From the NCBI GenBank assembly GCA_945901795.1, contig CAMDLP010000021.1, positions 1 to 48,120 of the forward strand: a stretch of 48,120 nt of DNA, written 5' to 3'. Of the stretch, positions 1 to 48,120 are shown in pieces (within the stretch, counting starts at the first letter, position 1; the number at the start of each line of letters is the position of its first letter). This stretch comes from Akkermansia muciniphila. Its GTDB lineage: Bacteria; Verrucomicrobiota; Verrucomicrobiia; Verrucomicrobiales; Akkermansiaceae. The notes beneath the pieces were generated by a model. The model was not told where the DNA came from. It saw nothing but the letters and a program-made list of their open reading frames with translations, and made no database searches. The translations under genes were made by a program, and so were the position numbers.

Positions 1-860
<860 letters not shown>

Positions 861-905
861 GGGGCGGAGTCTAGCGGATGGAGGCGGTGGGGGAAGTTGA
901 ATCTG

Positions 906-934
906 GCAGGTGCGGAAACGAGCCTTGCACCTGC
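906..934. terminator. 8-bp inverted repeat between DUF2786-like gene and MmeI-like gene
   Basis: GCAGGTGC at 906-913 and GCACCTGC at 927-934 form a perfect 8-bp stem with a 13-nt loop in the 84-nt gap between two minus-strand genes. There is no T-run, so it may be a weak terminator, an attenuator or an operator for the restriction gene. This is seen in sequence; the role is inferred. Confidence 0.35.
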
Positions 935-944
935 GGGAAAGGGC

Positions 945-1370
945 TCAGGCGTGGGGCAGGTTCGGCTGCTCGACGGCTTCGGAGAGGTCGCCGTGGACGC
1001 CGCGGGTGATGATGTCGCGGGTGGCTTCGCCGAGGTAGTCGTGGAGCAGTTTCGAAAGTTCGAGGAATTCCGGCCAGAGCACTTGGTTGATGAACGCGTT
1101 GGTGGTGCGGAGCATGACGGTGCTGTGGCGCTGGCGGTATTGCCGGTAGGGAGCGAGCCCGTGGCGGCGGGCGAGGGCAAGGAAGATCTGCCGCTTCCAC
1201 GGGTCCTGGAGGCTGAACTGAAACTCGCTGGTGGCTTCCGGAACCGCGGCGAGCTGGGCTTTGAGTCGTTGCAATGCGCTGGCGGCGGCATTCATTTCTC
1301 CGGCGAACTCGCTGCCGGTGAAGAGGGCTTCGACTTTGCGGATCTTGGCGATGATTTCGTCGCGGGTCAT
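945..1370 (-). CDS. Small DUF2786-like protein of unknown function
   Basis: 141 aa; the ATG at 1368-1370 was chosen because the in-frame extension upstream runs antisense through the helicase gene and has no family signature. The N-terminal half (about residues 5-40, beginning IIAKIRKVEALF) is a helical segment like the DUF2786 repeat, which recurs in phage and plasmid proteins and near DNA-processing enzymes. The C-terminal half is a mixed alpha/beta stretch I do not recognise. It lies between a SNF2 helicase (40 nt upstream on the same strand) and the MmeI-like enzyme, so a DNA-related role is plausible but unproven. The upstream gap holds an AT-rich simple repeat. Confidence 0.7.
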   Translation of the reverse strand: MTRDEIIAKIRKVEALFTGSEFAGEMNAAASALQRLKAQLAAVPEATSEFQFSLQDPWKRQIFLALARRHGLAPYRQYRQRHSTVMLRTTNAFINQVLWPEFLELSKLLHDYLGEATRDIITRGVHGDLSEAVEQPNLPHA

Positions 1371-1383
1371 GAGGAGGGGAAGA

Positions 1384-1410
1384 GATTTTGGATTTTGAAT
1401 TTTGGATTTT
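1384..1410. repeat. AT-rich simple repeat at a gene junction
   Basis: Three imperfect GATTTTGGA/GATTTTGAA units sit directly after the helicase stop (TAG, 1411-1413) and before the ATG of the next minus-strand gene. Similar AT-rich units occur at 24476-24495 and 41804-41831, also in tight junctions of minus-strand genes. They stand out against the GC-rich background. Confidence 0.6.
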
Positions 1411-4803
<3,393 letters not shown>

Positions 4804-4812
4804 CGCGGGTGA

Positions 4813-4828
4813 CCATCAGCGGTGATGG
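4813..4828. promoter_or_regulatory. Palindrome in the helicase/amidase divergent promoter region
   Basis: CCATCA-GCGG-TGATGG, a perfect 6-bp inverted repeat, lies 10 bp upstream of the helicase start in the 112-bp divergent gap. It could be an operator for the helicase gene. No convincing -35/-10 pair was identified. Confidence 0.25.
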
Positions 4829-4915
4829 CCCGGACCGTCAATACCCGACCCATCGTTGCGACCGACAAATCCGGTTGTCATCGGCATTCTCGATTGATAC
4901 GTTCCGCCAAAACCC

Positions 4916-5971
4916 GTGCCGACTGCCGATCCAACGTCCCTCTCCTTTCGAGCACCCGCCTTTTTGCGGCGGGCATTTGCGGTCGTGACGGTGCTGGTCA
5001 TGGCGACCGGACCGGCACACTCCGCCGCGCCGGCGACTGGCTGGGATGTCGCGAAAATCGAGGGCCGCGAGTATGTTTCCGTAGAGAGCATCAAGCGGTT
5101 TTACAATTTTGCCAAAATGACCCGCTTGGGTGCCTCGGTGGTTCTTGAGAACGCCAAGGTTGAAATGAAGCTTAAAGTCGGTGGCAACGAGTGCCTGATG
5201 AATAACGTCAAATTCATCTTCAGCCATCCGACCTCCACGGTGGGTGAGAAAATTTACGTCTCGCGCATCGATCTCGCGAAATTGATCGATCCGGTGCTGC
5301 GCCCGAATTTCATCCAGAACGCCGGCGAGTTCCGGACGGTGGTGCTGGACCCCGGTCACGGCGGCAAAGACCCCGGTGCCACCAACCCCTTCGGCGCCGA
5401 GGCGACCTACAATCTCAAGGTCGCCGGACTCGTGAAAAAGCAACTTGAGGCGAAGGGCTTCAAGGTGGTGATGACCCGCCAGAGCAACGTGTTTCTATCG
5501 CTTCAGGAGCGCGTGGATTTCGCCAACGCGATCAAGGAACGAGCGATTTATATCAGCATCCATTTCAATTCGGGCGGCGCTTCGGCCCGCGGCATCGAGA
5601 CTTTCACGCTCTCGCCGCCCGGTGTGCCCCACTACGACGCCAACTTCAAGGCCGCCGACTTGCAAACCCGCGCGGGAAACGAGCATGACTCCGCGAACAT
5701 CGCGCTCGCCACATCCGTCCACGGCTCGATCCTCCGGCGGCTCGGCACGAACACGCTCGACCGCGGAATCAAGCGCGCCCGCTTTAGCGTGCTCTCCGGA
5801 GTGCGCCATCCCGCCATCCTGCTCGAAGGCGGCTTCATGAGTCATTCCTACGAAGCCCGCTTGATCGAGAACGAGGCCTATCAGAACGCCCTCGCAGCCG
5901 GTGTCGTCGATGCCATCGCCAAATACCGATTCGCCGTCAGCACCAAGCCGGCCGCCGCGCAGCGGAACTGA
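4916..5971 (+). CDS. Exported N-acetylmuramoyl-L-alanine amidase (Amidase_3)
   Basis: 351 aa from a GTG start. An N-terminal basic stretch and hydrophobic core ending near AHSAAPA form a signal peptide, so the enzyme acts in the periplasm on peptidoglycan, cleaving the bond between muramic acid and the stem peptide. Residues about 45-130 resemble the copper-amine-oxidase-N-like/AMIN-type targeting segment. The catalytic domain starts at TVVLDPGHGGKDPG. Zinc ligands are the His of DPGHGG, the Glu of GAEATYNL and the His of YISIHFNSG; the catalytic Glu is in LLEGGFMSHSYEARLI. All are present. It converges on folP with 6 nt between stops. The exact start is uncertain because no clear ribosome-binding site is visible, and a later ATG at 5000 would truncate the signal peptide. 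Confidence 0.92.
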   Translation: MPTADPTSLSFRAPAFLRRAFAVVTVLVMATGPAHSAAPATGWDVAKIEGREYVSVESIKRFYNFAKMTRLGASVVLENAKVEMKLKVGGNECLMNNVKFIFSHPTSTVGEKIYVSRIDLAKLIDPVLRPNFIQNAGEFRTVVLDPGHGGKDPGATNPFGAEATYNLKVAGLVKKQLEAKGFKVVMTRQSNVFLSLQERVDFANAIKERAIYISIHFNSGGASARGIETFTLSPPGVPHYDANFKAADLQTRAGNEHDSANIALATSVHGSILRRLGTNTLDRGIKRARFSVLSGVRHPAILLEGGFMSHSYEARLIENEAYQNALAAGVVDAIAKYRFAVSTKPAAAQRN

Positions 5972-5977
5972 TCCTTG

Positions 5978-6823
<846 letters not shown>

Positions 6824-6874
6824 CGGTGAATTGGCGGCTTGCGGCGTCCGCCTGAGGGCTCTACTTTGCGCCCC

Positions 6875-7405
6875 ATGAACCCGCTGGCAACTTGGAAAAT
6901 CCGCGCGATCGCCGCAGGGCTTTTCGTTTCACTTCCCTGCCACGCCAACGATGCCGCGGCAGTCGATGGGCCGAACGTCCGCTGCATGAAGCACGAGGAC
7001 GGCTCGCGCGCGGTGTTCACCCGCAGCCCCGACAGCCGGACCCTGACGAAAAAGACCTTCACAGCTAACGGGAAGCTCTGCATGGTGACCACTTACAAGA
7101 TGGATTCAAACGCCAACCCGCTCGGCTGCAAAATCCGCGACGGCCAGAACAACGAGATGTTCAAAGTCAGCTACGGCTACCACAAGGTGACCGGCCTGCT
7201 CGTCGAGGAGCTCATGTTCGACTCGCGAGTGCGGCGTCTCAATCCGGCTAACGGCAAGGAGCTGCCGGTGCAAAGGATCGTTTATCTCTACGATGCGGAA
7301 GGCAAACGCAGCGCGCCGATTGTTTTCAACCTACTGCCCGGAAAAACTTTCGAGCAGGTCTTCGGCGTCAAATCCTCCGCGCTGGAGTCGAATCCCTTCA
7401 AGTAA
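6875..7405 (+). CDS. Exported protein of unknown function
   Basis: 176 aa. I chose the ATG at 6875 over an in-frame one 36 nt upstream because it starts a clean signal peptide: MNPLATWK, a hydrophobic core IAAGLFVSLP, and a cleavage-like CHAND. The mature part is beta-rich with repeated short strands and two or three Cys. It contains YDAEGK, reminiscent of loose antitoxin-like or RHS-like beta repeats, but I do not recognise a family. The next gene begins 3 nt after its stop, so the two are likely co-transcribed and may act together at the cell envelope. Confidence 0.75.
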   Translation: MNPLATWKIRAIAAGLFVSLPCHANDAAAVDGPNVRCMKHEDGSRAVFTRSPDSRTLTKKTFTANGKLCMVTTYKMDSNANPLGCKIRDGQNNEMFKVSYGYHKVTGLLVEELMFDSRVRRLNPANGKELPVQRIVYLYDAEGKRSAPIVFNLLPGKTFEQVFGVKSSALESNPFK

Positions 7406-7408
7406 GCC

Positions 7409-8656
7409 GTGGCCAAGCCCCAGACCTTGCTTCCCTGGCTCCTCGGCGGAGTCATCGCCGTGGCTGGCATCCTCCAGGGCCTTCACTGGCGCTCGTCCGG
7501 AAACTCCGCGGATCTAGCAGAACTTGAGAACCAGCTGCGCATCACCGCCGAGGAAAACGAGATGCTCCGGCGCGAGAACGAGTCGCTCCGCTCGCTCGCG
7601 CAGGGCGGCGGCGAGCTCGCAGTGCCGCAGGAATTCATCGACCGCGCCGAGAAGGAGTTCGGCCTGCGCTTTCTATCAAGTCCCGTCGTCCACCGCCTCG
7701 CCGGCGAGGAGCTCCGCGGCCGGATCATGGCGGCCATCGAGAGCCGTTACGGCCCGTCCGGCATCGACGACCGCCAGGAGGCCTACCAACTCATCGGCTG
7801 GCTGCGTCCGGATGACGACCTGCTCTCCCAGCTCGCGGCCGTCCGCGCGGTCGGGGCTTTGGCGTGGTTCGACGACGTCACCGGCGAGGGCTGGGTGACT
7901 GACCGCTTCGATTTGAAAAACATTCCGGACCAGGCCGCGCTCGTCCGCCTGCTCGCCCGCGTCCTTCTCCACCAGCATTTTCCGCCCGCTCCGGCTTACC
8001 CCGGCGATGACGCGGCGCGCGCCCGTGAAGCGCTCCACCAAGGTGCCGCCGCCGGTTCCGAGGCGCGGTTCTACGCGATGAGCGCCCGCACTATCGGCTT
8101 CATGCCGATGAAAGAAAATACCGAGGCTGTGCAGCTTCTCGCCAGTCTTTCCCCGTTTCTCCAAGGCCTAACCACCTTTCCCGCTTCAGAGGGCAAGGGG
8201 CTTGCTGACACCCTGCACGTGCAAGGCAACGACAAGTTCCAAGCCGCGTTCCACAATCCGCCGCAGACGACCCGCGCGATTTTTTTCCCAGGTGAGCCCG
8301 CTGCCGAGCCGAAAGCTCTCGATCTGCCAGCCGTTCCCGAAGAACCTTTTCTAACGGAATCCGCTGGTCTGCTAGGCCTGCGCCTGTGGCTCGAACCGCT
8401 CGGCGCGGCTGAAATCGCGGCTTGTTGGAAAAACGATCGCTACGTCCTGTTTCCCGACGGCGAGGCCTCGTCCGCCGTGCTCTGGGACATCGAGTTGGAA
8501 AACGCCGGAGCCGCGGACAAGCTCCAGGCCATCGCCGCCGTCATCGCCGCCCGGCAGGAAAAGCGGCATGTAAAAGTGAGCCGGCCATCGCCGACCCGCG
8601 TCCGTTTCCTCAACACCTTCGAGGCCGCCACCGCCGCCAGCCTCGGGTCCAAATAG
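7409..8656 (+). CDS. Membrane-anchored coiled-coil protein of unknown function
   Basis: 415 aa from a GTG start 3 nt after the preceding stop. One N-terminal transmembrane helix (LPWLLGGVIAVAGIL, about residues 8-24) is followed by a short Glu/Arg-rich coiled coil (about 36-70) and a large soluble domain with several tryptophans and no motif I recognise. The topology suggests a periplasmic domain tethered to the inner membrane. Acylphosphatase follows after 4 nt, so three genes form one transcription unit. No catalytic signature was found; the function is unknown. Confidence 0.75.
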   Translation: MAKPQTLLPWLLGGVIAVAGILQGLHWRSSGNSADLAELENQLRITAEENEMLRRENESLRSLAQGGGELAVPQEFIDRAEKEFGLRFLSSPVVHRLAGEELRGRIMAAIESRYGPSGIDDRQEAYQLIGWLRPDDDLLSQLAAVRAVGALAWFDDVTGEGWVTDRFDLKNIPDQAALVRLLARVLLHQHFPPAPAYPGDDAARAREALHQGAAAGSEARFYAMSARTIGFMPMKENTEAVQLLASLSPFLQGLTTFPASEGKGLADTLHVQGNDKFQAAFHNPPQTTRAIFFPGEPAAEPKALDLPAVPEEPFLTESAGLLGLRLWLEPLGAAEIAACWKNDRYVLFPDGEASSAVLWDIELENAGAADKLQAIAAVIAARQEKRHVKVSRPSPTRVRFLNTFEAATAASLGSK

Positions 8657-8660
8657 TTTC

Positions 8661-8936
8661 ATGATCGCCAAACGAATCATCTTCGAAGGCCGCGTCCAGG
8701 GCGTCGGTTTCCGCTACACCGTCAAGGATCTTTCGCGCGGCTTCGACGTCTGCGGCTGGGTGAGAAATCTAGCGGACGGCAGCGTCGAGCTGCAAGTCAT
8801 GGGCGAGGAAGACGAGGTGGAATCCTTCATCAAGGAAATCGCCGAGGAGTCCACTGTCGCCCATCACATCAAGAACCTGACCGCGGAAAAAATCCCGCTG
8901 TTGGAAAACGGTTCAGGTTTCCGCATCGAGCGTTAA
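8661..8936 (+). CDS. acyP: Acylphosphatase
   Basis: 91 aa, the normal length for this ferredoxin-like fold enzyme, which hydrolyses carboxyl-phosphate bonds such as that of acetyl phosphate. The signature GRVQGVGFRYTVK is present with the catalytic R18, and GWVRNLADGSVE carries the catalytic N36. The ATG lies 4 nt after the preceding stop. Its TAA overlaps the TAA of the convergent MFS gene in the self-complementary tetramer TTAA (8933-8936), so the two genes share their terminal bases. Confidence 0.96.
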   Translation: MIAKRIIFEGRVQGVGFRYTVKDLSRGFDVCGWVRNLADGSVELQVMGEEDEVESFIKEIAEESTVAHHIKNLTAEKIPLLENGSGFRIER

Positions 8937-10240
8937 ACCTGTCCCGGCTCGGGAGCGGCGTCGAGGGGTGCTTCTTCAGGCTCGCGCCGTTCCACCGCCC
9001 GGATCAGCCCGAGGTAGGAAATCGTGCCGACCAGATAGAGCGCGGCGGTGATCAGGAAAATCTGCCAGTAGGGGAGTTGGTGGGCGCGCAGGTTTTCAAA
9101 CATCCGCGCGGCAAGCCACCACGAGCCGCTCCAGATCGCGCCGTTGCAGGCGCTCATCAGCTCGCGGTTGCGCTCGCCCACGTAGGACATCGAGAGCTCG
9201 CTGGTGGAGGGGCCCGCCATGTTCATCAGCGGCTGGCGGAAGATGAAAAACACGATCGCGACGGGCAGCGCCCAGCTGGCGTGTTTCCACAATTCGGTCA
9301 GGCCCATCAGCGCGAGCATGACCACGGCGGCGGATTGCACGCCGAGGATGACCCCGCGCCAGCCGAGGCGGCGGCGCACTTCCGGGACGACCAATCCGGC
9401 GACGAACGCCAGGACGTAACTGATGGAGCCGAAGGCGGAGTAGCTCGCCGGGTCGAGGTGATAGACATTGCTGAAAAATAGGTTGAGGAACTGGATGCTC
9501 AGTCCGGCTCCCGTCGCGATGCAGAGCGTGGGAACCAGCGCGCGCAGCAGCACGGGGAGATCCTCGCGGTGGACGTGCAGCCAGTGGCGGCTGGATTTTT
9601 CCGCCGGCACCGGGTCCGGGAGGCGGGCGTAAAGGAACGGCGCGCCGAATCCGAAAATCGTTAGGAGGAGCAGTGTCGAGTATTCGTCGAAGACCAGGTG
9701 GACACTCCCGAGATGAAATTGGCCGATGCCCTGGAGGACGCTGGCGAGGACGCCGCCGCAGATGCTGGCCGCTCCCCAGGTGGCGAACAGCAGGCTCAAC
9801 GCCTCGCTTGATTGATGGGGCGGGGTGATCCGAAGCATCATCGGCAGGCTGGCGACGTTGAGAAGCAGGCCGGCGAAGCCCATGGCGATAAACAGGAACG
9901 GGGCCGCGGCCATCGCGCCGAATTGCACGGCTTCCAGCATTGCCAGCGCGGTGAGTGGAAATGCGATCGCCCCGATGATGAGCGGTTTGCGCAGCGGCCG
10001 CCCGCGCAGCCAAAGGCCGGCGGGCAGGGCGAGGAAAAAAGTTGCTAGAAACCGGTGGGACGTGAGCGCCGCGATCGCCGGATCATCAAGCCCGCGCGCT
10101 TTCAGGAAGAGGTTGAGCAGGAGGAATTGCGACGCGTTGATCAGGTTGATGAGAAACAGTCCGGCGGCGAATTGCAGGACGTGCTTCGGCAGGAGCCGGT
10201 AGCGGTCCAGCCACGCCGGCATGGTTCGGTTAGCGTGCAC
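8933..10240 (-). CDS. MFS transporter
   Basis: 435 aa with about 12 predicted hydrophobic helices in two halves and a central hydrophilic loop (PVPAEKSSRHWLHVHRED) typical of the major facilitator superfamily. I chose the GTG at 10240 because AGGAAG lies just upstream; an ATG at 10222 would lose only six residues and avoid the overlap. With GTG the gene overlaps the upstream coiled-coil gene by 11 nt. It is the last gene of the tonB/exbB/exbD run, so export or import of a metal chelate is possible, but no substrate can be read from the sequence. Confidence 0.88.
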   Translation of the reverse strand: MHANRTMPAWLDRYRLLPKHVLQFAAGLFLINLINASQFLLLNLFLKARGLDDPAIAALTSHRFLATFFLALPAGLWLRGRPLRKPLIIGAIAFPLTALAMLEAVQFGAMAAAPFLFIAMGFAGLLLNVASLPMMLRITPPHQSSEALSLLFATWGAASICGGVLASVLQGIGQFHLGSVHLVFDEYSTLLLLTIFGFGAPFLYARLPDPVPAEKSSRHWLHVHREDLPVLLRALVPTLCIATGAGLSIQFLNLFFSNVYHLDPASYSAFGSISYVLAFVAGLVVPEVRRRLGWRGVILGVQSAAVVMLALMGLTELWKHASWALPVAIVFFIFRQPLMNMAGPSTSELSMSYVGERNRELMSACNGAIWSGSWWLAARMFENLRAHQLPYWQIFLITAALYLVGTISYLGLIRAVERREPEEAPLDAAPEPGQV

Positions 10241-10670
10241 CTGCTTCCTTGAGCTTAGCGATGGCTTCGTCGAGCCGCTGGCGGGTGGCGGCGAGTTGCG
10301 CGTCGAGGGCGCGGAGTTTTTCGTCGCGGGCGGCGATGGCGGCTTCCCAGGTTCTCAGCTGCTCGCGGGCGGCGGTGATTTCCGTTTCAAGGCCGGCGGC
10401 TTGCGCCGTTTTTTCCTCCATTAATCTGTCGGATGCCTCGGCGGCTTTTTGGGTGGCTTCGATGGATTCCTTGAGCACGGCGATGTCGCGCTCGAGTCCG
10501 GCGGCGCGCTTGGTTTCGGCGGCGGCTAGGTCATTGGCGGCATGGAGCTCGGTTTTGAGCTTCGACAGGGATTCGTAGAGGGCGAGTTCCCGCTGCCATT
10601 GGATGACGATCACTCCGGTTAGGACGAGGCAGCCGATGGCGTTGAGAATGGGCAGAACGCGGGATTTCAC
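10230..10670 (-). CDS. Small membrane protein with long coiled coil
   Basis: 146 aa from a GTG start 3 nt after exbD. One N-terminal transmembrane helix (VLPILNAIGCLVLTGVIVIQW) is followed by almost continuous Ala/Glu/Lys/Arg heptads to the C-terminus, a predicted periplasmic coiled coil. I recognise no named family. Its place directly behind tonB, exbB and exbD on the same strand suggests an accessory part of this energy-transducing complex, perhaps a periplasm-spanning spacer; this is inference. Confidence 0.75.
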   Translation of the reverse strand: MKSRVLPILNAIGCLVLTGVIVIQWQRELALYESLSKLKTELHAANDLAAAETKRAAGLERDIAVLKESIEATQKAAEASDRLMEEKTAQAAGLETEITAAREQLRTWEAAIAARDEKLRALDAQLAATRQRLDEAIAKLKEAGAR

Positions 10671-10673
10671 GCT

Positions 10674-11099
10674 TCAGGGATTGGGAGTTTTCGATTCGAA
10701 GCTGACTTTTTCGACGCCGGCGTCGCGGACGGCGTTGAGCACGCCGAGCACTTGCTTGTGGCGCGCTTCGGCATCGGCGGCGATGAGGACGCGGGTTTCG
10801 TCCGGCTTGGCCCCGGCTTTCAGGCGGGCGGTGATTTCAGACAGGGTGACGATCTTGCCGTCCCAGGTGGTCACGCCGCTGGCGTCGATGGTGATTTGGA
10901 ACGGCGGGGTCTTGGTGTCGGCGATGCCGGTGGAGGCCTCCGGCAGGTTGATCGGCACGCGGTGGAGCTGGGTCATGCTGAGGCTCACTAACATGAATGC
11001 GGCGAGCAGGAAGAACATGATGTCGATGAGCGGGATGATCTCGATCCGCGCTTCATCGCCCTCGTCGTCGGAGGAGCGGCTGTGGAGTTGGACGGGCAT
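10674..11099 (-). CDS. exbD: ExbD/TolR-family biopolymer transport protein
   Basis: 141 aa. A short cytoplasmic N-terminus leads into one transmembrane helix (IPLIDIMFFLLAAFMLVSLS) that contains the conserved membrane Asp of ExbD/TolR in PLIDIMF. A periplasmic domain follows with INLPEA near its start. It couples the proton gradient to TonB together with ExbB. Its ATG overlaps the exbB stop by one base (TGATG), a sign of coupled translation. The genetic link to tonB and a receptor favours ExbD over TolR. Confidence 0.93.
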   Translation of the reverse strand: MPVQLHSRSSDDEGDEARIEIIPLIDIMFFLLAAFMLVSLSMTQLHRVPINLPEASTGIADTKTPPFQITIDASGVTTWDGKIVTLSEITARLKAGAKPDETRVLIAADAEARHKQVLGVLNAVRDAGVEKVSFESKTPNP

Positions 11100-11758
11100 C
11101 AGCGCGGGGAGCGGTTGGCGGCGAAGGCTTCCAGGTCTTGGCCGTGTTCCTTGGCGGATTTCACCAGCAGCTCGGTGTGATTGATCCAGCGTTCGAGCGA
11201 GCCGCGGAGGACGGCGACGCGCTTGCGGAAAAAGTTATAAGGAAGCAGGCACATGATGGCGATGGCGATGCCGCAGGCGGTGGCGATGAGCGCCTCGCCG
11301 ATGCCGCCGGAGACCTTGCTGGCGGCGAGTTGCTCGTCTCCCACGAACGAGAACGAGCCCATGATTCCCACGACGGTGCCGAACAATCCGAGTAGCGGCG
11401 CGAGCGTGATGAGTGTGCTGAGAACCCACATGCGGGCTTCGGATTTCTCGATGAGATGGGTGGCGTGAAGCTGCATGGCGGCGAGCATCGAGGTGTGCGC
11501 GTGGGTCATGCCCTCGTTGAGGTTTGCTAGAAACGGTTCGCCGGTGTTTTTCCCGAGCTCCCATGCGGTGGCGAAATCGCCGGTGCCGATGGCGACGCGG
11601 GCTTGTTCCTGTTGGTCCGGCTGGAGCGTGGCTTGCAGGCGGAGCCACCAGACCACGCGGTCGAGGACGACGCAGAGGGCGAGGAAAAAGGTAGCGAGGA
11701 TGGGCCACATGACCCAGCCGCCCTTGATGAATGTTTCGACGACGATGTTAGCGAGCAC
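11099..11758 (-). CDS. exbB: ExbB/TolQ/MotA-family proton channel protein
   Basis: 219 aa from a GTG at 11758, 8 nt after the tonB stop; the longer upstream frame runs antisense-like through tonB and has no family features. There are three transmembrane segments: near residues 15-36 (WVMWPILATFFLALCVVLD), and a pair around LITLAPLLGLFGTVVGIMGSF and GIAIAIMCLLPYNFF. The conserved GLFGTVVGIM and the block SGGIGEALIATACGIAIAI are hallmarks of ExbB/TolQ. It forms the inner-membrane proton channel that energises TonB. It is co-transcribed with tonB and exbD. Confidence 0.93.
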   Translation of the reverse strand: MLANIVVETFIKGGWVMWPILATFFLALCVVLDRVVWWLRLQATLQPDQQEQARVAIGTGDFATAWELGKNTGEPFLANLNEGMTHAHTSMLAAMQLHATHLIEKSEARMWVLSTLITLAPLLGLFGTVVGIMGSFSFVGDEQLAASKVSGGIGEALIATACGIAIAIMCLLPYNFFRKRVAVLRGSLERWINHTELLVKSAKEHGQDLEAFAANRSPR

Positions 11759-11766
11759 GGTGATTT

Positions 11767-12459
11767 TCAGCGGAGTTGGAAAACGATGGGGCGCTGGAGC
11801 TTCATGACCCCGCCGGCGGGGAATGTCCAGCGGCGGACGGTGCGGACGGCCTCGGAATCGAGCAGCGGCCAGCCGGACGAGGATTTCGGATAGGCGGAGA
11901 TGACGCGGCCGGAGGCGTCGACGGTGAACTCGATGACGACGGTGCCGGTCTGGCCGGCGCGCTTGGCCTGCGCGGGGTAGCTGGGTTTGGGCATGCGGCC
12001 CTGGGCGAGGCGGGAGGAATCGGACGCGCCGGGGTTTCCGGTGCCCGGGGCTCCGCCGGGTTTTGCGGTGGAAGTGGGTTTCCCGGGCTGGGTCGGCCGG
12101 GGCCTGGTTTGCGCCTGGACCGGAGCGGGGGAGGGGGATGGTTTCGCCGCGGGCCGGGGAATTTCCGGAATCTCGGGCAAGGGTGCGAACTCGGCGATTT
12201 CCGGCAGCTCGGGCGGCGCGGGTAGGATCTCCGCCGGAGCTTCGGTGGCCGCGGCCGGGGTGGTTGTGGGGATTTCCTCGGCGGCTTCCGCTTCGCCGAG
12301 GGTGAAATCTTCCGGGACCGGGTGGATCTCTTCTGCCGTTTTCACGGCGACGGGAGCACCCCGGAAACCCGGAACCACCAGCGCCACGGTGCCGAACGCC
12401 GCCACGCTCAGCCAGCAGGCGAGCGTGCCGATATTGAGGGCGTGGAAAAGGGCGGTCAT
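11767..12459 (-). CDS. tonB: TonB-family energy transducer
   Basis: 230 aa. An N-terminal transmembrane anchor (about 9-30) is followed by a Pro/Glu/Ala-rich periplasm-spanning region (about 45-125). The C-terminal TonB domain begins RMPKPSYPAQAKRAGQTG and contains VVIEFTVDASGRV and a final RPIVFQLR strand. It transmits ExbB-ExbD energy to the outer-membrane receptor. It lies 71 nt downstream of the TonB-dependent receptor gene, so the receptor has a dedicated transducer set. Confidence 0.93.
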   Translation of the reverse strand: MTALFHALNIGTLACWLSVAAFGTVALVVPGFRGAPVAVKTAEEIHPVPEDFTLGEAEAAEEIPTTTPAAATEAPAEILPAPPELPEIAEFAPLPEIPEIPRPAAKPSPSPAPVQAQTRPRPTQPGKPTSTAKPGGAPGTGNPGASDSSRLAQGRMPKPSYPAQAKRAGQTGTVVIEFTVDASGRVISAYPKSSSGWPLLDSEAVRTVRRWTFPAGGVMKLQRPIVFQLR

Positions 12460-12530
12460 GGCAGCGAGCGGAAACTAGGGCGGGTCCGGCAAGAAAACAA
12501 TCCCCGCGGCGGGCCGCGTCAAAATCGGGA

Positions 12531-14615
12531 TCAGAACTCGAAGGATGCGCCGATGTAGCAGTTGCGGCCGTTGGCGGGATCGATCCCGTCATTGCGGACG
12601 CGGGCGAAGTAGCTTTCGTCGAAGAGGTTGTTGATTCCGCCGATCAGGCGGACGTTGTCATGGATTTTGTATTCCGCGGTGAGGTCCCAGACCATGTAGG
12701 CGGGCACGGCGTATGGGGCGTCGTTGCTGTCGTTGGCGAAATGGTCGTCCAGGAAGGTGCCGCCGAGGGTGATCTTGAGCTTGTCCTGATAGTTGTAGTT
12801 CAGGCCGGTGCGGAGGATGAAATCCGGGGCGTATTGCGGCGTCTTGCCGTCGCTCGGGCCGCTGGTGAACTCCGCATCCAGCAGCGTGCCGTTCACATAC
12901 CAGTCGAGCGAGCCGTATTGCTCCGTGCCGGCGATGTCGCGGAGCAGGTCGGTGCTGGCGGATAGGTCGATGCCTTTGTGGATGGAGTCGCCGACGTTGG
13001 CGGTGGTGTTGCCGAGCGTGCCGATCTGGTCCTTGAAGGAGAGCAGGAAAGCGCTGGCATCGAGCGTGAGCCACTCGTTGGCGCGGGTGCGGTAGCCGAG
13101 TTCGTATTCGATGGATTTGCCTTCCTCAAGGTCGTCCGGGACGACTTGTCCGCCGCCGGTGGGCACGGCTTCGCTGAAAATCACCGGGCGATAACCTTGC
13201 GAGACGTTGGCGTAAAACGCCGAGTTTTCCGTGTCCTCGTATTCCATGCCCAACCCGCCGAGCAAGATGGAACCATCTTCATCGCGGGTGCGGGTGGCCA
13301 GCGCGGGATCGATGAAACGCGTGTTCACATCCTGGCTGAACGTTTCGACCCGCAATCCGGGAGTGATGGAGAATTTCCCAAACGCAAAACGGTTTTCCAC
13401 GAACACCGGCAGATAGAGAACCTCGCGGTCCGAAACGCGGGCGAGCCTGCCGGACGAGGCGGAAGGCGAACTGCCCACCTCGTCGGTGCGCGGGGAGTCG
13501 ACATGATAGATCTGGATGCCGGTGCTCAGCGTGTGCTGGGCCTGGCTGCCCCAGTTCAGCCGGTAACGGGCGTCGAGACCGAGGGTTTCGAAATTTTGAT
13601 CCTCGATCTGGTTGGTGGTTTTTGTGGGGAGGGTGCCGAATCCGCCGCCCTGCTGGCGCTTGCTGAAGCGGGTGTAGTCGGTCCACCAGGCGCTGGCGGT
13701 GAAGAAGGAGTCGGGTGTCGGCTCGATCTCGTAGGTCAGTGAGACGGAATCGCGGTCGAGCGAGAGTTCGTCGTGAAGGCGGGTGGCTTTGAGGCTGCCG
13801 GAGTTGAAATCGGCGACGGAGAGGCCGCCGGGTTCGCCGTGGTTTTCCTCGTAGGTGTCGGCGTTGAGGATGATTTTCCCGCCGTTATCGAGGGAGTAGA
13901 GCAGCTTGATCGCGCCGTTGTTGAGATCGTAGTCGCTGTTGGCGGAGCGGAATCCCTCGCTCTCGCGGTGGTTGAAATAGAGGTAGTAGCCGAGTTTGCC
14001 GACGGTGCCGTCCGTTGAGGAAAAGGTGGAGTAGAGATCGTCGCTGCCGACGACGTGCTGGGTGCGGAGCGAGAACGGCTTGTCGGTGCGCGGGCGGTGG
14101 GTGATGTAATTCAGCGCGCCACCGGGTTGCGGGCCGTGTTGCAGGGCGGCACCGCCGTGGAGGAATTCGATCCGGTCCACGGTGTCGAGCGGCGGGGTGT
14201 AGTAGGCTTCCGGATAGCCGAATTGGTCGGCGTGGATCGGGATTCCGTCGCGCAGCATCTGGGTGAACTGCGCGCGGTGCGGATTGAGCCCGCGGTAGCC
14301 GAGACTGACTAGCGGCGAGGATTCCTCGGCGAGCAGCAGGCCGGGAGTTTGGGAAAGCGCTTGGCGGTAGTTGTTGCCGACGATCCGCGCCTGGGCATCC
14401 AGATCGATGACCGCAGTCTTCTTGCCGGCGAAGATCGCGGCACCGGCCACGTCGGGAAGCCAGCCCTGCTGATTGGTCTCGTCGGACTCGGATTCTGCGG
14501 TGACCACCATCGCGTCCAAAGTTTTGAGGGCATCTTGCGCTGCTGCGCTGATGGAGAGTGACATGCCGACGGCGGAGATGACGGCAACGAGGCGGGCGGA
14601 TGATAGTCTTTTCAT
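12531..14615 (-). CDS. TonB-dependent outer-membrane receptor, FecA-like
   Basis: 694 aa from the ATG at 14615, which starts a good signal peptide (MKRLSSARLVAVISAVGM, cleaved near SAAAQD); an in-frame ATG 30 nt further upstream would overlap the candidate Fur site. A TonB box follows (LDAMVVTAE). The plug domain has LSQTPGLLLAEESS, the R-x-G-L-N motif (GYRGLNPHRAQ) and VDRIEFLHGGAALQHG. The 22-strand barrel runs to a terminal aromatic residue (ASFEF). The HRAQFTQMLRDGIPIHADQFGYP stretch is like ferric citrate or siderophore receptors, so uptake of a ferric chelate is the best guess; vitamin B12 or sugar cannot be excluded. Confidence 0.92.
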   Translation of the reverse strand: MKRLSSARLVAVISAVGMSLSISAAAQDALKTLDAMVVTAESESDETNQQGWLPDVAGAAIFAGKKTAVIDLDAQARIVGNNYRQALSQTPGLLLAEESSPLVSLGYRGLNPHRAQFTQMLRDGIPIHADQFGYPEAYYTPPLDTVDRIEFLHGGAALQHGPQPGGALNYITHRPRTDKPFSLRTQHVVGSDDLYSTFSSTDGTVGKLGYYLYFNHRESEGFRSANSDYDLNNGAIKLLYSLDNGGKIILNADTYEENHGEPGGLSVADFNSGSLKATRLHDELSLDRDSVSLTYEIEPTPDSFFTASAWWTDYTRFSKRQQGGGFGTLPTKTTNQIEDQNFETLGLDARYRLNWGSQAQHTLSTGIQIYHVDSPRTDEVGSSPSASSGRLARVSDREVLYLPVFVENRFAFGKFSITPGLRVETFSQDVNTRFIDPALATRTRDEDGSILLGGLGMEYEDTENSAFYANVSQGYRPVIFSEAVPTGGGQVVPDDLEEGKSIEYELGYRTRANEWLTLDASAFLLSFKDQIGTLGNTTANVGDSIHKGIDLSASTDLLRDIAGTEQYGSLDWYVNGTLLDAEFTSGPSDGKTPQYAPDFILRTGLNYNYQDKLKITLGGTFLDDHFANDSNDAPYAVPAYMVWDLTAEYKIHDNVRLIGGINNLFDESYFARVRNDGIDPANGRNCYIGASFEF

Positions 14616-14626
14616 GGGTCGATTAA

Positions 14627-14647
14627 TAATGAGACGCGTTCTCAATA
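14627..14647. promoter_or_regulatory. Candidate Fur box upstream of the receptor gene
   Basis: TGAGA-N5-TCTCA (14630-14644) is a perfect palindrome that extends to a 21-bp near-palindrome, 15 bp before the receptor ATG. Placed on the 7-1-7 Fur consensus, the TGA.A and T.TCA positions agree. An iron-responsive repressor site fits a receptor/tonB/exbBD operon. The palindrome is seen; Fur binding is inferred. Confidence 0.5.
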
Positions 14648-14805
14648 AGCGCCGGACGAGAAAAGCCTGCCCGGAGGGATCGCGTCAATCATAAATCTCG
14701 TGAAAAAAGCCCGACGGCTTGGGAGCGAGCGGCGAAAGGGCGGAAAAGTGAGTGGTATCCGCGATGGACGTTTGGCGCGGGATAGGGCAACAAGCGCGCC
14801 GCTTC

Positions 14806-16719
14806 ATGTCCGCTCTCCTCTCTGCCAACGAAATTCGCCTGACCTACGGTTATCAAACGCTGCTGGATGGCGTCACTCTGGCCATCGCCGCCGGGGAGAA
14901 AGCCGGGATGGTCGGTCGCAACGGCTGCGGGAAGACCTCGCTGCTCAAAATTCTCACCGGCCAGCAAATGGCGGACTCCGGGGAAATCTCCCTGCGCCGT
15001 GCCCTCCGCGTGGGCTATCTGCCGCAGGAGTTCGAGCTGGATTCGGAACTCACCGTGCAGGAAAACATCGCCTCGGGCGCGGCCGACATCGTCGAGGCCA
15101 TCCGTCGCTATGAAAACGGCGAGGGCAGCGACGCCGAGCTCAACGACCTGCTCCACCTCATCGACCACGCCGACGGCTGGAACCTCGACTCCCGGATCAA
15201 GGCCGCCTCCACCGCGCTCGGCACGCCGCCGCTCGACGCGATGGTCGGCCCGCTTTCCGGCGGCGAGAAACGCCGGGTCGCGCTTTGCCGCGCGCTCGCC
15301 TGCCAGCCGGATCTGCTGCTGCTCGACGAGCCGACCAACCATCTCGACGCCGAGTCGATCCGCTGGCTGGAGGATTATCTGAAGACCTTCCCCGGCGCGG
15401 TGATTTTCGTGACGCACGACCGTTACTTCCTCGACGTCATCGCCACGCGGATCATCGAGATCGACCAGGGCCGGGCGTTTTCGCATCCGGGGAATTACAC
15501 CGCGTTCCTGGAATCCAAGGCGATCCGCCAGCAGATTGCCAGCCAGACCGAGCGCCGCCGCCAGCGGTTCCTGCGCGAGGAGTTAGAGTGGGTTAGGTCC
15601 GGCGTCAAGGCGCGGGGCACCAAGCAGCGCACCCGGCTCGACAAGTATTACGAAATCGAAGGCCTCGAAGCGCCGCCCGAGGAGCGGGAAATGGACCTGC
15701 TCATCCCGCCGGCTCCGGACTTGGGAAACATCGTCGTCGAGCTGGAAGGCGCGGGCGTGAATGTCGGCTCGGAGAAGTCGCCGCGCTGGTTGTTCCGCAA
15801 TCTAACTCTCAGTCTGCGCCCCGGCCAGTGCACCGGCATCGTCGGCCGCAACGGCGTGGGCAAGACGACTTTGCTCAAGCTCTGCCTCGGCCAGCTCGAT
15901 CCGACCGAAGGCACCGCCGTCACCGGCAAGCGGGTGAAGGTGAACTACATCGACCAGACGCGGATGGTGCTCGACGGCACCGGCTCGCTGCTCGACGAGA
16001 TTTCCGACGGCAACGAGAAGCTGATGTTCGGCAACCAGCCGCTCGGCGCGCGGAACTATCTGCGGCGTTTCCTCTTCGATGACAAGCGCATCAACGAGCG
16101 CGTCGATCTTCTATCCGGCGGCGAGCGCGCGCGGTTGATGTTGGCCAAGGTTTTGAAAAACGGCGGCAACGTCATCGTGCTCGACGAGCCGACCAACGAC
16201 CTCGACCTGCCCTCGCTGCGGATGCTCGAGGAAGCGCTCGCGGTGTTCGACGGCTCGGTGATCGTCGTTTCCCACGACCGCTATTTCCTCGACCGGATCT
16301 GCGATCAGATCATCGCCTTCGAGGACGACGGCATCGCGGTGCAGGCGGGAAATTACTCCTACTATCTGGAAAAACGCCAGGCTCGCGAGGCCGCCCAGCG
16401 GATCCAGGCGCAAGCCGCCGCGCGGGAGGCCGCCGCCCGCCAGAAAGCTGCCAGCGCCCCAGCCGCCGCTGTGAAAAAAGGCCGCAAGCTCACCTTCAAC
16501 GAGAAGAACGAGCTCGAAGGCATGGAGACCGCCATCCTTGCCATCGAGCAGGAAACCGAGGCGCTGGAAGCACAACTCCACGATCCGGATTTCCAGTCAA
16601 AACGCTTGGCCGAAATCCCCGAGCTAGTCGCAAGACTGGACGCCGACAAAGCGAAAGTCGCCAAGCTCTACACCCGTTGGGAAGAACTCGAAGCCATCCG
16701 CGAAGCCGCGGGGGCTTGA
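14806..16719 (+). CDS. uup: ABC-F family ATPase, Uup-like
   Basis: 637 aa; the ATG at 14806 was chosen since an in-frame start 54 nt upstream adds residues without homology character. There are two ABC domains with no membrane segments. The first has Walker A GRNGCGKT (37-44), signature LSGGEKRR (150-157) and LLLDEPTNHLD. The second has GRNGVGKTT (348-356), LSGGERARL and VIVLDEPTNDLD. A charged inter-domain linker (about 235-300) is typical of ABC-F proteins that act in the ribosomal E site. The C-terminal 90 residues form a Lys/Ala-rich coiled coil, as in Uup, which binds DNA and nucleic acid junctions. Uup is favoured over EttA because of that tail. Confidence 0.9.
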   Translation: MSALLSANEIRLTYGYQTLLDGVTLAIAAGEKAGMVGRNGCGKTSLLKILTGQQMADSGEISLRRALRVGYLPQEFELDSELTVQENIASGAADIVEAIRRYENGEGSDAELNDLLHLIDHADGWNLDSRIKAASTALGTPPLDAMVGPLSGGEKRRVALCRALACQPDLLLLDEPTNHLDAESIRWLEDYLKTFPGAVIFVTHDRYFLDVIATRIIEIDQGRAFSHPGNYTAFLESKAIRQQIASQTERRRQRFLREELEWVRSGVKARGTKQRTRLDKYYEIEGLEAPPEEREMDLLIPPAPDLGNIVVELEGAGVNVGSEKSPRWLFRNLTLSLRPGQCTGIVGRNGVGKTTLLKLCLGQLDPTEGTAVTGKRVKVNYIDQTRMVLDGTGSLLDEISDGNEKLMFGNQPLGARNYLRRFLFDDKRINERVDLLSGGERARLMLAKVLKNGGNVIVLDEPTNDLDLPSLRMLEEALAVFDGSVIVVSHDRYFLDRICDQIIAFEDDGIAVQAGNYSYYLEKRQAREAAQRIQAQAAAREAAARQKAASAPAAAVKKGRKLTFNEKNELEGMETAILAIEQETEALEAQLHDPDFQSKRLAEIPELVARLDADKAKVAKLYTRWEELEAIREAAGA

Positions 16720-16726
16720 TCGTGCC

Positions 16727-16898
16727 GCACTCCGGACTGCGCTGAGCTCTGCTCGCGCCCATGGCAGCTCCGGCTCTGCCGGATGCGGTGCGGAGCGTCT
16801 TCTGCGGAACGAAGAGCTCCGCGCCCCATGGAGCAGAGCTCCATCCCCCGAAGGCGGCAGCAGAGCGTGCAGCACTCCGGAGTACGCGACGCTCTGCT
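16727..16898. repeat. Nested inverted/direct repeat cluster downstream of uup
   Basis: The 225-bp gap 16720-16944 holds no gene. It contains two direct copies of GCACTCCGGA (16727-16736, 16872-16881), a TGGAGC-AGA-GCTCCA hairpin (16829-16843), a 10-bp inverted repeat AGCAGAGCGT (16859-16868) with ACGCTCTGCT (16889-16898), and inside it the perfect palindrome ACTCCGGAGT (16874-16883). AGCAGAG or its complement CTCTGCT recurs at least four times. It resembles a REP-type mosaic element and could also terminate uup transcription. Confidence 0.65.
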
Positions 16899-16944
16899 CG
16901 CTGGCGCGGTGGACGAGTAAGAGCTTGGCGCGGCAGCCGGGAGC

Positions 16945-17369
16945 TCACTTGCCCTGGACCATCGGCGCACCTAACAACGAGAGGTTTTCGAGTTTGAACG
17001 GGACGTCGAAGGTTTGGAGAGTGCCTGAAATTTCCTTGAGGCCGGTGGCGCCGGGAGGCGGAAGTTTTAGTTCCACGTCGAAGATCACCGAGGTCTTGTC
17101 GGCGGAGAGATCGGGGGAGCCTTCTCGCCGAAAAGCAGCCCGCCCAACTCGTTGTCCAGCTCGGGCGCGTCTTGCATGTCGTATCCGTTTTTCGCCAGCC
17201 AAGCGTCGTCGGCCATGAGTTTTTCCAGGGCATCCAGCATTTTCGTGCCGTCGAAGGCCAGCGCGAGGGTGGCGGGAGGGGTCGCTTTGAAATTGGAGCT
17301 GGTGTCGATTTTGCCGGGAAGGTGGAAGGTGGCGGATTGCTTGAGGCTGCCGAGCATCTCGGAAAACAT
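16945..17369 (-). pseudogene. Frameshifted, N-terminally truncated gene of unknown function
   Basis: The frame beginning MFSEMLGSLKQSATFHLPGK (from 17369) reads well for about 83 codons to LGGLLFGEK and then degenerates. The neighbouring frame resumes with PDLSADKTSVIFDVELKLPP and ends MVQGK at 16945. One missing base in a run of five C (minus strand, about 17113-17117) would join them into a protein of about 142 aa. No signal peptide is left, and the 5' side abuts a repeat-like spacer, so the N-terminus appears lost as well. I do not recognise the family. A sequencing error in the homopolymer could explain the frameshift but not the missing N-terminus. Confidence 0.7.
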
Positions 17370-17480
17370 CGGCTTGAATCGAGCGTATCATTTTTTGAGC
17401 AATCATCCGGGTCTGAGTGAGCCTCGGACGGAGGCGGGGCCGCAATTCCAAAGTGCGGTGAGTTTCCAGCCGCCCGGGGA
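17370..17480. other. Non-coding spacer between glutaredoxin and the remnant
   Basis: A 111-bp stretch, GC-rich at one side and AT-rich (CATTTTTTGAGCAATCAT) at the other. No gene, terminator or promoter could be assigned. It marks the truncation boundary of the remnant. Confidence 0.4.
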
Positions 17481-17726
17481 TCAGCCCACGCCGTGTTTCT
17501 TGAGAAACGGGATGAGTTCGTCCAAGCCGAAGTCGGCGAGGACTTCGCCGTGCCAGTCCATGGTGGGGGCTTTGGACTGGCCGGAGAGCTCGACCATTTC
17601 CAGCATCGCCTCGCGGTTGCCGGAGACGACCACCGTTTTCACGGCGATTTTTTTGCGATCGAGATAATAGACGGCTTCGTCGCACCAAGGGCAACCGGGT
17701 TTGATATAGAGGATGGGAAGACTCAT
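17481..17726 (-). CDS. Glutaredoxin-family protein
   Basis: 81 aa; the ATG at 17726 gives the standard start of a thioredoxin-like strand (MSLPILYIKPGCPWCDEA). The dithiol active site is CPWC at residues 12-15. The cis-Pro loop is APTM, and DFGLDELIPFLKK forms the C-terminal helix. It reduces protein or glutathione disulfides in the cytoplasm. Both flanking reading frames are decayed, so this is the only intact gene between about 16720 and 18240. Confidence 0.92.
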   Translation of the reverse strand: MSLPILYIKPGCPWCDEAVYYLDRKKIAVKTVVVSGNREAMLEMVELSGQSKAPTMDWHGEVLADFGLDELIPFLKKHGVG

Positions 17727-17802
17727 GGGTGATTTGCTGAAAGGTTTTTCGGCGGGATTCCCTTTATCGTCCAGCACTGAATTTCATCTAGCAGCACAGG
17801 GG

Positions 17803-18099
17803 GGACGGTTCTTGATCGTGGTGGAGGCGGGCTTTTCATGGAACGAGGGCACCGCCGATCGCATGTTCCACGGAAAGCAATACGACTGGCCCATGACCCC
17901 CGAAGGCCAGGCCTCCTTCCTCAGGGACGTGTGCCGGACCATCCATGACACCCCTGGCGGTCGCGGTATCGGCGTGATCTGGTGGCACCCGGATTCCATC
18001 CCCGCCAAGGGAGCGAATGTCTGGATGGGCGGCAGCTGCGCGCTATGGCGCCCGGACGGTTCTCCTCTGCCCGCGCTCGGAGAGTTTGCCCGGTTCTAA
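17803..18099 (+). pseudogene. C-terminal fragment of a GH53 endo-beta-1,4-galactanase
   Basis: About 99 codons match only the end of glycoside hydrolase family 53: a strand with the nucleophile-like Glu (LIVVEAGFSW), then WPMTPEGQASFLRDV, RGIGVIWWHPDSIP and the closing GSPLPALGEFARF. The rest of the (beta/alpha)8 barrel, including the acid/base Glu, is absent. The frame continues upstream without a stop to 17713 but through the glutaredoxin promoter, with no homology character. This is a gene remnant, left by deletion or recombination, of an arabinogalactan-degrading enzyme. Confidence 0.75.
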
Positions 18100-18201
18100 C
18101 GCCATCCACTGACGCCAAATCATGGGATTAAGTGCCTCGAAACTTTTTTTCTAAGGATGGCAGGGGACAAGTGTCGTATCAGTGATGACTGCTTCGCACG
18201 A

Positions 18202-18230
18202 TTGACACAGCATCATTCACCCACTAGCCT
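18202..18230 (+). promoter_or_regulatory. Candidate promoter, TTGACA-N17-TAGCCT
   Basis: A perfect -35 hexamer TTGACA (18202-18207) is followed after 17 bp by TAGCCT, a weak -10. The predicted start of transcription is at or next to the ATG at 18238, so the mRNA could be leaderless. Only the -35 is convincing. Confidence 0.35.
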
Positions 18231-18237
18231 ACTCCTT

Positions 18238-18852
18238 ATGAAAATACTGAAAATTTTAGCACTGAGCGCCTTGACTGTGCTCCACTCCGAAGCCGCGATT
18301 GAAGAAGGGGCCAAGCCAAAAGAGTGGCCCGCCGATCCTGGGCATCATGTCGTGAAGGTTGAGCGCATTTTCAAAACGGAAGCCGAATCCGCACTCATCA
18401 CTGCTGCTGAAAATCTCGCGCCGAATGAAAAAGAGTTGCTGGCTTCGGCACAGAAGCAAGACGAGTCCGCGAAGCCTGTCGCCAAACAATGGTGGTATCA
18501 AGAAGTTAACAGCGTGAAAATTCCCTTCGCACTCACGGCCGATGCTGTCATTTATTATACGGAGCTGGTCAATGACTTTGGCAAACAGAAGCTCCACCGC
18601 TACTCAGCACCAGCCAGCCGTTTCCACTATGAAGCTCAGGTGGCAAAACACAAAACCTTCGAGGTCGATGGCAAAACGTTCACCAATGTATCAGTCGTCA
18701 CTTTATCGACGTCCTTCAGCGAGAAGTTCGTGACGACTGTAACAGAAGGTATTGAATTTACCAAAAAGCGTGTGGTAATCTTCGATGCCGCAGGAAAAGT
18801 CCTGCACACGAGCGGCGATGGAGAGACCGAGGTGCCCATCATGACGATTTGA
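18238..18852 (+). CDS. Exported protein of unknown function
   Basis: 204 aa from the ATG at 18238. A short signal peptide (MKILKILALSALTVLHSEAA) precedes a soluble domain of about 180 residues with a WWYQEVN motif and a beta-rich C-terminus (VEVDGKTFTNVSVV-like strands). I do not recognise the family. Codon use is visibly more AT-rich (AAA, GAA, TTT, ACT) than in neighbours such as uup or folP, which fits recent acquisition. A hairpin begins 3 nt after the stop. Confidence 0.75.
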   Translation: MKILKILALSALTVLHSEAAIEEGAKPKEWPADPGHHVVKVERIFKTEAESALITAAENLAPNEKELLASAQKQDESAKPVAKQWWYQEVNSVKIPFALTADAVIYYTELVNDFGKQKLHRYSAPASRFHYEAQVAKHKTFEVDGKTFTNVSVVTLSTSFSEKFVTTVTEGIEFTKKRVVIFDAAGKVLHTSGDGETEVPIMTI

Positions 18853-18855
18853 CAC

Positions 18856-18880
18856 CGTGGCGGCGGATTTCCATCCGCCA
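18856..18880. repeat. CGTGGCGGCG-type palindromic repeat, gene-end hairpin
   Basis: Starts with CGTGGCGGCG (18856-18865) and folds as GGCGGAT-TTCC-ATCCGCC (18862-18879), immediately after a stop codon. It shares its first ten bases with the elements at 37524 and 45153. It could serve as a terminator or mRNA-stabilising hairpin. The rest of the gap to 18989 shows nothing I can assign. Confidence 0.6.
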
Positions 18881-18989
18881 AGCCAATCAATCCTAAGCGT
18901 TTTATCGAGTGGCAGGTCAACTGGGGAACTGAATCAGAAAGCCGACATTGACATCACGTTGGCAGACTCGGGGGAAAAGAAAGGATCGA

Positions 18990-19118
18990 TCAAGACGTTA
19001 CCACCGGGGGCGCTTGAAAGAGAGGCTTGGACTTGATCGCTGATTTGTAAACGCCCCAGCCGAGGGGCAGGATCACGAGCATCCAGGCGATGATCAACTT
19101 GAGTGTGGAGGCCTTCAT
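18990..19118 (-). CDS. Small single-helix partner of the OFA-family MFS transporter
   Basis: 42 aa with one transmembrane helix (TLKLIIAWMLVILPLGWGVY) followed by KSAIKSKPLFQ. This resembles the short 'MFS transporter small subunit' proteins encoded directly behind OFA-type (oxalate/formate antiporter-like) permeases. Its ATG overlaps the transporter stop in an ATGA tetramer, so translation is coupled and the two are probably made in fixed ratio. Its biochemical role is not known to me; it may stabilise or gate the permease. Confidence 0.8.
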   Translation of the reverse strand: MKASTLKLIIAWMLVILPLGWGVYKSAIKSKPLFQAPPVVTS

Positions 19119-20452
19119 GGGTGGTGATGTTTGGTGGCGACAGGGCGGACGAGGAGATTGGCCACAAGGCCGACCATCAGCAGGCCGCACATCATGTAAA
19201 ACGTGCCATTGTAGGCTTCCGCTTTGGGCACTCCGGCGGCGACGCGTGAATCGTAGAGACCATTGACAAGGGCCGGACCGATCACGGCGGCGACGCTCCA
19301 GGAAGTGATCAGGCGGCCGTGGATGGCACCGACCTGATAGGTTCCGAAGAGATCTCTCAAGTAGGCCGGGATGGTGGCAAATCCGCCTCCATACATGCTG
19401 ATGATTCCGGCGGTTAGAGAAACGAAAAGAACCTTGTTCTGAGTCTGTTGGGCCCAAGGAAGCAGGGCGTAGAGCACCGCTCCCAGAATGAAGTAGAGGC
19501 AATACACGGTCTTGCGTCCGGTACGGTCGGAAATGGAAGACCAAATGAAGCGTCCGCCGAGATTGGAGATCGAAAGCAGCCCGGCGAAGCCTGCTCCGAT
19601 GGCGGCGTTGGAGGTCTTTTGCGCATCGCTCACGGCGGCCCCGAGGAACATGTCCTGGAACATGTCGGCAGCGCGACCGAGTACCCCGATCCCGGCACTG
19701 ACATTCATGCAAAGCACGATCCAAAGGAGCCAGAACTGAGGTGTCCGCCAGGCGGTGTCGACGGCGACTCTGGCGCTGGTGATCATGCTGTTTTTTTGCT
19801 CACTCGGCACGTAGCCGTCCGGTTTCCAGCCATCGGCCGGCACGCGCACGGTGACCGCGGCCATGAGAATGAACAGCGAGTAGAGGCCGGCCATCGTCGC
19901 CAGTGCCTGCGCGGCTCCGGTGTGGGTGCCGTTCTGATAGTATTTCATCAATTCCTGGCCGAGCGGCGAGCCAATCAGAGCTCCGCCGCCAAAGCCCATG
20001 ATGGCCATGCCGGTGGCCATTCCCGGGCGGTCGGGGAACCATTTCACGAGGGTGGAAACGGGGGCGATGTAACCCAGCCCGAGACCGATGCCACCGACAA
20101 ATCCGTAACCGAAAAGCACCAGCGCGAGCGACTTCAGATACACGCCGAGCGAGGCAAGGAGCAGGCCGCCGCAAAAGCACGCGCAGGATGCCACCAGGGT
20201 GCGGCGTGGTCCGCTGCGTTCCACCCATTTGCCAAAGACCGCGGCCGAGAGTCCCAGCATGACCAGCGCAATCGCGTAGGCCCATTGGATGTTGGAAATC
20301 GGCACGCCGAGCTCCGCCATGAGCGGTTTGTTGAACACGCTGAAGCCATACACCTGGCCGATGCACATGTGGGCGGCGATCGCGGCGGGCGGAACCAGCC
20401 AGCGATTGAAACCCGGCGGAGCGATCGTGCGTTCCCGGCTGAGGAGGTTCAT
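19115..20452 (-). CDS. OFA-family MFS carboxylate transporter
   Basis: 445 aa with 12 hydrophobic helices. Family features are the N-terminal CIGQVYGFSVFNKPL, GKWVERSGPRRT between helices 2 and 3, GGIGLGLGYIAPVSTLVKWFPDRPGMATG in helices 4-5, and GGRFIWSSISDRTGRK at the second-half A-motif. OFA relatives exchange or import small monocarboxylates and dicarboxylates such as oxalate, formate, lactate or pyruvate; the substrate here is unknown. The gene begins 3 nt after the cupredoxin stop and couples to the small partner. Placement with a sugar dehydrogenase and a copper protein suggests import of an organic acid oxidation product; this is inference. Confidence 0.92.
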   Translation of the reverse strand: MNLLSRERTIAPPGFNRWLVPPAAIAAHMCIGQVYGFSVFNKPLMAELGVPISNIQWAYAIALVMLGLSAAVFGKWVERSGPRRTLVASCACFCGGLLLASLGVYLKSLALVLFGYGFVGGIGLGLGYIAPVSTLVKWFPDRPGMATGMAIMGFGGGALIGSPLGQELMKYYQNGTHTGAAQALATMAGLYSLFILMAAVTVRVPADGWKPDGYVPSEQKNSMITSARVAVDTAWRTPQFWLLWIVLCMNVSAGIGVLGRAADMFQDMFLGAAVSDAQKTSNAAIGAGFAGLLSISNLGGRFIWSSISDRTGRKTVYCLYFILGAVLYALLPWAQQTQNKVLFVSLTAGIISMYGGGFATIPAYLRDLFGTYQVGAIHGRLITSWSVAAVIGPALVNGLYDSRVAAGVPKAEAYNGTFYMMCGLLMVGLVANLLVRPVATKHHHP

Positions 20453-20455
20453 GAA

Positions 20456-21112
20456 TTACTTCGCTTTGGCCGGGCTGGCGGCTTTGGCTTCGGCCGCGCC
20501 GAGCTTGAGGGTGGGGGCCTTGGCCTCGTCGGAAATTTCCAACCCGATCCAATGGCCGTTCATGGCATGAGAGGGAAATCCGCAGGCGAAGGCGAACTCT
20601 CCGGCTTCATCCGCGACAAAGCTGAAGCTGCTTTTCCCATACGCCAGGCCTTTCAAATGATCCGGCACGGCGGCACCCTTGAAATAGGGCTCCGCGACTT
20701 GAAGCTTTTTCAGCGAGTCCTTCTCGATGACGAACAGGCTGTGCGGCACCGGACTGGGATTGATGTAAGTGACGTTGACCTGCCATCCCTTGGGGATCGT
20801 GTAAACGGCCGCGCCCTTGGCGTAGCCATTGAAGTTCATGCCGTAGTTCTCATCGTTGAAGACCGCAATGATGATCACATCCACGGAATTGGGTTTGGAG
20901 CCGAGGCGCAGGAAATCCTCCGAAGTCAGGCCTTCCATCAGCTCCATCTTCCGCCCGGAACTGGCGGTCGCGGAATGGGCCCCATGGTGCTCGTGCCCGG
21001 TCGGGGCGGCGGGGGGCGCCGGAGTCGGAGGAGCAGCTGGGGCTTGGGCATGACAGGGAAGTGAACTGGGCCACAGAAGGGCACCACCAATGAGGTATAG
21101 GAATCGATTCAT
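20456..21112 (-). CDS. Exported cupredoxin (sulfocyanin/plastocyanin-like)
   Basis: 218 aa. The ATG at 21112 starts a signal peptide (MNRFLYLIGGALLWPSSLPCHA). A Pro/Ala linker and a His cluster (GHEHHGAHS) follow. The C-terminal cupredoxin domain has the type 1 copper ligand pattern: His in NPSPVPHSLFVI, then Cys, His and a nearby Met/His in FACGFPSHAMNGHW. It should carry single electrons in the periplasm. It lies between the PQQ-type dehydrogenase and the OFA permease on one strand, so it may accept electrons from the dehydrogenase. A short Ala/Lys tail ends the protein. Confidence 0.85.
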   Translation of the reverse strand: MNRFLYLIGGALLWPSSLPCHAQAPAAPPTPAPPAAPTGHEHHGAHSATASSGRKMELMEGLTSEDFLRLGSKPNSVDVIIIAVFNDENYGMNFNGYAKGAAVYTIPKGWQVNVTYINPSPVPHSLFVIEKDSLKKLQVAEPYFKGAAVPDHLKGLAYGKSSFSFVADEAGEFAFACGFPSHAMNGHWIGLEISDEAKAPTLKLGAAEAKAASPAKAK

Positions 21113-21136
21113 GGAATTTTGTATGATCAAATGGTC

Positions 21137-21192
21137 AGGGCACACCCACAAGGTATGCCCTATAAACCAGCGTGACAAACAAGCCCCGCTGG
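21137..21192. terminator. Two hairpins between the dehydrogenase and cupredoxin genes
   Basis: AGGGCACACC (21137-21146) pairs with GGTATGCCCT (21152-21161) with one mismatch and a 5-nt loop. CCAGCG (21167-21172) pairs with CGCTGG (21187-21192). They lie in the 94-bp gap between two minus-strand genes and may reduce read-through or stabilise the upstream mRNA. Confidence 0.45.
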
Positions 21193-21206
21193 CATCGAGG
21201 GCTGAT

Positions 21207-22541
21207 TTACTTCTTCTGAAGCGGTGCGGTCACGGCTCCTGCGGGGACCTTGTCCGCAGGCACAAGCTTCCAAAGCGCGCCGCGTTCCGAGGTGTAGGGA
21301 TCCACCGGTCCGCCATAACTGGCGCTGGCGTGAGTCATGTAAATGTTGCCCTCCTCATCCTCACCGCCGCTGGTCGGGCGGATGGGAGTGTCGAGATCGA
21401 GCAATTCCTCCATCTGCCAGGCGCCCTTTGCATCCTGCTGCATGCCCCAGACTTTTCCGGTTCCCCAATCGCTGGCGAAGTAAATGCCTTCCATCGAGGG
21501 ATAATCTTTCCCGCGATAAATCCCGAGTCCGGTGACGCAGATCCCCTGATCCACGTGGCTGTATTCCGCGATGGGAAGCAGGCCAACCCTCGGGTTGGTC
21601 TTTTCATCCTCGATCGGGAAGGTGTGGCTGCCACACATAAATTTCCAACCGTAATTCTCGCCGCCCTTACTGCCGGCCGGCTGCTTGTTGATTTCCTCCC
21701 AATGATTTTGTCCGATGTCGGCGATGAAGAGATCGCCGGTTTTTCGGTCGAAGGAAAAGGTCCACGGATTCCGAATGCCGTAAGCCCAGATTTCCGGGCG
21801 GGCCTTGGGATGGATCTGGGAAAACTGCTTTTCCGTGACGCCGAACAAGGTCATCTGTTGCAGCGGTGTTAGGAAAGGGTTGTCCTTGGGAATCGAGTAG
21901 GCGCGGTCGGGGGTGGAGTTGTTCACGTCGATCCGTAGCATCTTTCCTAACAGCATATTTAAATCCTGTCCGGCACTCAGGACGTCGCCTTCCCAGCCGC
22001 CATCACCGACTCCGATATACAGATATCCATCGGGGCCAAACGCCATCTTACCGCCGTGGTGATTGCAGTAGGGAAAGTCGATCTGCATGATCACCTTGGC
22101 GCTGTCCAGGTCTGCCTTGTCCGGATTCTTGGCGGAGACCTTATACTGCACCAGCATCGTCGAGCCATTGAACCACAGGTCGGAATAGGAGATGTAAAAC
22201 AGGCCGTTCTCCTTGAATTTCGGATGGAACTCGATGCAGAACAAACCCTCCTCAAGGAACGAGCTGAGGGTCTTTTCCTTGATGTCGAGGAAGGGTTTGT
22301 CGAGCAGCTTGCCGTCCTTCACGATGCGGACCACGCCGGGACGTTCACAGACAAACAGGCGGCCGGTGCCATCCTTCGGCGCCGTGACGTGGATGGGGTC
22401 CACGAGGCCGTCGGCGACTTGGACGAACTGGACGGCCGGGGCCGCTTTCAATTTTCCACCGGGCTGGGCGACGGCGGGGTCCTGGGCGTGAAGTGCGCCG
22501 GATAGGATGCAGGCGAGAGTGAGTTGGACTCGGAATTTCAT
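21207..22541 (-). CDS. PQQ-dependent sugar dehydrogenase (glucose/sorbosone dehydrogenase family)
   Basis: 444 aa with a signal peptide (MKFRVQLTLACILSGALHAQ), so it acts in the periplasm. It is a six-bladed beta-propeller of the GSDH family. Typical motifs are LFVCERPGVVRIVKDGK, the FCIEFHPKFKENGLFYISYS blade, CNHHGGKMAFGPDGYLYIGV, which holds the catalytic-base His, and PEIWAYGIRNPWTFSFDR. The family oxidises aldoses or other polyols with PQQ and passes electrons to a quinone or copper protein. It heads the minus-strand run dehydrogenase, cupredoxin, OFA permease, small subunit. Some members lack PQQ, so cofactor use is inferred. Confidence 0.9.
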   Translation of the reverse strand: MKFRVQLTLACILSGALHAQDPAVAQPGGKLKAAPAVQFVQVADGLVDPIHVTAPKDGTGRLFVCERPGVVRIVKDGKLLDKPFLDIKEKTLSSFLEEGLFCIEFHPKFKENGLFYISYSDLWFNGSTMLVQYKVSAKNPDKADLDSAKVIMQIDFPYCNHHGGKMAFGPDGYLYIGVGDGGWEGDVLSAGQDLNMLLGKMLRIDVNNSTPDRAYSIPKDNPFLTPLQQMTLFGVTEKQFSQIHPKARPEIWAYGIRNPWTFSFDRKTGDLFIADIGQNHWEEINKQPAGSKGGENYGWKFMCGSHTFPIEDEKTNPRVGLLPIAEYSHVDQGICVTGLGIYRGKDYPSMEGIYFASDWGTGKVWGMQQDAKGAWQMEELLDLDTPIRPTSGGEDEEGNIYMTHASASYGGPVDPYTSERGALWKLVPADKVPAGAVTAPLQKK

Positions 22542-23131
22542 GGAGTTTTTGGAGTTTGAAGTGATGGTTTTAGTTAGATTTGTGGCATTTAGGATCGAGA
22601 TCCTGAGCCTCTTCGAATCCGTTTAAGGAATCTGAGGAACTAGCGCGGATCAGCAACTTAATCAAGAGAGATATTGAAACCGGAAATCCGTCAACTCCCA
22701 TTTCCCCCGCCTGCGGTCCGGCCCTGATCTTTATCCACAAATCCGCAGCGGCAGGATCACGGAGGGGCGATGCATGATCGCCCATGTCCATGAAAGGACA
22801 ATGGCATGCGGTTTCCTCACCTCATTGGCTTCTCATGGGCGGCGGCGGACACGTTCCGCCGCTCCTTGGGTGCCTGGCTTATCCGCATCAGGAGCGGCTT
22901 TGAATTTGTGTATCAAGATCAGGGTCCGACCAACGGCTCTTTCAACGGCCTTCACCGGGAAAGCAATTTCCTTGGCGCCAGCCAAAGCAAAGGAGGCGTA
23001 GGCCTTCTGTTCACCAACGAGATCGGCGTCATCAGCGGCACCCCATGAATCGATGGTACCAATCCCGACTAACAAGCATTGCTTCCAGTAAATCGACGAT
23101 GATGCGGGGTCTTTTCGCCTTACGCATTTTT
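22542..23131. other. Region without a confident gene
   Basis: About 590 bp. The 5' part (22542-22780) is fairly AT-rich and should hold the dehydrogenase promoter, but no clear hexamers were found. From 22806 to 23075 both strands have open frames of about 80 codons with no signal peptide, domain or family resemblance. They overlap each other almost fully, so at most one is real. A decayed gene is possible. Confidence 0.4.
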
Positions 23132-23178
23132 TCTCCGGGCGAGACGCCCGGAGAACGGTCTGGAGCGAGACGCTCCAG
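23132..23178. repeat. Tandem GAGAC-loop hairpins after murA
   Basis: TCTCCGGGC-GAGAC-GCCCGGAGA (23132-23154) and CTGGAGC-GAGAC-GCTCCAG (23160-23178) are two perfect stems of 9 and 7 bp with the identical loop GAGAC, 18 bp beyond the murA stop. They probably end the prmC-murA transcript. The conserved loop suggests a repeated element or a bound protein, not a plain terminator. Confidence 0.65.
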
Positions 23179-23196
23179 CTACTTTCTCAAGGGGCT

Positions 23197-24471
23197 TCAG
23201 CGTTCCTTCACCCGCTGGACGTCGGCGCCGAGCATGAGGAGTTTTTCGTCAATGTGCTCGTAGCCGCGGTCGATGTGATAGAGGCGGCTGATTTCGGTGG
23301 AGCCCTTGGCGGTGAGCGCGGCGAGGACGAGGGCGGCGGAGGCGCGGAGGTCGGAGGCCATGACGGGCGCTGCGGAGAGCCGGGCGACGCCACGGACGAC
23401 GGCGGTGCCGTGATCGACGTTGATGTCCGCGCCCATCCGCTTGAGTTCGGCGCAGTGCATGAAGCGCTGCGGGAAAATCGTGTCCTTGATGACGCTGATG
23501 CCCGGAGTGGTGGCGAGCAGCGCGGTCATTTGCGCCTGCATGTCGGTGGGGTAGCCGGGGTAGGGCGCGGTGACGAGATTGACGCCTTGAGTGGTGCCGT
23601 CGTTGCGGCGGACGGTGCAGGTGTCACCTGCTTCGTTGAAATCGACGCTGTGGCCGGATGCTTCGATGGCGGCGGTGATGGACTTCATGTGCTCGCGGCA
23701 GACGCGGCGGAGGGTGACGCCATCACCTGCCAGGGCGGCGGCGGCCATGAAAGTGCCGGCTTCGATCCGGTCCGGGATGACGGTGTGCTCGACGCCGCGA
23801 AGGGATTTCACGCCTTCGATGACGATCCGGCGGGTGCCGGCACCGGTGATTTTCGCGCCCATCGAGTTGAGGAAATTCGCGAGGTCGAGGACTTCGGGCT
23901 CGGCGGCTGCGGACTCGATGATGGTGATGCCCTCGGCAAGGGTGGCGGCCATCATGACGTTGTCGGTACCGAGCACGGTGGGTCCGTGGGTGCCGCGGAG
24001 GTCAATTTCCGCGCCGCGCAGGCCGTCCTTGGCGGTGAGGGTGATGTTTCCGCCTTCGAATTCGATTTTCGCGCCGAGCGCTTCAAATCCTCGCAAATGC
24101 AGGTCGATCGGGCGGTCGCCGATGACGCAGCCGCCGGGAAGCGAGACGACGCAGCGGCCGTTGCGGGCGAGGAGCGGGCCCATGACGCAGATCGAGGCGC
24201 GCATCCGACGGACGAGTTCGTAGGGGGCTTCATCGATGACCTCAGCGCAGGAAATGCGGACGGTGCCGGACGAGCGTTCCACATCCGCGCCGAGGGCGCT
24301 GAGGATCTGGATCATGTAGTTGGTATCCGAAACGTCGGGCACGCGGCGGATGATGCAGTCCTCGCCGGTGAGGATGGCGGCGGCGAGGATGGGCAGCGAG
24401 GCGTTTTTGGAGCCGGAAATATTGATCGCGCCGCGCAACGTGGCACCGCCGTGAACTACGAGTTTATCCAT
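23197..24471 (-). CDS. murA: UDP-N-acetylglucosamine 1-carboxyvinyltransferase
   Basis: 424 aa, full length. It catalyses the first committed step of peptidoglycan synthesis, transferring enolpyruvate from PEP to UDP-GlcNAc in the cytoplasm. The N-terminal GGATLRGAINISGSKNASLP is typical, and the catalytic cysteine is exactly C115 in LPGGCVIGDRP, the residue attacked by fosfomycin, so the enzyme should be sensitive. RASICVMGPLLAR and the C-terminal DLRASAALVLAAL match the family. It follows prmC by 25 nt on the same strand. Confidence 0.97.
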   Translation of the reverse strand: MDKLVVHGGATLRGAINISGSKNASLPILAAAILTGEDCIIRRVPDVSDTNYMIQILSALGADVERSSGTVRISCAEVIDEAPYELVRRMRASICVMGPLLARNGRCVVSLPGGCVIGDRPIDLHLRGFEALGAKIEFEGGNITLTAKDGLRGAEIDLRGTHGPTVLGTDNVMMAATLAEGITIIESAAAEPEVLDLANFLNSMGAKITGAGTRRIVIEGVKSLRGVEHTVIPDRIEAGTFMAAAALAGDGVTLRRVCREHMKSITAAIEASGHSVDFNEAGDTCTVRRNDGTTQGVNLVTAPYPGYPTDMQAQMTALLATTPGISVIKDTIFPQRFMHCAELKRMGADINVDHGTAVVRGVARLSAAPVMASDLRASAALVLAALTAKGSTEISRLYHIDRGYEHIDEKLLMLGADVQRVKER

Positions 24472-24475
24472 GAGA

Positions 24476-24495
24476 GGTTTGAGATTTGAGATTGG
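24476..24495. repeat. AT-rich simple repeat at the prmC-murA junction
   Basis: On the minus strand the gap reads CCAATCTCAAATCTCAAACC, two CAAATCT-like units filling nearly the whole 25-nt gap upstream of the murA ATG. It is related in style to the sequences at 1384-1410 and 41804-41831. Confidence 0.6.
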
Positions 24496-24496
24496 C

Positions 24497-25333
24497 TTAC
24501 GGTCGTTTGGCGAAGGGAAAGCGGGCGATGCCGGACAGGTCGGTTTTCACTTCGATGGCGGTGAAGGCGGACGTTTGTAAAATTTCCGCGACCTGTGAAG
24601 CCTGATCGTGGCCGATTTCGAGGACCAGCCAGCCGCCGGGCTTGAGGCGGTGGAATGCCTCCGGGATGAAGCGGCGGATGAGGTCGAGGCCGTCGGGGCC
24701 GGAGAAAAGGGCGAGCGCCGGATCGTGCGCGACCTCACGGGAAATCGTGGCGCGCTCGGTTTCCGAAACGTAGGGGAGATTGGCGACGATGCCGTCGAAG
24801 CGGGCGTCGATGGCGGTGAAGAGGTCGCTTTGGAGGAAGTTGGCGTTGGGAATTTCGAGGGCGGCGGCGTTTTCGCGGGCGAGGGAAAGCGCGTCCGGCG
24901 AGACGTCGGCGAGGGTGACGTTCCAGCCGGGGCGGGCGGCGGCGAGGGAGAGTCCGAGCACGCCGGAGCCGCAGCCCATGTCGAGGATTTCGAGGTCGGC
25001 GGGGAGTTCCCATTTCAAGATCCACTCGGCGAGCTCCTCGGTCTCGGGGCGGGGAATGAGGGCGCGGGCGTCGGTCTTGAACTCGTGTTTGTGGAACCAG
25101 ACGCTGCCGAGCAGGTGCTGGAGCGGGATGCCTTCGCCGCGCATTTTCAAGGTTTCGCGGAGAGGAATGAGGTCGGTTTCCTCGAGCGGGCGGTCGAACT
25201 GGAGGTAAAGGTCCATCCGGGTGCAGCCGAGTTGTCGGGCGACGAGCATCTGCATGTTGCGGCGGGCGTCGTCGATGCCGCGCTTTTCGAGATAGCGGGT
25301 GCCGCCATCGATGGTTTCCAGAACGGTGCTCAT
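24497..25333 (-). CDS. prmC: Release factor glutamine N5-methyltransferase
   Basis: 278 aa from the ATG at 25333; the frame extends further upstream but that part has no family character. An N-terminal helical domain (about 1-85) includes PLQHLLGSVWFHKHEF and LIPRPETEEL, diagnostic for PrmC/HemK. The SAM-binding site is ILDMGCGSGVLGLSLA. It methylates the GGQ glutamine of RF1 and RF2. The substrate-binding tetrapeptide, normally NPPY, reads NLPY here. It is co-transcribed with murA. Confidence 0.93.
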   Translation of the reverse strand: MSTVLETIDGGTRYLEKRGIDDARRNMQMLVARQLGCTRMDLYLQFDRPLEETDLIPLRETLKMRGEGIPLQHLLGSVWFHKHEFKTDARALIPRPETEELAEWILKWELPADLEILDMGCGSGVLGLSLAAARPGWNVTLADVSPDALSLARENAAALEIPNANFLQSDLFTAIDARFDGIVANLPYVSETERATISREVAHDPALALFSGPDGLDLIRRFIPEAFHRLKPGGWLVLEIGHDQASQVAEILQTSAFTAIEVKTDLSGIARFPFAKRP

Positions 25334-25469
25334 TTCAAAAGTCGGCGCAGATTGAGCCTGCCGGGCGGTCGCGCCAAGACCTATGATCGGGATTTTGCGG
25401 GCGTAAATTCGCTGGTCAGCCGCCGGCGGAAATGGTTTGAAGCGCCTGCGAGCGATCCGCTTCGCGACG

Positions 25470-27368
25470 ATGACTGACACACACGGAGGCCACTCGGGCC
25501 ACAAACCTCACCTCGCGGTGACCACGATCGCAGCCTTGGGCATTGTTTTCGGTGATATCGGAACGAGCCCGCTCTATGCGTTCCGCGAATGTTTTTCGGG
25601 CCACCACGGCGCGCCGATCAGTCCGCAGAATCTGGTGGGCGCGGCTTCGTTGATCGTCTGGTCGCTGGTGATGGTGGTGACGGTGAAATATTTGCTCATC
25701 ATCCTGCGGCTCGACAACAAGGGCGAAGGCGGGGTACTGGCCTTGTCCACCTTGATCCGCGGCGCGCTCAAGAGTCTCGGCGGCAAGGATCCGAAAAAAA
25801 TCCTGATGTTCGGCCTGGCGGGGGCGTCGTTGATTTATGCCGACGGCATGCTGACTCCGGCGATTTCGGTGTTAAGCGCCGTGGAGGGGCTGGCGGTGAG
25901 CGCGCCGATGCTGTCGCACTGGGCGCTGCCGCTCGCGGTGACTTTGCTAACCGGGCTGTTCTACATCCAGAGATTCGGTACGGGCACGGTGGGAAAACTT
26001 TTCGGGCCGGTGATTCTGTTATGGTTCGTCACGCTCGCCGCGCTCGGAATCCGGATGCTGTGCGTGCATCCCGAAGTGCTGTGGTCGCTCAGCCCGTGGG
26101 AGGGCGGATCGTTTCTCGTCCGCGAGTGGCGGCATGCGTTTCCATTGTTAGCCGCCGTTTTCCTCGCGGTGACGGGTGGCGAATCGCTCTATGCGGACAT
26201 CGGTCACTTCGGCACCAAGCCCATCCGTGTCGCGTGGTTTGCGGTGGTGTTTCCCGCCTTGGCGCTGAATTACCTCGGCCAGGCGGCGCTGCTGACTGCG
26301 GATCCCTCCGCGATCCGCAGTCCGTTTTTCCTGCTGGCTCCACCGCTGCTGCAATTGCCGCTGACGATTCTCGCGACGGGCGCAGCGATCATCGCCAGCC
26401 AGGCGCTGATTTCCGGCGCGTTCTCCCTAACCGCACAAGCGGTGCAACTCGGCTGCATGCCGCGGACGCAGGTGTTATATACTTCGGAGCACTCCGTGGG
26501 GCAGGTCTACGTCCCTGCGGTGAACCACGTGCTCGCGGTCGCCTGCATCCTGCTGGTGGTGACCTTCAAGACGTCCAGCGCGCTGGCCGGGGCGTATGGG
26601 ATCGCGATTTCGGTGACGATGACGATCACCTCGTTGTTATTTTTCTCCGCAGCGCGGGCGGTCTGGGGCTGGTCCAAGGCCAAGGCGGCGGTGGTCACCA
26701 GTTTGTTCCTGACCTTTGAGGCGGCCTTTCTCGCGGCCAACACCTTGAAGATCTATCCGTCCGGCTGGCTCCCGCTGCTGATCGCCGCCGTGGTGATGAT
26801 GATCATGCTGATCTGGATCTGGGGCCGCCAGCGCTTGTATGCGCGCATCATGCGCGACTCGCTGCCGATCGACGATTTGCTCAAGGATCTGCACAAAGGC
26901 AAAATCCACCGGGTTTCCGGCACCGCGATTTACATGAGCGGCAAAGGCCTGCAAGTGCCTACCGCGCTGCTGCATAATTTGAAGCACAACCAGGTCCTGC
27001 ACGAGCGGGTGATTCTGCTGCACGTGATGACGCTCGACCAGCCGCGGGCGAATCCAGATGATATGCTGGATTACGAGGATCTGGGAGACGGCGTGCATCG
27101 CGCGACCCTGCGCTTCGGCTTCGCGGAAACTCCCGACGTGCCCACCGCGCTGAAACTCAGGATGCCGGAGAGCGCGCGTTTCCAGCCGGGCAAGGCGACT
27201 TATTTCCTCGGCCGCGAAACCTACGGCGTCGGGAAAAAAGCGACTTTCATCGACCGGCTCCGTCTCTCGCTTTTCGCGGCGATGGCCCGCAACGCCTCTC
27301 CCGCGACCGCTTATTTTCAACTGCCACCCGGCCGCGTCGTCGAGCTCGGCGGGCAAATCACTTTGTAA
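25470..27368 (+). CDS. kup: KUP-family potassium uptake transporter
   Basis: 632 aa, normal length. It has twelve hydrophobic helices in the first 430 residues and a hydrophilic C-terminal domain of about 170. Signatures are ALGIVFGDIGTSPLYAFREC at the first helix, LDNKGEGGVLALSTLIR after helix 2, ALTADPSAIRSPFF-like and GGESLYADIGHFG. It is a proton-coupled K+ importer in the inner membrane. The ATG at 25470 was preferred to one 33 nt upstream because it lies next to the conserved N-terminus. It is divergent from prmC across 136 bp. The next gene starts 12 nt after the stop behind GGAAAGGA. Confidence 0.95.
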   Translation: MTDTHGGHSGHKPHLAVTTIAALGIVFGDIGTSPLYAFRECFSGHHGAPISPQNLVGAASLIVWSLVMVVTVKYLLIILRLDNKGEGGVLALSTLIRGALKSLGGKDPKKILMFGLAGASLIYADGMLTPAISVLSAVEGLAVSAPMLSHWALPLAVTLLTGLFYIQRFGTGTVGKLFGPVILLWFVTLAALGIRMLCVHPEVLWSLSPWEGGSFLVREWRHAFPLLAAVFLAVTGGESLYADIGHFGTKPIRVAWFAVVFPALALNYLGQAALLTADPSAIRSPFFLLAPPLLQLPLTILATGAAIIASQALISGAFSLTAQAVQLGCMPRTQVLYTSEHSVGQVYVPAVNHVLAVACILLVVTFKTSSALAGAYGIAISVTMTITSLLFFSAARAVWGWSKAKAAVVTSLFLTFEAAFLAANTLKIYPSGWLPLLIAAVVMMIMLIWIWGRQRLYARIMRDSLPIDDLLKDLHKGKIHRVSGTAIYMSGKGLQVPTALLHNLKHNQVLHERVILLHVMTLDQPRANPDDMLDYEDLGDGVHRATLRFGFAETPDVPTALKLRMPESARFQPGKATYFLGRETYGVGKKATFIDRLRLSLFAAMARNASPATAYFQLPPGRVVELGGQITL

Positions 27369-27380
27369 ACGCGGAAAGGA

Positions 27381-28541
27381 ATGCCTGCATCACAACCCGT
27401 GGCCATCCCGTCCTCCCTCTCGATCACCGGCCTTGGCGCGCTCTCCGCTCTCGGCTCGGATGTTGCATCGCACCACCAGGCGCTGCTGGCGCGGCAGGTG
27501 CCATTCCGGAAACTCGGCGGGCTGCTCGGTGCCGACAGCCCGCACGCGGCGCGGCCCGGCGCGTGGATCGAGCGGCGCTCGTTGTTAGTGAACCGCAAGT
27601 GGAGCCCGGCGACGATGGCCGCGCTGCACGTCGCCCGCGAGGCGATCGCCGAAGCCGGCTGGAGCGCGGATGATTTGCGGGACGCGGCCTTGGTCGTCGG
27701 CACCAGCCGGGGAAACGCCGCGGGCTGGCTTGGTCCGTGGCCGGGACGCAGGCCGTTCAAGCTGATGGCCGCGAGCAACACCATCCACAGCGAACCGGCG
27801 TCGGCCATCACCATCGAGCTCGGCATCACCGGGCCTAACCACGTCCTCGCCAGCGGTTGCGCCGCGGGCCTCGACGCCATCGGCATCGCGATGATGTTGG
27901 TGCGCTCCGGCGCCGCGCCGCGGGCGCTGGCAGTGGCGGTGGACCTTCCGCTGGTGCCGATCCTGCTCGATAACTATGCCGCGTCCGGATTGTTATCTGC
28001 TGAAATGGATTTGAATCCCTATCATCCGGCGTCGTCGGGATTCATCCCCGCCGAGGGCGCGGCGGCGATGGTCATCGAGCATCGCGACGGCGGCTTTCCG
28101 CGCTTGGCTTACTATGGCTGCAATGCGGATGCGTGCGATCCGGTGGGCATTCCCGCCGATGGCGGACGCACGCCGGAGTTGATAGAAAAGGCGATCCGTC
28201 TTCACGGCAACCCGGCCGCCGTCTGCCCGCATGCCACGGGAACCGCCGTGCAAGCCGTGGCGGATCCCGCCACGCTGAACCGCTGTTTCCCGGACTCGCA
28301 GCCTAGCTTGCATTTGTTGAAGCCCTTCACCGGCCATACCATCGGCGCGAGCGGATTGTTGGAGAGCGTGATCCTCGCCCGTTTCGCCCGCGACCATCAA
28401 CTCCCGCCGAATCTCGCCGGTCGGCACGCTCCCGCCGGATTCCAGCTGCCCGACGAGGTGCTTGAAAACAGCGGGTCCATTTATAAACTTTCCCATGGAA
28501 TGGGCGGGCATAACGCCCTGCTTGTTCTGACACCGCCATGA
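27381..28541 (+). CDS. Beta-ketoacyl-ACP synthase family protein
   Basis: 386 aa thiolase-fold condensing enzyme. The Cys-His-His triad is intact: C160 in LASGCAAG, H284 in CPHATGTAVQ (usually HGTGT) and H319 in KPFTGHTIGASG. The divergent motifs and the length, slightly short of FabF (about 410), suggest a specialised synthase, as in aryl-polyene or other secondary lipid pathways, not the housekeeping FabF. No acyl carrier protein gene is nearby. The start has GGAAAGGA just upstream. The stop overlaps the next start by ATGA, so it is translationally coupled to the transpeptidase-phosphatase fusion. Confidence 0.85.
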   Translation: MPASQPVAIPSSLSITGLGALSALGSDVASHHQALLARQVPFRKLGGLLGADSPHAARPGAWIERRSLLVNRKWSPATMAALHVAREAIAEAGWSADDLRDAALVVGTSRGNAAGWLGPWPGRRPFKLMAASNTIHSEPASAITIELGITGPNHVLASGCAAGLDAIGIAMMLVRSGAAPRALAVAVDLPLVPILLDNYAASGLLSAEMDLNPYHPASSGFIPAEGAAAMVIEHRDGGFPRLAYYGCNADACDPVGIPADGGRTPELIEKAIRLHGNPAAVCPHATGTAVQAVADPATLNRCFPDSQPSLHLLKPFTGHTIGASGLLESVILARFARDHQLPPNLAGRHAPAGFQLPDEVLENSGSIYKLSHGMGGHNALLVLTPP

Positions 28542-29662
28542 GCCCGACACGTCGCCTTGAAGTTTCCATCGATGACCAGACACTGAAAGTCATCGAGGGC
28601 GATCAATGCATCCGCCGATTTGATATCTCCACCGCCACCAAGGGCATGGGTTTCACCATGAACAGTTATCGCACGCCGACCGGACGTTTCCGGGTGGCGG
28701 AAAAAATCGGCGACGGTGAAGCGAGCTGCACGATTTTCAAACAACGGGTGCCCGCGGGCATGTGGCAGCCCGGCGCCGCGGCCGAGGGCGATCTGGTTCT
28801 CAGCCGCATCCTGCGTCTCGAAGGCTTGGATGCTGAAAATTTAAACACCTTCGAGCGCTTCATCTATATCCACGGCACGAATCACGAGGACAAGCTCGGC
28901 CAGCCCGCCAGCCAAGGCTGCATCCGTCTTCGCAACGAGGAAGTGATCGAGTTATTCGACATGGTGAGCGAGGGAATCGAGTTGGAAATTCAGACCGCCA
29001 CCAAGCGCGGCGTGAAGTTGTTTTTCATCGATTGTGATTCCACGCTGTCGACGATTGAGGGAATCGACGAGCTGGCGCGCGGCAAGGGCGGTGATGTTTT
29101 CGAGCGCGTTGTGGAGCTGACCAATGCGGCGATGAACGGCGAGATTCCGATTGGCGAAGTGTTCCCGCGGAGGATGGAGATGATCCGTCCGGACCGCGAG
29201 CTATGTGATGCGGTCGCCGCGCTCTATGTGGAAACGATCGTGCCGGGAGCCGAGGAAATGATCCGCGAACTGAAGGAAGCCGGGTGGTTGCCGGTCATCT
29301 TGTCGGGTGGATTCGCGCCATTGATCCAGCCGCTTGCGGAGCGTCTGGGCATCGCCCACGTGGAAGCCGTGCCGCTCTATTTCCATGAGGATGGTTCTTA
29401 TAAAGGCTATGGTGAGGATTATCCCACCACGCGGAACCTCGGGAAAAACGAAGTGATCCGCGAGTGGAAACAGGCTCTGCTGCCGGAGCGCGTGGTGATG
29501 ATGGGCGACGGGATGTCCGATCTGGAGACCAAGCCGGACGTCGATGACTTCATTGGTTTCGGTGGTGTGGTGGCCCGTCCGAAGATAGAGAAAGGAAGCG
29601 ACCATTGGCTTGCTGACATGGCCGACAGGTCGGTTTTGAAGGGTATTATCGAGATTGGTTAG
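28538..29662 (+). CDS. Fusion of L,D-transpeptidase (YkuD) and SerB-like HAD phosphatase
   Basis: 374 aa. Residues about 7-153 form a YkuD catalytic domain with FIYIHGTNHED (H112) and SQGCIRLRN (C128), the catalytic pair of L,D-transpeptidases. After only about ten residues a phosphoserine-phosphatase-like HAD domain begins with FFIDCDSTL (D165, D167). It continues with SGGFAPLI (motif II), the Lys in LGKNEV (motif III) and MMGDGMSDLE (motif IV). All key residues of both enzymes are present. The YkuD part has no signal peptide, which is odd since its usual substrate, peptidoglycan, is periplasmic. It may be cytoplasmic, or the fold may serve another reaction. The gene is coupled to the ketoacyl synthase gene. 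Confidence 0.9.
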   Translation: MSPTRRLEVSIDDQTLKVIEGDQCIRRFDISTATKGMGFTMNSYRTPTGRFRVAEKIGDGEASCTIFKQRVPAGMWQPGAAAEGDLVLSRILRLEGLDAENLNTFERFIYIHGTNHEDKLGQPASQGCIRLRNEEVIELFDMVSEGIELEIQTATKRGVKLFFIDCDSTLSTIEGIDELARGKGGDVFERVVELTNAAMNGEIPIGEVFPRRMEMIRPDRELCDAVAALYVETIVPGAEEMIRELKEAGWLPVILSGGFAPLIQPLAERLGIAHVEAVPLYFHEDGSYKGYGEDYPTTRNLGKNEVIREWKQALLPERVVMMGDGMSDLETKPDVDDFIGFGGVVARPKIEKGSDHWLADMADRSVLKGIIEIG

Positions 29663-29712
29663 TTCTGAAATATTGAGGTATGGCATGCCGGGCGGATCCG
29701 GTGATACAGTTT

Positions 29713-29741
29713 TTGCTTGCTAGCTCGTTGCTGATTTATAG
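29713..29741 (+). promoter_or_regulatory. Candidate sigma70-type promoter of the H1-like gene
   Basis: TTGCTT (29713-29718), 17 bp, TTATAG (29736-29741). Transcription would start about 6-8 nt before the ATG at 29754, giving a nearly leaderless mRNA with no Shine-Dalgarno site. The spacing is optimal and both hexamers match the consensus at four positions. Confidence 0.45.
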
Positions 29742-29753
29742 GTTGCTCCTGAC

Positions 29754-30401
29754 ATGAGCACTACTCCTAAGAAAAATTCGGCACGACGTATCCGTTATAC
29801 AGATGCACAGAAGAAAGAAATCGTGGACTTCGTCGCGAGCTACAATGCCGCGAACGGCCGTGGCGGCCAGAGCGAGGCCGCCAAGAAATTCAAGGTTTCC
29901 CCAATCTCGGTTGGCGCCTGGATGAAAGGCACCGGCGCTGCTGCTCCTCAAAAGGCCGCCAAAGCTCCGAAGGCTCCGAAGGCCGCCAAAAAGGCCAAGG
30001 CTCCCAAGGCCGCTAAAGCTCCGAAGGGCAAGCGCAAGGGCAATACCCGCAGCCGCTACACCGCCGAACAGAAGAAGGAGGTCGTTGACTTCACGGTTGC
30101 CTACAATGCCACGAACGGCCGCGGAGGCCAAAGCGCAGCAGCCGCGAAGTTCCAGGTTTCCCCAATCACGGTGATGGCTTGGCTGAAGGCAGCCGGCGTC
30201 AAAGCTTCTCCTAAGAAGGGCAAGAAAGCCGCGAAGGCACCGAAGGCACCGAAGGCACCGAAGGCAGCCAAGGTTTCCTCATCCGACGGCTTCGATGCCA
30301 AGCTCGGCGCGCTTCTCGCGCTGAGCAAGGAAATCGCTAAGTCCGAAACCGCGCTTGCCCAACTCAAGGGCAAGTTCAGCTCGCTCAAGGCGTCTCTCTA
30401 A
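29754..30401 (+). CDS. Histone-H1-like DNA-binding protein with two transposase-type HTH domains
   Basis: 215 aa, strongly basic. Two copies of a helix-turn-helix module of the kind found at the N-terminus of transposases lie at about 12-58 and 99-146. Both keep RYT-x-x-QKKE, ANGRGGQS or TNGRGGQS, and a VSPI recognition turn ending in AWMK or AWLK. They are joined and followed by Lys/Ala/Pro linkers (about 65-95 and 150-175) of KAPKA repeats like histone H1 tails. A predicted coiled coil (about 180-213) could allow dimerisation. No transposase catalytic domain follows. It probably acts as a nucleoid-associated protein that bridges or compacts DNA; this is inference. It has its own promoter and a strong terminator, as expected for an abundant protein. 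Confidence 0.85.
   Translation: MSTTPKKNSARRIRYTDAQKKEIVDFVASYNAANGRGGQSEAAKKFKVSPISVGAWMKGTGAAAPQKAAKAPKAPKAAKKAKAPKAAKAPKGKRKGNTRSRYTAEQKKEVVDFTVAYNATNGRGGQSAAAAKFQVSPITVMAWLKAAGVKASPKKGKKAAKAPKAPKAPKAAKVSSSDGFDAKLGALLALSKEIAKSETALAQLKGKFSSLKASL
30232..30267 (+). repeat. Four tandem 9-bp repeats within the H1-like gene
   Basis: CGAAGGCAC is repeated three times exactly, plus a fourth copy with a last-base change. Each unit adds three residues to the KAP-type linker without shifting the frame, so slippage would change linker length. Confidence 0.85.
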
Positions 30402-30425
30402 TCGAAATTAATTCGTCATTTCACA

Positions 30426-30458
30426 GGCCGTCTCCCTGCAAAGGGAGGCGGCCTTTTT
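30426..30458 (+). terminator. Rho-independent terminator of the H1-like gene
   Basis: A 12-bp stem, GGCCGTCTCCCT with AGGGAGGCGGCC (one G-T pair), a short loop, and six T directly after. It lies 24 nt beyond the stop and just before the end of the convergent Nudix gene. Confidence 0.9.
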
Positions 30459-30462
30459 TGTT

Positions 30463-30956
30463 TCACCACAAGACGTCGGTGGTCACCTCGCTCCAGCGCA
30501 GGCGATCTCCCTCGAACACGAAGCGCCCGAGGAAGGATTGTTCCTTGAGCAGCAACGGCAGCCAGTGCTGGTCGTCCTCCCACATCCGCTGATAGGGAAT
30601 CGCATCGAGCGCGGTCCACAGTGGCACGGCCTCGTCGGTCTCGGTGGGAGTGCCGCTGAAGTCGTCCGAGCGATAGACATGGCAGAGGATGTGCGGGCAG
30701 TCCGACATCGAGAACCGCAGCTCTCCCAGTTTTCTCGGCGCGTGAGGAGTCACGTGGAGTTCTTCCTGCGTCTCGCGGATGACGGCTTGCAGCGGCGTTT
30801 CGCCGGGATCGATTTTTCCTCCGGGGCCGTTGATTTTGCCGGCACCGAGCCCGCGCTTTTTCTCGATGAGAAGGATTTGCCCGTCCCTGATGATGAACAT
30901 GATGGTGGCGTGCATTCCGCCTTCCCACGTCGTCCAGTCGATGGGCGATTCGATCA

Positions 30957-30960
<4 letters not shown>
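30463..30960 (-). CDS. Nudix hydrolase, MTH1/MutT-like
   Basis: 165 aa from the ATG at 30960, which overlaps the gcvP stop by ATGA; a second ATG follows immediately. The Nudix box is complete: G48-x5-E54-x7-R62-E63-x2-E66-E67-L. The preceding KINGPGGK is characteristic of MTH1-type 8-oxo-dGTP or 2-OH-dATP pyrophosphatases, and WEDDQHW near residue 126 matches the purine-binding WxDD of that group. It probably cleans oxidised nucleotides. Coupling to gcvP has no obvious metabolic logic. Confidence 0.9.
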
Positions 30961-33785
<2,825 letters not shown>

Positions 33786-33885
33786 GATGGATGGGAGTTG
33801 AGAGGGGGAAATTTCGAACCCGGTCGGGACGCCCCCTCCATAGTGGAAATTACCCCCGGCGCAACCCCTGTGCGTCGGAAATCCC

Positions 33886-34695
33886 CTAACTTCCGGGACG
33901 CTGTTCATCCGTGGAAATGACGCGCCCGGCATCATTGATCGCCTCTTTCCGCAGTTTGCCGCGGGATTTCGTCAGTTTTTCCCAGAGTCCGGGGACGAAA
34001 TGCTCGGTGAACCCCCGCGCTTCGAGCCATGCGGAAAGGGTGCCGAGGTCGTTTTCATCGCCGAGCACGTCGGCGAGTTCGGTCATTTCCGGATCGGACG
34101 AGAACGATTCGTTGGGCATGAATCCTAGCGCGCCGAGATAGGCTTTGAGGGCCTTGCGCGCGTTGTGGAAATCCTCTTCGCCCGCACGCTCGATTTTACC
34201 GAAGCGCTTGCCGAGCTGCTTGCGGAGCTTCTTAAGTCCGACCTCGACCCGCTCCGCGAGGCTGTCCTCGGAAAGATTCTGGAGATTTTTGCGGGCGGCG
34301 GCGACGCGCTCGACGCACCAGGCGATGGTTTCCGGCGGCGGCCGGCGGGCGGCCGAGTGGGTTTGCTGGACGAGCAATGCGCCGATCGCGGCGGCGGCCG
34401 AGTCGTCGTCGTCATTCCAGCCGAGTTTGTGCCAGGTGTTCAGCCGCGAAACCGCGTCGCGCGGACTGGAGAGCAAGCGGCCGACCGCCTGGATTTCCTT
34501 GGCGGAGCTTTCGCCGAGCCGGAAAAGCGAGAACCCTCCGCGCAGCGATTTCCCGAGCTTGCGGCAGGCATGCACCTCCTCGGCCACGCGGCCTTTCGAG
34601 TCGAGCAGCCCGTGCAAGAAGTGCTCCATCGTGTCGCAACCGGCCATCAGTTGCTGGCGGGCGAACTTCGCTTCTTCTGCGCTGGGGGAACTCAT
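33886..34695 (-). CDS. CHAD domain protein
   Basis: 269 aa from the ATG at 34695 (a GTG one codon earlier is possible). All-helical, rich in Lys, Arg and conserved His; [17 protein letters not shown] and [16 protein letters not shown] are typical CHAD helices with basic grooves. CHAD domains bind inorganic polyphosphate and often accompany CYTH phosphatases or polyphosphate granules; no CYTH domain is present here. It lies between gcvP and a decayed MFS gene. Confidence 0.88.
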
Positions 34696-34743
34696 CACGG
34701 GAAATGAAATCGTAAATCACATGGCTTGTCAGCGATGATCTTC

Positions 34744-35310
34744 CGGCGACTAGGCTCATGTAGGCGCCGCGGCGGTTGGACGGGACGGTCATGGAAACCG
34801 CCGCTTGTCCCGGCACGAAGCGACCGCTGGCAAAGGCGAAGAAAAACGCCGCGAGCAGCAGCGTCTGCCAGACCGGCAGCGGGCCGCTCGATGTGAGCAA
34901 CCGGATGACCACGCAGGCACCGGCGACCAGGAATAGATAGATCCGCAGTTTCCCGTGGCGGTCGGCGAGCCTGCCGGTTAGATAGATGAGGAACAGGCTC
35001 TTTTCCGGCAAGCCGACGTTGCCGACCAGATAGGGCGAGAGGAAGGGTATGATCGTGAAATGACCGAAGACCATCGCGCCAACAGCAGCGTTGCGGCGTT
35101 GTCAGAGAGCCCGCAGGCCAGGGTTGCGAAGGTGAAACCCGCGTAACAGAACAGCAGGAGTTTGCGCCGGTCGAAGCGGTCGGTGAAGGGGGCCGCGGCC
35201 AACCCGACGACGCCCGCGGTGATTGCGTAGGAGGAAATCAGGCCGCCGAATTCCCTGGGCGTGATGCTGAGTTGGCGCATCAATTGCGGTCCGAGCGGCA
35301 TCATGATCAT
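34744..35310 (-). pseudogene. Decayed MFS transporter
   Basis: The first frame starts at 35310 with MIMMPLGPQLM, in the middle of the usual helix 1, and reads through helices 2-3 (FTDRFDRRKLLLFCYAGF). At about 35085 it jumps to another frame (FGHFTIIPFLSPYLVGNVGL), so helices 4-5 are missing. A second, in-frame loss joins LIYLTG directly to RLADRHGK. The C-terminal end breaks off near GAYMSLVAG. Homologous MFS proteins have about 400 residues; fewer than 190 remain. The start overlaps the Gfo/Idh stop by ATGA, so it was once the last gene of the operon. Uptake for this pathway must come from elsewhere, or the pathway is decaying. Confidence 0.85.
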
Positions 35311-36422
35311 GAAGTGCTTGGATTGAGTTGCTGAAGGAACGGGAAGTCCGGAGCGACCTGCTTGCCCGTGTCGGCGGATTCCATGGCGGCGCGGACCAGG
35401 GCGAGGCTCTTGAGATTGTCGGCGGCGGAGTTTTCGGGTTCGCGGTCTTCCTCGATGGCGCGCATCAACTCGCCCATCGCGCCGCGGAAACCATCGGGGA
35501 ACCAGGAGCCGTCGAGTTTCGCGATGGCGCTGCCCTCCTCGGTGTGGACCTCCACCTCGCGAATGCCGCAGATTTCGCCAACCGCATGGAGAGTCCCCTT
35601 GGTGCCGGTGATGGTGCAGGTTTCGCGCGCGCCGAAACGGCTGCCGCCATTGAAGGCGAGTGTGGCCATGCCCTCGGGGAAGGCCACGATCGCGCCGCCT
35701 AACAAGGGCGGCTTGACTGGCTGGGAGGGGAAGCGGGAGACGCTCGCGGCCACCGAAACGGCATCGGCTCCGGGAAAGAACGAGCGGACTGCGTCAAACC
35801 AATGGATCCCGAAATCCTCGAACATCAGGTGGTGGATTTCCTCGAACGGAGTCCCGGCGGTCCAAGTATGGTCCCAGTTGAGCACCATGTGAACCGACCC
35901 GACGTCGCCAATGACTCCTGCTTTCACGGCCTCGCGCAAATAACAGAAATACGGCGCCCAGCGCCCGTTTTGGTTCACGGCGATGCGCACCCCGGCATCA
36001 CGGGCGCACGCGACCAGCCTTTGTCCGGTGGCCGCATCGAGCGCGAAGGGCTTCTGGCTGAGGATGTGTTTGCCCGCGGCGGCGGCCTTTTCGATCAAGC
36101 CCGCGCGCGGCACCGGATGGGTGGCGATGTCCACAATGCCGATGTCCATAATATCTAGCAACTCGTCGGCACTGTCGCAAACCCGGGCGTCCGGATAGAA
36201 TTCATCGCGGCGTTTCTCGGCGTTGCCACGCACGGGATCAAAAAAGGCGACGACCTCCCACCCCGCCGCGCGGTAGGCCTTGAGGTGGTGTTCGGTGATG
36301 CCGCCGCAGCCCATCAATCCGATCTTCGGCGCAGGGCCGGCGGGCGATGGAGGACCATAGGAAAATACCGGCGCGGGGATGTGCGCGGCGGCGGTGGATT
36401 TGAGGTCGTAGTTCTTGGACAT
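35307..36422 (-). CDS. Gfo/Idh/MocA-family oxidoreductase
   Basis: 371 aa from the ATG at 36422 (upstream frame not homologous). The Rossmann glycine motif is GLMGCGGITEHHL near residue 34, slightly late because of an N-terminal extension. The family lysine is in SQKPFALD, so the usual EKP reads QKP. NWDHTWTAGTPFEEIHHLMFEDFGIHWFD carries the conserved active-site His region. It oxidises or reduces a sugar or cyclitol with NAD(P). It is the second of a Gfo/Idh pair; the stop is coupled to the MFS remnant. Confidence 0.92.
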   Translation of the reverse strand: MSKNYDLKSTAAAHIPAPVFSYGPPSPAGPAPKIGLMGCGGITEHHLKAYRAAGWEVVAFFDPVRGNAEKRRDEFYPDARVCDSADELLDIMDIGIVDIATHPVPRAGLIEKAAAAGKHILSQKPFALDAATGQRLVACARDAGVRIAVNQNGRWAPYFCYLREAVKAGVIGDVGSVHMVLNWDHTWTAGTPFEEIHHLMFEDFGIHWFDAVRSFFPGADAVSVAASVSRFPSQPVKPPLLGGAIVAFPEGMATLAFNGGSRFGARETCTITGTKGTLHAVGEICGIREVEVHTEEGSAIAKLDGSWFPDGFRGAMGELMRAIEEDREPENSAADNLKSLALVRAAMESADTGKQVAPDFPFLQQLNPSTS

Positions 36423-36433
36423 GGCGGTAAGGA

Positions 36434-37507
36434 TCAGGAAACCAATGGCACCGTGCAGCCTCGTTCCACGCTGAGCACCGCGGAATCGACAATCTGCTGG
36501 CCGATGCGGGCGATGGCGGGCGAGAGCGGGCCGTCGATCGGGAGATCGTTTTCCAAGCAATGCAGCATGTAGAAAATCGGGTTATGGAAAGGATGACCTA
36601 ACGAATCGGCTGGTAGCTCCGCGCCCTGCGGGCAGTCGGCGCTTTGCAGGTGCACGGTGGGTTCGAAGTCATAGCTGGAAAGCGTGCCGTGGGTGCCGAC
36701 GATCACAAACCCGCACTTCGGTTGCGGTTGATGGGTCCATGGATCGCTGAAGGTGCCCCAGCGGGTTTCGAATTTCGACAATCCGGTGGCGTAGCGGGCG
36801 ATGACGATGGCGTGTTCATCGACTTCGAGTCCGGCGGGCCTGTCGGTGACTGCGGTCACTTCGATGGGTGCCCGGCCGTTCATGAACCAGGTGCCAAGCG
36901 TGGTGCCGTAGCCGAGGTAATCTAATAGGGACCCGCCGCCCGCGGATTTCTTGTAGAACCAACTCGCCGCCTTGGCCTCGGGCGTGGGGGTGGTTTCGAT
37001 CTTGTCGGCGGCATGCCAGAGCGGACCGCGGTTGCCGTCGTAGTAGTGGACTTCTAGCGCCTCGCCGATCCGGCCCTCCGCGATGAGTCGCTTGGCGGTG
37101 ACGTGCGATGGATACCAGCGCAGCGGCCAGTTGATGACGAGTTCCTTGCCGGTGGCGGCCATGGCGGCGATCATCGCGTCCGCGTCGGCGAGACTGGCGG
37201 CGAAGGGTTTCTCTATCAGGATGTGGGTGCCGAAGGGGGCGACTTTCTTCGTCCACTCCGCGTGCTGCGCGGTGGCCGGGCAGAGGATAACGAGGTCGGG
37301 CTGGGATTGTTCGAGGCACTGGCGGTAGTCGGTGAACACGCATTCGGCCGGGATCGCGAAGTTGGTGATCGCGCCTTGCATGCGCTCACGCTGTTCGTCG
37401 CAGATGGCGGTGATTTCCGCGTTCGGGTGTTCGTGCACCATGCGCAAAAGGTCGCCCATGTGCATGTGGTCGAAGTTGATGCCGGCGATTTTCCAGGGTC
37501 GGTTCAT
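36434..37507 (-). CDS. Gfo/Idh/MocA-family oxidoreductase
   Basis: 357 aa. N-terminal KIAGINFDHMHMGDLLRMV replaces the classical GxGxxG with a degenerate turn (GINFDHMHMG), as in several verrucomicrobial and planctomycetal members. The EKP motif is intact (ILIEKPFAASLAD). NWPLRWYPSH and GGGSLLDYLGYGTTLGTW match the sugar-binding half. It is a probable NAD(P)-dependent sugar or inositol dehydrogenase, followed after 11 nt by the second Gfo/Idh gene. The palindrome at 37524 separates it from the phosphotriesterase-like gene upstream. Confidence 0.9.
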   Translation of the reverse strand: MNRPWKIAGINFDHMHMGDLLRMVHEHPNAEITAICDEQRERMQGAITNFAIPAECVFTDYRQCLEQSQPDLVILCPATAQHAEWTKKVAPFGTHILIEKPFAASLADADAMIAAMAATGKELVINWPLRWYPSHVTAKRLIAEGRIGEALEVHYYDGNRGPLWHAADKIETTPTPEAKAASWFYKKSAGGGSLLDYLGYGTTLGTWFMNGRAPIEVTAVTDRPAGLEVDEHAIVIARYATGLSKFETRWGTFSDPWTHQPQPKCGFVIVGTHGTLSSYDFEPTVHLQSADCPQGAELPADSLGHPFHNPIFYMLHCLENDLPIDGPLSPAIARIGQQIVDSAVLSVERGCTVPLVS

Positions 37508-37523
37508 GAGTAGTCGGTGGGTT

Positions 37524-37556
37524 CGTGGCGGCGGTTTTCAACCGCCGCCACTTTTT
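37524..37556. repeat. CGTGGCGGCG-type palindrome overlapping a gene end
   Basis: GTGGCGGCGGTT (37525-37536), loop TTC, AACCGCCGCCAC (37540-37551): perfect 12-bp arms, with a T-run on the + side. The minus-strand stop (37538-37540) of the phosphotriesterase-like gene is in the loop, and its last residues, Gly-Gly-Gly, are coded by one arm. It shares the first ten bases with 18856 and 45153. Confidence 0.85.
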
Positions 37557-38506
37557 GCATCCGCGAAGGCATAGGCTTGCGCGGGGTTGGTCACGAAAAT
37601 GCGGCGCAGATCATTGTCTGATAGATCCGCGACTTTCATTTGGTCGGTGAAGGTGGTGAGTAGGTAATTCATGCCGGGCGATCCGCCGTGGTGTTTCCAA
37701 TACGACCTGCGCGCAGCGTCCATGCCGAGCATGATTTGATCGGGAAATTCGGAAATGAGTTTTACTAGAAGATCCAGCGTCGGATTGCCTTGTTCCGGTT
37801 TCCAGCGGTACGCGCTGTCGTATTCCAAACATACGCCGGTCGAGAGGATCTCGCGGTGATACGAGGGGTCGGGCTTGCGGTCGAGGTGGGAGAGCACGAC
37901 GTGGTGGAGATCGACGCCGTGTTTTGCTAACAAGGAGGCTTGCTCCATGCCGAGCGTGCCCTGCTCGGTGTGGGTCAGTATGGGACAGCCGGTTAGGCGG
38001 TGCGCGGCGGCAGCGGCGGCGAAGATCTTCTCCGCGCGCGGGGTGATGGTTTCGCCGGTGGCGATCTTGATCAGTCCCGCGCGGTGTGGCGAGTGCTGCG
38101 GGAAGGGGCCGTTGCAATCGCGGGCGTCGATTCCTTCGGTGATTTCGCTGAGGAAGAGCGCGGTGAGTTCGTCTTCGGAATAGGAATTCCCCCAGTGGCC
38201 GGGGTCGTAGTATTTCGCGAGGTGCAGGCCGGTCGGACAGACGATGTGCACGCCGCTGCGGCGCGAGACTTCGGCGAGTTTCATCACGTTGCGCCCGCAA
38301 TCGCAGGGCATCGAGTCGATCACCGAACAGCCGCCAAGTTGATGGAATTCCGCCAGCTCCCGCGATGCCGCATCCACATCATCAAGCAGGAAACCGGCAT
38401 CGACCACCGTGGTGTAGCTGGCATCGATGATGATGTGCTCGTGCGCGTAGCAGACGCCGAGGTCATCGGGGGCGATGTCGCCAAGGACGGTGCGGATGAA
38501 GCTCAT
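37538..38506 (-). CDS. Phosphotriesterase-family metal hydrolase
   Basis: 322 aa TIM-barrel amidohydrolase. All binuclear metal ligands are in place: H22 and H24 (AHEH), the carbamylated-type lysine K147 (LIKIATG), H179 (LTHTEQG), H207 (LSHLDRK) and D263 (GMDAARR). Members are lactonases, esterases or phosphotriesterases; in a sugar operon a lactonase or sugar-ester hydrolase is likelier than detoxification. The last residues SGGG and the stop lie within a palindromic repeat. The start overlaps the preceding stop by ATGA. Confidence 0.9.
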   Translation of the reverse strand: MSFIRTVLGDIAPDDLGVCYAHEHIIIDASYTTVVDAGFLLDDVDAASRELAEFHQLGGCSVIDSMPCDCGRNVMKLAEVSRRSGVHIVCPTGLHLAKYYDPGHWGNSYSEDELTALFLSEITEGIDARDCNGPFPQHSPHRAGLIKIATGETITPRAEKIFAAAAAAHRLTGCPILTHTEQGTLGMEQASLLAKHGVDLHHVVLSHLDRKPDPSYHREILSTGVCLEYDSAYRWKPEQGNPTLDLLVKLISEFPDQIMLGMDAARRSYWKHHGGSPGMNYLLTTFTDQMKVADLSDNDLRRIFVTNPAQAYAFADAKSGGG

Positions 38507-39336
38507 AGGTCAATGCCTTCGCCATTTCCGAGGACACGATATGGCTGACCGACACGCCGGCATTCGGTTTCGAAGAGTTCGGGCGTGGCGGTGTTGAAGG
38601 CGAACAGGTCGAAGTGATGCGGGATGGCAAGCCGGGCATGGATCGCACGGGCGAGCTCGGCGGCCTCGCGGCCGTCGAGGTTGCCTGCGACGCGGCGTTC
38701 GGGCTTGTTGCCGTTGATAGGGACGAAGGCGATGTCGGGAGAGAAGGGTTCGAGCGCGGCGACGAGGCCGTCGTGCATCAGCGTGTCGCCGCTGTGATAG
38801 AACGTGAGTCCGCCGACTTGGGCGACGAAACCGAGGAACTTGCACTGCCCGTTTTCATCGCGTTCGACGGTGTTGTGGGCGGCCGGGATGCCGTGCAAGG
38901 TGATGTTGCCGATACTGGTGGATTCGCCCGCATCGATTTCCACCAAGTGCTTCTCCACCGCGCCAAGGCGTTCGATGACGAAGGCGCGGTTGGCGCGGGG
39001 GATGACGAGTTCGGCCTCCGGGTTTGCCGCGAGAAGCGGCAACAGGGTTTCCGCGTCCAGGTGGTCGGTGTGGTTATGCGAGCTGGTGATGACGTCGATG
39101 CCGGTTAGTAGGCCGGGATCGATGACGCGCTCGGTGACTCGCGTGTGCGGCTTGTCGGTGGTGGCGTATTTTTTCGTCAGTGAGTCGGAGAGATAGGGAT
39201 CGAAAAGGATCGTCGCTTCCGGGGTGACGACCAGAAACCCGCTCTGGCCGAGCCACCAGGCGCGCGAACGGCCTTGCGTTCGGGCGTTAGCGATGTCGTC
39301 GATTAGCGCTTGGTCTTTTTGATAGGCGGGGTTCAT
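38503..39336 (-). CDS. Metallo-beta-lactamase-fold hydrolase, UlaG-like
   Basis: 277 aa. The metal motif HNHTDH (H87, H89, D91, H92) is intact. FLVVTPEATILFDPYLSD and YHSGDTLMHDG place it with the UlaG-type group, to which L-ascorbate-6-phosphate lactonase belongs. A lactonase or phosphodiesterase role on a sugar acid derivative would fit between the MetE-like methyltransferase and the phosphotriesterase-like hydrolase, both of which overlap it by ATGA. The substrate is not known. Confidence 0.88.
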   Translation of the reverse strand: MNPAYQKDQALIDDIANARTQGRSRAWWLGQSGFLVVTPEATILFDPYLSDSLTKKYATTDKPHTRVTERVIDPGLLTGIDVITSSHNHTDHLDAETLLPLLAANPEAELVIPRANRAFVIERLGAVEKHLVEIDAGESTSIGNITLHGIPAAHNTVERDENGQCKFLGFVAQVGGLTFYHSGDTLMHDGLVAALEPFSPDIAFVPINGNKPERRVAGNLDGREAAELARAIHARLAIPHHFDLFAFNTATPELFETECRRVGQPYRVLGNGEGIDL

Positions 39337-40385
39337 GACAAACCAAGTTCATTTTTCACGATTTGTATTCCTTCGCACATACTGGCGAGTTTGCGCTTCG
39401 CGGCCCAGCGGGCGGTCTGGCTGAGGCCGCAGTCCGGTGCGAAGACGAGGCGGTCGGCGGGGGCGTGCTGGAGGCAGAGGCGCACGCGGTTGGCGATGTC
39501 CTCGGCGGTTTCGATGTAGTAGCTTTTCACATCGACGATGCCGACGGCGACGTCCATGCGCTCGGCGATCTGTGAGATGAGTTCGATTTCGGCGAACTCG
39601 CGGCTGGCCATTTCGACGTGCATTTCGTCGCACTTAAAGTCGAGGAAATCGGGGAACATCGGGGCGATGCGGCGGAAGCCGACGGCGTGGCCCTTGAAGT
39701 TGCCGAAGCAGAGGTGGGTGCAGAGGCGGGTCTTGCCATAGACCGATTCAACGGTGCGGTTGAAGATGTCCACGAAGCGCTTGGTGTCCTCCTTATAGGC
39801 GTAGCAGCTCATCGAGGGTTCATCGACGCTGATTTCTTGGCAACCCGCTTCGACCAGCGCTTCCAGTTCAGCTCGAACGATGGGCAACAGCGCTTCGGTT
39901 AGTGCCCAGCGGTCGGCGTAGTTGCCGTTGGGCAGCAGGCGTCCGCTCATGGTGTAGGGGCCGGGGACGCTGGCTTTGAGGGTGACGGGGAGGTCGTTAG
40001 GAAACGGTTTCACTAGGCGCACGAGACGCTTGTATTCCTCGACCACGCCGAGGCCTTGGGGCGCGCTGAGTTCGCCGACGACTTGGTGTTTTCCGCGTTG
40101 GTCGTGGGCGGGCGGGCCGAAGCGCCGCGGCGAGGCGGATTCGAGTTCGATGCCCTTGATGTAGCCATAGAACGAGAGGTTGAAATCGAGGCGGGTTTGT
40201 TCGCCATCGGTGACGACATCGAGGCCGGCGGAGAGTTGGTCGTGGAGCGCGGTGACGACGGCATCGTCTTGGACCTCGGCGCGGTCGGCGGAACCGAAGC
40301 GGTCGAGGTTGGCGGAGGCGAATTCGAGCCACGCGGGAAACGAGTAGCTGCCGATGACGGAGGTGCGGAGTGGATTGGACTTCAT
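39333..40385 (-). CDS. Free-standing MetE-like cobalamin-independent methyltransferase
   Basis: 350 aa, matching only the C-terminal catalytic half of MetE (about 750 aa). Zinc ligands are visible: H224 and C226 in THLCFGN, a Glu in DEMHVEMA (about 254-258) and C319 in APDCGLSQ. ISVDEPSM is the substrate loop. Such core proteins move methyl groups from a donor to a thiol; the donor need not be methyl-tetrahydrofolate. Located inside a catabolic operon and without the MetE N-terminal half, it more likely demethylates a pathway substrate than makes methionine; this is inference. The upstream gap holds ATAGGTC repeats. Confidence 0.87.
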   Translation of the reverse strand: MKSNPLRTSVIGSYSFPAWLEFASANLDRFGSADRAEVQDDAVVTALHDQLSAGLDVVTDGEQTRLDFNLSFYGYIKGIELESASPRRFGPPAHDQRGKHQVVGELSAPQGLGVVEEYKRLVRLVKPFPNDLPVTLKASVPGPYTMSGRLLPNGNYADRWALTEALLPIVRAELEALVEAGCQEISVDEPSMSCYAYKEDTKRFVDIFNRTVESVYGKTRLCTHLCFGNFKGHAVGFRRIAPMFPDFLDFKCDEMHVEMASREFAEIELISQIAERMDVAVGIVDVKSYYIETAEDIANRVRLCLQHAPADRLVFAPDCGLSQTARWAAKRKLASMCEGIQIVKNELGLS

Positions 40386-40409
40386 GTTATTTTGTTATTG
40401 GATTACTAG

Positions 40410-40437
40410 ATAGGTCGTATGGGCATATAGGTCCTAT
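40410..40437. repeat. Paired ATAGGTC(G/C)TAT repeats
   Basis: ATAGGTCGTAT (40410-40420) and ATAGGTCCTAT (40427-40437) are direct copies differing at one base, 17 bp apart, in the AT-rich gap between the FAD oxidoreductase and MetE-like genes. The second includes the TAG stop of the oxidoreductase (40434-40436). Confidence 0.7.
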
Positions 40438-41822
40438 ACGCCGAAATGATTGAGTTTCCAGTCTGCCGCACCGGTGTGTGCCTTTTTGGAAGGTGTTTCC
40501 AAGAGTGCTTCTTGTTGGCGCAGGCGGTGTTGGAGAGTCGGAACATTGACTATGCCGGTTTCCAGGGAGAGCGCGGCGGCGGTGCCGGCGGCCTGGCCCA
40601 TGGCCATGGTTTGGGCCATCGAGCGGCACGAGGCGTGGGCATCGTGAGTGGCGCTGAAACAACGGCCGGCTACCCAAATTTCTTCCCGCCCCTTCGGCAC
40701 AAGCGTGCGGTAGGGAACGTCGTAGGCTTGACCGTTAGGGACGTAGGCCCATGCGGTTTCCTCGCCGCCACCGGCTGCGGGGCGGTGGTCTTCGATGGGC
40801 GCGCCGCAGAGCAGCACGCGGTCGTCGAAGCGGGCCACGTTCATGCAGTCGTCGCGGGTGAGGCGGTATTCGCCATGGACGCGGCGGGTTTCGCGCACGC
40901 CGATGTGATGGGAAAGGCCGATGATGTGGGAGTGCTCGAAACCGGGCACGCAGTCTTGGAGAAACTGTTCGTAGATAAACGCCTGGCGGCGTCCTTCGCG
41001 CTCGGCCTCGCCGAGCTGTTGGAAATCGGTGGGATCGAGAGCGGCGACGCGCACGGCGACGGTGGAGATGCAACCCGCGGCATTCATCGGGTGCAGGCTG
41101 CCGGCCTTGCGCGGTAGTGGATGCGTGCCCGCGTCCACGGCGGCGGACATGCGCTGCAGGAGCATTTTCTTGCCGCCTGCGGACTCGTAGGCTGCTAGGT
41201 CGACGTTGCTCATGCGGAAGGTGGTGGTCATCGACTGGGCGGGATCGATGTCGCCGGCCTTTTCATAGGGGATGTCCGCGAGATGGCAGAGGTCGGCATC
41301 GCCGGAGGCATCGATGAAGCGCTTGGCGCGGATACGGAAAAATCCCTGGCGGGTGGAAATCACGACTCCCGTTAGGCGGCCGTTTGGATCGCTCTCCGCG
41401 GCGACGAGGGTGGCGTGGAGGAGGGTGCGGACGCCGGATTTTTCCAGCAATTCGTCCCAGACGAGTTTGAGGCGTTCCGGGTTGTAGTTCACGCCGGTGC
41501 CCGCGCCGTAGGTGTTAGGACGGAGGAAGACGGCCTTGGCGGCGTCGAGTGAATCGACGACGCGGTCGGGGATGCCGCCGACGACCTTGCGCGGGTCCTC
41601 GCCCGGGGTGAAGAAGCCGTAGAAGGTGTCGAGCATCTGGGTGCTGGTGCCGCCGGGGAAACCGTAGCGCTCCAGCAAAATCACGCGATGCCGGCCGCAC
41701 TCACGGGCTGCAAGCGCGGCCGCGCAGCCCGCCGAGCCCGCACCGACGACGAGGATGTCGGTCTCCGCGAGGACGGGGATGCGGTCGAGGATGAGCGGGG
41801 AGCTTTGGATTTCAGATTTCAA
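40434..41822 (-). CDS. FAD-dependent oxidoreductase (FAD_oxidored family)
   Basis: 462 aa. The dinucleotide-binding fold is ILVVGAGSAGCAAALAARE near residue 24, followed by ERYGFPGGTSTQ, which marks the PF12831-type group. FIDASGDADLCHLADIPYE and the C-terminal FAD loop IWVAGRCFSATHDAHASCR complete the cofactor site. It probably oxidises a hydroxyl or amine of the pathway substrate. The only usable start is TTG at 41822, which lies inside an AT-rich repeat; the first residues (KSEIQ) are coded by it. It is 9 nt from the SIS gene stop. Confidence 0.88.
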   Translation of the reverse strand: MKSEIQSSPLILDRIPVLAETDILVVGAGSAGCAAALAARECGRHRVILLERYGFPGGTSTQMLDTFYGFFTPGEDPRKVVGGIPDRVVDSLDAAKAVFLRPNTYGAGTGVNYNPERLKLVWDELLEKSGVRTLLHATLVAAESDPNGRLTGVVISTRQGFFRIRAKRFIDASGDADLCHLADIPYEKAGDIDPAQSMTTTFRMSNVDLAAYESAGGKKMLLQRMSAAVDAGTHPLPRKAGSLHPMNAAGCISTVAVRVAALDPTDFQQLGEAEREGRRQAFIYEQFLQDCVPGFEHSHIIGLSHHIGVRETRRVHGEYRLTRDDCMNVARFDDRVLLCGAPIEDHRPAAGGGEETAWAYVPNGQAYDVPYRTLVPKGREEIWVAGRCFSATHDAHASCRSMAQTMAMGQAAGTAAALSLETGIVNVPTLQHRLRQQEALLETPSKKAHTGAADWKLNHFGV

Positions 41823-41831
41823 ATTTGAGAT
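41804..41831. repeat. AT-rich simple repeat spanning the FAD oxidoreductase start
   Basis: On the minus strand, AAATCT/AAATCC units run from the SIS stop into the first codons of the oxidoreductase. This is the same style as at 1384-1410 and 24476-24495. Confidence 0.6.
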
Positions 41832-42611
41832 CTATTTTCCGACGTTGGCGTAGAGGCGGGCGAGGCGGTGGGCGTGTTCGTCGTAGGCGGATTCGAAGAG
41901 TTCGGTGGCGCGTTCCTTGCCGCAGATGACCGGGCTGGTGAGGACTTTCGGCGGTTGGCCGGCGGCGGTGAGGCGGGCGGCGGTTTCGGCTTTGAGCGAG
42001 TTGATGAGCAGGCAGCCGCCGACGGTGGAGCCGGGCGCGACCGGGGTGTCGAGGCCGGGCACGCGGACCATGGCGTCTCCAACAGGCGCGCCGGTGTCGA
42101 GGATGATGTCGGCGAAGTCGGTGAGCTTTTTGCCGCGCGCGTCGCGGGTGGTGGACGCGTCGAGGTGTTTTTGGGTGACGAGGGCGACGACCTTGATGCC
42201 GCGCTGTTGGAATTCTTCGGCCATTTCAATGGGGACGACATTGCAACCGCTCGAGGAAATGATGAGTGCGGTGTCCTGATCGGATAGGTCGAAATTGCGC
42301 AGGATGCGGTTGGCGAGGCCGCTGACGTTTTCGAGGAACATCGCTTGGCGCTGGCCGTTGGCCCCGACGACGAGGTTGTGGAAGGAGAGGGAAAGCTCAA
42401 CGATCGGGTTCCAACCGGGGAAGGAGCCATAGCGCGGCCACATTTCCTCGACCATCATGCGCGAGTGGCCGGAGCCGAAAACGTGGACCATGCGTCCGGC
42501 GAGAATGGTGGCGGTGAAGAGATCGGCGGCCTGCTCGATGAGTGGGAGCTGCTGCTCCACGGCATCGATGAGGCCGCGTGATTTGGCGAGGAATTCCTGT
42601 GCGGGTGTCAT
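41832..42611 (-). CDS. SIS-domain sugar-phosphate isomerase-like protein
   Basis: 259 aa. The SIS fold is recognisable from RMVHVFGSGHSRMMVEEM near residue 40 and ALIISSSGCNVVPIEMAEE near 135, the two phosphosugar-binding Ser/Gly loops. GSTVGGCLLINSL follows in the dimer helix. Related proteins (UPF0309-type, GmhA- and MurQ-like) bind phosphorylated aldoses or N-acetyl-hexosamines. Next to a ROK kinase this suggests a phosphorylated sugar intermediate. The ATG overlaps the ROK stop by ATGA. Confidence 0.88.
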   Translation of the reverse strand: MTPAQEFLAKSRGLIDAVEQQLPLIEQAADLFTATILAGRMVHVFGSGHSRMMVEEMWPRYGSFPGWNPIVELSLSFHNLVVGANGQRQAMFLENVSGLANRILRNFDLSDQDTALIISSSGCNVVPIEMAEEFQQRGIKVVALVTQKHLDASTTRDARGKKLTDFADIILDTGAPVGDAMVRVPGLDTPVAPGSTVGGCLLINSLKAETAARLTAAGQPPKVLTSPVICGKERATELFESAYDEHAHRLARLYANVGK

Positions 42612-43510
42612 GAGGTTGGTGAGGTAAAATCAAGGGCGGTGCGCGCCGCTCCCAGCGCGCCTGCGCGGTCGCCAAGGGCGGCGGAAACCAGGCGCGCGCG
42701 GTGGCCGTTAGGACGCCATTCGAAATGGTTAAGGTGGCGGGCCAGCGGACCTAACAATGCGTCTCCCGCGCGGGCGATGCCACCGCCGAGGATGACGAAT
42801 TCGGGGTCGAGCACGTTGATCAGTCCGGAGATCGCCGCGGCAAGGGCGCGGATGGAGGTTTCCCAGGCCTCTTGGGCAACAGGATCTCCGGACATCGCGG
42901 CTTCTACTAGCTCGCGGGTGTCGGTGAAGCGGCCGCGCGTGCGTTTCTCCACGGTGTGGTTGCCGATGGCATCTTCGAGGGAACCGGGAGTGCCGACAAT
43001 GTCCGGCGGCCCGGCGGGATCGAGCGAGAGATGGCCGAGATGGCCCGCCCTGCCGAGATGACCGCGGAGCAGGTGGCCATCGACAACGGCCGCGCCACCC
43101 ACGCCGGTGCCAAGGGTTAGAAGAAAGGCGTTGCAGGCCCCTTTGGCGGCGCCCAGCCAGGTTTCGCCAAGCAGTGCCGCCTGCGCGTCGTTGAGGACGG
43201 GGACGGAGGTCGGGGAGCCGAGGCATTCCTGCCATTCATGACCTTCCAAGCCCGGCAAGCGCCCTGGCATCGAGGCGATGGAAAAACCGTCGCGCGACGG
43301 CATGCCGGGCGACGCGAATCCATGCGCGATGGGCGTGACACCCGCCATCCGCGCGACCTCGGAGGCGGCGCGAATGACATTTTGTTTCCAATTCTCCGTG
43401 CCGTCGTCGCCGGTCGGCATGACGTGATCGGCCAGCACGGTTCCGGATTCATCCACCGCCAACGCCTTGATCCGCGTGCCTCCGACGTCGATGCCAATCA
43501 CCTGCTTCAT
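42608..43510 (-). CDS. ROK-family sugar kinase without the zinc-binding cysteines
   Basis: 300 aa from the ATG at 43510, which overlaps the SDR stop by ATGA. The phosphate loop is IGIDVGGTRIKALA, the catalytic Asp lies in VLNDAQAALLGE, and LGTGVGGAAVVDGHLLRG is the second phosphate-binding loop. The usual ROK zinc motif (C-x-C-G-x2-G-C-x-E after GHL) is replaced by SLDPAGPPDIVGTPGSLED, so no structural zinc is expected. It should phosphorylate a hexose-like substrate with ATP in the cytoplasm. Confidence 0.9.
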   Translation of the reverse strand: MKQVIGIDVGGTRIKALAVDESGTVLADHVMPTGDDGTENWKQNVIRAASEVARMAGVTPIAHGFASPGMPSRDGFSIASMPGRLPGLEGHEWQECLGSPTSVPVLNDAQAALLGETWLGAAKGACNAFLLTLGTGVGGAAVVDGHLLRGHLGRAGHLGHLSLDPAGPPDIVGTPGSLEDAIGNHTVEKRTRGRFTDTRELVEAAMSGDPVAQEAWETSIRALAAAISGLINVLDPEFVILGGGIARAGDALLGPLARHLNHFEWRPNGHRARLVSAALGDRAGALGAARTALDFTSPTS

Positions 43511-44319
43511 GAGTCCGCCGGGATTTGTCCTTCGGAAACCGACCATCCGCCGTCCACGGCCACGACCTGCCCGGTGATGAAGCGTCCGCCGTCGGAGAGC
43601 AGGCACACGGCGAGCGCGTCGAGATCCTCGGGCTTGCCGATGCGACCGCCGTCGAGCGGTTGTTTGGTGGCGATGAAGCGCAGGATTTCCTCGTCCTCCG
43701 CCGCGCGGCGGGCCATCGGAGTCTCCACCAGCGCCGGCGCGATCACATTGCAGCGGATGTCATTGGAAGCGTAATAGGCCGCGATGGACCGGGTGAACCC
43801 GATGACGGCTGCCTTGGAGGCCGCATAAACATGGGTGGAAAAATAACGCGGCGAGGGCGAGGAACCGAGCACCGATCCCATGTTAAGAATCGCCCCGGAA
43901 ACACCGCGGGAGAGAAACGACCGGACCGCCGCGCGGTTGCTGAGCATGAGCGATTTGAGATTCAGGTCGAGCGTGCCGTCGATGCCCTCGGCGCTCACCT
44001 CGTGCAAGGGCCCGTCGCCGAACGAACGGCCGCTGCCGCCCGCGACATGATAGAGTCCGTCAAAACCGCCGAAGGATTCCAGACAATCCGCGATCGCCGC
44101 CTCGGCGGTTTCCTCCGAGCAGGCATCGCCCGTCAGCACCCGGACCATGCCGGGCGCGATGGCATCCAGCGCGCGGCGGGCGTCCTCCGCGCTTTGTGGA
44201 TTGCGCCCGACGGCTACCACTGCCGCGCCCTCGGCCACCATCGCGCGGGCCGCGGAAAGCCCGAGGCCCGTGGTGCCACCGATGACGACAATCCGCTTTC
44301 CCGATAGTTTTTGGGTCAT
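43507..44319 (-). CDS. Short-chain dehydrogenase/reductase
   Basis: 270 aa classical SDR. The cofactor loop is VVIGGTTGLGLSAARAM, the NAG-like motif is YHVAGGSG, the catalytic Ser is in ILNMGSVLGSS, and the YxxxK pair is VYAASKAAVIGF. ETPMARR and GRFITGQVVAVDGGWSV end the fold. It is NAD(P)-dependent. It is the first gene of the minus-strand operon, 71 bp from the divergent AraC regulator gene, so the operon promoter lies in 44320-44390. Confidence 0.93.
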   Translation of the reverse strand: MTQKLSGKRIVVIGGTTGLGLSAARAMVAEGAAVVAVGRNPQSAEDARRALDAIAPGMVRVLTGDACSEETAEAAIADCLESFGGFDGLYHVAGGSGRSFGDGPLHEVSAEGIDGTLDLNLKSLMLSNRAAVRSFLSRGVSGAILNMGSVLGSSPSPRYFSTHVYAASKAAVIGFTRSIAAYYASNDIRCNVIAPALVETPMARRAAEDEEILRFIATKQPLDGGRIGKPEDLDALAVCLLSDGGRFITGQVVAVDGGWSVSEGQIPADS

Positions 44320-44351
44320 GCGCCGCGACTCTCGCCAACTTGGTGCGGCTT

Positions 44352-44363
44352 GTCTTGTAAGAC
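44352..44363. promoter_or_regulatory. Candidate operator in the SDR/AraC divergent promoter
   Basis: GTCTT-GT-AAGAC, a perfect 5-bp inverted repeat in the middle of the 71-bp divergent gap, preceded by a partial CTTGT direct repeat. It is a plausible binding site for the adjacent AraC-type regulator. Confidence 0.35.
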
Positions 44364-44390
44364 TCGATCCGGTTTGTGTAAAAATCGCGC

Positions 44391-45179
44391 ATGGAAAACA
44401 ACTTCAACGCGCGCGGCTTTCTCGATCAGGTGAACTGGGAGCAGGTCGCCCGCCAGCTTGGTGAGCTGCTTGCCGAGGACGCCTTTTTCATAAAGGACGC
44501 CGATGGCCGCTTCGTGATGCAGAACCGCCGGGCCTGCGATTACTGCAACGCCGTCGACGAGTCGCAAACCCTCGGCAAGAGCGATGCCGACTTCTGGCCG
44601 GGCGAGCGTGCCGCCCGCTACGCCGAAGGCGACCGCCTTGTCATGGGCACCGGCCGCCCGCTCGTCAACCAACTCGCCCCCGCTCCGGAGGAGGTGGGCT
44701 CGGACAACATGATCGTTTACAGTAAATTCCCGGTGACTGATCACGACGGCCGGGTGATCGGCGTGGCGGGCCTGCACCGGCGCATCGATGCGAAATCCAC
44801 GCAATCCACACCGCTCGGAGCAGTCTATCGGGCCGTGCGCAGGATCCACGAGGACTACGCCAACGACAACTTGCGCATGACCGAACTCGCGCGCCTCACA
44901 GGACTTTCACCCAGCCAGTTCAACCGGCGTTTCAAGACGGTGCTTGGCGTCAGTCCCAAGGAATACCAACTGCGGGTGCGGATGCGAACGGCCTGCCGGC
45001 TGCTGGAATCCACCGACTGGACGGTGGCGCGGATCGCCGCCCACTGTGGATTTCATGATCACAGCCACCTTTCCCACGTGTTCCGCCGCCAGACCGGCCA
45101 GAGCCCCGGACAATACCGCTCGCAGCACACGGCCGGCGGGGCGGGGGAGCAGCGTGGCGGCGATCACCGGTCGCCGTGA
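44391..45179 (+). CDS. PAS-AraC transcriptional regulator of the catabolic operon
   Basis: 262 aa. The N-terminal PAS-like sensor (about 25-130) has DAFFIKDADGRFVMQN, typical of PAS folds, and three cysteines, two of them as CDYC. The C-terminal AraC domain (about 140-240) holds two HTH motifs (MTELARLTGLSPSQFNRRF and VARIAAHCGFHDHSHLSHVF) and the family ending QTGQSPGQYR. It is divergent from the SDR-led operon and likely its activator. The last residues (RGGDHRSP) and the stop flank are coded by a palindromic repeat arm; AraC proteins normally end shortly after the PxxYR motif, so the tail is probably acquired. Confidence 0.93.
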   Translation: MENNFNARGFLDQVNWEQVARQLGELLAEDAFFIKDADGRFVMQNRRACDYCNAVDESQTLGKSDADFWPGERAARYAEGDRLVMGTGRPLVNQLAPAPEEVGSDNMIVYSKFPVTDHDGRVIGVAGLHRRIDAKSTQSTPLGAVYRAVRRIHEDYANDNLRMTELARLTGLSPSQFNRRFKTVLGVSPKEYQLRVRMRTACRLLESTDWTVARIAAHCGFHDHSHLSHVFRRQTGQSPGQYRSQHTAGGAGEQRGGDHRSP

Positions 45180-45230
45180 GCCCTCCTCACTGGAGCCATC
45201 CATACCCGGCGACCGGTGATCGCCGCCACG
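45153..45230. repeat. Perfect 24-bp inverted repeat overlapping the AraC gene end
   Basis: The arm at 45153-45176 begins CGTGGCGGCG and its exact reverse complement is at 45207-45230, with a 30-bp centre. The left arm forms the final codons of the AraC-type gene; the TGA (45177-45179) is in the centre. The right arm ends 16 bp before the convergent methyltransferase stop. A bidirectional terminator or mobile REP-like element is possible. Confidence 0.88.
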
Positions 45231-45246
45231 ATTCCGCCTCCGGCTT

Positions 45247-46137
45247 TCATCTCAGCCAGACGGATTTCAGATAGGGCTCGTCGGTGAAATCCTCCGGCAT
45301 GGGCGAGTGGCGGGCGCTCATCGGGCGGTGGGTGGCGCTGCGGAGTTGTTTCTGAAATTCATTGAGACCGAGGTTGCGGCAGTTGGTGGAGCAGAGCAGC
45401 CAGCCATCGGGTGTTAGCAGGTCGGCGGCGAGGGCGGCGAGCTCGCCGAAATTCTCCTCCACGCGGAAGACCTTGCCCTTTTCGTCGCGAGAGAAGGTCG
45501 GCGGGTCGAGCACGATGCCGTCGAAGGTGCGGCCCTGTTTGGCGAAGCGGCGGAGCCAGTGGAAGGTGTCGCCCTTGCAGAAGTGGTGGGCGGCGGGGTC
45601 GAGCTGGTTGTGGGAGAAATTGCGCTTCGCCCAGTCGAGGTAGGGTTGTGATAGATCGAGCGTGGTGGTCTCCGCGCCGGCCATGGCGGCGGCGCCGGAG
45701 AAGGCGCCTGTGTAGGCGAAGGTGTTGAGCAGGCGCAGGCCGGGGGCCATCAGGCGGCGGACTTCGGCGCGGTTGTCGCGCTGGTCGAGGAAGATCCCCT
45801 GCGAGTAGCCCGACTGGAACGAGATCTCGGAGGCGACGCCGTTTTCGTGGATGAGAAACGGTTCGGTCACCTCCGGTCCGGCGAGATGGGTGGGCGATTC
45901 CTTCTGGTGCTGGTCGAGCCGCTTCCAATAACAGGAAACGCCCTGGTCGCGGATCCATTCGCGGACCTGCGGCGCGAGGTGGCTGCTAGTGGTGGAAGCC
46001 AGCCAGCGGCCGGCGTAGGTTTCCAGGATCAGTCCGGGCAAGCCGTCGCCGCCGCCATCGATGAGGCGGACGGCGTTCGTTGCCGGAGTGAGCAGGCGGG
46101 CGCGCTTGGCGACGGCGTTTTGAAGAAGATGAATCAT
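45247..46137 (-). CDS. Class I SAM-dependent rRNA methyltransferase, RlmI/RlmK-like
   Basis: 296 aa from the ATG at 46137. FLDQRDNRAEVRRL and LLNTFAYTGAFSGAAAMAGA (motif I) are characteristic of the RlmI/RlmK group. DLSQPYLDWAKRNF, then IVLDPPTFSRDEKGK (motif IV), give the catalytic region. It is shorter than RlmI (about 395 aa) and lacks the N-terminal PUA domain. The target base is probably in 23S rRNA, not certain. It converges on the AraC gene across the large palindrome. Confidence 0.9.
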   Translation of the reverse strand: MIHLLQNAVAKRARLLTPATNAVRLIDGGGDGLPGLILETYAGRWLASTTSSHLAPQVREWIRDQGVSCYWKRLDQHQKESPTHLAGPEVTEPFLIHENGVASEISFQSGYSQGIFLDQRDNRAEVRRLMAPGLRLLNTFAYTGAFSGAAAMAGAETTTLDLSQPYLDWAKRNFSHNQLDPAAHHFCKGDTFHWLRRFAKQGRTFDGIVLDPPTFSRDEKGKVFRVEENFGELAALAADLLTPDGWLLCSTNCRNLGLNEFQKQLRSATHRPMSARHSPMPEDFTDEPYLKSVWLR

Positions 46138-46260
46138 GAAGGCGGGCGAATCTAAGCGCGGATTTCACGGCCGACGAGGCTGATGTTGCGCGTTCCATTT
46201 CTGTCTTGCGGATACTCCGGGACGGGTTCATATTATAGGTGCAAATTACCCCCTAATGTT

Positions 46261-46728
46261 ATGGAAAATCTCATCGTCATCGCCAATCTCGGACGGGTCA
46301 GGCCCGTGAAATTCAAGCCGGCGGGGGATGATCCGCTAGAGGAGGCGCATCTGCTCGAGGAGCCCGGAAGCACGGTGGAAATGAGGCCGCAGTCGATCCA
46401 CCAGGCGGTCACGGACAGCGCCGGTCGGTTTCCGCAAGGCGGGCCGGCCGACCGTCTGGCGGGGATGTCATACGGGGAGGAACACCACTTGGAAGCCGAG
46501 CTTGAAACCCAGGCGCTGGAGCGCGTGGCCGCCAAGATCGGCGAGATCGTGGCCTGCGCGGGCTACCCGACGTGGCGGCTGGTGATCCCGCAGGAGATCA
46601 TGCCGGCTTTGCTGAAAGCCCTGCCACCCGCGGCGCACAAGACGTTGGGCGGGGTGGTCGCGGGCGACCTGACGAAAATCCCCCTCGTGGACTTGGAAAA
46701 ACGCTTTCTCCACGAAAGCGTGGCCTAA
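46261..46728 (+). CDS. Host-attachment-family (baeRF-like) protein
   Basis: 155 aa; the ATG at 46261 places the conserved strand MENLIVIANLGRVRPVKF at the N-terminus. The rest fits the host_attach/baeRF family: a short acidic loop, a central region (GRFPQGGPADRLAG), then LVIPQEIMPALLKALPP and GDLTKIPLVDLEKRF. The family is related to the eRF1-type ribosome-rescue or ribonuclease fold; its role in free-living bacteria is unsettled. The name comes from an Agrobacterium attachment phenotype. AAATTACCCCC lies just upstream. The next gene starts 12 nt after the stop, so an operon with PAC2 is likely. Confidence 0.8.
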   Translation: MENLIVIANLGRVRPVKFKPAGDDPLEEAHLLEEPGSTVEMRPQSIHQAVTDSAGRFPQGGPADRLAGMSYGEEHHLEAELETQALERVAAKIGEIVACAGYPTWRLVIPQEIMPALLKALPPAAHKTLGGVVAGDLTKIPLVDLEKRFLHESVA

Positions 46729-46740
46729 CGAAAAATCGCC

Positions 46741-47673
46741 ATGGAAACCGAGCAACATCTCAACGACCCGTGGCTCATCGCCGCATGGCCCGGAATGGGC
46801 GCGGTGGCGATCAGCGCGGGATACTATATGATGGCGAAGCTCGGCATGCACTTGCTGGCTGAGTTTCCGGCGCGCGAGTTTTTCGATCTCGAGCGCGTCG
46901 AGGTGAAGGGCGGGCTGATCCAAACCGGACGCCTGCCGCGCAGTCGGCTGTTTCTTTGGAACGACCCGAACAAGAAGCATGATCTCATCGTTTTCATCGG
47001 CGAGGCGCAGCCGCCGTCAAAGGGCGGGGCGTTTTGTTCGCAGCTCATCGGCCACGCGCGGCAGCTCGGGGTGCAGCGGGTTTTCACGTTCGCGGCGATG
47101 GCCACGCAGATGCGTCCGGAGCATGAGTCGCACGTTTTCGGGGCTGCCATTGATTCGCGGACCCTGGCAGATTTCAAGCGGCTCGACATGAAGGTGCTGG
47201 AGGAGGGGCAAATCAGCGGGCTCAACGGAGTGCTGCTAGGAATCGCCGCCGACAACGGGATGCGCGGCGGCTGTTTGCTCGGCGAGATGCCGAGCGTTTT
47301 CTCGCAGTTTCCATTTCCCAAAGCCTCGCTCGCGGTGTTGAAAGCCTTCAGCGCGATGTCGGAAATCTCCATCGACTTCAAGGAACTGCACGTGCAGTCC
47401 CGGCAGGTGGAGAAGGGCTTGGAGGAGTTTCTCCATCGCTTGGAAAGTTCCGTCGGAGCGCCGGAAGGACCGGGTGAGGAGGTCGAAGAAGCCGAGGTGG
47501 AGAAGGCCGCACCGCGTCTGAGCGGTCGCGACAAGCAACATGTCGAGAAGCTGTTTGAGACGGCCCGCGAAGATCGTTCCCGGGCCTACGAGCTAAAGCA
47601 GGAGCTCGACCGGCTCAATGTTTTCCATGAATACGAGGACCGCTTCCTCGACTTGTTCAAGGAGCCTGGCTGA
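46741..47673 (+). CDS. PAC2-family protein
   Basis: 310 aa. The N-terminal two thirds match the PAC2 (proteasome assembly chaperone 2-like) fold: LIAAWPGMGAVAISAGYYM, FFDLERVEVKGGLIQTG, then LIVFIGEAQPPSKGG and RVFTFAAMATQM. Residues about 235-310 are a Glu-rich linker and a predicted coiled coil. Bacteria with this protein often lack a proteasome, and I see no proteasome gene here, so its role is open. It is in an operon with the host-attachment-family gene. Its stop overlaps the convergent exonuclease gene by 17 nt. Confidence 0.88.
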   Translation: METEQHLNDPWLIAAWPGMGAVAISAGYYMMAKLGMHLLAEFPAREFFDLERVEVKGGLIQTGRLPRSRLFLWNDPNKKHDLIVFIGEAQPPSKGGAFCSQLIGHARQLGVQRVFTFAAMATQMRPEHESHVFGAAIDSRTLADFKRLDMKVLEEGQISGLNGVLLGIAADNGMRGGCLLGEMPSVFSQFPFPKASLAVLKAFSAMSEISIDFKELHVQSRQVEKGLEEFLHRLESSVGAPEGPGEEVEEAEVEKAAPRLSGRDKQHVEKLFETAREDRSRAYELKQELDRLNVFHEYEDRFLDLFKEPG

Positions 47674-48120
47674 TAGATTCGCCCGCGTTTCCGGCTTGGA
47701 GCGCGTGATAGACGCGGATCGCCGCGTAGGCGTCGTTGGCGGCGTAGAGCAGTTGGCGCTCGGTCAGCTCGCGGGCCGCCCAGTTCGAGGTGGTGGTGGA
47801 TTTCGACTTCGAGAGCTTGCGGTTGAAAAGCATGGCGACGGCCGACTTCGCGCCGACGGCATTTCGATAGCCAAGGAGTTTGAACGAGCGGTCGAGGTCC
47901 ACGATGGCACCGGGGCGGAGGCCGAAGCGGCTGGAAATCTGGTCGAGGTCGCCGCCGAGGCCGAAGCCGATCTTGGTGAGTTCGGTGGATTTTAGCAGCT
48001 CGATGATGGCCGGGTGGCTGCCGGTGAAATGTGACTGAAAGATGAAGGCTTTCTCAGTGGTGGCGAATTGCAGCACGTGCGGGCCCTCGGATTTCTGGCC
48101 TTTTAGAAAAGTCGGCTTCG
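47657..48120 (-). CDS. 3'-5' exonuclease, RNase D-like DEDDy family, C-terminal part
   Basis: Partial: the frame enters from the right edge with KPTFLKGQKSEGPHVLQFAT and ends at 47657. GFGLGGDLDQISSRFG carries the second-motif Asp, and YAANDAYAAIRVY gives the Y-x3-D signature of DEDDy exonucleases. The first motif (DTE) must lie just outside the window. It resembles the single-domain proteins related to RNase D and the WRN exonuclease. It degrades 3' ends of RNA or DNA. The gene ends within the 3' end of the convergent PAC2 gene. Confidence 0.9.
   Translation of the reverse strand, partial: KPTFLKGQKSEGPHVLQFATTEKAFIFQSHFTGSHPAIIELLKSTELTKIGFGLGGDLDQISSRFGLRPGAIVDLDRSFKLLGYRNAVGAKSAVAMLFNRKLSKSKSTTTSNWAARELTERQLLYAANDAYAAIRVYHALQAGNAGESISQAP

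Follow-up and report, generated by a model that had tools for sequence, protein, structure and literature searches.

A gene at 29754–30401 on the plus strand of the window (the whole 48,120-nucleotide stretch analysed here) encodes a 215-amino-acid protein in which two helix-turn-helix (HTH) domains are joined by H1-like lysine/alanine/proline linkers and followed by a C-terminal coiled coil. Judged from its sequence and its relatives, it appears to be an old, vertically inherited DNA-binding protein whose HTH was doubled inside the window's genus. From the sequence and the predicted structure we infer a nucleoid-associated-type protein that bridges DNA, a role for which we consider the chances to be evenly balanced.

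Architecture of the two-HTH protein

The open reading frame (ORF) has exact coordinates, with an ATG at 29754 and a stop codon at 30399–30401, and the gene assignment draws on the ORF list, Pfam and relatives. The protein is strongly basic (pI 10.6, net charge +37) and lacks cysteine and histidine. On the plus strand, HTH domain 1 (residues 14–62; 29793–29939; model helices 17–34, 38–46 and 50–59) is followed by linker 1 (residues 63–98; 29940–30047; net charge +13), HTH domain 2 (residues 101–149; 30054–30200; model helices 104–121, 125–133 and 137–146), linker 2 (residues 151–179; 30204–30290; net charge +8) and a C-terminal coiled-coil helix (residues 180–215; 30291–30398; model helix 180–214 with a heptad period). 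Both linkers are lysine/alanine/proline tracts that are predicted to be disordered, with low confidence in the model. The two HTH domains are identical at 33 of 49 positions, and their alignment has a BLOSUM62 score of 176, whereas 2,000 shuffles gave scores that averaged 22 and never exceeded 50. This score rules out unrelated HTHs, and by this alignment the two domains are homologous. Homology of the copies had been set as a test by an earlier reading made from the letters alone (the sequence-only reading), which had also called them near-identical; the homology held, whereas at this level of identity the copies are better described as similar. Across 14 HTHs compared, the residues R-Y, K, GRGG, A and W were invariant.

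We modelled the protein with AlphaFold using an alignment of 26 sequences (the alignments behind the structure models covered 26 of the 29 two-HTH proteins and 28 of the 52 one-HTH proteins). Its mean pLDDT was 71.9 and its pTM 0.30; the model therefore does not predict how the parts are positioned relative to one another. Each HTH was modelled as three helices, with ten-residue blocks at pLDDT 80–92, and pLDDT fell below 50 at residues 66–98 and 153–177. Strong hydrophobic residues recurred in the last 35 residues with a period of 3.45–3.5, a heptad pattern measured in 35 of the 81 proteins collected, which had been chosen for their KASL-like end; this period points to a coiled coil. Pfam and NCBIfam searches found neither a catalytic domain nor a full-length match to a known nucleoid-associated protein family, and a search of PDB sequences returned only a weak match to a ribosomal protein (E 0.19). 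Basic linkers, a coiled-coil end and the lack of a catalytic domain had all been proposed by the sequence-only reading and agree with these results, as does its remark that no protein of this architecture was known to it: Pfam, NCBIfam and PDB sequences contained no full-length characterized match.

A conserved gene with its own signals

The reading frame was kept in 29 distinct two-HTH proteins, the window's included. Whole-gene dN/dS was 0.12–0.27 in all eight pairs of relatives, and HTH dN/dS was 0 to 0.29 in 13 of 14 comparisons from eight pairs, the other having a saturated dS. Linker 1 had a dN/dS of 0.74 in one pair (L004/L007) and the coil a value of 0.89 in another (L035/L036), where dS was very small. 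Judged by these ratios, the close relatives are under purifying selection.

A putative promoter on the plus strand (29716–29744) consists of CTTG at 29716–29719, 38 nucleotides 5′ of the ATG, and TAGGTT at 29739–29744. CTTG lay at −36 to −41 from the ATG in 29 of 29 two-HTH genes, which are kin to one another and therefore not 29 independent cases, and none of the 29 had a Shine–Dalgarno core in the last 22 nucleotides. The codon and promoter controls were 35 window ORFs chosen manually from the ORF list as candidate genes; at least one of them (25589–26719) overlaps a longer ORF in another frame (25437–27368) and is probably spurious. Within this set CTTG occurred at that distance only in the two-HTH gene (about 3% by chance), and eight ORFs had a Shine–Dalgarno core. 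Among the one-HTH genes, CTTG was found in 31 of 51 over a wider span (−36 to −48) and a Shine–Dalgarno core in nine of 51. The upstream pattern TTG-N15-20-TAnnTT was present in 19 of 29 two-HTH genes compared with 1.0% in shuffles, and in seven of 51 one-HTH genes compared with 0.6%. Because TAGGTT ends 9 nucleotides before the ATG, the mRNA would start within a few nucleotides of it, and the message of the two-HTH gene is probably leaderless or nearly so. In Akkermansia muciniphila, leaderless starts are reported to make up 10% of transcription start sites (PMC4782308).

Downstream of the gene, a GC-rich hairpin (30425–30454) followed by a T run forms an intrinsic terminator (30425–30460, plus strand). 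The segment 30402–30470 folded at −28.7 kcal/mol (z −5.8), with none of 200 shuffles as low, and a hairpin with a T run was seen by eye in the 20 downstream stretches inspected. A chance frame is ruled out by the conserved frame, the dN/dS values, the promoter-like element and the terminator; the ORF has the features expected of a genuine gene that is transcribed as a separate unit. Its codon adaptation of 0.622 ranked 10th among the 35 window ORFs and fell within the 0.597–0.779 range of a ribosomal-operon reference. That reference consisted of 20 ORFs from a single 18-kb stretch containing 22, the other two having been removed manually, and was scored against itself. Such a value is unexceptional; it allows abundance and is no proof of it.

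Distribution of the family

The window's own genome has a single locus of the two-HTH gene. Matches were present in 32 of 36 same-genus genomes and absent from the other four, and the loci from 28 of the 33 genomes with the gene (own included) comprised 20 two-HTH genes, seven one-HTH genes and one cut by a contig end (L013). An HTH profile searched across the order matched 75 of 189 genomes, all within two families. If the non-matching genomes listed are ordered by kinship, as they appear to be, the window's family had matches in 42 of its 57 genomes (own included) and an Akkermansia-like genus in 14 of 26; 33 matching genomes belonged to the second family of the order. Across the phylum, 22 of 288 genomes matched, every one in the window's family. 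Most matching genomes had one match and some had up to five. On these searches the family is lineage-restricted, and the window protein has no family model of its own in the libraries searched (Pfam and NCBIfam). The portions of open-licence PubMed Central literature consulted on H1-like, domesticated-transposase or nucleoid proteins in Akkermansiaceae-type bacteria contained no description of it. The genes next to two paralogues in one genome (L118 and L119 of G100) encode an HD-CE/HATPase protein, and a DEAD helicase together with an OLD-like ATPase, which may make this a defence neighbourhood.

The 81 proteins collected comprised 29 two-HTH and 52 one-HTH sequences, the latter including one cut at a contig end (L041); because a rule was used to assign start codons, the starts of some one-HTH proteins may be misplaced. 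The relatives whose loci were read outside the window's genus have one HTH, are mostly 100–130 amino acids long and have a shorter linker and a coil. Linker 1 ranged from 19 to 87 residues among the 29 two-HTH proteins, whose net charge was +10 to +49, compared with +5 to +29 (median +13) for the 52 one-HTH proteins. Long lysine/alanine/proline or lysine/alanine/valine tracts join the domains in nearly all two-HTH proteins, an exception being L059, whose linker is short and less basic and whose net charge is only +10. By eye, most one-HTH relatives were without long tracts and several had shorter lysine/alanine-rich linkers. A core of the AT-hook-like pattern (RGRK, RGRP, GRPR or GRPK) was present in 18 of 52 one-HTH proteins versus two of 29 two-HTH proteins.

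HTH duplication in a shared chromosomal slot

We found that one-HTH and two-HTH genes share a chromosomal slot, the common order being ketosynthase, YkuD/HAD, the gene, NUDIX and gcvP. In the window, the conserved upstream neighbour (28538–29662, plus strand) encodes a YkuD L,D-transpeptidase domain (residues 5–146) fused to a HAD phosphatase domain (residues 163–330), and the conserved downstream neighbour (30463–30960, minus strand) a NUDIX hydrolase, as identified by Pfam and the loci of relatives. A ketosynthase or YkuD/HAD gene adjoins the HTH gene in 31 of 47 loci (21 two-HTH, including the contig-end-cut L041, and 10 one-HTH), and NUDIX and gcvP are present too in 22 (16 two-HTH and six one-HTH); some of the 47 loci represent one species through two collections. 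Of the 16 loci without slot neighbours, two were longer ORFs and the others Akkermansia-like, second-family, other-genus, paralogous or contig-end loci. At one locus (L101 of genome G138, 6496–8118), the upstream YkuD/HAD gene runs on into the one-HTH gene in the same frame without an intervening stop codon, giving one open frame of 541 amino acids.

Because the slot is common to both forms, the two-HTH gene is most simply a one-HTH gene duplicated in place. The ancestral form was likely one HTH plus a coil in the same slot, and the two-HTH protein appears to have derived from this one-HTH-plus-coil family. We built a tree from the two upstream neighbours, with 41 rows and a midpoint root. Eight rows in two clades outside the window's genus were all one-HTH, and all 26 two-HTH rows fell inside the window's genus, where seven one-HTH rows were also placed; four loci (L012, L017, L020 and L021) had no neighbour sequence and were left out. 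The best tree had two changes between the one-HTH and two-HTH states, one-change trees made up 10% of 200 bootstrap trees, and a constraint to a single two-HTH clade was not rejected (p-AU 0.507). A shorter neighbour tree had three changes, one of which came from the contig-end-cut two-HTH locus L041 being labelled 'one'. A tree of the 50-amino-acid HTHs themselves was poorly resolved.

Resemblance to transposase DNA-binding domains

The sequence-only reading had described the HTHs as transposase-type and the protein as domesticated from a transposase. In sequence, the window protein passed two Pfam models, BrkDBD (30.3 bits against a cut-off of 23.4) and HTH_28 (26.3 against 25), neither of which is a transposase model; none of five one-HTH relatives tested reached either cut-off. 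The transposase model HTH_Tnp_1 scored 22.5 bits, below its cut-off of 24.1, and the NCBIfam IS481 model scored 22.8 against a cut-off of 224, with IS21 and IS3 models likewise far below. HTH_Tnp_1 spanned the HTH and coil in two of the five one-HTH relatives, again below cut-off, and over the window's own genome it returned nothing above cut-off, the two-HTH gene included. Sequence profiles searched against the PDB, a check that the sequence-only reading had proposed, returned no transposase: the best E value for the HTH profile was 0.35, and the one-HTH profile matched mostly coiled coils (best E 0.031), with Brinker at E 0.23.

In structure, the top match of both the one-HTH and the window-protein models was TnpE of Shigella (PDB 2rn7), which we take to be of the IS3-family OrfA kind. 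VIA-align gave Z 7.0 for the one-HTH model (60 residues aligned, rmsd 4.4) and Z 6.8 for the window protein (55 aligned, rmsd 2.9), values in a range that may reflect merely a common arrangement. Foldseek also placed 2rn7 first for the one-HTH model at E 0.022, with no PDB match at E ≤ 0.001. CENP-B (Z 5.8; 99 aligned, rmsd 12.0), Brinker (Z 5.7; 49 aligned, rmsd 2.5) and Tc3 (Z 5.2; 47 aligned, rmsd 3.0) domains followed TnpE, mixed with unrelated HTH and Myb-like proteins. Because the PDB profiles found no transposase and Foldseek no match at E ≤ 0.001, the link to transposases depends on the similarity of fold and on Pfam and NCBIfam scores that stay below their cut-offs. We therefore regard the HTH, in a broad sense, as transposase-like at the level of the modelled fold; the description as transposase-type is fair for the fold and weak for the sequence.

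We found no insertion sequence with the same HTH among the relatives' loci. Three of the order matches listed lay in open frames longer than 241 amino acids (541, 594 and 266 amino acids), none transposase-like: the 541-amino-acid frame is the one-HTH gene joined to YkuD/HAD, and the 594-amino-acid frame reads as ParB-like. No OrfB-like frame was seen beside 13 non-syntenic loci (by eye, with six proteins at four loci checked by Pfam), the one-HTH form had no match in 50,697 phage records, and the window protein had none in 72,556 plasmid records. Among viral contigs there was one match (L136, 2920–4590), an HTH with a lysine-rich tail at the N terminus of a 557-amino-acid frame that by eye resembles a RecA-type ATPase. 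An active or recent insertion sequence is ruled out by the single locus, the fixed slot, the phage (one-HTH form) and plasmid (window protein) negatives and the lack of an OrfB-like neighbour at the 13 non-syntenic loci. Domestication of a transposase HTH is unproven: transposase models fell below cut-off, an insertion sequence carrying this HTH was not found and the relatives occupy a fixed slot, so the word 'domesticated' is not borne out.

Proposed role in DNA bridging and alternative explanations

The HTH fold is an established DNA-binding fold, and each HTH of the window protein would be expected to bind DNA. The lysine/alanine/proline tethers may add sequence-independent, charge-driven binding and reach, by analogy with the KPAA repeats of AlgP, and the coil may dimerize the protein, by analogy with the zipper reported for IS911 OrfA/OrfAB (PMC2909936). 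A dimer would carry four HTHs on flexible arms, so bridging or bundling of DNA segments would be possible. The doubled HTH and longer charged tethers may raise avidity and reach, moving a regulator-sized protein towards a more chromatin-like one. Constrained HTHs combined with a linker 1 of variable length are what would be expected of tethers. Support for a bridging role comes from the predicted architecture, the charge and the single locus with its own promoter-like element and terminator. In all three Akkermansia-like loci examined (L105, L106 and L107), the one-HTH relative directly precedes a gyrase/topoisomerase IV A-subunit gene that is read in the same direction (identified by Pfam for L105 and L107), a mild hint at chromosome topology. 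Counting against bridging, the window's own genome has three HU/IHF-family genes, one of which was scored and had a codon adaptation of 0.709 versus 0.622 for the two-HTH gene. The gene is also missing from many relatives, L059 combines a short linker with a low charge, AT-hook-like cores are rarer in the two-HTH form and the HTH conservation would suit a sequence-specific regulator equally well.

Such a regulator is the main rival to bridging, and we consider it unlikely but worth taking seriously. Its HTHs would read a direct or inverted repeat, its coil would dimerize and its linkers would let two half-sites be spanned, perhaps in autoregulation, with no global DNA packing. The invariant HTH residues and low dN/dS, the conserved element at the gene's own promoter, the single match in most matching genomes and the many regulators among the structural neighbours (FapR, LuxR and Brinker) are all consistent with it. 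However, a linker 1 that varies between 19 and 87 residues is ill-suited to fixed half-site spacing, and local regulators seldom contain long polycationic tracts of the H1 type. Neighbouring genes vary by lineage, which argues against a fixed target operon.

The remaining explanations are less probable. It is improbable that the protein tethers storage granules or polyphosphate in the manner reported for AlgP and PhaF, its tracts touching DNA or polyphosphate while another part holds the granule on the nucleoid. The H1-like composition is shared with AlgP (PMC9239181), but Pfam found no phasin-like domain, the tracts connect two DNA-binding domains rather than forming one tail, and most one-HTH relatives have no long tracts. 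We think it still more improbable that the protein regulates transposition or is left over from an insertion sequence, as a relative of IS3 OrfA without its OrfB would be. Although the one-HTH relatives approximate OrfA in length and HTH-plus-coil layout and TnpE is the best structural match, the gene occupies the same slot across several genera under purifying selection with a single locus in its own genome, and it has neither an OrfB-like neighbour (at the 13 non-syntenic loci) nor a phage or plasmid match. An RNA- or ribosome-associated basic protein with structural HTHs seems the most improbable of all. It would account for the basic low-complexity tracts, and the weak PDB match, to eukaryotic L35A, covers residues 68–108, mostly linker; the two intact, conserved HTH domains speak against it.

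The proposed bridging role could be taken a step further, to a bacterial H1-like chromatin protein in which an OrfA-like HTH-plus-coil protein, acquired long ago from a transposase ancestor and since fixed in the chromosome, was made a multivalent DNA bridger within one genus by in-place HTH duplication and growth of the lysine/alanine/proline tethers; this fuller account we regard as doubtful. If DNA packing proves true, the one-HTH and two-HTH forms with variable tethers at the same locus would represent a chromatin-protein innovation in progress, and natural orthologues would allow the effects of valency and tether length on DNA bridging to be measured. The value lies in this natural one-HTH/two-HTH series at one locus: on the fuller account, it would allow a direct test of how a regulator became a chromatin protein. 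The results also point to an unannotated DNA-binding family in Akkermansiaceae-type bacteria.

Comparison with known systems

Like the one-HTH relatives, IS3 OrfA proteins combine an HTH and a helical zipper in about 100 amino acids without a catalytic domain; IS911 OrfA is reported to be a transposition regulator of 100 amino acids (PMC2909936). The window protein differs in having two HTHs, 215 amino acids, H1-like linkers and a fixed chromosomal slot, in lacking an OrfB/DDE partner downstream, where NUDIX and gcvP lie on the other strand, and in falling under the HTH_Tnp_1 cut-off (22.5 versus 24.1 bits). AlgP and PhaF share with it, by composition alone, a lysine/alanine/proline low-complexity tract that is predicted to be disordered, and KPAA-repeat peptides of AlgP are reported to bind DNA (PMC9239181). 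Their tract is a single C-terminal tail, whereas the window protein has its tracts inside the chain, one separating the HTHs and the other preceding the coil. The archaeal proteins Cbp1 and Cbp2 are likewise small proteins of three or two HTHs; the Cbp1 HTHs are reported to have arisen by domain duplication, and Cbp1 to take part in chromatin-like structures (PMC10883916). This likeness is one of architecture, and Cbp1 and Cbp2 differ in being archaeal, in their short linkers and in binding CRISPR repeats with Cren7.

HTHs of the Brinker, CENP-B and Tc3 type resemble those of the window protein through the BrkDBD model that it passes (30.3 versus 23.4 bits) and through the structural matches given above, whose Z range may mean no more than a shared arrangement; these are eukaryotic proteins of other architecture. 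Bridging nucleoid-associated proteins of the H-NS type consist of a DNA-binding part, a linker and an oligomerizing coil, with an AT-hook-like DNA-binding domain. By this description, the window protein would share the three-part plan, with an HTH as its DNA-binding part and the order of domains reversed. Set beside these systems, what is new here would be a small HTH-plus-coil DNA-binding type with H1-like linkers, the HTH-plus-coil plan itself being known.
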